Under the pieces are notes generated by a model. It was not told the origin of the DNA. It worked only from the letters and a program-made list of their open reading frames with translations, and did no database searches. From positions 1 to 35,591 of the forward strand of contig NZ_QTQI01000048.1 in the NCBI RefSeq assembly GCF_003853705.1: a stretch of 35,591 nt of DNA, read 5' to 3'. This document shows positions 1 through 35,591 of the stretch, one piece after another (within the stretch, counting starts at the first letter, position 1; every line of letters begins with the position of its first letter). This DNA is from Burkholderia sp. Bp8992. Lineage in GTDB: Bacteria > Pseudomonadota > Gammaproteobacteria > Burkholderiales > Burkholderiaceae. Position numbers and translations under genes: made by a program.

Positions 1-150
1 GTGCGGCTGGGGCTGAACCCGGAGATGAATGCGCTGGCGACGCTGTTCATCACGGCCGTGACGATCGGCGTGATCGTCGTGAACCGGATGATGATCGCTC
101 GCGAGCGGCGCCGGATGGCCGACCTGAAGGCGGCGTTCGCGATGGCGTGA
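1..150 (+). CDS. ABC transporter permease, C-terminal fragment (PotC-like)
   Basis: The window opens inside this gene; the last 49 residues and the stop are present. The fragment has the R-x-G-x-x-P-E-x-N-A-L-A-T-L pattern that precedes the last membrane helix of PotC/PotI-type polyamine permeases. One hydrophobic helix (about residues 13-27) and a basic cytoplasmic tail follow. The family imports putrescine or spermidine with PotA and a periplasmic binding protein. The rest of the operon must lie upstream, outside the window. An orphan PotF-like binding protein is encoded at 20980-22095 and could in principle feed such a permease, but that link is only a guess. Confidence 0.7.
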   Translation: MRLGLNPEMNALATLFITAVTIGVIVVNRMMIARERRRMADLKAAFAMA

Positions 151-278
151 GCGTGTGGCCGGGAGCGGTATCGCGCGGCAATGGCGCGGTCGCCACGCAG
201 CGGGCGACGCGCTATAGTCGTGCGATGCCCGCCGCGGTGCTGCATGCCCGGCGGCCCGTTCACGCACGCACTCGCCCG

Positions 279-713
279 ATGACCGCCCATCCCGACGTTA
301 CCCTTCGCCTGACCGACACCGAGCAGCCGGCCGCACGAGATTTCATCAGCCGCAAGCTCGGCGAATTCAACCACGCGATGACGGGGCGCTCGGATGCGGC
401 CGCGCTCGACGTGTACGTCACCGATCCCGCGACCGGCGAGATCATGGGCGGCCTCACCGGTCGCACGTCGCTCGGCCTCTTCTTCATCGATCTGTTCTAC
501 CTGCCCGAATCGCTGCGTGGAGGCGGCTTCGGCAGCCGGCTGCTGCGCGAGGCCGAAGCGGAGGCGAAACGACGCGGATGTGCGCGTGCGGTGCTCTACA
601 CGATCTCGTTCCAGGCGCCGGATTTCTACCGGAAGCAAGGCTACGAAGCATTCGGCGAAGTGCCGTGCGAGCCGGAAGGGACGTCACGCGTGTTCATGGT
701 GAAGGTGCTGTAA
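279..713 (+). CDS. GNAT family N-acetyltransferase
   Basis: A 144-residue protein with a single GNAT fold. The acetyl-CoA loop is seen as L-R-G-G-G-F-G-S-R-L-L after an F-x-x-D-L-F-Y-L-P strand, and the usual C-terminal F-Y-x-x-x-G-Y-E motif follows. The reading frame is open from 147, but the stretch before 279 is basic and low in complexity, and family homology begins about residue 8 after the ATG at 279, so I take that start. The substrate cannot be read from the sequence; relatives acetylate small molecules or protein amino groups in the cytoplasm. It lies 128 bp after the permease and converges on the LysR gene, so it is probably a single-gene unit. Confidence 0.85.
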   Translation: MTAHPDVTLRLTDTEQPAARDFISRKLGEFNHAMTGRSDAAALDVYVTDPATGEIMGGLTGRTSLGLFFIDLFYLPESLRGGGFGSRLLREAEAEAKRRGCARAVLYTISFQAPDFYRKQGYEAFGEVPCEPEGTSRVFMVKVL

Positions 714-800
714 ACGCCATTCGCCGGCAATGGCGCAGCTTCCTGACACCTGCCGACACGCGGCGATGTCTCGCGGCTACCCATACCGCACGCTCACGGA

Positions 801-1697
801 TTACCGCGTTGGCGTCGCCCGCGCGACGATCATGTCGTACAGCGCGCGGGCGGCCGGCGACAGCTGTGCGCTCTTGCGCGTGACGAGCACAAGCGTGCGC
901 GACACCGACGGCTCGACGAGCTCGATCGTGCGGATCATCGGATAGGCATTCCTCTGGATCGCGAGCTTCGGCACGACGGCCGCGCCGAGCCCTTCGGCGA
1001 CGAGCCCGAGCGCCGTCGAGCTGCGCTGCACTTCGTAGAACGAATGCAGCGACACGCCGCTCGTCTTCAATGCGCCTTCGAGCAGCCCGCGATTGCCGCT
1101 CACTTCGCCGGCGAAGATCAGCGGATGCGGCTGCAGCGCCGCCCAGCGTATGCGCCGCCGCTTCGCGAGCGGATGATCGTCGCGGCACACGAGCACGTAG
1201 GGATCGTGCGTGAGCGGCACGCTGACGAGTTCGGGATGCTGATCGCCGGCGATGCTGATGCCGAATTCGGCTTCGCGCCGCAGCACGGCCTGCAGCACGG
1301 ACGCCGACGCGTGATCGAGGATCTTCACGCGATCGTGCGGCCGGTGCCCGGAGAAGGCGCGCAGGATGCGCGGCAGGTACTGCACGCCGACCGTCGGCAC
1401 GCACGCGATCGTGACGTCGCCGCGCTGGCTCAGGCCCGTCTCGCGGATTTCGGTCAGCGCGTCGGACAATTCGTTCAGCAGCCGGCGCGCTTGCGGCAGG
1501 AAGCGCCGGCCGATCTCGGTCAGCGTGGTGCGACGCGTGGTGCGCTCGACCAGCGCGACGCCGAGATAGGATTCGAGCTTGCGCAGCCGCTGCGTGATCG
1601 CCGTTTGCGTGACGTGCAGCGTGTCGGCCGCTTGCCTGAAGTTGCCGCCGTCCGCGATCGCGACGAAAGCCTGGACACCGAGCGTATCGATCTTCAT
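801..1697 (-). CDS. LysR-type transcriptional regulator
   Basis: A 298-residue, full-length LTTR. The N-terminal winged helix-turn-helix (about residues 5-64) reads F-V-A-I-A-D-G-G-N-F-R-Q-A-A then T-Q-T-A-I-T-Q-R-L-R-K-L-E, the classic LTTR recognition helix. An effector-binding domain of the periplasmic-binding-protein type follows from about residue 90. It is transcribed away from tam with an AT-rich 133-bp gap, the usual geometry for an LTTR controlling its neighbour and itself. I infer, but cannot show, that tam is the target. Confidence 0.92.
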   Translation of the reverse strand: MKIDTLGVQAFVAIADGGNFRQAADTLHVTQTAITQRLRKLESYLGVALVERTTRRTTLTEIGRRFLPQARRLLNELSDALTEIRETGLSQRGDVTIACVPTVGVQYLPRILRAFSGHRPHDRVKILDHASASVLQAVLRREAEFGISIAGDQHPELVSVPLTHDPYVLVCRDDHPLAKRRRIRWAALQPHPLIFAGEVSGNRGLLEGALKTSGVSLHSFYEVQRSSTALGLVAEGLGAAVVPKLAIQRNAYPMIRTIELVEPSVSRTLVLVTRKSAQLSPAARALYDMIVARATPTR

Positions 1698-1830
1698 CAG
1701 AATTTTGAATCAATCACGATATTAAATTCATTTTACTGAAGGCCGAGCGCGGTCGCAGAATGCGCTGCATCGGCGGCTGCCTGCCTCCCTCGCGGCACGC
1801 TTGCCGCCGCTGCCGACAAGGAGAACCTTC
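1698..1830. promoter_or_regulatory. Divergent lysR/tam control region
   Basis: The first 40 bases upstream of the LysR gene are strikingly AT-rich against the surroundings. They contain an imperfect dyad with outer arms GAATTT (1700-1705) and AAATTC (1724-1729) flanking a TGATTGATTCA-like centre on the minus strand. This fits an LTTR operator (T-N11-A within a longer dyad), but it is a pattern match only. The tam ribosome-binding site AAGGAG lies at 1817-1822. Confidence 0.45.
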
Positions 1831-2616
1831 GTGACGACCCCACTTGATCAATACGCGAACCAGTACGTGCGGTTCGAGGACGAACGCACGCGGCCGGTGC
1901 GCGACCTGCTGGCCGCCGTGCCGAAGACGCCGATCCATACCGCGATCGACGTCGGCTGCGGGCCCGGCAATTCGACCGAGGCGCTGATTGCACGGGCGCC
2001 GGATGCGACGATCCACGGGATCGACGCATCGGCGGACATGATCGCGGCCGCGCGCAAGCGGCTGCCGGCGCTGCGTTTCGACATTGCCGATGTCACGACG
2101 TGGGACGATCCGGGCGGCTATGACCTGATCCTGTCGAACGCGGTGCTGCAATGGGTGCCCGCGCACGACACGCTGTTCCCGGCGCTCGTCGGCCGGCTCG
2201 CGCCGGGCGGCCATTTCGCGGTGCAGATGCCGGACAACCTAGACGAGCCCGCGCACCGCCTGATGCGCGAGGTCGCCGCTGCCGGGCCGTGGGCCGACAA
2301 GCTGAACGGGGCGGCGCGTACCGAGCGATTCGATGCGCGGTACTACTACGCGCTGCTGTCGCCGCTGTGTTCGCGCGTGGACGTGTGGCGCACGACCTAC
2401 TACCATCCGCTGCGCGGCGGTGCGGACGCGGTGGTCGAATGGTTCAAGGGCAGTGCGCTGCGGCCGTTCCTCGCCGCGCTCGACGACGCCGAACAGCGCG
2501 CGTTCCTCGTGCGCTATCGCGACGCGATCGCCGGGCCCGACGGTTATCCGGCACTCGACGACGGTACCGTGCTGTTGCCGTTCCCACGGCTGTTCATCGT
2601 CGCGACGCGGAAGTGA
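1831..2616 (+). CDS. tam: Trans-aconitate 2-methyltransferase
   Basis: A 261-residue SAM-dependent methyltransferase, the normal Tam length. Motif I reads A-I-D-V-G-C-G-P-G-N-S-T-E. It is followed by G-I-D-A-S at the end of strand 2 and by L-I-L-S-N-A-V-L-Q-W-V, the Tam/BioC-type motif with the W. Tam methylates trans-aconitate, a spontaneous isomer of cis-aconitate that inhibits aconitase, and so protects the citric acid cycle in the cytoplasm. The frame is open from 1801, but an AAGGAG Shine-Dalgarno at 1817-1822 sits 8 bases before a GTG at 1831, giving the N-terminus M-T-T-P-L-D-Q-Y, so GTG is the likely start. Confidence 0.9.
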   Translation: MTTPLDQYANQYVRFEDERTRPVRDLLAAVPKTPIHTAIDVGCGPGNSTEALIARAPDATIHGIDASADMIAAARKRLPALRFDIADVTTWDDPGGYDLILSNAVLQWVPAHDTLFPALVGRLAPGGHFAVQMPDNLDEPAHRLMREVAAAGPWADKLNGAARTERFDARYYYALLSPLCSRVDVWRTTYYHPLRGGADAVVEWFKGSALRPFLAALDDAEQRAFLVRYRDAIAGPDGYPALDDGTVLLPFPRLFIVATRK

Positions 2617-2646
2617 TGCGGCAATGACGCGCCGCGCGGCGATGCG

Positions 2647-3237
2647 TCAGCGCACCGGCCGTACCGATGCGGGGTCGACCGTGCGGCTCCGTGCGGTCTG
2701 GCCGTCGCGCAGGTCCTTGTACCAGAACAGCGCGACTTCCCCGGCATTTTCGCCGTCGGCGTACAGGAAGCGGTCGTGCCCGCCGAGGGCGAAGCCCGCA
2801 CGCGCATAGGTGGAGCAGGCCGCGACATTGTTTGCCTGCGTTTCCAGCCGCATGAAGCGGAATCCGTGGTTGCGCGCCCACGCTTCCGCTGCCGCCAGCA
2901 GGAATTGCCCGATACCGAGGCGCCGATGTTCCCGGTCGACGGCCAGCTCCGCGATTTCGGCCATGCCGTTCCAGCTCTCGGCGACCGCGACGAACCCGGC
3001 GAACTGCCCGCTGGCGGTCGCGCGAAAGAGCGCCGCCCTGCCGGCCGCTTCGTCTGCCCAGCCGTCCGGATCGAACCCGTAGTCCTTGCGGCGCGCGGGC
3101 AGTGCACGCAGGTCGAGCAAATCCTGATACGGCGCATTCAGCTCCCATGCGATGTCGAACGAGAAGTCGCAGCGGTCCAGTTCGTCGGCGGCAAGCGAGA
3201 GCGCCGGTTCGATGCTGATGTGCTCGGAACGGTCCAT
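2647..3237 (-). CDS. GNAT acetyltransferase, streptothricin-acetyltransferase-like
   Basis: A 196-residue GNAT protein. The CoA loop is R-R-L-G-I-G-Q-F-L-L. The C-terminal half carries L-E-T-Q-x-N-N-x-A-A-C-x-x-Y and G-F-x-L-G-G-H-D, then a late F-W-Y, which is the signature of the Sat4/SatA streptothricin acetyltransferases. Those enzymes acetylate the beta-lysine of streptothricin and give resistance. Many environmental homologues have this signature without proven resistance, so the substrate is open. I place the start at the ATG at 3237 because the upstream in-frame extension to 3369 is basic and unlike the family. It converges with tam, stop codons about 30 bp apart. Confidence 0.85.
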   Translation of the reverse strand: MDRSEHISIEPALSLAADELDRCDFSFDIAWELNAPYQDLLDLRALPARRKDYGFDPDGWADEAAGRAALFRATASGQFAGFVAVAESWNGMAEIAELAVDREHRRLGIGQFLLAAAEAWARNHGFRFMRLETQANNVAACSTYARAGFALGGHDRFLYADGENAGEVALFWYKDLRDGQTARSRTVDPASVRPVR

Positions 3238-3639
3238 ATGTCGGTGTCCTGTCTTCGGCGGAGGGTGTGGTCTCGTCAGCGACGCGATCGCCGGCGCACC
3301 GATGTGCGCCCGATCGCGTCCTCTTCTGTTCTTCGTTTTCTGCACCTGCGCAATTCGCCGTGCGGGCAACCGGCACAGGCCGGCTGCGGTGCGCGTACGA
3401 CCGCCCGATTATGCTGGATTTCGATGTCGCCACGGTGCGGGTACCGGTGCGATGACGGGCGCGATGACGGGCGCGATGCGTCGTGTCGCCGATCGGCTTC
3501 GGCCATCGATCGCCGGTGGATGAAGGGCGACAGGAGCCCGAGTCATTGTTTGTCGCTCGTTCGGGCGCGGCCCCCGGCGGCGCGCGTCATGCATGCGCGC
3601 CGGCCGGGACGTCGAAACGACGACGTAACCGCCGTGACC
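3238..3639. other. Intergenic region between the SatA-like gene and phospholipase C
   Basis: About 400 bp with no gene I can support; open frames here are shadows rich in arginine. It should hold the promoter of the SatA-like gene (immediately right of 3237) and the 3' end of the phospholipase transcript. The only structure I see is a short tandem repeat of GATGACGGGCGC at 3451-3474. No convincing T-tailed terminator was found for the phospholipase gene. Confidence 0.5.
3451..3480. repeat. Short tandem repeat, 12-bp unit
   Basis: Two exact copies of GATGACGGGCGC are followed by GATGCG, a truncated third unit. No coding role is apparent. Confidence 0.6.
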
Positions 3640-6087
3640 TCAGATGCTGATCGCGATGGGGCCGGCGAGCGGCGTGTAGCCGTCGTCGAACAGCAGCCAT
3701 GCATCGTACTGGCCCGACGCGAGCGTGCTGTTCGCGGTCGACGAGAACAGCAACGAGCCGGTGCTCTTGGGGAGGTACGCCCACGACTTGTAGCCGCCCT
3801 TGGTCGGCTGCGCGCCGCGCGGATAGATGCCGACCCAGTTCTTCGGGCTGTGGCGCCACGGCGGCACGACGTAGTCGAACCGCAGCGTGCCGTACGACGA
3901 CCCCTGCGACGCCAGCGCCGCGACGAATTTCCCGTTCGTATTGCCGATCGCCGAGTCCGTCAGCAACGTGCCCGATTGCGCCTGCACGCAGCCCGCGATA
4001 CGACGCAGGAAATTCGGATCATTCGCGTCGCGGATGCTCGCGTCGTACCAGCCGGCGTCGCCGTACCACGTGACGGCCCGCGTCGCACCGGCCGGCACGC
4101 TGACCGATTGCGCGCTGTTCATCCCGTACGCGTTGTCGACGAGCTGGAACGTCGTCGCGTTCGAGCCGGCCGAGTTGTCGAGCGTGATCTGCACGTTGCC
4201 GTTCTGCACGTCATAGCAGAGGCGCACTTCGCCGGTCGATCCCGTGTTGCCCGATGTGCCGATGGAACCGCGGAACGTTTGCAGGAATCCGTTCGGGCCG
4301 TAGATCGAGTAGTCGTAGCCGCCGCCCGAATTCAGTACGAGCGAATCCGTGAGGCACGCACCTGTGCCGGCGCCGATCGTGTACTGTCGCGGCGTCGTGC
4401 TCGTGCCGTCGACCCATGCCTGCAGGTGCACGCCGGCCGAACCTGTGTTGGTCATCGTCAGCGCGAGTGTCCTGCCGGCGCGGTTGACCTGGCCCTGGAC
4501 GAAGAACTCGTACGGCAGCCGGCACGCGGTGTTGCGGCCGGCCGTTTGCGCGGGGACTGCGGTGGTGGTGGCCGGGGGAATCAGCACCGTCGAGCCGTTC
4601 GGGTCCATGTGGCTGGCCGCGGCCGGGATCGCCGGAATCGTCTGGTCGGGATTCGCGAAATCGAACGCCGACGTGAGATCGCCGCACACCGTGCGACGCC
4701 ACGGCGTGATGTTGGTCTCCTGCAGCCCGAAGCGCGCTTCCAGGAAGCGGATCACCGACGTGTGATCGAAGACCTGCGAGTTGACCTTGCCGCCCTTCGA
4801 CCAGGGCGAGATCACGAACATCGGCACGCGCGGGCCGAGCCCGATCGGCACGTCGCCGCTTGCGGAGCCGTCCGATGCGGCGCCGCCGCTGGCGACGAAT
4901 TCCGCGGCGGTCGAAACCGTCGACCGGCCGGTGCCGGCGGCTGCGCTCGACGGGACGGCCGGCGGCACATGGTCGAACAGGCCGTCGTTCTCGTCGTACA
5001 TCACGAGCAGCACGGTGCTGGCCCATACCGCCGGATTCGACGTCAGTGCATTGAGCACGTTGCTCACATACCATTCGCCGCCGCTCGCGGCCCACGACGG
5101 GTGTTCGCAATACGCATACGGCGCGGCGATCCACGACACCTGCGGCAGCGTGCCGTTCGCGACGTCGGCGCGCAGCTGGCTGAACAGGTTCGTGTCGTAT
5201 TCCGTGCCGCCACCGGTCGGATCGATCTGCGTGCCGTCGAGCGCCGGTGCGAGCGGGTCATTTGCGCCGAGGTTCTGGTACTGCTTGAAGTTCAGGATGA
5301 CGTTGTCGCCGTAGTTGCCGTTCCACCAGAGATCCTTGCTCGAGCCGTTGTACTCGCCGTAGCCGTGGCCGGAATCCAGCCCGTTGCCCTTGTCCTGGTA
5401 GAACTTCCACGTGACGCCGGCCGTGTTCAGGCGTTCCGGCATCGTGGTCCAGCCGGTGCCGGTCATCGTGTTCGTCGTGTACGGCGAATAGCCGGCGACG
5501 TTGCCGCAGCAGCCGGTCCACAGATACAGGCGGTTCGGGTCCGTCGGGCCAAGCATCGAGCAGTGGTATGCATCGCATACGGTGAACGCGCCGGCCAGCG
5601 CGTAGTAGAACGGAATGTCGTTCTGCGTGAAGTAGTACATCGTGCCGCTCGTCTTCGCGGCGACCCAGTTGTCGTAGCGGCCGTTGTTCCATGCGCTGTG
5701 CGTGCCGTTCCAGCTGTGATCGAGGTCGCCGTAGTACGTATCGCCGTTCGCGACGCCGGAAACGGGCGGCGACGGGTTGAACGGAAACACGTACGACAGC
5801 AGCGACGGCTGGCGCCAGACCGGATAGCCGCTGGAAATCACGACCGGCCGTGGATCGCCGAAGCCGCGCGCGCCGCGCAGCGTGCCGAGATAATGGTCGA
5901 ACGACCGGTTTTCCTGCATCAGGATGACGACGTGCTGCACATCCTGAAGCGTACCGGTGACGGTTGCGGCCGGGATCGACTGCGCGCGCAGGATGCTTTC
6001 GGGCAGCATGCCCGTCACCGCGGTGGCGCCTGCGAGTTTCAGCGCATCGGCAAGGAATTGACGTCGTGTCGTGGGTTTGTTTTGCAT
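3640..6087 (-). CDS. Phosphocholine-specific phospholipase C, TAT-exported
   Basis: An 815-residue acid-phosphatase-superfamily phospholipase C. The N-terminus has a twin-arginine signal (T-T-R-R-Q-F-L at 6-12, hydrophobic stretch to about residue 35). The phosphoesterase domain opens with I-L-M-Q-E-N-R-S-F-D-H-Y-L-G-T-L-R-G (about 55-72), the hallmark of PlcH/PlcN enzymes, which cleave phosphatidylcholine or sphingomyelin to phosphocholine outside the cytoplasm. Two DUF756 beta domains follow (about 515-610 and 620-718). The last ~97 residues form an extra domain with D-Y-V-V-P-P then N-W-V-G-I-Y and G-Q-Y-D-A-W-L-L-F-D-D-G-Y. Pseudomonas PlcH and PlcN are about 690-730 residues, so this tail is additional. 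The ATG at 6087 is chosen because it starts the TAT signal. It is the last gene of a tight minus-strand run. Confidence 0.93.
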   Translation of the reverse strand: MQNKPTTRRQFLADALKLAGATAVTGMLPESILRAQSIPAATVTGTLQDVQHVVILMQENRSFDHYLGTLRGARGFGDPRPVVISSGYPVWRQPSLLSYVFPFNPSPPVSGVANGDTYYGDLDHSWNGTHSAWNNGRYDNWVAAKTSGTMYYFTQNDIPFYYALAGAFTVCDAYHCSMLGPTDPNRLYLWTGCCGNVAGYSPYTTNTMTGTGWTTMPERLNTAGVTWKFYQDKGNGLDSGHGYGEYNGSSKDLWWNGNYGDNVILNFKQYQNLGANDPLAPALDGTQIDPTGGGTEYDTNLFSQLRADVANGTLPQVSWIAAPYAYCEHPSWAASGGEWYVSNVLNALTSNPAVWASTVLLVMYDENDGLFDHVPPAVPSSAAAGTGRSTVSTAAEFVASGGAASDGSASGDVPIGLGPRVPMFVISPWSKGGKVNSQVFDHTSVIRFLEARFGLQETNITPWRRTVCGDLTSAFDFANPDQTIPAIPAAASHMDPNGSTVLIPPATTTAVPAQTAGRNTACRLPYEFFVQGQVNRAGRTLALTMTNTGSAGVHLQAWVDGTSTTPRQYTIGAGTGACLTDSLVLNSGGGYDYSIYGPNGFLQTFRGSIGTSGNTGSTGEVRLCYDVQNGNVQITLDNSAGSNATTFQLVDNAYGMNSAQSVSVPAGATRAVTWYGDAGWYDASIRDANDPNFLRRIAGCVQAQSGTLLTDSAIGNTNGKFVAALASQGSSYGTLRFDYVVPPWRHSPKNWVGIYPRGAQPTKGGYKSWAYLPKSTGSLLFSSTANSTLASGQYDAWLLFDDGYTPLAGPIAISI

Positions 6088-6128
6088 GATCGCTCTCAGT
6101 CCTGGATGACGAGTGGGGCCGGTGCCGG

Positions 6129-6266
6129 TCAGTGGCACGCGCTTGCGCAGTGCAGGACCGGCGCGGACGCCGACCCCGGTGCCGATGCGCGTGCGGCGGC
6201 GGCATTGCCGGCCGGGCCCGAGTCGCCGTCGCCGCAGGCGGCCAGCGTGCACAGGAGCGCGATCAT
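6129..6266 (-). CDS. Small putative lipoprotein upstream of phospholipase C
   Basis: A 45-residue product from the ATG at 6266. It is a hydrophobic segment ending in the lipobox L-A-A-C, then a Gly/Ala/Ser-rich linker and a C-terminal C-A-S-A-C-H. The signal lacks a positive n-region from this start. The frame stays open upstream to an ATG at 6389 with a strong GGAGG-type Shine-Dalgarno, which would give 86 residues and place basic residues before the hydrophobic core but make an unusually long signal. The start is therefore uncertain. It ends 41 bp before the phospholipase start, suggesting co-transcription. I do not recognise the family; a role as a secretion or maturation partner of the phospholipase is speculation. 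Confidence 0.55.
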   Translation of the reverse strand: MIALLCTLAACGDGDSGPAGNAAAARASAPGSASAPVLHCASACH

Positions 6267-6434
6267 GAAAACGCCGCGCCAGTGCGGAATGCGGCTTTCC
6301 GCATGACGAGGCGGTACGAAAGGCTTGCTATCCGATTCGAGTCGGATTCCTGATTGATCGGGATGATTGCTGCGTGCTCCGTATTTCATTTCCCCTCCAG
6401 ACATGAAAATGGACAGCAGAGAATATCGCCCGAA

Positions 6435-7115
6435 TCAGAACAACTTCATGACAGGCCAGCCGCGTTTGCCGGCAACCTGGGAAAGCTTCGAATCGGGATT
6501 GGTCGCGACCGGATGCGTGACGTAGTCGAGCAGCGGCACGTCGTTGATCGAATCGCTGTAGAAATAGGTCCGTTCGAAATCGGACGGCAGGTAGCCGAGC
6601 GATCTCAACCATGCCGCCGTGCGCACGATCTTGCCTTCACGGAAACTCGGCACGCCGATGCTGCGCCCGGTGAACCGCCCGGCCGGCGTGCCGTCGTCGG
6701 TATCGAGCTCGATGCCGAGCAGGTGCTCGATACCGAACTCGGCCGCGATCGGCCGCGTGACGAAGACGTTGGTCGCCGTCACGATGCAGCAGAGATCGCC
6801 GTTCTCGCGATGCCGGTCGACCAGCGCGCGTGCCTCCGGTGCAATCGCCGGGCGGATCACTTCGTCCATGAACTGCGCATGCCAGCGTTCGAGCTGCTCG
6901 CGTGGGTAGCGCGTGAGCGGTGCGAGCGTCACGGCGAGATACGCGTCCATGTCGAGCGTGCCGGCTGCATAGTGGCCGTAGTGCTCGTCGATCAGCGCCG
7001 CATGCGTGTCGTCCTCCTGCCAGCCGACCCGCGTGATGAAGCGGCTCCAGGCCTGGTCGCTGTCGAGCGGCAGCAGCGTGTGGTCGAGGTCGAACAGCGC
7101 GAGATTCTTGTGCAT
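6435..7115 (-). CDS. HAD superfamily (IB-type) phosphatase
   Basis: A 226-residue HAD hydrolase of the phosphoserine-phosphatase-like IB subfamily. Motif I is F-D-L-D-H-T-L-L, with the nucleophile Asp9 and acid Asp11. Motif II is I-V-T-A-T-N, and motif III/IV is Y-F-Y-S-D-S-I-N-D-V-P-L-L. There is no signal peptide, so it acts in the cytoplasm. It starts 23 bp after the choline/betaine binding protein gene and heads toward phospholipase C on the same strand. From this context I infer a phosphorylated amino alcohol such as phosphocholine as a possible substrate. Many IB-type relatives are annotated as phosphoserine or histidinol-phosphate phosphatases, and the sequence alone does not decide. 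Confidence 0.85.
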   Translation of the reverse strand: MHKNLALFDLDHTLLPLDSDQAWSRFITRVGWQEDDTHAALIDEHYGHYAAGTLDMDAYLAVTLAPLTRYPREQLERWHAQFMDEVIRPAIAPEARALVDRHRENGDLCCIVTATNVFVTRPIAAEFGIEHLLGIELDTDDGTPAGRFTGRSIGVPSFREGKIVRTAAWLRSLGYLPSDFERTYFYSDSINDVPLLDYVTHPVATNPDSKLSQVAGKRGWPVMKLF

Positions 7116-7138
7116 GGATGGTTCCCTGTATTGCGTGC

Positions 7139-8083
7139 TTACGCGCCGATGAGCTTCTCGATCGCGTCCTTCGCGTTCTTTCCGTCGATGGTCGTGACGC
7201 CGTCGAGCCACTTCGACAGCACGCCGGGGTTCTTCTTCGCCCATTCCTTCGCAACGGCGACCGGATCGGCGTGATTCATGATCGGCACCATCAGCTGGTT
7301 CTCTTCTTCCGTCGTGAACGTCAGGTTGGTCAGCAGCCTGCCGACGTTCGGGCAGCGTTCGAGATAGCCGGGCGTGACGAGCGTGTAGACCTTCGCCGAT
7401 CCGTAGTTCGGGCCGAACACGGTGTCGCCGCCGTCGAGATACGTGATCTTGTAGTTGATGTTCATCGGATGCGGCTCCCATGCAAGGAAGACGATCATCC
7501 GGTGCTCCTGCACGGCGCGCGTGACCTGGACGAGCATCCCGGCCTCGCTCGATTCCACCAGCTTGAAGCCGCCGAGCCCGAATTCGTTCTTGTCGATCAT
7601 CCGCTGGATCAGCGCGTTGCCGTTGTTGCCGGCGCCGATCCCGTAGATCTTGCCGTCGAGCTGGTCGCGGAACCTGGCGATGTCGGCAAAGCGCTTGAGG
7701 CCCTTGTCCGACGCGTACTGCGGCACGGCCAGCGTGTAGCGCGCGCCGATCAGGTTCGGTTGCGGCAGCAGGTGCACGGCGCCGGCATCGACGAACGGCT
7801 TCACGGTCGGCGTCATGCTCGGATCCCAGTAGCCGAGGAACGCGTCGATTTGCGCCTTCTTCACGCCGGCCAGCACGATCGGCGGCGACGCGATCGTCTT
7901 GGTCGCCTCGTAGCCGAGCCCGTCCAGCAGCATCATCGCGACGCCGGTGGTGGCCGCGATGTCGCTCCAGCCGACATCGCCGAGCGTCACCTTCTTGCAG
8001 ACGTCGCCTTCCGATGCGTGAACGGGGGGCGTAGCCAGTGCCGCAAGCAGCATGGTTGCCAGCATCCATACCTTCCTGATCAT
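7139..8083 (-). CDS. Choline/betaine/carnitine ABC transporter substrate-binding protein (ChoX/OpuAC type)
   Basis: A 314-residue periplasmic binding protein with a Sec signal (M-I-R-K-V-W then a hydrophobic core ending A-H-A-S). Family positions are visible: V-G-W-S-D-I-A near the N-terminus, L-G-Y-W-D-P-S-M, and Y-L-D-G-G-D followed by F-G-P-N-Y-G. They supply the aromatic cage residues that hold a quaternary ammonium group in ChoX and ProX. The AGGAG ribosome site just before the ATG is strong. No permease or ATPase gene is adjacent, so it is an orphan binding protein, a known arrangement in Pseudomonas, where several such proteins share one core transporter. It heads the minus-strand run that ends in phospholipase C. 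Confidence 0.9.
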   Translation of the reverse strand: MIRKVWMLATMLLAALATPPVHASEGDVCKKVTLGDVGWSDIAATTGVAMMLLDGLGYEATKTIASPPIVLAGVKKAQIDAFLGYWDPSMTPTVKPFVDAGAVHLLPQPNLIGARYTLAVPQYASDKGLKRFADIARFRDQLDGKIYGIGAGNNGNALIQRMIDKNEFGLGGFKLVESSEAGMLVQVTRAVQEHRMIVFLAWEPHPMNINYKITYLDGGDTVFGPNYGSAKVYTLVTPGYLERCPNVGRLLTNLTFTTEEENQLMVPIMNHADPVAVAKEWAKKNPGVLSKWLDGVTTIDGKNAKDAIEKLIGA

Positions 8084-8342
8084 GATGGTCTCCTAAGCAA
8101 GTGTTCCGGATCGTGTTACCTGATTGGTCTGACGATTGATCGTGTGGATCGGATGAAACAAACGAACTTGGGTCTGGCTTTGTCGTTTTGCGTACCGTAT
8201 ATTAGAACGCACAAAATCGCAACATCGCACAAAAATACAACTTGTCGCACGCGAAGGCGGTTGGGCGAAGTCGGGAAAAGTCGGGCAGCGGTCCGCACGG
8301 TCCGTGCTTCATCGAGTGAATCTGCAAGGAAGGAGACTTCGA
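8084..8342. promoter_or_regulatory. Divergent promoter region of the choline-binding-protein operon and mgtC-like gene
   Basis: This gap is AT-rich for the window. It contains two direct copies of CGCACAAAA (8208-8216 and 8226-8234), 18 bp apart, with a related TTGTCGCAC half-copy about 10 bases further on. The spacing places all copies on one face of the helix roughly two turns apart, which fits an operator, perhaps for the DeoR-type regulator at 9068. The plus-strand ribosome site AAGGAAGGAG ends near 8336. Confidence 0.4.
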
Positions 8343-9023
8343 ATGATCAGTCAGCTGGAAATCATTTCCCGCCTGTTGCTGGCGGCCTTGCTCGGCAGCA
8401 TCGTCGGCATCGAGCGCGAGCGCCTGTCATGGGCGGCCGGGCTGCGCACGCACATGCTGGTGGCCGTGGGCGCCGCGCTCGTGATGATCGTGTCGGCGTT
8501 CGGCTTCGCCGATATCCAGGAGGCGAAGAACGTGTCGCTCGATCCTTCGCGCGTCGCCGCGCAGGTCGTGTCGGGTATCGGCTTTCTCGGCGCGGGGTCG
8601 ATCATGTTGCGCGGCGAGATCATCCGCGGGCTCACGACGGCGGCGAGCCTGTGGGTCGTCGCGGCGGTCGGGCTGGCGGTGGGCGGCGGCATGTATGTGG
8701 CTTCGATCGCTGCGACAGCGATCGTGCTGGCGATCCTGGCCGGGCTGAAGCCGATCGAGAAGCGCTTTTTCGCCGCGCGGCAGCGCTGGGGCGTGCGCAT
8801 CCTCGCGAGTCGTGGCGCCGTGAAGCTGACGTCGCTGCAGGCGATGCCCGGCATCGACCAGGCGCGCATCGTCCAGTTCATCATCGAGCAGGACGACGCG
8901 ACGCCCGGCGACGACCGCATCCACGTCGTGTTTTCGAAGATGACGAGCCGTGAATTCCAGGTGGTCCGTCAATCCCTGCAGACCCTCGTCGGCATCAAGG
9001 AGATGGAAGAAAGCGCCGCGTAG
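8343..9023 (+). CDS. MgtC/SapB-family membrane protein
   Basis: A 226-residue protein. The N-terminal ~135 residues form four or five membrane helices with the MgtC hallmarks: G-S-I-V-G-I-E-R-E near residue 18, G-L-R-T-H-M-L-V, G-I-G-F-L-G-A-G-S-I and R-G-L-T-T-A-A-S-L-W. A soluble C-terminal domain follows. MgtC of Salmonella acts under low magnesium and in macrophages and modulates the F-type ATP synthase; many homologues are simply annotated as magnesium-transport-associated. The ATG at 8343 follows an excellent AAGGAAGGAG site, so the open frame before it is not used. A DeoR regulator follows after 44 bp on the same strand. Confidence 0.9.
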   Translation: MISQLEIISRLLLAALLGSIVGIERERLSWAAGLRTHMLVAVGAALVMIVSAFGFADIQEAKNVSLDPSRVAAQVVSGIGFLGAGSIMLRGEIIRGLTTAASLWVVAAVGLAVGGGMYVASIAATAIVLAILAGLKPIEKRFFAARQRWGVRILASRGAVKLTSLQAMPGIDQARIVQFIIEQDDATPGDDRIHVVFSKMTSREFQVVRQSLQTLVGIKEMEESAA

Positions 9024-9067
9024 ACGGCCGTTCGAATAAGATTGACAGACATTTCCGAGGACATTTC

Positions 9068-9835
9068 ATGTGGCAAGAAGAGCGATACCAGAGGATCCGG
9101 CTTCTGTTATCGAAGATGCAGCGCGTTTCCACCGACCGGATCATGGCCGACCTGAACGTGTCGCGCGAAACCGTGCGCCGCGATCTCGTGGACCTCGAGG
9201 CGCTCGGTGAACTGAAGCGCGTGCACGGCGGTGCGGTGCAGGTCGGCGACGAAGCACCGATCGCCGAGCGTGCGCAGACGCACGTGAAGGCGAAGCTGGC
9301 CATCGCCCGCGCGGCGGCCCGGCTCGTCACGGGCTCGCAGACGCTATTCATCGACGCCGGCACGACCACCACGCTGCTGGCCGAGGAACTGGCGAAGCTG
9401 TCGGGCCTCACGATCATCACGAATTCGATCGACGTCGCGCTGAAGATGCGCTCGAGCGACCCGGAGCAAGGGAAGAATGAAACGATCCTGCTCGGCGGGA
9501 TGATCGGCAGCCGTGCGGCCGCGACGGTCGGCGACGGCACGGTTGCCGAGATCTTCCGCTATCGCGCCGATCTCGCGTTGCTGTCGCCGGTGGGCGTCGA
9601 CCCTGTACGCGGCGCGACGAACTACGACCGGATGGAAACCGAGGTGGCGCGCGCAATGGTCAGCAACGCGGCGGAGGTTGCGATCCTCGCCGATTTCAGC
9701 AAGCTCGGCACGAACAGCCGGATCGGCTTCTGCGAGCCGGCCCGGATCGGCACGCTGGTGACCGACCAGAAGGCGGAATCGGTCGACAGCTACAAGAGCA
9801 TCAGGAAGGTCATCAAGAACATCGTGCTGGCATAG
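9068..9835 (+). CDS. DeoR/GlpR-family transcriptional regulator
   Basis: A 255-residue DeoR-family repressor. The N-terminal winged helix (about 3-58) reads R-V-S-T-D-R-I-M-A-D-L-N-V-S-R-E-T-V-R-R-D-L, followed by the family H-G-G-A-V. The sugar-phosphate sensing domain includes I-D-A-G-T-T-T and I-I-T-N-S-I-D-V-A. These proteins bind DNA without ligand and release it when a phosphorylated metabolite binds. It lies 44 bp after the mgtC-like gene, probably in the same transcript. Its target is not evident; the direct repeats at 8208-8234 upstream of mgtC are candidates. Confidence 0.92.
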   Translation: MWQEERYQRIRLLLSKMQRVSTDRIMADLNVSRETVRRDLVDLEALGELKRVHGGAVQVGDEAPIAERAQTHVKAKLAIARAAARLVTGSQTLFIDAGTTTTLLAEELAKLSGLTIITNSIDVALKMRSSDPEQGKNETILLGGMIGSRAAATVGDGTVAEIFRYRADLALLSPVGVDPVRGATNYDRMETEVARAMVSNAAEVAILADFSKLGTNSRIGFCEPARIGTLVTDQKAESVDSYKSIRKVIKNIVLA

Positions 9836-9963
9836 CGCCCGCGGGACGCCGGGCGCAGTCGGCCAGCCCGAACCGGTTCATCCGGTCGGTCGTGCCCGGC
9901 CGCGGCGCGCGGCTGAAAGACCTGCTCGACGCGTCCGCCCCGGTGCTGACGGACCGCGGATAC

Positions 9964-10001
9964 AAAAAAGGCGACATCGCGGCCCGTGCCGCGATGTCGC
10001 C
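9964..10001 (-). terminator. Intrinsic terminator of the aldehyde dehydrogenase unit
   Basis: A perfect 14-bp stem (9970-9983 with 9988-10001) with a 4-base loop is followed on the minus strand by six T residues (AAAAAA at 9964-9969 on the plus strand). It starts 23 bp after the aldehyde dehydrogenase stop at 10025, a textbook Rho-independent terminator. Confidence 0.93.
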
Positions 10002-10024
10002 AATGGCCTGAGCGGCCGCCCTGG

Positions 10025-11506
10025 TCAGTCGATCGCGCGCATCGCGTGGCGCAACTCCTGATAGCTGCGCAGCCCCGTGACGCCGAGCTCGCGGCCGATC
10101 CCGCTGAGCCCGAAGCCGCCCCAGCACACGTGCGGGTAGATCAGCTGCGGCGCATTGATCCATACAAGTCCCGCGCGCACGCGCTGCTGGAACTGCTTCG
10201 CAATCTCGGCATCACGCGTGACGACGGTCGCGACGAGCCCGTAGCGCGTGTCGTTCGCGAGCGCGATCGCTTCGTCGTCGGTGCGGAACGATTTCACGCA
10301 CGCGACGGGGCCGAACACTTCGTCGGTCCACAGCGGGTTGTCGGCGGCCGGCTCGGCGATCACGACGGGCGCCATGAAGAAGCCGTCAGCGCCGGTATCC
10401 GCCACCCGTCCGCTGAATGCGACGCGTGCGCCTGCATCGATGCCCTGCTGGAGCATCGCTTCGACGCGCGCACGCTGCGCGGCCGAGATCAGCGGTCCCA
10501 TCGCGACCTGTTCGGCAGCCGGCGGCGCGACGACGAGTGCGCGCACGGCCGTCTCGAACGCCGTCATGAAACTGCGGTAGCGGCTGTCGTGCACGAGGAT
10601 GCGCGCGGTGGCCGAGCACATCTGGCCCGCGTTCGTGAATGCACCGGCGACCGCGAGCGACACCGCGACGTCGAGATCGGCGTCCTCGCGCACGATCAGC
10701 GACGACTTGCCGCCGAGTTCGAGCGTCACGCGCTTCATGTCGACGGCTGCTGCCTGCATCACCTTGCGGCCGGCCGCCGTGCTGCCGGTAAACGAGATCT
10801 TGTCGATCAGCGGATGCGCGGTCAGCGCCGCGCCGACCTCGGCGCCGCCGTTCACGACGTTGACGACGCCGGCCGGCACGCCGGCCTCGACGATGAGGTC
10901 GAGCAGCGCGTGCTCGGTCGGCGACGTGAGTTCGGACGGCTTCAGCACGACCGCGCAGCCGGCCGCGAGTGCGGGCGCGAGCTTCCACGCGGTCGTGACC
11001 ATCGGGAAATTCCACGGCATCACCAGCGCGGCAACGCCGACCGCGTCGTAAAAGCGTTCGGCCGTGACGGCGTCGCTCGGCAGCGCGACGGGCTCGGCCG
11101 CGAACAGCGCCGGGTCTTCGCACAGCTTCGCGTAGTACGCGAACGTCGCGGCGACGTCGCCGACATCGGCGTCGGCCTCGAACGGCGGCTTGCCGCTCAC
11201 CTGCATCTGCAACGCGGCCAGGCGCTCGCGCGCGGCTTCGACGCGCTCGGCGATCGTCGCGAGCACGCGGCCGCGCTCGGCGGGCGGCGTGTCGCGCCAG
11301 CCGGCGAACGCGTCGCGCGCGGCGCGCACCGCGGCGTCGATGTGCGCGGGCGTCGCGAATTCCTGCCAGCCGATCGCGGCACCGGTCGATGCGTCGAAGA
11401 TCGGCGCGCCGGCCGTGTCGGAATGCGTGCGCACCGGCTGGCCGGCGATGCGGGCGGCGGGCAGTATGAAGGTGGTGGCGGTGCGGGAAAGCTCGGCGGT
11501 GGACAT
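10025..11506 (-). CDS. NAD(P)-dependent aldehyde dehydrogenase
   Basis: A 493-residue ALDH-superfamily enzyme. Visible landmarks are P-W-N-F-P (Asn166), K-P-S-E, the F-T-G-S-T cofactor loop, L-E-L-G-G-K with catalytic Glu263, and G-Q-M-C with nucleophile Cys297. It oxidises an aldehyde to the acid in the cytoplasm. It follows the guanidinobutyrase gene by 22 bp on the same strand, so I infer 4-guanidinobutyraldehyde (to 4-guanidinobutyrate) or a related aminoaldehyde as substrate, as for KauB-type enzymes of Pseudomonas arginine catabolism. Two starts are possible: ATG 11515 has a purine tract immediately before it, whereas ATG 11506 has AGGA 9 bases upstream and is preferred. Confidence 0.9.
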   Translation of the reverse strand: MSTAELSRTATTFILPAARIAGQPVRTHSDTAGAPIFDASTGAAIGWQEFATPAHIDAAVRAARDAFAGWRDTPPAERGRVLATIAERVEAARERLAALQMQVSGKPPFEADADVGDVAATFAYYAKLCEDPALFAAEPVALPSDAVTAERFYDAVGVAALVMPWNFPMVTTAWKLAPALAAGCAVVLKPSELTSPTEHALLDLIVEAGVPAGVVNVVNGGAEVGAALTAHPLIDKISFTGSTAAGRKVMQAAAVDMKRVTLELGGKSSLIVREDADLDVAVSLAVAGAFTNAGQMCSATARILVHDSRYRSFMTAFETAVRALVVAPPAAEQVAMGPLISAAQRARVEAMLQQGIDAGARVAFSGRVADTGADGFFMAPVVIAEPAADNPLWTDEVFGPVACVKSFRTDDEAIALANDTRYGLVATVVTRDAEIAKQFQQRVRAGLVWINAPQLIYPHVCWGGFGLSGIGRELGVTGLRSYQELRHAMRAID

Positions 11507-11528
11507 GAGGGTCATCCTGTCGATCGGG

Positions 11529-12479
11529 TTAGCGGTAGGCGACGCCCGGCATCACGCAGAGCATCTCGAACGCGAGGTTCGCGCCCGTGAGCGCGGTCGT
11601 GCCGGCCGGATCGTACGGCGGCGATACTTCGACGAGGTCCGCACCGACGATGTTCAGGCCTTTCATCCCGCGGATGATTTCCAGGCCCTGCTGCACGGTG
11701 AGGCCGCCGATTTCCGGCGTGCCGGTGCCGGGCGCGAACGACGGGTCCAGGCCGTCGATGTCGAAGCTCAGGTAGACCGGCGTATCGCCGACGCGTTCGC
11801 GCACCTGCGCCATCAGCGGCACGAGCGACTTGTTCCAGCATTCTTCCGCCTGCACGACGGTGAAGCCCTGCTGGCGGCACCAGTCGAAGTCGTCCGCATG
11901 GTAGCCGGTGCCGCGCAGGCCGATCTGCGTGACCTTGTCGCATTGCAGCAGGCCGTCTTCCACCGCGCGGCGGAACGGCGTGCCGTGCGCGATCTTCTCG
12001 CCGAACATCGTGTCGTTCACGTCCGCATGCGCGTCGATGTGCACGACCGCCACCTTGCCGTACTTCTTGTGCAGCGCGCGCAGGATCGGCCACGCGATCG
12101 TGTGATCGCCGCCGAGCGTGATCGGCCGGCAGCCGCTCGCGACGATCTCGTCGTAAGCCTCTTCGATGCGGCGCACCGAGTCCTTCAGGTCGTACGGGTT
12201 GGTCGCGACGTCGCCGATATCGGCCACCTGCAGCGAATCGAACGGGGCGGCGCGCGTGGCCATGTTGTACGGGCGCAGCAGCACGGATTCGGTGCGGATC
12301 TGGCGCGGGCCGAAGCGCGAGCCCGAGCGGTTCGACGTGCCGAGGTCGAGCGGCACGCCGACGAAACACACGTCGAGGCCGTCGGTCGTCGCGGCCTGCG
12401 GCAGCCGCATCATCGTGGCGATGCCGCCAAAGCGCGGCATCTCGTTGCCGCCCATCGGTTGATTGAGTTCGCGAGGCAT
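11529..12479 (-). CDS. gbuA: Guanidinobutyrase (ureohydrolase)
   Basis: A 316-residue arginase/agmatinase-superfamily enzyme. Manganese ligands are in place: G-G-D-H-T (His126), D-A-H-A-D (Asp149, His151, Asp153) and S-F-D-I-D-G-L-D-P (Asp240, Asp242). The N-terminal G-G-N-E-M-P-R-F-G-G-I-A-T-M-M-R-L-P and the C-terminal M-L-C-V-x-P-G-V closely resemble, from memory, Pseudomonas aeruginosa GbuA rather than SpeB agmatinase. GbuA hydrolyses 4-guanidinobutyrate to 4-aminobutyrate and urea. AAGGAG lies 7 bases before the ATG at 12479. It is followed at once by the aldehyde dehydrogenase, which would make its substrate. Confidence 0.9.
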   Translation of the reverse strand: MPRELNQPMGGNEMPRFGGIATMMRLPQAATTDGLDVCFVGVPLDLGTSNRSGSRFGPRQIRTESVLLRPYNMATRAAPFDSLQVADIGDVATNPYDLKDSVRRIEEAYDEIVASGCRPITLGGDHTIAWPILRALHKKYGKVAVVHIDAHADVNDTMFGEKIAHGTPFRRAVEDGLLQCDKVTQIGLRGTGYHADDFDWCRQQGFTVVQAEECWNKSLVPLMAQVRERVGDTPVYLSFDIDGLDPSFAPGTGTPEIGGLTVQQGLEIIRGMKGLNIVGADLVEVSPPYDPAGTTALTGANLAFEMLCVMPGVAYR

Positions 12480-12565
12480 GGAGCCGTCTCCTTTTTCCGA
12501 GGTAAAGCGATCGGCCGATGGTAGAGGAGAACGTCCGCGCGAAGATTTTGAAGTCGCAACGTTTA

Positions 12566-12583
12566 CATCGACGGGTCTCGATG
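12566..12583. promoter_or_regulatory. Dyad in the guanidinobutyrase leader region
   Basis: A perfect inverted repeat CATCGA-N6-TCGATG sits about 90 bp upstream of the gbuA start, in the gap after the LuxR-type gene. A GC-rich hairpin (arms 12590-12596 and 12606-12612) adjoins it and may end the regulator transcript. The binding protein is unknown. Confidence 0.3.
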
Positions 12584-12653
12584 CAAGTGGCGCCGCCGCA
12601 TCGACGCGGCGCAACCGAACGCGGCCACGCGGTGGAGCCGGGTGACGAGCGGG

Positions 12654-13538
12654 TCAGCCGGAGATGGCGGGCGGCGTGGTGCCGTCGTGCGGTCCGGCGA
12701 AAGGGAACGCGGCGGTCGCCGAACCCCACGCGGCGAGTTCGCGTTTGGTCCGCACGCCGAGCTTCGCGAACGCGCGCTTCACGTACGACTCGGCCGACGC
12801 GACGCGCACGCCGAGAATCCCGGCGGTTTCGGGCACGGTCTTGCCGGAGAGCAGGTGCTTGCAGGTTTCGTACTCGCGCTTCGACAGCTTCACGCCGTCG
12901 GCCGCGATGCGCGCGTCGAACTGCGCGAGCGGATGGACTTCCGGTGTCGGATGCGCGACGCGCCGCACGGCGGTGGTCGACGCATGCAGTTCGAGCAGCG
13001 GGAACAGCACGTCGCTGATGCTGCGGAAGCGGTTCATCTCGGCGAGCGTGAACGGCGGCCGGTCGCGGCCGCGCTCCAGCGCGATCGAATGCTGCGAATA
13101 GCGCGTGCCGCGTGCCAGCACGCATTCGTGGCCGATATGCACGTCGTCGAACAACCGCTGGCGGAATTCGCCGGGCGGGATCGCCGCGATGTCGCGCACG
13201 ACGAGCATCGTGCCGGTCTTGCCGCGCAACCCCGCGAACAGCGGGTCGCTGTCGAGAAAGCGCTCGTAGTAGAGCGTCATCACGTCGGAGATTTCGCTGG
13301 ATGCGGTGCCGATGCCGCTGCTGCCGATCCATTCGCATCGGTAGCCGGTGGGCATCGTGCCGTCGACGCGCGAGCGCTCGACGTGCGCGACGTCGAGCGG
13401 CACGACGTCGTTCAGCAGTTGCGTGAGGCGCGGCACGAAGTGAGGCGTGCCGACCGTTTCGATCAGCTCGCCCAGCGCCTTGAACGACACGTTGAAGCGG
13501 TCGTTGTCGCGGTGGAAGGGGTTCACGTTGAGCAGCAT
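12654..13538 (-). CDS. LuxR-type (helix-turn-helix) transcriptional regulator 1
   Basis: A 294-residue regulator with a C-terminal LuxR helix-turn-helix (about 210-270). The segment L-S-K-R-E-Y-E-T-C-K is followed by V-P-E-T-A-G-I-L-G-V and A-E-S-Y-V-K-R-A-F-A-K-L-G-V. The N-terminal ~200 residues are an uncharacterised sensor-like region without a recognisable receiver or homoserine-lactone motif. It is a paralogue of the regulator at 17974-18804. It is divergent from the cupin operon, and the shared 26-bp element lies between the two. The ATG at 13538 is chosen over an upstream in-frame start at 13580 because homology to the paralogue does not extend further. It may activate the amine-catabolic units around it. 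Confidence 0.88.
   Translation of the reverse strand: MLLNVNPFHRDNDRFNVSFKALGELIETVGTPHFVPRLTQLLNDVVPLDVAHVERSRVDGTMPTGYRCEWIGSSGIGTASSEISDVMTLYYERFLDSDPLFAGLRGKTGTMLVVRDIAAIPPGEFRQRLFDDVHIGHECVLARGTRYSQHSIALERGRDRPPFTLAEMNRFRSISDVLFPLLELHASTTAVRRVAHPTPEVHPLAQFDARIAADGVKLSKREYETCKHLLSGKTVPETAGILGVRVASAESYVKRAFAKLGVRTKRELAAWGSATAAFPFAGPHDGTTPPAISG
12751..12796. repeat. 46-bp identical segment shared by the two LuxR genes (copy 1)
   Basis: This segment encodes the helix-turn-helix end of regulator 1 and is identical base for base to 18017-18062 in regulator 2. Flanking sequence diverges at once. Confidence 0.85.
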
Positions 13539-13650
13539 GCGGTTCCCCGGTGAAAGGCGGCGCGATTGTAGCGTTCGCAACCGGAAACGTCATTAGGGGG
13601 AAACACCGTCGGTTGTCCTGCCGACCCGCCCGCCCCGCAAAACATCGCTT

Positions 13651-13697
13651 GTCCCCCCCGAAGGGGGGCATACCGGGGCAGTGTAAATGAGTAACTT
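13651..13697 (+). promoter_or_regulatory. Shared operator/promoter, copy A (cupin operon)
   Basis: The element GTCCC-N10-GGGCATACCGG occupies 13651-13676. A -10-like hexamer TAACTT lies at 13692-13697, exactly 15 bp after it. The C and G runs form a 6-bp dyad. It sits between regulator 1 and the divergent cupin operon. A 17-bp spacer would put the -35 on the CATACC part of the element, as for a class II activator. Confidence 0.65.
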
Positions 13698-13735
13698 TGT
13701 CTCTGCTTTTTTCAATCGAGAGACGAACGATTCTG

Positions 13736-14080
13736 ATGACGAAACTGATCAAGGACATCCTGCCGCTGGGCGCAGGCGTGGGCGAATTCACGAAGCTCGA
13801 CTTCGGGATGGACGAAAGCGATTGGCGCGCTGCCGAAGGCAAGAGCGGCAACTACATCATCGGCTGGTGGGAAGGCAAGGCCGGCTCGGTGGAGTTCCCG
13901 GAAACGGCGGCCGACGAAGCGGTGTGGCTCGTCGAGGGCCGGATCGCGCTGACCGACGTCGAAGGCAACCGCAAGGAATTCACGCCGGGCCAGGGCTACC
14001 TGCTGCCGGCCGGCTTCGCGGGCCGCTGGGAGACGATCGAGGACGCGAAGAAGTTCTACGTGCTGCTCGAGAAGTCGTGA
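13736..14080 (+). CDS. Cupin domain protein (DUF861/EutQ-like)
   Basis: A 114-residue single-domain cupin. The C-terminal half shows V-W-L-V-E-G-R-I-A-L-T-D then F-T-P-G-Q-G-Y-L-L-P-A-G-F-A-G-R-W-E. This matches the small cupin_3 family, which often accompanies FAD-dependent amine oxidoreductases in catabolic operons. The usual metal-binding histidines are mostly absent, as in other DUF861 members, so an enzymatic role is uncertain; ligand binding or protection of an intermediate is possible. It is the first gene after promoter copy A. The FAD oxidoreductase follows after about 85 bp. The ATG at 13736 has only a weak GAGA-type ribosome site. Confidence 0.82.
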   Translation: MTKLIKDILPLGAGVGEFTKLDFGMDESDWRAAEGKSGNYIIGWWEGKAGSVEFPETAADEAVWLVEGRIALTDVEGNRKEFTPGQGYLLPAGFAGRWETIEDAKKFYVLLEKS

Positions 14081-14165
14081 TGTCCGAAGCCGCCGCCGTG
14101 GTGTCGTCGTCCGTGCGACGCGAACCCGGCGGCGGTTTCGTTTTTCGCGTGTGATGGCTGGGATC

Positions 14166-15626
14166 ATGGAAATGGAAGTCAACGAAGCAAAACAGACCGC
14201 GCCGGTGCAGGCGCACGCGCTGCGTGACGCGCCGATCGCGCTGGGCGTCGAGGCGGCGCTCGCGAATACGAAGCTGTTCCCGTACTGGCTCGACAACCCG
14301 GCCGCGCCGGCCGCCGAGCCGGAACTCGTCGGCGACGTGACGGCCGACCTGCTGATCGTCGGCGGCGGCTTCACGGGGCTGTGGTCGGCCGTGCAGGCGA
14401 AGGAACAGATGCCGCACCTGAACGTGGTGCTGATCGAGGCCGGCAAGGTCGCGCACGGCGCATCGGGCCGCGCGGGCGGGATCATCTCGACGTCGGTGAT
14501 GCACGGGCTGCCGAATGCGGTGCGCGTGTTTCCGAACGACATCGCGGAGCTCGAGACGTTCGGTCATCACAACCTCGATGGCTTCGAGGAAACGCTGAAG
14601 CGCTACGACATCGACGCCGACATCGAATGGAACGGCGAGATGACGGTCGCGGTCGATCCCGAGCACGTCGCCCACCTGAAGGGCGATTACGACCTGCATC
14701 GCGAGTACGGCCACGACGTCGTGCTGCTGAACCGCGACGAAACGCTCGAACAACTGAATTCGCCGCTGTTCGCGGGCGCGCTGTGGTCGCGCAACCGCAG
14801 CGGCATCGTGCATCCGGCAATGCTCGCGTGGGGGCTGAAGCGCGCGGCGCTGTCGCTCGGCGTGAAGCTATACGAGCACACGCCGCTCACGACCGTGACC
14901 GACGAAGGCAGCACGGTGTTCGTGAAGACGCCGAAGGGCAGCGTGCGCGCGCCGCGCGTCGTGTTCGGCAGCGGCACCGCGAAGGTCGGGATTCCCGACA
15001 TCAACCGCCGCGTGATGCAGGTGCGCGACCACGTGCTCGCCACCGAGCCGCTGACCGACGAGCAGCTCGCGCGGATCGGCTGGAAGAATCGCCAGGGCGT
15101 GTACGACACGCGTACGCAGCTCAACTATTTCCGGCTGACGAAGCACAACAACATCATCTTCGGCGGCCTCGTCAGCTATCACTTCGACGGCGATCCGGAA
15201 CCGCGCCAGGACGGCCGGCGCGAAACCTATTACCGGCTCGCGGAAGCGTTCTACCGCACGTTCCCGCAACTGAGCGACGTGCGCTTCTCGCACGCGTGGG
15301 GCGGCCCGATCGACTACTGTTCGCGCGGCTCGGTGTTCGCGAAGCGCTATCTCGGCGACAAGGCCGTATTCGTCGCCGGCTATACGGGCTTCGGCGTCGC
15401 GGCGAGCCGGTTCGGCGCGTTCATGGGGCTGAACATCCTGTTCGACCGAGACAGCCCCGAACGCAAGCTCGACATCGCGAACCAGAGCCCGAGCTACATC
15501 CCGCCGGAGCCGATGCGCTGGGTCGCCGCGAAGATCACGTTCCATGCGTTCGACGGCGCGGACGCCGAAGGCGGCTGGAAGCGTGCGTGGATCAGCGGCC
15601 TCAAGGCGATGGGCTTCCCGATGTAA
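14166..15626 (+). CDS. FAD-dependent amine oxidoreductase (DAO family, OrdL/PuuB-like)
   Basis: A 486-residue flavoprotein. The Rossmann motif reads L-L-I-V-G-G-G-F-T-G-L-W-S-A (about residue 60), with an acidic L-I-E-A-G at the end of strand 2. The C-terminal FAD segment reads V-F-V-A-G-Y-T-G-F-G-V-A-A-S. Relatives include gamma-glutamylputrescine oxidase and glycine/sarcosine oxidases, which convert C-N single bonds to imines that hydrolyse to an aldehyde and an amine. Together with the aldehyde dehydrogenase and guanidinobutyrase this suggests oxidation of a polyamine or agmatine-like compound; the exact substrate is not visible. The start is uncertain: GTG 14151, ATG 14154, 14166 and 14172 are all in frame with poor ribosome sites. 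Confidence 0.88.
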   Translation: MEMEVNEAKQTAPVQAHALRDAPIALGVEAALANTKLFPYWLDNPAAPAAEPELVGDVTADLLIVGGGFTGLWSAVQAKEQMPHLNVVLIEAGKVAHGASGRAGGIISTSVMHGLPNAVRVFPNDIAELETFGHHNLDGFEETLKRYDIDADIEWNGEMTVAVDPEHVAHLKGDYDLHREYGHDVVLLNRDETLEQLNSPLFAGALWSRNRSGIVHPAMLAWGLKRAALSLGVKLYEHTPLTTVTDEGSTVFVKTPKGSVRAPRVVFGSGTAKVGIPDINRRVMQVRDHVLATEPLTDEQLARIGWKNRQGVYDTRTQLNYFRLTKHNNIIFGGLVSYHFDGDPEPRQDGRRETYYRLAEAFYRTFPQLSDVRFSHAWGGPIDYCSRGSVFAKRYLGDKAVFVAGYTGFGVAASRFGAFMGLNILFDRDSPERKLDIANQSPSYIPPEPMRWVAAKITFHAFDGADAEGGWKRAWISGLKAMGFPM

Positions 15627-15632
15627 GCGACA

Positions 15633-15655
15633 CGGCGGCCCGGGCCGGGCCGCCG
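15633..15655 (+). other. GC-rich hairpin after the FAD oxidoreductase
   Basis: Almost perfect self-complementarity (CGGCGGCCCGG with CCGGGCCGCCG) starts 6 bp after the oxidoreductase stop and has no T tract. It may stabilise or partially attenuate the message before the MFS gene. Confidence 0.45.
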
Positions 15656-15713
15656 CCATACCAAGCTCCCGCGAGGAGACGGTCCGCGCCGCGGACACGG
15701 AGAGAGACATCGC

Positions 15714-16904
15714 ATGAACGTTGTGAATCTGCAGGATGACGCGCGACAGGAAAACGCGCGGTTCGTCGTCGTGATGCTGCTGCTCGGCATCCTCGGGCCG
15801 ACGGTCTTTCTCGGGCTGCCCGCGATCGTCGGGCAGGTCGAGCGCCATTGGGGCTTCGGTGAGGCGGCGCTCGGGCTGTCGAGCTTCATCGAGGTGCTCG
15901 GCGAATCGACGGGCACGCTGCTCGTCGCATTCGTGCTCGGCCGCCAGCCGGTGCGGCTCGTGCTCGCGGGCGCGGTGACGCTCGCGGCCGGCGCGAACCT
16001 CGGCACGCTCGCGACGCACGGGCTCGTCGCCTATTCGACGTTGCAGTTCATCGCAGGCGTCGGCTCGGGCGGGCTGAACGGCATCGCGCTGCGCTACCTG
16101 TCGTATTCGCGCGCGCCGGAACGCAATCTCGGGATCATGCTGATGGGGCAGGTGATGTGGAGCATGGCGCTGCTCGCCACGATCTTCCCGACGCTGAGCG
16201 GCATGTGGGGCGCACACGGCGTGTTCGGCTTCGTCGCGTGCGTACTCGGCATGTTCGTGCTCGCGACGCCGCTGTTCCGCCGCGGCGAGACGATGGCCGC
16301 GCCGACGCCGGCCGGTGTCGCCGGCCGCATCGATCGCAAGGGCGCGATGCTCGTGCTGTGCGCGCAGCTCGCGCTGTACGGCGGCGTCGGCGTCGTGTGG
16401 ACCTTCCTCGAGAAGATCGGCACCGATGCGGGCCTGAGCGGCAAGTCGGTGTCGCTCGTGCTCGGTATCGCGAACGTCGCGAGCCTCGTGATCTGCGCGG
16501 CGATGCCGAAGCTCGGCGCGGGCGCCGGCCTGCGCCGCTGGACGCTCGTGAACCTCGGCGGCTGCGCGGTCGCGGCCGTGCTGCTCGCGATGCCGGCGTC
16601 GGTCGCGACGTTCACGCTCGGCGCGGTCGTGTTCATCGGCTGCTGGACCGGCGGCGCGCTGCTGATCTACGCGACGATTCCGCAGTACGACCTGATCGGC
16701 AAGTCGGCCGCGCTGTCGCCGGGCTGCGTCGCGCTCGGCTATGGCGTCGGCTCGGTCGCGGGCGGTTCGCTGATCGAGAGTGTCGGCACGCAGTCGGCGC
16801 TGATCGCGGCGATCGTGCTGTGCGCGGTGGCGTTCCTCTGCTACGGGCGGCTGCGGCCGGCCGTGTTCGGCATCGAGCGCTCGCTCGCGGCGGCATCGAA
16901 GTGA
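15714..16904 (+). CDS. MFS transporter 1
   Basis: A 396-residue hydrophobic protein with about 12 predicted membrane helices split by a cytoplasmic loop near residues 190-215. An acidic helix motif F-I-E-V-L-G-E-S-T-G lies in the second helix. It sits directly after the FAD oxidoreductase and before a LysR gene on the same strand, with GGAGAGAG just upstream of the ATG. I infer uptake of the operon's substrate or export of a product. The family gives no specificity. Confidence 0.85.
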   Translation: MNVVNLQDDARQENARFVVVMLLLGILGPTVFLGLPAIVGQVERHWGFGEAALGLSSFIEVLGESTGTLLVAFVLGRQPVRLVLAGAVTLAAGANLGTLATHGLVAYSTLQFIAGVGSGGLNGIALRYLSYSRAPERNLGIMLMGQVMWSMALLATIFPTLSGMWGAHGVFGFVACVLGMFVLATPLFRRGETMAAPTPAGVAGRIDRKGAMLVLCAQLALYGGVGVVWTFLEKIGTDAGLSGKSVSLVLGIANVASLVICAAMPKLGAGAGLRRWTLVNLGGCAVAAVLLAMPASVATFTLGAVVFIGCWTGGALLIYATIPQYDLIGKSAALSPGCVALGYGVGSVAGGSLIESVGTQSALIAAIVLCAVAFLCYGRLRPAVFGIERSLAAASK

Positions 16905-17035
16905 CGGGGTTGCGACGCGCGCTGCTGCCGATGGCGGTGCGTGTCGGGTTCGGTTCATCGGCGAAGTCGGCGGGCGGCGCGCGTGAAGCGCGTCGGGCCG
17001 GCCGGGCAACGCGCATTCGCGCAGCGGCTTGAAGC

Positions 17036-17956
17036 ATGTTCTCGAATACTTCAGATCTCGATCTCCGGCTCATCCGGGTCTTTCTGGCCGTCGTCGATGC
17101 ACGCGGCATCACGGCCGCCGAGGCATCGCTCGGCGTGCGGCAGTCGACGATCAGCACGCAGCTGTCGGCGCTCGAGGCGCGTGTCGGCTTCAAGCTGTGC
17201 GATCGCGGCCGCGGCGGGTTTCGCCTGACGTCGAAGGGCGAACGCTTCGCGGCCACCGCACGCACGCTCGTCGCGGCGACCTCTGAATTCGTCGCGCGCG
17301 TGCGCGACATCGACCGCAAGCTGGTCGGCACGCTGTCGATCGGGTTGATCGGCCAGGCGCCGCTCGTCGAGAATGCGCGCGTGGCCGAGGCGATCGGCGC
17401 GTTCCGCAAGCGCGACCAGGCCGTCACGTTCTCGATGAAGGTCGCGTCGCCGCAGGAGCTCGAGGAGAGCCTCGTCAACAACCAGCTCGATCTCGCGATC
17501 GGCTATTTCTGGCATCGCGTGCCGGGCCTGCTCTATACGCCGCTGTTCACCGAGCAGCAGGTGATCTACTGCGGGCGCGGGCACCCGCTGTTCCATGCGT
17601 CGCGGCCCGTGACGGCGGACGACCTGCAGCTTCACGACTGGGTGTGGCGCACCTACCCGGTGCCCGAGGAGCAGTACCCGCTGCCCGAGCGGCGCGTGAC
17701 CGCGAGCGCGGACAGCATCGAGGCCGCGACGATCCTGATCCTGTCGGGCGGTCATCTCGGCTACCTGCCTGCGCACTACGCGGAGCCGTTCGAGCAGCGC
17801 GGGCTCGTGAAGGCCGTCGGCCGCGCGACGTTCAGCTTCGACGTGCCGCTGCATCTCGCGATGAAGCGCAGCACGAGCGACAAGCCGATCGTCGACGCGT
17901 TCTGCGAGGACTTGCTGCGCGCGTTCAACATCAAGGCGGCGGCGCTCGCCGCGTAG
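17036..17956 (+). CDS. LysR-type transcriptional regulator 2
   Basis: A 306-residue LTTR. The helix-turn-helix lies at about residues 8-66 (V-F-L-A-V-V-D-A-R-G-I-T-A-A-E-A and Q-S-T-I-S-T-Q-L-S-A-L-E). A substrate-binding-like effector domain follows, with a D-L-A-I-G-Y-F strand typical of the fold. It is 131 bp downstream of MFS transporter 1 on the same strand, so it may be the last gene of the cupin operon or have its own weak promoter. It converges on regulator 2 with only 17 bp between stop codons. A local regulator on top of the two LuxR proteins suggests layered control. Confidence 0.9.
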   Translation: MFSNTSDLDLRLIRVFLAVVDARGITAAEASLGVRQSTISTQLSALEARVGFKLCDRGRGGFRLTSKGERFAATARTLVAATSEFVARVRDIDRKLVGTLSIGLIGQAPLVENARVAEAIGAFRKRDQAVTFSMKVASPQELEESLVNNQLDLAIGYFWHRVPGLLYTPLFTEQQVIYCGRGHPLFHASRPVTADDLQLHDWVWRTYPVPEEQYPLPERRVTASADSIEAATILILSGGHLGYLPAHYAEPFEQRGLVKAVGRATFSFDVPLHLAMKRSTSDKPIVDAFCEDLLRAFNIKAAALAA

Positions 17957-17973
17957 GCACGCGGGCGGCGCGC

Positions 17974-18804
17974 TCAGCCGTCGACGAGCACCCAGTCGAA
18001 CAGCTCGCGGCGCGTGCGCACGCCGAGCTTCGCGAACGCGCGCTTCACGTACGACTCGGCCGTCGACAGTTTCACGTCGAGCTGCTGCGCGGCCTCGGGC
18101 ACCGAGCGCCCGCACAGCATCAGCCGGCAGATCTCGTGCTCGCGGCGCGACAGCTGCACGTCCTGGCGTTCGAGGCGTGCGTCGAAGCTCGCCTGCGATT
18201 CGACGTTCACCGACACCGCCGCCACGCGCCGCGCCGCGCAGGTGCGCGCATGCAGCTCGAACATCGGGAACAGCAGGTCGACCATCTGGCGGAAGTGGAA
18301 CAGTTCGTCCGTCGTGAACGCGGCGCGCCCGCCGGAGCGCGCGAGGCCGAGTGCGTACTGCAGGTGCGCGTTGCCGTGCACCAGGATGCATTCCTGCACG
18401 ATGCCCGGTTCGTCGAAGATCCGCCGGCGGAACTCGCCTTGCGCGATGCCGTCGACGTGCCGCTGCACGAGCAGCGTGCCGGCCTTGCCGCGCAGCGGCG
18501 CGACCAGCGGGTCGCTCTGGCAGTAGTCCTGGTAGTAGATGTCCATCACGCGCAGCGTATCGGCCGCGAAGCGCAGGCTGCCGCTGCCGAGCCATTCGAC
18601 GACGAAGCCCGACGTGCTGCCCGTGTCCGCGCGCCAGCGTTCGAGGTGCACGGCGTCGGCGTCGATGCTGTCGTTGACGAACTCCGTGACCGCGCCGACG
18701 AAATCCTGCGTGCCGACCGCGCGCAGCGTCGCGCCGAGCGAGTCGGGGCGCACGCCGATCAGGAAGTGGCCGCGGGCGGCCGGGTCGGGCTGGAGAAGTC
18801 GCAT
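17974..18804 (-). CDS. LuxR-type (helix-turn-helix) transcriptional regulator 2
   Basis: A 276-residue paralogue of regulator 1 with the same architecture: about 200 residues of sensor-like sequence, then L-S-R-R-E-H-E-I-C-R, V-P-E-A-A-Q-Q-L-D-V and A-E-S-Y-V-K-R-A-F-A-K-L-G-V-R-T-R-R-E-L. The recognition-helix region is nearly identical to regulator 1, so the two should bind the same or very similar DNA. It is divergent from the amidohydrolase gene with promoter element copy B between them. The ATG at 18804 is chosen by alignment with regulator 1; the open frame continues upstream but lacks similarity. Confidence 0.88.
   Translation of the reverse strand: MRLLQPDPAARGHFLIGVRPDSLGATLRAVGTQDFVGAVTEFVNDSIDADAVHLERWRADTGSTSGFVVEWLGSGSLRFAADTLRVMDIYYQDYCQSDPLVAPLRGKAGTLLVQRHVDGIAQGEFRRRIFDEPGIVQECILVHGNAHLQYALGLARSGGRAAFTTDELFHFRQMVDLLFPMFELHARTCAARRVAAVSVNVESQASFDARLERQDVQLSRREHEICRLMLCGRSVPEAAQQLDVKLSTAESYVKRAFAKLGVRTRRELFDWVLVDG
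18017..18062. repeat. 46-bp identical segment shared by the two LuxR genes (copy 2)
   Basis: Identical to 12751-12796. It encodes the recognition helix region of regulator 2. Confidence 0.85.
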
Positions 18805-18955
18805 GGTCGGGCGGGAGCGGTCAAGGGACAGTAGGACGTTACGCGAACGTCGCGCCCGCGTCAGCCGGGAATCCACCGGATCAACCCCGCGGATTTCGCG
18901 CGTTGTCCCCAAAACGATGACAAGACCGTGCATTCGGAGGCCGGAATTCGCGAAA

Positions 18956-19002
18956 GCCCCCTTGGCGGGGGGGCATACCGGTGCCAATCGTCTGCCTATA
19001 GT
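18956..19002 (+). promoter_or_regulatory. Shared operator/promoter, copy B (amidohydrolase)
   Basis: GCCCC-N10-GGGCATACCGG occupies 18956-18981 and TATAGT lies at 18997-19002, with the same spacings as copies A and C. The C and G runs form a dyad. It lies between regulator 2 and the divergent amidohydrolase gene, and the predicted start of transcription is about 35 bp before the ATG at 19043. Confidence 0.65.
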
Positions 19003-19042
19003 GAAAGCGCTTCGAAAACCTGATGACCACAAAGGACAGGCA

Positions 19043-20767
19043 ATGCAGATTCAACCGACGCAGGCCGCCGCGACGCCGGCGGATTTCGTTCTGATCAACG
19101 CGAAGGTCTACACCGTCGATCCGCACAAGCCGTGGGCGCAGGCCGTGGCCGTGCGCGACGGCCGGATCGTCTTCGTCGGCGACACGGCGGCCGTGCAGGC
19201 ATACGTCGGCGCGCGGACGAAGGTCGTCGATGCGGCCGGCCGGCTCGTGCTGCCGGGCTTCGTCGAGTCGCACTGGCACTTCGAGACGACCGCGTTCGCG
19301 TTCCAGGCGTTCGTGAACTACGAGGATCCGCAGAAGGTGCTCGACGCGTTGCGCACCTACGTCGACACGCATCCGGACGAGCCAGCGATCACCGGGATGG
19401 GCTGGGTGCAGGCGACGATTCCGCCGGCGATGCTGCGCAAGGAGACGCTCGACGCGATCTGCGCGGATCGCCCCGTATGCCTGCTGTCGACCGATTTCCA
19501 TTCGATGTGGGTGAACTCGAAGGCGCTGGAGATCGCCGGCATCGACGCGTCGACGCCGCCCGTGCAGGAAGGCGCGAGCTGGTTCGAGAAGGACGCGGCG
19601 ACGGGCGAGCCGACCGGCCTGATCGTCGACGGCGCCGCGTATTCGTTGCTGTTGCAGCGGATCAGCGCGGCCGGCCTGCTGCCGACCGGCATCGACCTGT
19701 ACCTGAAGTCGATTCCGCCGTGGCAGAAGAAGCTGTGCGCGGCCGGCGTGACGACCGTGTTCGACGCCGGCTTCTTCGACGCGAGCGGCGACCAGTCGCT
19801 GCTGTACGAGACGCTGCAGACGATGGAGCGTGCGGGCGACCTGAAGTTGCGCGTGGTCGGCAGCGTCGCGGTGATCGGCGAGATCGACGACCCGGTCGGC
19901 ACGCTGATCCGGTATCGCGAGCAGTACGATTCGCCGCTCGTGAAGGCGCGCGCGCTGAAGCTGTTCCTCGACGGCACCGAGGCGAACCACACCGCGTACC
20001 TGCTCGAACCGTACGCGGACCGCCCCGACACCTGCGGCGCGCCGACGATGCCGGCCGACACGTTCAACCGCTATCTGGTCGAAGCCGATCGCGCGAACGC
20101 GAACGTGATGGTCCACTGCGTCGGCGACGCAGCGGTGCGGATGGCGCTCGACGGCTTCGACGCGGTCAACCGCTCGAACCCGCCGCGCGACCGCCGCCAC
20201 GTGATCACGCACGCGTTCCTCACGCATCCGGACGACATCCCGCGCTTCCGCCGCGCGGGCGTGATGGCGAACACGCAGCTGCAGTGGGGCGTGGTCGACG
20301 CGTACACCGAGCAATTGCGCGACCACTACGGCCACGAACGCTGGAGCAACATGTACAAGTTCCGCACGTTCCTCGACGAAGGCGTGACGGTGTCGATCGG
20401 CATGGACGGCCTCGCGTGCCAGTGCCGCTGCCAGCACAAGCCGCTCGAACACATCGAGTCGGGCCACACGCGCCAGCTAGCGGGCGAGCCCGACGCGCCG
20501 GTGTTCCCGGACATCGCCGAGCGCCTGAGCATTCCGCAGCTGATCGCCGCATACACGATCCACGGTGCGTACCAGCTCGGGATGGAGCACGAGGTCGGCT
20601 CGCTCACGCCCGGCAAGCGCGCGGATCTCGTCGTGCTCGAGCACGACCTGTTCGAGGTCGGCCAGTACGACATCGGCCGCATCGACGTCGGGCTGACGAT
20701 GATGGGCGGCCGCATCACGCACGTCGGCGACGATTTCGGTGCGCGCACGGGGTTGCAGGCGTCCTGA
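19043..20767 (+). CDS. Metal-dependent amidohydrolase (YtcJ-like, Amidohydro_3)
   Basis: A 574-residue TIM-barrel amidohydrolase. The metal site begins with S-H-W-H (His77, His79). Further landmarks are K-A-L-K-L-F-L-D-G-T (candidate carboxylated Lys), V-M-V-H-C-V-G-D, V-I-T-H-A-F-L-T-H and the late G-M-D-G. The N- and C-terminal beta composite domain is complete (A-V-A-V-R-D-G-R-I-V-F-V-G and G-K-R-A-D-L-V-V-L). YtcJ-like enzymes include N-substituted formamide deformylase, so amide cleavage releasing an amine is plausible. Between the catalytic Asp and the next helix there is an unusual C-Q-C-R-C-Q-H. AAAGGACAGG precedes the ATG. A terminator hairpin at 20829 ends the unit. Confidence 0.9.
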   Translation: MQIQPTQAAATPADFVLINAKVYTVDPHKPWAQAVAVRDGRIVFVGDTAAVQAYVGARTKVVDAAGRLVLPGFVESHWHFETTAFAFQAFVNYEDPQKVLDALRTYVDTHPDEPAITGMGWVQATIPPAMLRKETLDAICADRPVCLLSTDFHSMWVNSKALEIAGIDASTPPVQEGASWFEKDAATGEPTGLIVDGAAYSLLLQRISAAGLLPTGIDLYLKSIPPWQKKLCAAGVTTVFDAGFFDASGDQSLLYETLQTMERAGDLKLRVVGSVAVIGEIDDPVGTLIRYREQYDSPLVKARALKLFLDGTEANHTAYLLEPYADRPDTCGAPTMPADTFNRYLVEADRANANVMVHCVGDAAVRMALDGFDAVNRSNPPRDRRHVITHAFLTHPDDIPRFRRAGVMANTQLQWGVVDAYTEQLRDHYGHERWSNMYKFRTFLDEGVTVSIGMDGLACQCRCQHKPLEHIESGHTRQLAGEPDAPVFPDIAERLSIPQLIAAYTIHGAYQLGMEHEVGSLTPGKRADLVVLEHDLFEVGQYDIGRIDVGLTMMGGRITHVGDDFGARTGLQAS

Positions 20768-20828
20768 CCGGGCATCCCGGCTGACGACGCGGTGACGGAG
20801 GCTTTCGGATGGCTTCCGTGCTCGCGGG

Positions 20829-20860
20829 TCGGCGCATCCGGCCGGAACCGGATGCGCCGA
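20829..20860 (+). terminator. Hairpin after the amidohydrolase gene
   Basis: A perfect 13-bp stem (20829-20841 with 20848-20860) with a 6-base loop is followed by TTGTG. The T tract is weak, but the position, 61 bp after the amidohydrolase stop and just before promoter copy C, fits a terminator separating two units. Confidence 0.65.
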
Positions 20861-20871
20861 TTGTGCGGCGT

Positions 20872-20918
20872 GTCCCCCTATTGGCAGGGCAGACCGGCCA
20901 ATTTCCTCTGGCTACATT
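20872..20918 (+). promoter_or_regulatory. Shared operator/promoter, copy C (binding-protein operon)
   Basis: GTCCC-N10-GGGCAGACCGG occupies 20872-20897 and TACATT lies at 20913-20918, with the same spacings as copies A and B. It lies directly behind the hairpin terminator and upstream of the PotF-like gene at 20980. Confidence 0.62.
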
Positions 20919-20979
20919 TTTCCGGACCGAAGCACACCCCGTTCATCGCGAACGGATCATGATATCGACGGAGGAAAGC

Positions 20980-22095
20980 ATGGCACGGGACTGGAAACAC
21001 CATCTGAGGACGGCATGCGCGGCGCTCGCGCTGGGCGGGTTCGCGTGCGCGGGCACGCCGGTCGCGCACGCGGCTGACGTCGTCAACGTGTACAACTGGG
21101 GCAACTCGATCGGCAAGGCGACGATCGCGAACTTCGAGAAGGCGACCGGCATCAAGGTCGTCTACCAGGAGTTCGATTCGAACGAGACGCTGCAGGCGAA
21201 GCTGCTGTCGGGCACGTCGGGCTACGACGTCGTCGTGCCGTCCGACATCTTCTGGGCGCGGCAGCTGCAGGCCGGCCTCTACCGCAGGATCGACAAGAGC
21301 CAGGTGCCGAACTACGGGCTGCTCGATCCGGAAATCATGAAGGTGCTCGCGAAGGACGATCCGGGCAACCAGTTCGGCATTCCGTGGACCTGGGGCACCG
21401 ACGGGCTCGGGATGAACGTCGAGAAGGTGAAGGCCGCGCTCGGCAACGACGCGCCGCTCGACAGCTGGGCGCTGCTGTTCGACCCGAAGTACGCGCAGAA
21501 GCTGAAGCACTGCGGCGTGTCGGTGCTCGATTCGCCGGTCGATGCGTTCGGGATGGCGTTCATGTACCTGAAGAAGGATCCGAACACGACGAACCCGGCC
21601 GACTACCAGGCCGCATACGAGCTGCTGAAGACGGTGCGGCCGTACATCACGCAGTTCAATTCGAGCAGCTACATCAACGATCTCGCGGGCGGCGACATCT
21701 GCCTCGCGCTCGGCTGGTCGGGCGACGTGAACTCCGCGCGGATCGCGGCGGCTGCCGCGAAGAAGGCGTATCACATCAAGTACGTGATCCCGACCGAGGG
21801 CAGCGCGATGTGGTTCGACATGATGGCGATCCCGAAGGATGCGCCGCATCCGGACGCCGCGCTGAAGTTCGTGAACTTCGTGCTGTCGGAGAAGGAGAGC
21901 GCGAACCTGACCAACGACACGTCGTATCCGTCGGCCGTGCCGTCGTCGCGGCACCTCGTGCGCGCCGAAGTGACGGGTGATCCGGCCGTGTTCCCGCCCG
22001 CCGACGTGATCCGCAAGCTGAACGTCAGCAAGCCGGTTCCGCCCGAGCTGATGCGTCTGCAGAACCGTCTCTGGACGAAGCTGAAGACCGAGTAA
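20980..22095 (+). CDS. Polyamine-type ABC transporter substrate-binding protein (PotF/PotD-like)
   Basis: A 371-residue periplasmic binding protein with a Sec signal (basic start, hydrophobic core, V-A-H-A-A-D cleavage region near residue 31). The mature start V-N-V-Y-N-W-G-N and the later G-Y-D-V-V-V-P-S, P-W-T-W-G-T-D-G-L and A-M-W-F-D are the PotF/SpuD pattern that lines the polyamine pocket. GGAGG lies 5 bases before the ATG at 20980; longer in-frame starts (20809, 20959) lack this. No permease or ATPase accompanies it, so it must work with a transporter encoded elsewhere or serve as a sensor ligand-binder. It heads a unit with the DUF3138 protein and the C45 hydrolase. Confidence 0.9.
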   Translation: MARDWKHHLRTACAALALGGFACAGTPVAHAADVVNVYNWGNSIGKATIANFEKATGIKVVYQEFDSNETLQAKLLSGTSGYDVVVPSDIFWARQLQAGLYRRIDKSQVPNYGLLDPEIMKVLAKDDPGNQFGIPWTWGTDGLGMNVEKVKAALGNDAPLDSWALLFDPKYAQKLKHCGVSVLDSPVDAFGMAFMYLKKDPNTTNPADYQAAYELLKTVRPYITQFNSSSYINDLAGGDICLALGWSGDVNSARIAAAAAKKAYHIKYVIPTEGSAMWFDMMAIPKDAPHPDAALKFVNFVLSEKESANLTNDTSYPSAVPSSRHLVRAEVTGDPAVFPPADVIRKLNVSKPVPPELMRLQNRLWTKLKTE

Positions 22096-22130
22096 GCCGG
22101 CCGCCGTTCCCCGCACTCCCGCCTACCTTT

Positions 22131-22170
22131 CGCGCGCCCCGCCGCTGATCGCGGCGGGCGGGGGCGCGCG
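22131..22170 (+). other. Long GC-rich hairpin between binding protein and DUF3138 gene
   Basis: CGCGCGCCCCGCCGC (22131-22145) pairs, with a small internal bulge, with the G-rich arm up to about 22170, around a TGATC loop. There is no T tract. It may reduce downstream expression or protect the upstream binding-protein message, as often seen after abundant binding-protein genes. Confidence 0.45.
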
Positions 22171-22193
22171 CGTCCCCAACGACCACCGACAAC

Positions 22194-23777
22194 ATGAAAA
22201 TCAAACACATGACGGCGCTGTGCCTGCTCGCGTTCGAAGCGGCTTCGGCGTTCGCGCACACGTCACCGCAAGCGACCGATGCAAGCAGGATGAAGGCGCT
22301 GCAGGCGCAGGTCACCGCGCTGCAGCAGCAGGTGAACGAGCTGCGCGCGAGCATGCTGGCCGCGAAACCCGCCGGCGCCGCAACGCCTGCCCAGGCCGCA
22401 TCCGGCGGCGCGAAGATCGGCACGATCAATACGGCGGCAGCCGTTGCGCCGGCAGCCGATGCGGCGCCCGCCTTCACGAACGACGACCTGCAGCAGATGC
22501 GCGAACAGATCGCGAACGCGTCGCTGAAGGTCGACTCGCTGCAGGAAGCCGCGACGACCGGCCCGCTCGCGGGCCTGAGCATCACCGGCTACGTCGATCC
22601 CGTCTACCTGTTCAACCGCGCGCAGCGCACGTCCGGCTTCCAGTTCCTGAATCACGATCCGGGCGCGTACGACTACTACAACAGCACGATCGGCGACGTG
22701 TACCTCGACATCAAGAAGACCTTCGGCGTGGGCCCGATGGCGCCGTCGGCGGAGATCGTGATCCAGCCGAACCGCGGCTTCGGCAACGTGTTCAGCAATT
22801 CGCACGGCGGCATCGGCAACAACATCGTCACGCAGGCGCAGGTGAACGTGCCGCTCAGCACGACGCGCACGTTCGAGATCGGCATGATGCCGAGCCTCGC
22901 GGGCTACGAGATGCAGCCGTCGAACCAGATGCTCACGCTCACGCACGGGCTGCTGTACGACTTCAGCGAGCCGGGCAACCTGATCGGCATCGGGCTGAAA
23001 GGCTCCAATGCGGCGATGACGCGCTTCTGGCAGGTCGTGATCGGCAACGAGGTGCTGCGCACGGCCGGCGCGATCGCGAACGCGGCGAACAACACGACCA
23101 AGACCAACTGGACGCCGACGATCACCGCGCGCTTCGACAACGCGACGTCGACGGCGTTCGACTTCGGCATTTCCGGGATGCTCGGCCGGCAGTCGCTGTT
23201 CTCGCCGTGCGCGGTGGCGGGCGGCTACGGCTACCAGTGCAACGGCTCGTCGCCGACTGGCCTCTACAAGTACGTGGAAGCCGACATGACCTATACGCAC
23301 GACAAGACGCAGGTCAACGCGCAGGTCGACTACGGCGAGCTGCAGAAGGGCGCCTGGAACGGCGGCACCGCGCGCTGGTACGGGATGTCGCTGCTCGGCC
23401 ATACGAAGTGGACGACGTCGTGGGTCGGCCGCATGGGCGCGACGCTGCGCTTCGACTACCTGAACAACACGTCGAACGGCGGCGGCGGCACGAACATCCA
23501 GTACGGGCTCGCGGGCGGCAACCCGTCGGTGAACGGCACGAGCGGCTTCGGCATCGATCCGTCGTGCTTCCAGGGTTCGGCGACGAACGGCACCGAATGC
23601 AAGGGCGCGCAGCGCTACGCGATCACGGCAGACCTGTTGTTCTATCCCACGCAGCAGATTACCGTGAAGGTCGAGTACCGCCACGACGCGGCGAACCATC
23701 CGGTGTTCCTGAAGAGCAACGGCACGTACGCGCGCAGCAACGACCTCGCGGGGATGCAGTTCATCTACGCGTTCTGA
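22194..23777 (+). CDS. Outer-membrane beta-barrel protein (DUF3138 family)
   Basis: A 527-residue exported protein. A Sec signal ends near A-F-A-H-T (about residue 22). A short heptad-rich coiled coil (M-K-A-L-Q-A-Q-V-T-A-L-Q-Q-Q-V, about 33-55) and a low-complexity Ala/Pro linker follow. Then comes a long series of amphipathic strands with many aromatic turn residues, and the protein ends in Q-F-I-Y-A-F, the terminal aromatic that signals insertion into the outer membrane. This matches the DUF3138 proteins of Burkholderiales. I infer a porin that brings the substrate of the operon across the outer membrane. Four cysteines in two pairs in the barrel half could form disulphides. Confidence 0.85.
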   Translation: MKIKHMTALCLLAFEAASAFAHTSPQATDASRMKALQAQVTALQQQVNELRASMLAAKPAGAATPAQAASGGAKIGTINTAAAVAPAADAAPAFTNDDLQQMREQIANASLKVDSLQEAATTGPLAGLSITGYVDPVYLFNRAQRTSGFQFLNHDPGAYDYYNSTIGDVYLDIKKTFGVGPMAPSAEIVIQPNRGFGNVFSNSHGGIGNNIVTQAQVNVPLSTTRTFEIGMMPSLAGYEMQPSNQMLTLTHGLLYDFSEPGNLIGIGLKGSNAAMTRFWQVVIGNEVLRTAGAIANAANNTTKTNWTPTITARFDNATSTAFDFGISGMLGRQSLFSPCAVAGGYGYQCNGSSPTGLYKYVEADMTYTHDKTQVNAQVDYGELQKGAWNGGTARWYGMSLLGHTKWTTSWVGRMGATLRFDYLNNTSNGGGGTNIQYGLAGGNPSVNGTSGFGIDPSCFQGSATNGTECKGAQRYAITADLLFYPTQQITVKVEYRHDAANHPVFLKSNGTYARSNDLAGMQFIYAF

Positions 23778-23864
23778 CGACCGGCACGTTCCGATTCATT
23801 CGCATAACGTAACGTGGTCCGGGCCGCGCGGGCCCGGATCTCATTCGACCCAGGAGGTTTGATC

Positions 23865-24941
23865 TTGAAGCTGCACACATTCGCGACCGACATCACCGAT
23901 CCGCGCGAGCGGGGCCGCCTGATCGGCGCGCGCTTCGCGCCGGCGATCCGCGAGACGGTCGCGCGCTATCTCGCGTTCTTCCCGAAGCTCGGCATCGATC
24001 CGCAGCGCGCGCGGGAGATCGGCGAAGCGAGCCTGGCCGCGCTCGACACATGGTGCCCGCGCCTGGCCGCCGAAGTCGAGTCGATCGCCGACGGCGTCGA
24101 CCTGCCGCGCTGGCAGCTCGCGTGCCTGAACGCGCGCACCGAGATTCTGGCGACCGCGCCCGCATCGGCCGAAGGCGAATGCTCGACGACCGTCTACGCG
24201 CCGGCCGGCCCGCACGCACCGCGCACGCTGCAGACGTGGGACTGGCACGACAGCCTCGCGCCGCAGGGGCTGCTGATGCAGTTCGCGACGCCGCAGGGCC
24301 GCACCGTCAAGCTGTTCACCGAATTCGGGATGCTCGCGAAGCTCGGTGTGAACGGCGCGGGGCTCGGGCTGCATTTCAACATCCTGCATCACGCGAGCGA
24401 CAACGACAGCGCGGGCGTGCCCGTGCATGCGATCGCACGGCGCCTGCTCGAAGACGCGACGACGGTGCAGGAGGCGATCGAACTCGCGCGCACCGCGCGC
24501 GTGAGCGCATCGACGGTGCTGACCGTGTTCACGCGGCACGACGCGCACCCGCGCGCGGCAAGCATCGAGCTGAGCCCGTCGGGTGTCGGCGTGGTCGTGC
24601 CGCGCCCGGACGGCTGGCTGCTGCATACGAATCACTTCCTCGATCACGCGTTGAGCGGCGGCGAATGCATGCCCGACAGCTCGACCACGCGCGAGCGCTT
24701 CGCGCACCTGAACGATGTCGTGACGGACATGACGAGCGCCGATGTGCGCGAACGCGCGGCGGCGATGTGCGGTGCGGCCGGCGACGCGGCCGTCGTGTGC
24801 TTCCACCCGGATCCGTCGATGCCGGACACCGAGCGCTGGGAAACGCTGCTGACCGTCGGCATCGATACCGACGCGTGCGCGCTCGACTACGTGGCCGGCA
24901 ATCCGCACGACCTCTCGCGCGACGGGTTCATGCGGTTCTGA
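23865..24941 (+). CDS. C45-family Ntn-hydrolase (acyl-coenzyme A:6-aminopenicillanic-acid-acyltransferase-like)
   Basis: A 358-residue member of the C45 peptidase/acyltransferase family, whose members self-cleave before a cysteine that becomes the N-terminal nucleophile. The predicted nucleophile is Cys106 in E-G-E-C-S-T-T-V-Y, followed by Q-T-W-D-W-H-D and F-T-E-F-G-M-L-A-K-L-G-V-N-G-A-G-L-G, the family core. Members hydrolyse or transfer acyl amides (penicillin acyltransferase, beta-alanyl-dopamine hydrolase). No signal peptide is seen. The start is a TTG at 23865, seven bases after a perfect AGGAGG. It is the third gene of the binding-protein unit and probably frees an amine from an acylated substrate; this is inference. 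Confidence 0.85.
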   Translation: MKLHTFATDITDPRERGRLIGARFAPAIRETVARYLAFFPKLGIDPQRAREIGEASLAALDTWCPRLAAEVESIADGVDLPRWQLACLNARTEILATAPASAEGECSTTVYAPAGPHAPRTLQTWDWHDSLAPQGLLMQFATPQGRTVKLFTEFGMLAKLGVNGAGLGLHFNILHHASDNDSAGVPVHAIARRLLEDATTVQEAIELARTARVSASTVLTVFTRHDAHPRAASIELSPSGVGVVVPRPDGWLLHTNHFLDHALSGGECMPDSSTTRERFAHLNDVVTDMTSADVRERAAAMCGAAGDAAVVCFHPDPSMPDTERWETLLTVGIDTDACALDYVAGNPHDLSRDGFMRF

Positions 24942-24964
24942 TGCGGCACGCGGGCAGTGGTCGA

Positions 24965-24994
24965 GCAGGGGCGGCACGCGTGTGCCGCCCCTGC
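24965..24994. terminator. Bidirectional terminator between C45 gene and MFS transporter 2
   Basis: A perfect 13-bp stem (24965-24977 with 24982-24994) with a GCGT loop lies between two convergent stop codons. There is no T tract in either direction. Confidence 0.65.
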
Positions 24995-24999
24995 GGCGC

Positions 25000-26379
25000 T
25001 CATGCGTCGATGCGTTCGACCTTGCCGACGAGCAACCCGTACGACAGGCTGCCCGCGAGCGCCATCGCGGCGATGTAGGTGATCGCGCGCGAGAAGTCCG
25101 CGCCGTCGACCAGCAACCCGATCACGATCGGCGTCGCGATCGCGGACAGGTTGCCGATCAGGTTGAACACACCGCCCGTGAGGCCGAGCAGCCGCGCGGG
25201 CGCGAGCCCCGACACGAGCGACCACGTGATGGACGCGAAGCCGTTGCCGAAGAACGCGATCGTCATGAACGCGATCACCCAGCCGGTGGACGTCACGTAG
25301 TTCGCGCCGATGATGCAGGTCGAGATCAGCAGCCCCGAGATGATCGGCAGCTTGCGCGCGAAGCCCTGCGAGGCGCCGCGGCGCATCAGCCAGTCCGACA
25401 GCACGCCCGAGCACAGCACGCCGACGAACGCGGCGAGGAACGGCAGCGACGCGAGGAAGCCCGACTTGATGAAATCCATCCCGCGATACTTGACGAGGTA
25501 GGTCGGGAACCACGTGAGGAAGAACCACAGCGTCGAGTTCAGTGCGAACTGGCCGAGGTAGATGCCCCACAGCTTGCGCCGGCCGAGCACGACGCCGAGG
25601 TCGCGCCACGTCGACGGCGCGCGTTCGCTGCGCGCCGCGACGCGGTCCTCGAGATCGACGAGGCCGCCGCCGTCGCGGATCAGCGCGATCTCGGCCGCGT
25701 TGACGCCGCGAAACGCGCGCGGCTCGCGATACACCGCATACCAGACCGCGGCCCACGCGATGCCGGCGAGGCCCGTCGCGACGAACACCATGTGCCAGCC
25801 GAGATGCACCTGCAGCCACGCGAGCACCGGCGTGAGGAACGCGAGGCCGACGAACTGGCCCGACGTGTAGCCGCCGATCGCGCTTGCGCGTTCGCGGGTC
25901 GGGAACCACGTCGTGACCACGCGGTTGTTGATCGGGTAGGCCGGCGCTTCCAGCGCACCGACCGCGAGACGCAGCACGATCAGCCCGACGAACGAGCCCG
26001 CGAAGCCGAGCAACAGCGTCGCGGCCGACCACAGTGCGAGTGCGCCCGCATACAGCACGCGCGGCGACACCTTGTCGACGAGCCAGCCGCCCGGGATCTG
26101 CATCAGCGCATAGGTCCAGCCGAATGCGGAGAACACGAGGCCCGCGCGGACGGGATCGATGTTCAGTTCCTTGAACAGCGCGGGCGCGGCGATCGACAGG
26201 TTGCTGCGGTCGAGATAGTTGATCACGACCGTGACGAACAGCAGCGCGAGAATCAGCAGGCGCTTGCGGCTCGGTGGCGTGGTCGCGGCCGGGCGGACGG
26301 CGGATTCGGGGGCGGTACGGTCGTGCGCGGTCGAGCGCTCGGGCAGGTTCGCGTGGGTGCGTGACGCGGATTGGGCCAC
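25000..26379 (-). CDS. MFS transporter 2 (anion:cation symporter / GudP-like)
   Basis: A 459-residue, 12-helix transporter. The first helix ends in I-N-Y-L-D-R-S-N-L-S-I-A-A-P, the signature of the anion:cation symporter family (hexarate, galactonate and phthalate carriers). W-x-x-R-E-R-A-S-A-I-G follows in the loop before helix 5. These import organic anions with protons. An N-terminal cytoplasmic tail of about 38 residues is present. The start is a GTG at 26379 with AGGAG seven bases upstream. It converges with the C45 gene. I infer uptake of a carboxylated substrate linked to the neighbouring catabolic genes, but it lacks the shared 26-bp element. Confidence 0.88.
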   Translation of the reverse strand: MAQSASRTHANLPERSTAHDRTAPESAVRPAATTPPSRKRLLILALLFVTVVINYLDRSNLSIAAPALFKELNIDPVRAGLVFSAFGWTYALMQIPGGWLVDKVSPRVLYAGALALWSAATLLLGFAGSFVGLIVLRLAVGALEAPAYPINNRVVTTWFPTRERASAIGGYTSGQFVGLAFLTPVLAWLQVHLGWHMVFVATGLAGIAWAAVWYAVYREPRAFRGVNAAEIALIRDGGGLVDLEDRVAARSERAPSTWRDLGVVLGRRKLWGIYLGQFALNSTLWFFLTWFPTYLVKYRGMDFIKSGFLASLPFLAAFVGVLCSGVLSDWLMRRGASQGFARKLPIISGLLISTCIIGANYVTSTGWVIAFMTIAFFGNGFASITWSLVSGLAPARLLGLTGGVFNLIGNLSAIATPIVIGLLVDGADFSRAITYIAAMALAGSLSYGLLVGKVERIDA

Positions 26380-26536
26380 GGTTGTCTCCTGTGTTCTGTG
26401 CCCGGCCGGCGCTCGCGAGCGGGGCGGCCGAATCGAAGGGCGTTGGGGCGAACGTTAGAGCCGTGAGGTGACGTGCGTCAACATTTGAACAGGCATCCCT
26501 ATTAATGGGACGCCGAGCGTTCAATATGTGGGAGAG

Positions 26537-26560
26537 GCGCTGGCAAGCTTATGCCAGCGC
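26537..26560 (-). terminator. Hairpin downstream of the LCAT-like gene
   Basis: A perfect 9-bp stem (26537-26545 with 26552-26560) and 6-base loop lie 24 bp after the stop of the LCAT-like gene. The minus-strand tail is pyrimidine-rich (CTCTCCC) rather than a T run. Confidence 0.5.
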
Positions 26561-26583
26561 GTTATCGCCTCAGCGTGTGGGCG

Positions 26584-28680
26584 CTACTTTCTTCTGCAGT
26601 AGTCGTCCGAGTCGAAGCAGAAGAGCACACCCGCCCTGTCGTTGCACGGCTGTTTCAGTGCGTTGCTGGCAAAGGTGTCGTACGCAGCGGCGGTCTTCAG
26701 TAACGGCGATGCGGATTGGCAATACCCTGCTTCGTAGAGCGCTCGTGCCTTGGTGGCCGTGAGTTGATCGGTCAGCGCGGCGAGCTTGGGTCTTTCGACA
26801 GGGGATTTTGCTTGAATACTGTGGCTGGCGTCGATCGCCAGTTCCAGCGAATTGGCGGCCGATAGCCAGTCCTTTTGTTCGGCGAGCGCGATCCCTTTTT
26901 GCCCTTGAGCAAAGACGAAATCCGGATTTGTTTTGTCGAGTGTACGCGCCGCCCCGTCGAAATTGATCACGGCCGCAAGTGTCTTGAGCTGCGGCGGCTT
27001 GGCCCTGATGTTCGCCAGCGCGGCATCGAGAGTGTTGGCGCATGGTCGTGCCGCGCAGACGAGTGCGTTGAAGCGATTTGCGGTGTCGACGGCGAACTGC
27101 GTCGACGCGTCGGGCTGAATCGATGAGTTGGAACCCGTGCTTGCGGGCGACAGCGCTGTCTGAACCGCGGATGCGTCGATCCTTGAGCCTCCTGCGGCGA
27201 CATAGGCCGAAATCCATTGTGGATGCCCGGCGCTCTCGTTCGCCATTGTCGTGGCGATGAGCGTGTCGAGTATGTTTGGTAGATGCGTGTCGAAGAAGTC
27301 GCTTTGGAAGAATGAATCGGCAGGCAGGTCGCCATGAGGGCTCAACAGACCATGGGTATAAGAAAACATGTCTTGCGGCGCGGATGCGAGGTTTGCACTC
27401 GTGATCGGAACGCGACCGTCGCCCTGCACGGTTTCCCAGCCGTCCTTGCTGCGACTGGATTGTCCGAGAATTGTCGTCTGATGCTCATCGACCAGCGTTT
27501 CGCGCTGGTTAGGAACCTCGTAGAAGATCGAGTAGTAAAGCCAGACGGGGACATTGAGTCGGTCGGCATCAAAGCGACTGCGAAAATCGCGTGCTTTAGC
27601 GAGTACGTCCTTGTATTGCGGAGGCAGCGGGTAGTCGCCGAGCAGACTGTGTCCGACCGGGAGTGCCCAGAACGCAGGATCGTAATAGCTGACGTTCTTA
27701 GTGTCCGCCATATCCCGACCCGGGCGTGGGACATGGAGGCAAATGAAATCCGCAGCGCGATCAGATGGGCGAGGGGTGAGTTCGATTGCGCCCGGCCAGG
27801 TTAGTATGAGCGGGCGAACACTCTGCGTGAGCTCCGAGGTTACGTTATTGGTGACGTTGGATTTGATCGTCTTGAGGAGCGTCGCAAATCCTTCGGACAG
27901 CATGGGGCGAGGCTGGTCATCTGCGGCGACCTTGTCTCCCACCGTCGGCTGCACATAGCCCTGTTCGATCATACGGACGATTTCGCAACTTCCGACCAGC
28001 GGAGAGCCGAGCGTGACGAGTTGCATCAACTGATGCTTCGGCGCGGCGTCGTGCGCGTGCTGCATGGCCCATTGCCATGAGACGAGTCCGCCCATGCTGT
28101 GCGCGACAATGATGATGCGACTGGTTCGCGGCAAGCTGTTGATACATCGATCCAGTTCCTGTGCGCCTGCCCGGATATCTCGACGCCAGTCGTAACCGCA
28201 GGCCAGAAACTGGACATGCAGATCGCTCGTGGCTTGCTTCATCTGTCGAAGTGCCTTGCCATAGAAATCCATACCCGCCATGCCTTCAAGGACAGTGGAC
28301 CGGATGGCGCTACTGGCATTCTCGTCGATGAGTGCTGGCGGCAGGGCAAGTTGTTTGATGAAATCGTCGTAGTGCGTCGCTAGATAGGGCAGACTCATGT
28401 TGCCCCAGATCATCTTCTGGTTGGCAGTATCTTCGAGCGCCGAGCCCAGAATTCCTGGAACGAACACGACGGCAAGCGAAGACGCGACACTGTCGAGTTC
28501 GGTCGCAAGAGCGGCATCGTTTTTTGCTGCATTTTTGAATGCAATGACCGCGGAAGTTGCATTAATCGGATTCGTGATCGCTGTTTTGGTGAACGGGATG
28601 TAACTTAGATCGGCTGCCGGGGCGATAGTCGAAAGTACGCAAAGGATCACCGCGATCAGTGCCGCTTCGATATTGCGCAT
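26584..28680 (-). CDS. Secreted LCAT-fold lipase/acyltransferase
   Basis: A 698-residue alpha/beta hydrolase. A Sec signal (about 1-23, ending A-P-A-A-D) precedes F-V-P-G-I-L-G-S-A-L-E-D (oxyanion region, 73-84), G-Y-D-W-R-R-D (162-168, the LCAT Y-D-W-R signature), A-H-S-M-G-G (nucleophile Ser195), G-D-G-R-V-P (Asp421) and S-P-H-G-D-L-P (His449). These form a complete lecithin:cholesterol acyltransferase-type triad, so phospholipase A or acyltransferase activity is likely, outside the cytoplasm. The last ~200 residues are helical with a TPR-like stretch. The ATG at 28680 follows AAGGGGA. GC is much lower than in neighbours (30-31 of 60 bases in two sampled rows), suggesting recent acquisition. 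Single-gene unit. Confidence 0.82.
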   Translation of the reverse strand: MRNIEAALIAVILCVLSTIAPAADLSYIPFTKTAITNPINATSAVIAFKNAAKNDAALATELDSVASSLAVVFVPGILGSALEDTANQKMIWGNMSLPYLATHYDDFIKQLALPPALIDENASSAIRSTVLEGMAGMDFYGKALRQMKQATSDLHVQFLACGYDWRRDIRAGAQELDRCINSLPRTSRIIIVAHSMGGLVSWQWAMQHAHDAAPKHQLMQLVTLGSPLVGSCEIVRMIEQGYVQPTVGDKVAADDQPRPMLSEGFATLLKTIKSNVTNNVTSELTQSVRPLILTWPGAIELTPRPSDRAADFICLHVPRPGRDMADTKNVSYYDPAFWALPVGHSLLGDYPLPPQYKDVLAKARDFRSRFDADRLNVPVWLYYSIFYEVPNQRETLVDEHQTTILGQSSRSKDGWETVQGDGRVPITSANLASAPQDMFSYTHGLLSPHGDLPADSFFQSDFFDTHLPNILDTLIATTMANESAGHPQWISAYVAAGGSRIDASAVQTALSPASTGSNSSIQPDASTQFAVDTANRFNALVCAARPCANTLDAALANIRAKPPQLKTLAAVINFDGAARTLDKTNPDFVFAQGQKGIALAEQKDWLSAANSLELAIDASHSIQAKSPVERPKLAALTDQLTATKARALYEAGYCQSASPLLKTAAAYDTFASNALKQPCNDRAGVLFCFDSDDYCRRK

Positions 28681-29059
28681 GGCAAGTCCCCTTGGTCTCA
28701 AGCCGCTTGTGTGATTCTTTTCAGTCTTTGTCGAAGCCTATCGATTCTGTATTTCTAGTCCGCTTCTGCCGAACCCTGAGGCAGGCCAATCGTTTCGGAT
28801 CGATTTGTGGGTCTTGCCTTCACGACAATCCCTCGTGATTCGAGCCATCTCCCGGGCTGCACGACAAAGCGAATATTTACTGATATAGAAGAACATCGCA
28901 TCTGGCGCAACCCGTTATTTTCCCGGGGAGGCGAACGCGCTCGCGACATGTCGGCCGACGTGTGTTCGGTACAGCCGAGTGCGTTCTGTAAAAATGTTTC
29001 TTTCTGTACCTGTTTAAATTTCTCTGGGTCGATCGGGGATTTTCGTCTCTTATCGCGAT
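28681..29059. other. AT-rich gene-poor stretch
   Basis: About 380 bp with no gene I can support. One 60-base row counted by hand (28861-28920) has only 24 G+C, far below the window norm. Open frames exist on both strands (28755-29141 minus, 28807-29259 plus), but neither shows a recognisable domain or ribosome site. It should hold the promoter of the LCAT-like gene at its left end. It is probably part of an acquired segment whose right boundary lies at or near the truncated SH3 gene. Confidence 0.5.
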
Positions 29060-29263
29060 TCAGTTTCCCATCGCTTCCTTCACGCCGACCCAGCCCTGCA
29101 CGGCACCGGCGTGCGGATTGCGATACCGCACCTTCAGCCACTGGAAATCGTCGCTCGCGTCGATCACCTCCACCGTGTCGCCCGCGACCACATGGCGGCG
29201 CGTGGACGCATCGGTCATCGCGTCGTGCAGCGGCAGGCGTGCCGGGCGCCGCCGGGTAGCCAC
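29060..29263 (-). pseudogene. C-terminal remnant of an SH3-domain protein
   Basis: About 67 codons ending in a good bacterial SH3-like domain: V-V-A-G-D-T-V-E-V-I-D, then W-L-K-V-R-Y, then G-W-V-G. The expected signal peptide or upstream region is missing. A GTG at 29263 is in frame but has no ribosome site, and the preceding frame is not protein-like. It adjoins the AT-rich stretch on its downstream side. I read it as a decayed or truncated cell-wall-binding protein gene; a very short functional gene is not excluded. Confidence 0.5.
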
Positions 29264-29349
29264 GATACCAGTACCGTTACTCGCCTTGTTGCGGATCCTC
29301 GCGAACGCAAGAATGCCCGTTCCGATCCTGCTCACTGGTGAGTTGCTCA

Positions 29350-29904
29350 ATGAAAATGAAAACATTCGAAGCCGGTTTCGCCCTCTGTGCAGTGCTGATC
29401 GCCGTCGGCACGGCGCGCGCCGCGGGCTTCTCGATCGATAGCGCGGAACTGGCCGGTCGCACGTTCGCTGATGCACATGTGTCCGACAGTTTCGGGTGTC
29501 ACGGCAACAACGTTTCGCCGTCCATCCAATGGCGCGGTGAGCCCGAGGGGACGCAAAGCTACCTGCTGACGATGTTCGATGCCGACGCACCGACCGGATC
29601 GGGGTTCTGGCATTGGGTCGTTGCCAACATACCGGTGTCGGCTCACGGCATCGCGCTCGGTGCGGGCAATGATACTTCCCGGCTGCCGGCGGGCGCCGTC
29701 CTGATGAAGAACGACACAGGCCACGCCGGCTATCTTGGTCCGTGCCCGCCGCAGGGCGACACACATCGCTACGTCATCACGCTGACCGCGCTCAAGGTGG
29801 CGAAGCTGCCGGTCGAGCGTGACGCGACGCCGGCGGTCGTCGGCTTCGCCGCGCACGATCATCAGCTTGCAAAAGCGACGATGATCGTTCGAATGAGCCG
29901 TTAG
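29350..29904 (+). CDS. Exported YbhB/YbcL-family (PEBP-like) protein
   Basis: A 184-residue protein with a Sec signal (M-K-M-K-T-F, hydrophobic core, A-R-A-A-G cleavage region near residue 21). The PEBP fold motifs are clear: D-x-D-A-P-T-G-S-G-F-W-H-W-V-V-A-N-I-P and the ligand-site loop G-P-C-P-P-Q-G-D-T-H-R-Y. E. coli YbhB and YbcL are the closest known types; YbcL of uropathogenic strains modulates neutrophil migration, while most homologues have no assigned role. The start at 29350 is preceded by GGTGAG. The stop overlaps that of the convergent hypothetical gene by three bases. Confidence 0.9.
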   Translation: MKMKTFEAGFALCAVLIAVGTARAAGFSIDSAELAGRTFADAHVSDSFGCHGNNVSPSIQWRGEPEGTQSYLLTMFDADAPTGSGFWHWVVANIPVSAHGIALGAGNDTSRLPAGAVLMKNDTGHAGYLGPCPPQGDTHRYVITLTALKVAKLPVERDATPAVVGFAAHDHQLAKATMIVRMSR

Positions 29905-30269
29905 CCGCCCGTGCTGTCGTCGCGAACCCCGCTCTTGCCGACGAAGATCTCCTTCAGCGCGGCGCGCAGCTTGACCGGATCGTACTGGCCCGGCGCGAGA
30001 TGGATCACGTAGCGCGTCTGGCCGTCGAGCCGCGCGGCAACGGCGGGCTCGAGCTCGACGTCGATCATGGTGTCCGTGAGGCGTACAGACAGATCCTTGA
30101 CGCTCGTATTGATCTGGTCGTGCACCATCACTTCGATCAGCGCGTCCTCAGGGAAGCGCAACAGCGAGAAGCAATAGTTCTGCTCCGCATCGTGACAATA
30201 GATGTTGGCGAAGCTTTCGTCGTCGTCGAGATCGGACGTCGCCGCGCCGACGGTGGCGTGAAGTTCCAT
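29901..30269 (-). CDS. Conserved hypothetical protein
   Basis: A 122-residue acidic, soluble protein without signal or membrane segment. It has a good ribosome site (CAGGAA) before the ATG at 30269 and gene-like codon use. The sequence looks like a single alpha/beta domain: D-D-D-E-S-F-A-N-I-Y-C, Y-C-F-S-L-L-R-F, L-S-V-R-L-T-D. I do not recognise a family. It lies 31 bp after the HxlR regulator on the same strand, so the two may be co-transcribed. Confidence 0.75.
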   Translation of the reverse strand: MELHATVGAATSDLDDDESFANIYCHDAEQNYCFSLLRFPEDALIEVMVHDQINTSVKDLSVRLTDTMIDVELEPAVAARLDGQTRYVIHLAPGQYDPVKLRAALKEIFVGKSGVRDDSTGG

Positions 30270-30300
30270 GAATGTGGATTCCTGCGTAAGAGAGTAGGAG

Positions 30301-30693
30301 TTATCGGTTTGAATGGAGGGCCGTTTCGATCGCGGCTGCCGCTCCCGGTGTCACGTCGGTGTCGCACGACGCATCGGCATCGCGTGCCTTCAGCCACAGC
30401 CCGAATTCGCGCATCACGTCGACGACGGGCCGCAGCCGGTCGCCGTCGGCGGTCAGCTCGTACTCGACCCGCACCGGCACTTCCGGATACACGGTTCGCA
30501 ATACGAGCCCCGCGTCTTCCAGCGCGCGCAGGTCGAGCGTCAGCATGCGCTGCGAGATGCCCGGCATGTCGCGGCGCAGGTCGCTGAAGCGTCGCGGCCC
30601 GTCGAGCAGATACGACACCAGCAGCAGCCGCCAGCGGCCGCCGAGCAGGCGCATCGCTTCTTCGACGGAACATCCTGTCGCACTCGTTTTCAT
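30301..30693 (-). CDS. HxlR-family transcriptional regulator
   Basis: A 130-residue winged-helix regulator. The N-terminal Cys8 in G-C-S-V-E-E-A-M, L-L-G-G-R-W-R-L-L-L and F-S-D-L-R-R-D-M-P-G-I-S-Q-R-M-L-T-L-D-L-R are HxlR family landmarks. Members often sense electrophiles or oxidants through that N-terminal cysteine. It is divergent from a glutathione transferase gene, and a dyad lies between them at 30720-30738, so I infer control of the transferase and of itself. Confidence 0.9.
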   Translation of the reverse strand: MKTSATGCSVEEAMRLLGGRWRLLLVSYLLDGPRRFSDLRRDMPGISQRMLTLDLRALEDAGLVLRTVYPEVPVRVEYELTADGDRLRPVVDVMREFGLWLKARDADASCDTDVTPGAAAAIETALHSNR

Positions 30694-30719
30694 CGTGCTC
30701 GATCCTGGTCGGTAAATTT

Positions 30720-30738
30720 TTTGTGACTACGGCACAAA
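30720..30738. promoter_or_regulatory. Dyad between hxlR-type gene and glutathione transferase gene
   Basis: TTTGTG and CACAAA arms flank a 7-bp centre, immediately after an AAATTTT run. The spacing and position 27 bp from the regulator start fit an HxlR operator that could control both divergent genes. Confidence 0.45.
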
Positions 30739-30829
30739 CGACTGCCGTCTTCTCAGCCGTGTGCCGATGCGAGATATTAGCGCCCGCGTCGCGGCGAATC
30801 GATACATGGACAACTCACGAAGGAAACAC

Positions 30830-31462
30830 ATGAAGCTCTATCACGCTCCCGGCAGCTGTTCGCAGACGATCTGCATCGTGCTGCGCGAAGGCGGCATCGA
30901 CGCGGAGATCGTCAAGGTCGACGCGCGCAAGCATGTCGTCGAAGACGGCCGCAACTACTACGACGTGACCGAACTCGGCTACGTGCCGCTGCTCGAACTC
31001 GACGACGGCACGGTGCTGCGCGAAGGGCCGGTGATCGCGCAGTATCTCGCGGACCAGCGCCCGGAAGCCGCGCTCGCGCCGGCCTACGGCACGCTCGCGC
31101 GCTACCGGCTGATGGAATGGCTCAACTTCCTCGGCACCGAGATCCACAAGGGTTTCATCCCGCTGCTGTATGCCGTGCAGGCGGGGAAGTACGTCGACCC
31201 GGCGAGAACGAAGCTCGACAGCCGCTTCGCATGGATCGACCGCCAGCTCGACGGCCGGACGTTCCTGACGGGCGATACGTTCACGGTCGCCGACGCGTAT
31301 CTGTTCGCGCTCACCGGGTGGGGCAAGGCCGACTGGATGCGCTCGGTGTACCACGCGGATATCGACCTGACCCGGTACGGGCACCTGCGTGCGTGGTACG
31401 AGCGGGTGCGCGCGCGGCCGGCGGTGCGGGCCGTGCTGGAGGTGGACGAGCGACTGGCATAG
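30830..31462 (+). CDS. Glutathione S-transferase, beta class (GstA-like)
   Basis: A 210-residue GST. The N-terminal thioredoxin-like domain begins M-K-L-Y-H-A-P-G-S-C-S, with the beta-class Cys10, followed by G-Y-V-P-L-L-E-L-D-D-G and the E-G-P-V-I-A-Q-Y-L glutathione site. The helical domain has G-D-T-F-T-V-A-D-A-Y-L-F, the conserved N-capping motif. It conjugates glutathione to electrophiles in the cytoplasm. AAGGA precedes the ATG at 30830; a longer in-frame start at 30761 lacks support. It is divergent from the HxlR regulator. Confidence 0.92.
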   Translation: MKLYHAPGSCSQTICIVLREGGIDAEIVKVDARKHVVEDGRNYYDVTELGYVPLLELDDGTVLREGPVIAQYLADQRPEAALAPAYGTLARYRLMEWLNFLGTEIHKGFIPLLYAVQAGKYVDPARTKLDSRFAWIDRQLDGRTFLTGDTFTVADAYLFALTGWGKADWMRSVYHADIDLTRYGHLRAWYERVRARPAVRAVLEVDERLA

Positions 31463-31469
31463 CGATCCA

Positions 31470-31516
31470 CCATCATTTCAACAATACTTGAAATATCGAA
31501 ATGATGGCGCTATCCT
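31470..31516 (+). promoter_or_regulatory. arsR promoter with nested operator dyads
   Basis: An outer perfect 10-bp dyad (31470-31479 with 31498-31507) encloses an inner one, TTTCAA (31476-31481) with TTGAAA (31488-31493). The inner TTGAAA also serves as a -35 box, 17 bp before a -10 TATCCT at 31511-31516. A repressor bound here would block RNA polymerase. Transcription is predicted to start about 31523, one base before the arsR ATG. Confidence 0.75.
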
Positions 31517-31523
31517 TCGCGCC

Positions 31524-31856
31524 ATGGACTCCAATCTCGTCGTGCGCGCCCTGGGCGCGCTTGCTCATGAAGCGCGCCTGGCCATCTTTCGCGCGCTGGT
31601 CGTTGCCGGGCCGCAAGGACTGCCGGCCGGCGCGATCGCGCAGCAGATCGGGCTGTCGCCCTCGAGCCTGTCGTTCCATCTGAAGGATCTGTCGCATGCG
31701 GATCTGGTCACCGCGCGCCAGGACGGCAGGTTCATCTATTACGCGGCGAATTTCGAATCGATGAGCGGCCTCGTCGGGTTCCTGACCGAGAACTGCTGCG
31801 CCGGCGCGGCCTGCGGCGTGCCGGCGGCGCCCGCCTGCTGCGGGGATCGCACATGA
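31524..31856 (+). CDS. arsR: ArsR-family arsenic-responsive repressor
   Basis: A 110-residue winged-helix repressor. The recognition helix is L-S-P-S-S-L-S-F-H-L-K-D-L, with R-F-I-Y-Y in the wing. The classic E-L-C-V-C-D metal site of plasmid ArsR is absent. Instead the C-terminus has Cys91-Cys92, Cys97 and Cys105-Cys106, like the atypical ArsR of Acidithiobacillus, which binds As(III) through C-terminal cysteines. There is no Shine-Dalgarno, and the predicted transcript begins at or just before the ATG, so translation may be leaderless. The stop overlaps the start of the transporter gene (ATGA). Confidence 0.92.
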   Translation: MDSNLVVRALGALAHEARLAIFRALVVAGPQGLPAGAIAQQIGLSPSSLSFHLKDLSHADLVTARQDGRFIYYAANFESMSGLVGFLTENCCAGAACGVPAAPACCGDRT

Positions 31857-32923
31857 CCGGCTCGAACGCGGCCCCGTCGCAGGCGTTGGCAGTCAAGCCC
31901 GCCATCGGATTCTTCGAGCGCTACCTGACCGTCTGGGTGGCGCTTTGCATCGTGCTCGGCATCGCGCTGGGCCTGGCGCAGCCGGGGCTTTTCCAGCGCA
32001 TCGGCCGCATCGAATACGCCCAGGTCAACCTGCCCGTCGGGCTGCTGATCTGGGTGATGATCGTGCCGATGCTCGTCAAGGTCGACTTCGGTGCGTTGCA
32101 TGAGGTTCGGCAGCACGTGCGGGGGATCGGCGTCACGCTCGTCGTGAACTGGCTCGTCAAGCCGTTTTCGATGGCGTTGCTCGGCTGGTTGTTCATCCGG
32201 CAGCTATTCGCGCCGATGCTGCCGGCCGACCAGATCGACAGCTATATCGCCGGCCTGATCCTGCTGGCCGCCGCACCGTGCACGGCGATGGTGTTTGTGT
32301 GGAGCCGGCTGACGGGCGGCGATCCGCTGTTCACGCTGTCGCAGGTCGCGCTGAACGACAGCATCATGGTGATCGCGTTCGCGCCGCTGGTCGGGCTGTT
32401 GCTGGGGATGTCCGCCATCACGGTGCCGTGGGCGACGCTGCTCACGTCGGTCGTGCTCTACATCGTCATCCCGGTGATCCTCGCGCAAGCGTGGCGCAGG
32501 CTGTTGCTCGCCAACGGGCAGGCGGCGTTCGACCGCGCGATGGCGAAGATCGGCCCCTGGTCCATCGCCGCGCTGCTGGCCACGCTGGTGCTGCTGTTCG
32601 CGTTCCAGGGCGAGGCGATCCTCAAGCAACCGCTGGTGATCGCGCTGCTCGCGGTGCCGATCCTGATCCAGGTGTTCTTCAACGCGGCGCTCGCCTACGG
32701 GCTCAATCGCGTCGTCGGCGAGAAGCACTGCATCGCATGCCCGTCGGCGTTGATCGGCGCATCCAACTTTTTCGAACTGGCCGTGGCGGCGGCTATCAGC
32801 CTGTTCGGCTTCCACTCCGGCGCAGCGCTCGCGACCGTCGTCGGCGTGCTCATCGAGGTGCCGGTCATGCTGCTCGTCGTGCGCGTCGTCAACCGTTCGA
32901 AGGGCTGGTACGAGCGCGCGTGA
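31853..32923 (+). CDS. arsB: ACR3-family arsenite efflux transporter
   Basis: A 356-residue membrane protein with about ten helices. The Acr3 signature A-A-A-P-C-T-A-M-V-F-V-W-S carries the essential cysteine in helix 4. A-L-N-D-S-I-M and a late A-S-N-F-F-E-L-A-V-A-A-A are also typical. It expels As(III) using the proton gradient. The start overlaps arsR by four bases, indicating translational coupling. This is the ACR3 (arsenical resistance-3) type, not the unrelated ArsB of E. coli, though the same symbol is often used. Confidence 0.92.
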   Translation: MTGSNAAPSQALAVKPAIGFFERYLTVWVALCIVLGIALGLAQPGLFQRIGRIEYAQVNLPVGLLIWVMIVPMLVKVDFGALHEVRQHVRGIGVTLVVNWLVKPFSMALLGWLFIRQLFAPMLPADQIDSYIAGLILLAAAPCTAMVFVWSRLTGGDPLFTLSQVALNDSIMVIAFAPLVGLLLGMSAITVPWATLLTSVVLYIVIPVILAQAWRRLLLANGQAAFDRAMAKIGPWSIAALLATLVLLFAFQGEAILKQPLVIALLAVPILIQVFFNAALAYGLNRVVGEKHCIACPSALIGASNFFELAVAAAISLFGFHSGAALATVVGVLIEVPVMLLVVRVVNRSKGWYERA

Positions 32924-32943
32924 CATCATTCAGGAATCCGGAA

Positions 32944-33366
32944 ATGACCGACATCACGATCTATCACAACCCCGATTGCGGAACGTCGCGCAACACGCTG
33001 GCGATGATCCGCAACAGCGGCGTCGAGCCGCGCGTCGTGCTTTATCTGGAAACGCCGCCGGGCGAAGCGGAACTGCGCGCGCTGATCGCGGCGATGGGCA
33101 TTCCCGTTCGCGACGTGCTGCGTCGCAAGGGGACACCCTATGAAGCGCTCGATCTCGACAATCCGAGATGGAGCGACGCCGATCTGATCGGCTTCATGGT
33201 CGCCCACCCGCTCCTGATCAATCGCCCGATCGTCGTCACGCCGCTCGGCACGCGGCTGTGCCGCCCGTCCGAGCAGGTACTCGATATCCTGCCCGATCCG
33301 CAGAAGGGGCCGTTTGCGAAGGAAGACGGCGAAATCGTGATCGATGCGGAGGGCAAGCGTGTCTGA
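32944..33366 (+). CDS. arsC: Arsenate reductase, glutaredoxin-coupled
   Basis: A 140-residue ArsC of the E. coli R773 type. The catalytic loop is N-P-D-C-G-T-S-R (Cys12). Later arginines in I-N-R-P-I-V and G-T-R-L-C-R-P bind arsenate. It reduces arsenate to arsenite with glutathione and glutaredoxin, supplying the substrate for the adjacent exporter. It begins 20 bp after the transporter gene, with CAGGA upstream. The 3' end overlaps the arsH start by eight bases. Confidence 0.93.
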
Positions 33367-34081
33367 CCGCCTGAACGACCTGCCGCAAATCGATGCCTCG
33401 CTCTTTCGCGTACCGGACGCGAGCCGGCTGCAGCCCGCGCTTTCGTCCACGCATCCGCCTCGCATCGTGCTGCTCTACGGATCATTGCGCGTGCGTTCGT
33501 TCAGCCGGCTGCTGGTCGAGGAGGCGGCGCGGTTGCTGACGGCCATGGGCGCCGACGTCCGGATCTTCAATCCGTCCGGATTGCCGTTGCCCGACGATGC
33601 CCCCGAGCACCATCCGAAAGTGGCGGAGTTGCGCGAACTCGTGCAATGGTCGGAGGGCATGGTGTGGTGCTCCCCCGAGCGGCACGGCGCGATGACCGGC
33701 GTGATGAAATCGCAGATCGACTGGATCCCGTTGTCGGTCGGCGCGGTACGGCCGACGCAGGGCAAGACGCTCGCGGTCATGCAGGTCAGCGGCGGCTCGC
33801 AATCGTTCAACGCGGTCAACCAGATGCGTGTGCTCGGGCGCTGGATGCGCATGCTGACCATTCCGAACCAGTCGTCCGTCGCGAAGGCGTTCATGGAATT
33901 CGGCGACGACGACCGGATGAAGCCGTCCGCGTATTTCGACCGGGTCGTCGACGTCATGGAGGAACTGGTCAAATTCACGCTGCTCACCCGCGACGTCGGC
34001 GCGTACCTGACGGACCGGTACAGCGAGCGCAAGGAAAGCGCCGAACAACTGTCGCAGCGAGTGAACCAGGCGCGCATCTGA
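33359..34081 (+). CDS. arsH: ArsH, NADPH-dependent FMN reductase (organoarsenical oxidase)
   Basis: A 240-residue flavodoxin-like protein. The FMN loop is [11 protein letters not shown], followed by [15 protein letters not shown] and Q-I-D-W-I-P, all ArsH landmarks. ArsH oxidises trivalent organoarsenicals to less toxic pentavalent forms. The start is a GTG at 33359 with GGAGG six bases upstream, inside the arsC end, so the two are translationally coupled. It is the last gene of the ars operon and is convergent with the cation exchanger. Confidence 0.92.
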
Positions 34082-34154
34082 ATCGCCCGCGGGTACGCGG
34101 CGCGGCGGGACATCGTTCGCGCCGGGCCGGCGGGCGTGTGCCGGGTGAGCCAGC

Positions 34155-35165
34155 TCAGCGCCCCAGCGTCAGGACCAGATACCCCGCATAACCCGCGCCG
34201 TTCGCGAGCAACGCCCAGATCGCGAGCCCGCGGGTGCGCGCATTGAAGCGCAGCCACGCGGCCGCCGCGAGCGTGATGATCACGCCGGTCAGCACTTCGG
34301 GGCGCGGCTCCCACGGCGTCAGCATGATGCCGATCGCCGGCAGCAGCGTGCCCTGGAACACCATCGCGCCGGTGATGTTGCCGAACGCGAGCGTGTCCTT
34401 CTTGCGGCGGATCCACAGCACGCTGTTGACCTTCTCCGGCAACTCCGTCGCGATCGGCACGATGATCAGCGACAGCAGCAGCGCCGAGATACCGAGCGCG
34501 TGCGACACGCCTTCCACGCCGTGAATGAAGCCCTTCGCGCCGCCGACCAGCAGCGCGAGGCCGATCAGCAACTGCAGCACGATCGTCGCGAGATGGGTCG
34601 GCAGGCCGAGACGCGACAGGAACATCGCATGCGGTGCTTCGGTGCCGTGCCCGGCATCGACGAGCCGGGTCGACGCGCGGAACGTCAGCACGACGTACAT
34701 CACGTAGAGCCCGACCAGCATCGCGGCGAGCAGGGCGCGCACGGCCCAGTTGTGATGCGGGACGAACATCGCCGCGGTGGCCAGCGAGAACGCGGCGAGG
34801 AAGGTGTTCATGTCGCGCACGAAGCCCGTGCGTTCGGGCGCGATCGTGCCGCGCAACCCGCGCGAGCGGATCACGGCGAGCGTCATCAGGAACGTGGTGA
34901 GCGTCGCGAGCATCAGCGGTGCGCCGAGAATCGCGCCGACACCGATTTCCTCGTTCACGGCCTGGTTCGCCGTGCCGCCGGCCAGGGCGAGCAGCGGCAC
35001 CATCGTTTCGGGCAGCGCCGTGCCGACGGCCGCGAACAGCGAACCGGTGACGCCCTCGGAAATCTTCAGGCGTTCGCCGAGATGTTCGAGCGCATTGGTG
35101 AAGACTTCGGCCGCGATGAGGATGACGATCAGCATGAACGCCAGTTCGAGGAACATGAAGGTCAT
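34155..35165 (-). CDS. CaCA-family cation exchanger, probable Mn2+ exporter
   Basis: A 336-residue membrane protein with about ten helices and the internal duplication of the Na+/Ca2+ exchanger superfamily. The alpha repeats read A-A-V-G-T-A-L-P-E-T (N-half) and I-V-P-I-A-T-E-L-P-E-K (C-half), with the ion-binding acidic residues. A GGAGG site lies 8 bases before the ATG at 35165. Annotation by family alone would say calcium exchange. The upstream element, which I read as a yybP-ykoY riboswitch (manganese-sensing in characterised cases), points to manganese export instead. That functional step is inference. Confidence 0.88.
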   Translation of the reverse strand: MTFMFLELAFMLIVILIAAEVFTNALEHLGERLKISEGVTGSLFAAVGTALPETMVPLLALAGGTANQAVNEEIGVGAILGAPLMLATLTTFLMTLAVIRSRGLRGTIAPERTGFVRDMNTFLAAFSLATAAMFVPHHNWAVRALLAAMLVGLYVMYVVLTFRASTRLVDAGHGTEAPHAMFLSRLGLPTHLATIVLQLLIGLALLVGGAKGFIHGVEGVSHALGISALLLSLIIVPIATELPEKVNSVLWIRRKKDTLAFGNITGAMVFQGTLLPAIGIMLTPWEPRPEVLTGVIITLAAAAWLRFNARTRGLAIWALLANGAGYAGYLVLTLGR

Positions 35166-35240
35166 GCGGCGCCTCCGCAGGCACGTGCCCGGCGGGCGGG
35201 GGAGCGCGGGGAGAAGACGGTGGGGAACATGGGGACTCCG

Positions 35241-35309
35241 TGGTCGGACGCTGACGAACCATGGCGCATCCGCCGACGTCCGACCAGGAACGACGCGATG
35301 CGCCCATGG
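35241..35309 (-). promoter_or_regulatory. Riboswitch expression platform hairpins
   Basis: Two overlapping pairings lie between aptamer and gene. One is a perfect 10-bp stem, TGGTCGGACG (35241-35250) with its complement at 35277-35286. The other pairs 35259-35270 with 35297-35309 (one bulged base) and reaches into the aptamer's 3' flank. The second would compete with closure of the aptamer, so the two may be mutually exclusive switching states. No T-run terminator was found, so control may be translational or Rho-dependent. Confidence 0.5.
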
Positions 35310-35407
35310 TCTCGCCAAGCCGATCAGGCCGAACGCGCCACGGCCACAGGCCGAGTGTGTTGACGCGTTCGCTTTCCGGGGACGGAAAGCAGGCTACTCC
35401 CCAAAGA
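35300..35407 (-). promoter_or_regulatory. yybP-ykoY family (manganese) riboswitch aptamer
   Basis: On the minus strand the conserved elements appear in order. TTTGGGGAGTAGCC begins the aptamer (GGGGAGTAGCC at 35392-35402), then a GCTTTCC/GGAAAGC hairpin, then CGTCAACACACTCGG (35351-35365), then GGCGAGACC near 35308-35316. GTCT at the 5' side can pair with AGAC at the 3' side to close P1. The loops and spacing match the yybP-ykoY class, which binds Mn2+ and turns on metal exporters. It has its own promoter upstream and a cation exchanger gene downstream. Confidence 0.8.
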
Positions 35408-35415
35408 CGAAGTGC

Positions 35416-35444
35416 AGTCTAGTCGAGCGGATTTCTTTCGGCAA
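35416..35444 (-). promoter_or_regulatory. Sigma-70-like promoter of the riboswitch transcript
   Basis: On the minus strand TTGCCG (35439-35444) and TAGACT (35416-35421) are separated by exactly 17 bp. The predicted start falls a few bases before the aptamer. The transposase stop codon lies only 25 bp upstream of the -35 box. Confidence 0.6.
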
Positions 35445-35468
35445 GCCTTCATCTCAAAAAAATATGGT

Positions 35469-35591
35469 TCATCGCGGATTACCGGGGAACGCGGCACGGA
35501 TTTTGAGGAAGAAATATTCCTCGTCGCGGTACCCGTAAGCCCGACGCTTGATGACCTTGATGGTGTTGTTGATGCCCTCGACGACACTGGT
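35469..35591 (-). mobile_element. ISL3-family transposase, C-terminal fragment
   Basis: The window ends inside this gene. The last 40 residues are present: E-G-I-N-N-T-I-K-V-I-K-R-R-A-Y-G-Y-R-D then E-Y-F-F-L-K-I-R-A-A-F-P-G-N, ending P-R-stop. This is the conserved C-terminus of ISL3-family (DDE) transposases such as that of Bordetella IS1001. Whether the element is complete cannot be seen. Its right end must lie within the few tens of bases between the stop and the riboswitch promoter; I could not identify the terminal inverted repeat with confidence. Confidence 0.85.

Follow-up and report, generated by a model that had tools for sequence, protein, structure and literature searches.

One operator-promoter module occurs three times in the window, i.e., the whole 35,591-nt stretch of DNA analysed in this study. 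The three sites are most probably operators for a dimer of the LuxR-type proteins LuxR1 and/or LuxR2, at which the dimer would act as a class II activator (estimated probability about 0.8, based on sequence comparison). The geometry of operator, -35, and -10 fits this type of activation, which had been proposed in an earlier sequence-only reading of the same DNA.

Operator-promoter module and its gene context

A scan of the window for GYCCC-N10-GGGCAKACCGG returned three exact matches, all on the plus strand, and thereby recovered the three copies of the 26-bp pattern described in the sequence-only reading: operator 1 (13651-13676), operator 2 (18956-18981), and operator 3 (20872-20897). The operator has the form of an imperfect inverted repeat, with GYCCC as the left half and GGGCAKACC as the right half, and no further copies were found in the whole window at up to 3 mismatches. 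Against the three exact matches observed, between 9e-4 (Markov order 0) and 5e-5 (order 3) are expected by chance over orders 0-3, an expectation that has to be read with the pattern being a post hoc one. When 3 mismatches were allowed, shuffled sequences contained 1.81 matches on average and 27 of 100 shuffles reached three, which amounts to no separation from chance; it is the exact-match expectation, unlike these shuffles, that sets the signal apart. For the operator combined with the -10, 40 order-2 random chains yielded no match at up to 2 mismatches (three observed), and a mean of 1.6 (largest 5) at up to 4 mismatches (five observed).

Each operator is followed on the plus strand by a -10-like TAnnnT hexamer, namely, TAACTT (13692-13697), TATAGT (18997-19002), and TACATT (20913-20918), and the distance from the first G of GGGCA to the start of the hexamer is 26 bases at all three sites, as had been claimed. 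The hexamer at the -35 position, separated from the -10 by a 17-base spacer, is CAKACC, a poor -35 that lies inside the operator, in line with the proposed overlap of the ACC element with the -35. A sigma-70 scan found a consensus promoter at none of the three sites, and gave two consensus-like matches in the window against 1.3 expected by chance. Of these two, ATGACG-17-TACAAT is present on the minus strand at 13565-13593, just before luxR1, and could be luxR1's own promoter. The possibility that operator 1 serves the luxR1-agmatinase direction was rejected, as TAnnnT is absent at the mirror position.

Operators 1 and 2 are each flanked by a LuxR-type gene and the operon divergent from it, in agreement with the sequence-only reading, and operator 3 is located where 212 bp separate the amidohydrolase gene from the binding-protein gene. 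Both regulator genes, luxR1 (12654-13538, minus strand) and luxR2 (17974-18804, minus strand), point opposite to the operons. On the plus strand, operator 1 precedes an operon that starts with a cupin gene (Cupin_3; 13736-14080) and continues with an FAD-dependent oxidase of the DAO family (14151-15626; no NCBIfam model above cut-off), an MFS transporter (15714-16904; family model match), and a LysR-type regulator (17036-17956). Operator 2 precedes an amidohydrolase (Amidohydro_3; 19043-20767, plus strand). Operator 3 precedes, on the same strand, genes for a PotF-like polyamine-binding protein (20980-22095; 387 bits with the PotF model, below the equivalog cut-off of 636), a DUF3138 protein that also matches the porin model BBP2 (22194-23777), and a C45 family hydrolase (23814-24941; above the model cut-off). 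Behind luxR1 and on its strand, an agmatinase gene (11529-12482, minus strand; TIGR01230 and PRK02190 above cut-off), which no operator faces, and an aldehyde dehydrogenase gene (10025-11515, minus strand; none above cut-off among the 25 models listed) are found. The substrate of the locus is likely a polyamine; it is termed likely because the substrates were taken from family models, several of which scored below their cut-offs. The window falls in the Burkholderia cepacia complex: LuxR1 is 97% identical to its Burkholderia arboris orthologue, and a B. arboris replicon matches the 15-kb region at 95.4% identity.

With a transcription start assumed 7 bases downstream of the -10, the centre of the operator would fall near -43, similar to that of a lux box. 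A LuxR dimer bound at this position would cover the poor -35 (CATACC or CAGACC) and touch or recruit RNA polymerase, by which it would compensate for the weak -35. LuxR1 and LuxR2 would share the operator, since their recognition helices are nearly identical, and their ligand would be a polyamine or a polyamine catabolic product rather than an AHL. In the presence of substrate, PotF-like uptake, the porin, the oxidase, the amidohydrolase, and the C45 hydrolase would then be switched on together. It is improbable that the LuxR proteins are instead repressors at these sites that are released on ligand binding. EsaR is a precedent for a LuxR-type repressor, and operators that overlap the -35 can repress, so that repression is compatible with the geometry alone; a centre near -43 combined with a very poor -35 and no consensus promoter in the sigma-70 scan is, however, the arrangement of an activator.

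Conservation of the module in Burkholderia and related genera

Regions were taken from 30 Burkholderia genomes, 10 of which lacked the cluster (no match at E 1e-20 in nine, and only a 35% dehydrogenase match in one), probably since these stretches had been centred on a chance match. The resulting alignments, with the window included, comprised 18, 14, and 14 rows for operators 1, 2, and 3, respectively. In the same order, the number of varying columns was 22/28, 22/28, and 18/28 in the upstream flank, 0/5 in each left half, 3/10, 6/10, and 3/10 in the operator centre, 0/9, 1/9, and 0/9 in GGGCAKACC, 6/17, 10/17, and 4/17 in the 17-bp spacer, which is free of gaps, and 1/6, 0/6, and 0/6 in the -10. 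All 14 aligned rows of operator 2 contain its 24-bp core together with TATAGT as the -10, and all 14 of operator 3 contain its core together with TACATT. This combination of constant length, constant contact blocks, and changing letters in between is characteristic of a site that is bound by a protein and coupled to a promoter.

The wider set of LuxR1 orthologues was assessed from the best 80 of 121 relatives, corresponding to 73 distinct loci, 64 of which carry a LuxR1 orthologue (at least 70% identity); some of their genomes are also in the set of 30. The divergent cupin is present in 58 of the 64 loci, which belong to Burkholderia, Paraburkholderia, and Caballeronia. In these 58 loci, the 24-bp operator 1 is exact in 55 and has one mismatch in three, and a -10 is found in its place in all (49 TAACTT, 4 TAACGT, and 5 CAACAT), i.e., the distance from the right half-site to the -10 is fixed in 58/58. 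The hexamer CAACAT, which deviates from TAnnnT, was observed in Paraburkholderia/Burkholderia loci L127, L130, L131, L132, and L134. Conservation upstream of orthologous operons, the check attached to the sequence-only reading, was thus confirmed in the aligned rows as well as in the wider orthologues.

Among the six cupin-less loci, the operator is exact in one (L111), and the others have 1 (L093), 2 (L098 and L160), 3 (L113), or 4 (L114) mismatches, with TAnnnT absent from the -10 place in all of these five. The contrast between exact and inexact operators with and without the cupin is significant (Fisher 4e-5, for rows that are related by descent), although a one-base difference is all that L093 has, likewise the three cupin-keeping loci. 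This contrast suggests that the operator serves the operon rather than the regulator gene. L111, with its exact operator, is apparently a recent deletion and has the agmatinase in pieces. In L093, L098, L113, and L160, the luxR1 frame is intact and free of stop codons despite the inexact operator, the altered -10, and the loss of the cupin.

In relatives, two elements of the described pattern held in part. The constant 10-bp spacing applies to the three sites of the window, and gives way to half-site spacings of 9-11 in relatives; likewise, the last GG of the ACCGG element is not conserved. What stays fixed among relatives is GGRCAKAC, the right half, together with its spacing to the -10.

Candidate regulators and the wider LuxR family

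LuxR1 and LuxR2 have the recognition stretch AESYVKRAFAKLGVRT in common, in accordance with the near-identical recognition helices noted before, and are 45% identical overall. Both have a C-terminal GerE helix-turn-helix, and 42 of 42 rows of the family alignment match PF00196. The N-domain of LuxR1 has the fold of an AHL receptor in its predicted structure, and Pfam Autoind_bind gave no match in the LuxR proteins. The set of AHL-contacting residues (TraR W57, Y61, D70, W85, and G113) is incomplete: the Y and D are kept as Y90 and D98, W85 and G113 correspond to V114 and E138 (by profile mapping to a CepR-like protein, with a possible one-residue offset), and W57 precedes the aligned block by one residue, which places it, if the alignment is extended, opposite V86. 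E138 is invariant in the family at the position of the pocket glycine. No luxI gene was found adjacent in a LuxI-family scan of three genomes (G001, G028, and G004), in which the LuxI-family matches were on other contigs or, once, about 170 kb away (G004). From their sequences and the predicted structure, LuxR1 and LuxR2 appear to be LuxR solos that do not respond to an AHL and are linked to the use of polyamines.

Operator 1 is kept in five genomes in which luxR2 is missing from the retrieved stretch (L061, L062, L075, L076, and L078), and no LuxR2-like match was seen elsewhere in these genomes in the family search; LuxR1 alone can therefore suffice there, as judged from gene content. Conversely, a LuxR2 relative is divergent from an amidohydrolase in L150, L151, and L154 (Paraburkholderia and Burkholderia sp. 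Ax-1719), where the site consists of the left half TGTCCCCCC or TGCCCCCCC, then GGGCAGACC, and then TACATT. A corresponding site between luxR and a PotF-like gene in L152 (P. domus) has TACAGT as the -10. In a FastTree tree without support values, these four proteins fall into one group with LuxR2, next to the clade of LuxR1. A second, imperfect site that faces luxR, with TAnnnT 26 bases on, was observed at L150:5937, L151:5903, and L154:5938, and possibly indicates autoregulation.

Few genomes carry a member of the family, as its profile gave a match at 1e-14 in 5 of the 369 examined in the class; in the nearest genome compared, six family members were found with the LuxR1 query and seven with another query. 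Two paralogues are each encoded divergently from another PotF-like gene, with the conserved sites TGTCCCGGTTTTCGGGACTGAC...TACATT and TGTACGGATTTCATGGACAGAC...TACAGT. In the alignments of these two paralogues, L179 (42% identity) could not be aligned, a few rows differ in the half-sites, and three rows have TAGAGT or TAAAGT as the -10 hexamer. The pattern was then relaxed on two paralogue sites (L051 and L052) into a 16-point score, which was run on 17 family loci. A score of at least 15 within 216 bp of luxR was obtained in six of the 17 (L051, L052, L053, L056, L057, and L236), of which L053, L056, L057, and L236 are out of sample, and L056 and L057 are from one genus. No site with a score of at least 15 was found in 199 kb of family loci away from luxR or in 199 kb of background, and six luxR-adjacent sites would arise by chance with a probability of 1.5e-6 if sites were evenly spread. 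L056 has an additional overlapping score-14 match on the opposite strand.

In the remaining 11 of the 17 loci, a score-15 site was not found beside luxR: the best score outside the gene is 13 in L054 and L239, and nothing of at least 13 was found outside the gene in L050, L055, L155, L157, L159, L237, L238, L240, and L242. Scores of 13 inside the luxR gene occur in L238, L239, and L242 (luxR ends are rough in L237-L239 and L242, where they come from partial matches), and distant score-14 matches are present in L240, before a PotF-like gene 4.7 kb from luxR, and in L238. In L054, the half-sites form a perfect palindrome, TGTCCCC-N6-GGGGACA. The LuxR proteins of L056 and L057 are about 24-25% identical to LuxR1, and the module there (L056:2029-6308 and L057:1558-5809) stands before glutamine-synthetase-family, PotF-like, FAD oxidase, and cupin genes, an operon that resembles the Puu-type gamma-glutamylation route. 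At L236:6051, the score-15 site points away from a luxR relative and towards the gene of an aromatic-hydroxylase-like FAD monooxygenase, not towards an amine gene. For the LuxR3 class, to which LuxR2 is closer (61%) than to LuxR1 (45%), the operator is absent beside the gene (L050:5975-6802 and L157); this class may act in trans.

The LysR-type regulator encoded at 17036-17956 was considered as the protein that binds the three sites and activates from them. Its gene sits in the cluster and also occurs, among the loci listed, in Paraburkholderia and Caballeronia loci with LuxR1 and the oxidase, and LysR activators, too, occupy DNA that lies upstream of the -35 and extends into it. Nevertheless, the right half-site with its -10 spacing is present in L150, L151, L152, L154, L051, L052, L056, and L057, and no homologue of this LysR protein was found in the 12-14 kb examined there. 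The module together with luxR in the absence of LysR supports a link of the site to the LuxR family rather than to LysR, and the adjacency of the module to luxR genes would otherwise be left unexplained. A role of LysR as the activator is, hence, very unlikely.

For the LuxR proteins, a broader and tentative scenario is possible, in which a branch with the quorum-sensing fold became a dedicated polyamine-sensing family with a matching operator and spread as a portable module. The helix Y-x-x-RAF-x-KL would pair with TGYCC-N9..11-GGRCAKAC, locked 18 bases from the -10, and the module would wire different amine operons, three of them in Burkholderia, to one ligand, with the invariant acidic E138, in place of the former lactone-pocket glycine, perhaps contributing to its binding.

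Regulon extent and comparison with known systems

The size of the regulon was assessed in 12 genomes, picked from 37 of the genus for carrying the locus. The 24-bp operator has 36 exact matches in these genomes, 34 of which are at this locus: triplets in 11 genomes account for 33, and one is in G018, where luxR2, the amidohydrolase, and the PotF gene are absent from the retrieved stretch. The other two are stray, and the reversed pattern, used as a control in the 12 genomes, matched once. The exact 26-bp pattern was found in 7 of 300 genomes of the order, i.e., at this locus in G001 and G018, and in five genomes outside the genus. A genome scan with two mismatches was set aside as mostly noise, with counts of the same order for the real and the reversed pattern. 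Based on the strict pattern, the predicted regulon is local and consists of three promoters, whereas weaker sites would escape; the local regulon put forward in the sequence-only reading agrees with exact matching in the 12 locus-bearing genomes, which confines the operator almost wholly to the locus. It is hardly credible that GGGCAKACC-N17-TAnnnT, instead of being an activator site, serves an alternative sigma factor as its promoter. Although the right half and the -10 rank among the least variable parts, the left half-site is equally invariant (0/5 columns in three alignments), the half-sites of L054 form a perfect palindrome, and the operator is almost confined to the locus in 12 genomes, unlike a sigma regulon.

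Few LuxR solos have a known ligand. The operator described here, its promoter geometry, and the few candidate targets would provide a defined reporter from which to start ligand screening, and the paralogue series with differing operators (GGGCA, GGACA, and TGACA) may help to read how the LuxR helix chooses its DNA. Experiments can now be directed at the sequence that the family probably binds and at the genes that it probably controls.

The closest parallel in promoter architecture is the lux box, at which class II activation by LuxR/TraR/CepR-type proteins is centred near -42.5. It is likewise an inverted repeat of about 20 bp that overlaps the -35, a predicted one in the present case, at a fixed distance from the -10, and its regulators likewise have a GerE helix-turn-helix and the AHL-receptor-like fold predicted here. 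By eye, the operator sequence TGYCC...GGRCAKAC appears to be unlike the lux box consensus. AHL-responsive LuxR systems differ further, as the pocket residues here suggest no AHL and no luxI is adjacent in the three genomes scanned. For VqsR of Pseudomonas aeruginosa (structure 5xhx), the identity is 14%, and its targets presumably differ from those here. AguR is a regulator of the LuxR class. It is reported to activate the agmatine deiminase genes in Enterococcus (PMC3796520); it is likewise linked to agmatine catabolism, and differs in being a Firmicute regulator of another pathway. The -10 hexamers found here are in keeping with the TAnAAT given for promoters of Burkholderia cenocepacia in a start-site paper, the main text of which does not contain the words 'agmatinase', 'putrescine', or 'LuxR' (PMC4603805).

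The nearest functional counterparts are PjeR and PolR, subgroup E LuxR solos that are encoded beside polyamine transport genes in Pseudomonas (Bez et al. 2021, PMC8546723). In that study, putrescine, spermidine, or spermine reportedly did not induce the tested promoters, the ligand, operator, and targets are described as not known, and PjeR has E at the G113 position; the 2021 solo survey reported there found neighbouring promoters to be most often outside the control of the solo (PMC8546723). The G-to-E pocket change of PjeR also occurs here (invariant E138), as compared by description and not by sequence, and LuxR1/LuxR2 have the polyamine gene context and the altered AHL pocket in common with PjeR and PolR as these are described. 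No description of the operator was found in the literature search, which covered mainly titles and abstract openings, and subscription journals thinly. This kind of system is known, and its operator, geometry, and regulon are new as far as we have seen; different from PjeR and PolR as these are described, an operator-promoter module and its target operons are defined here by comparison.
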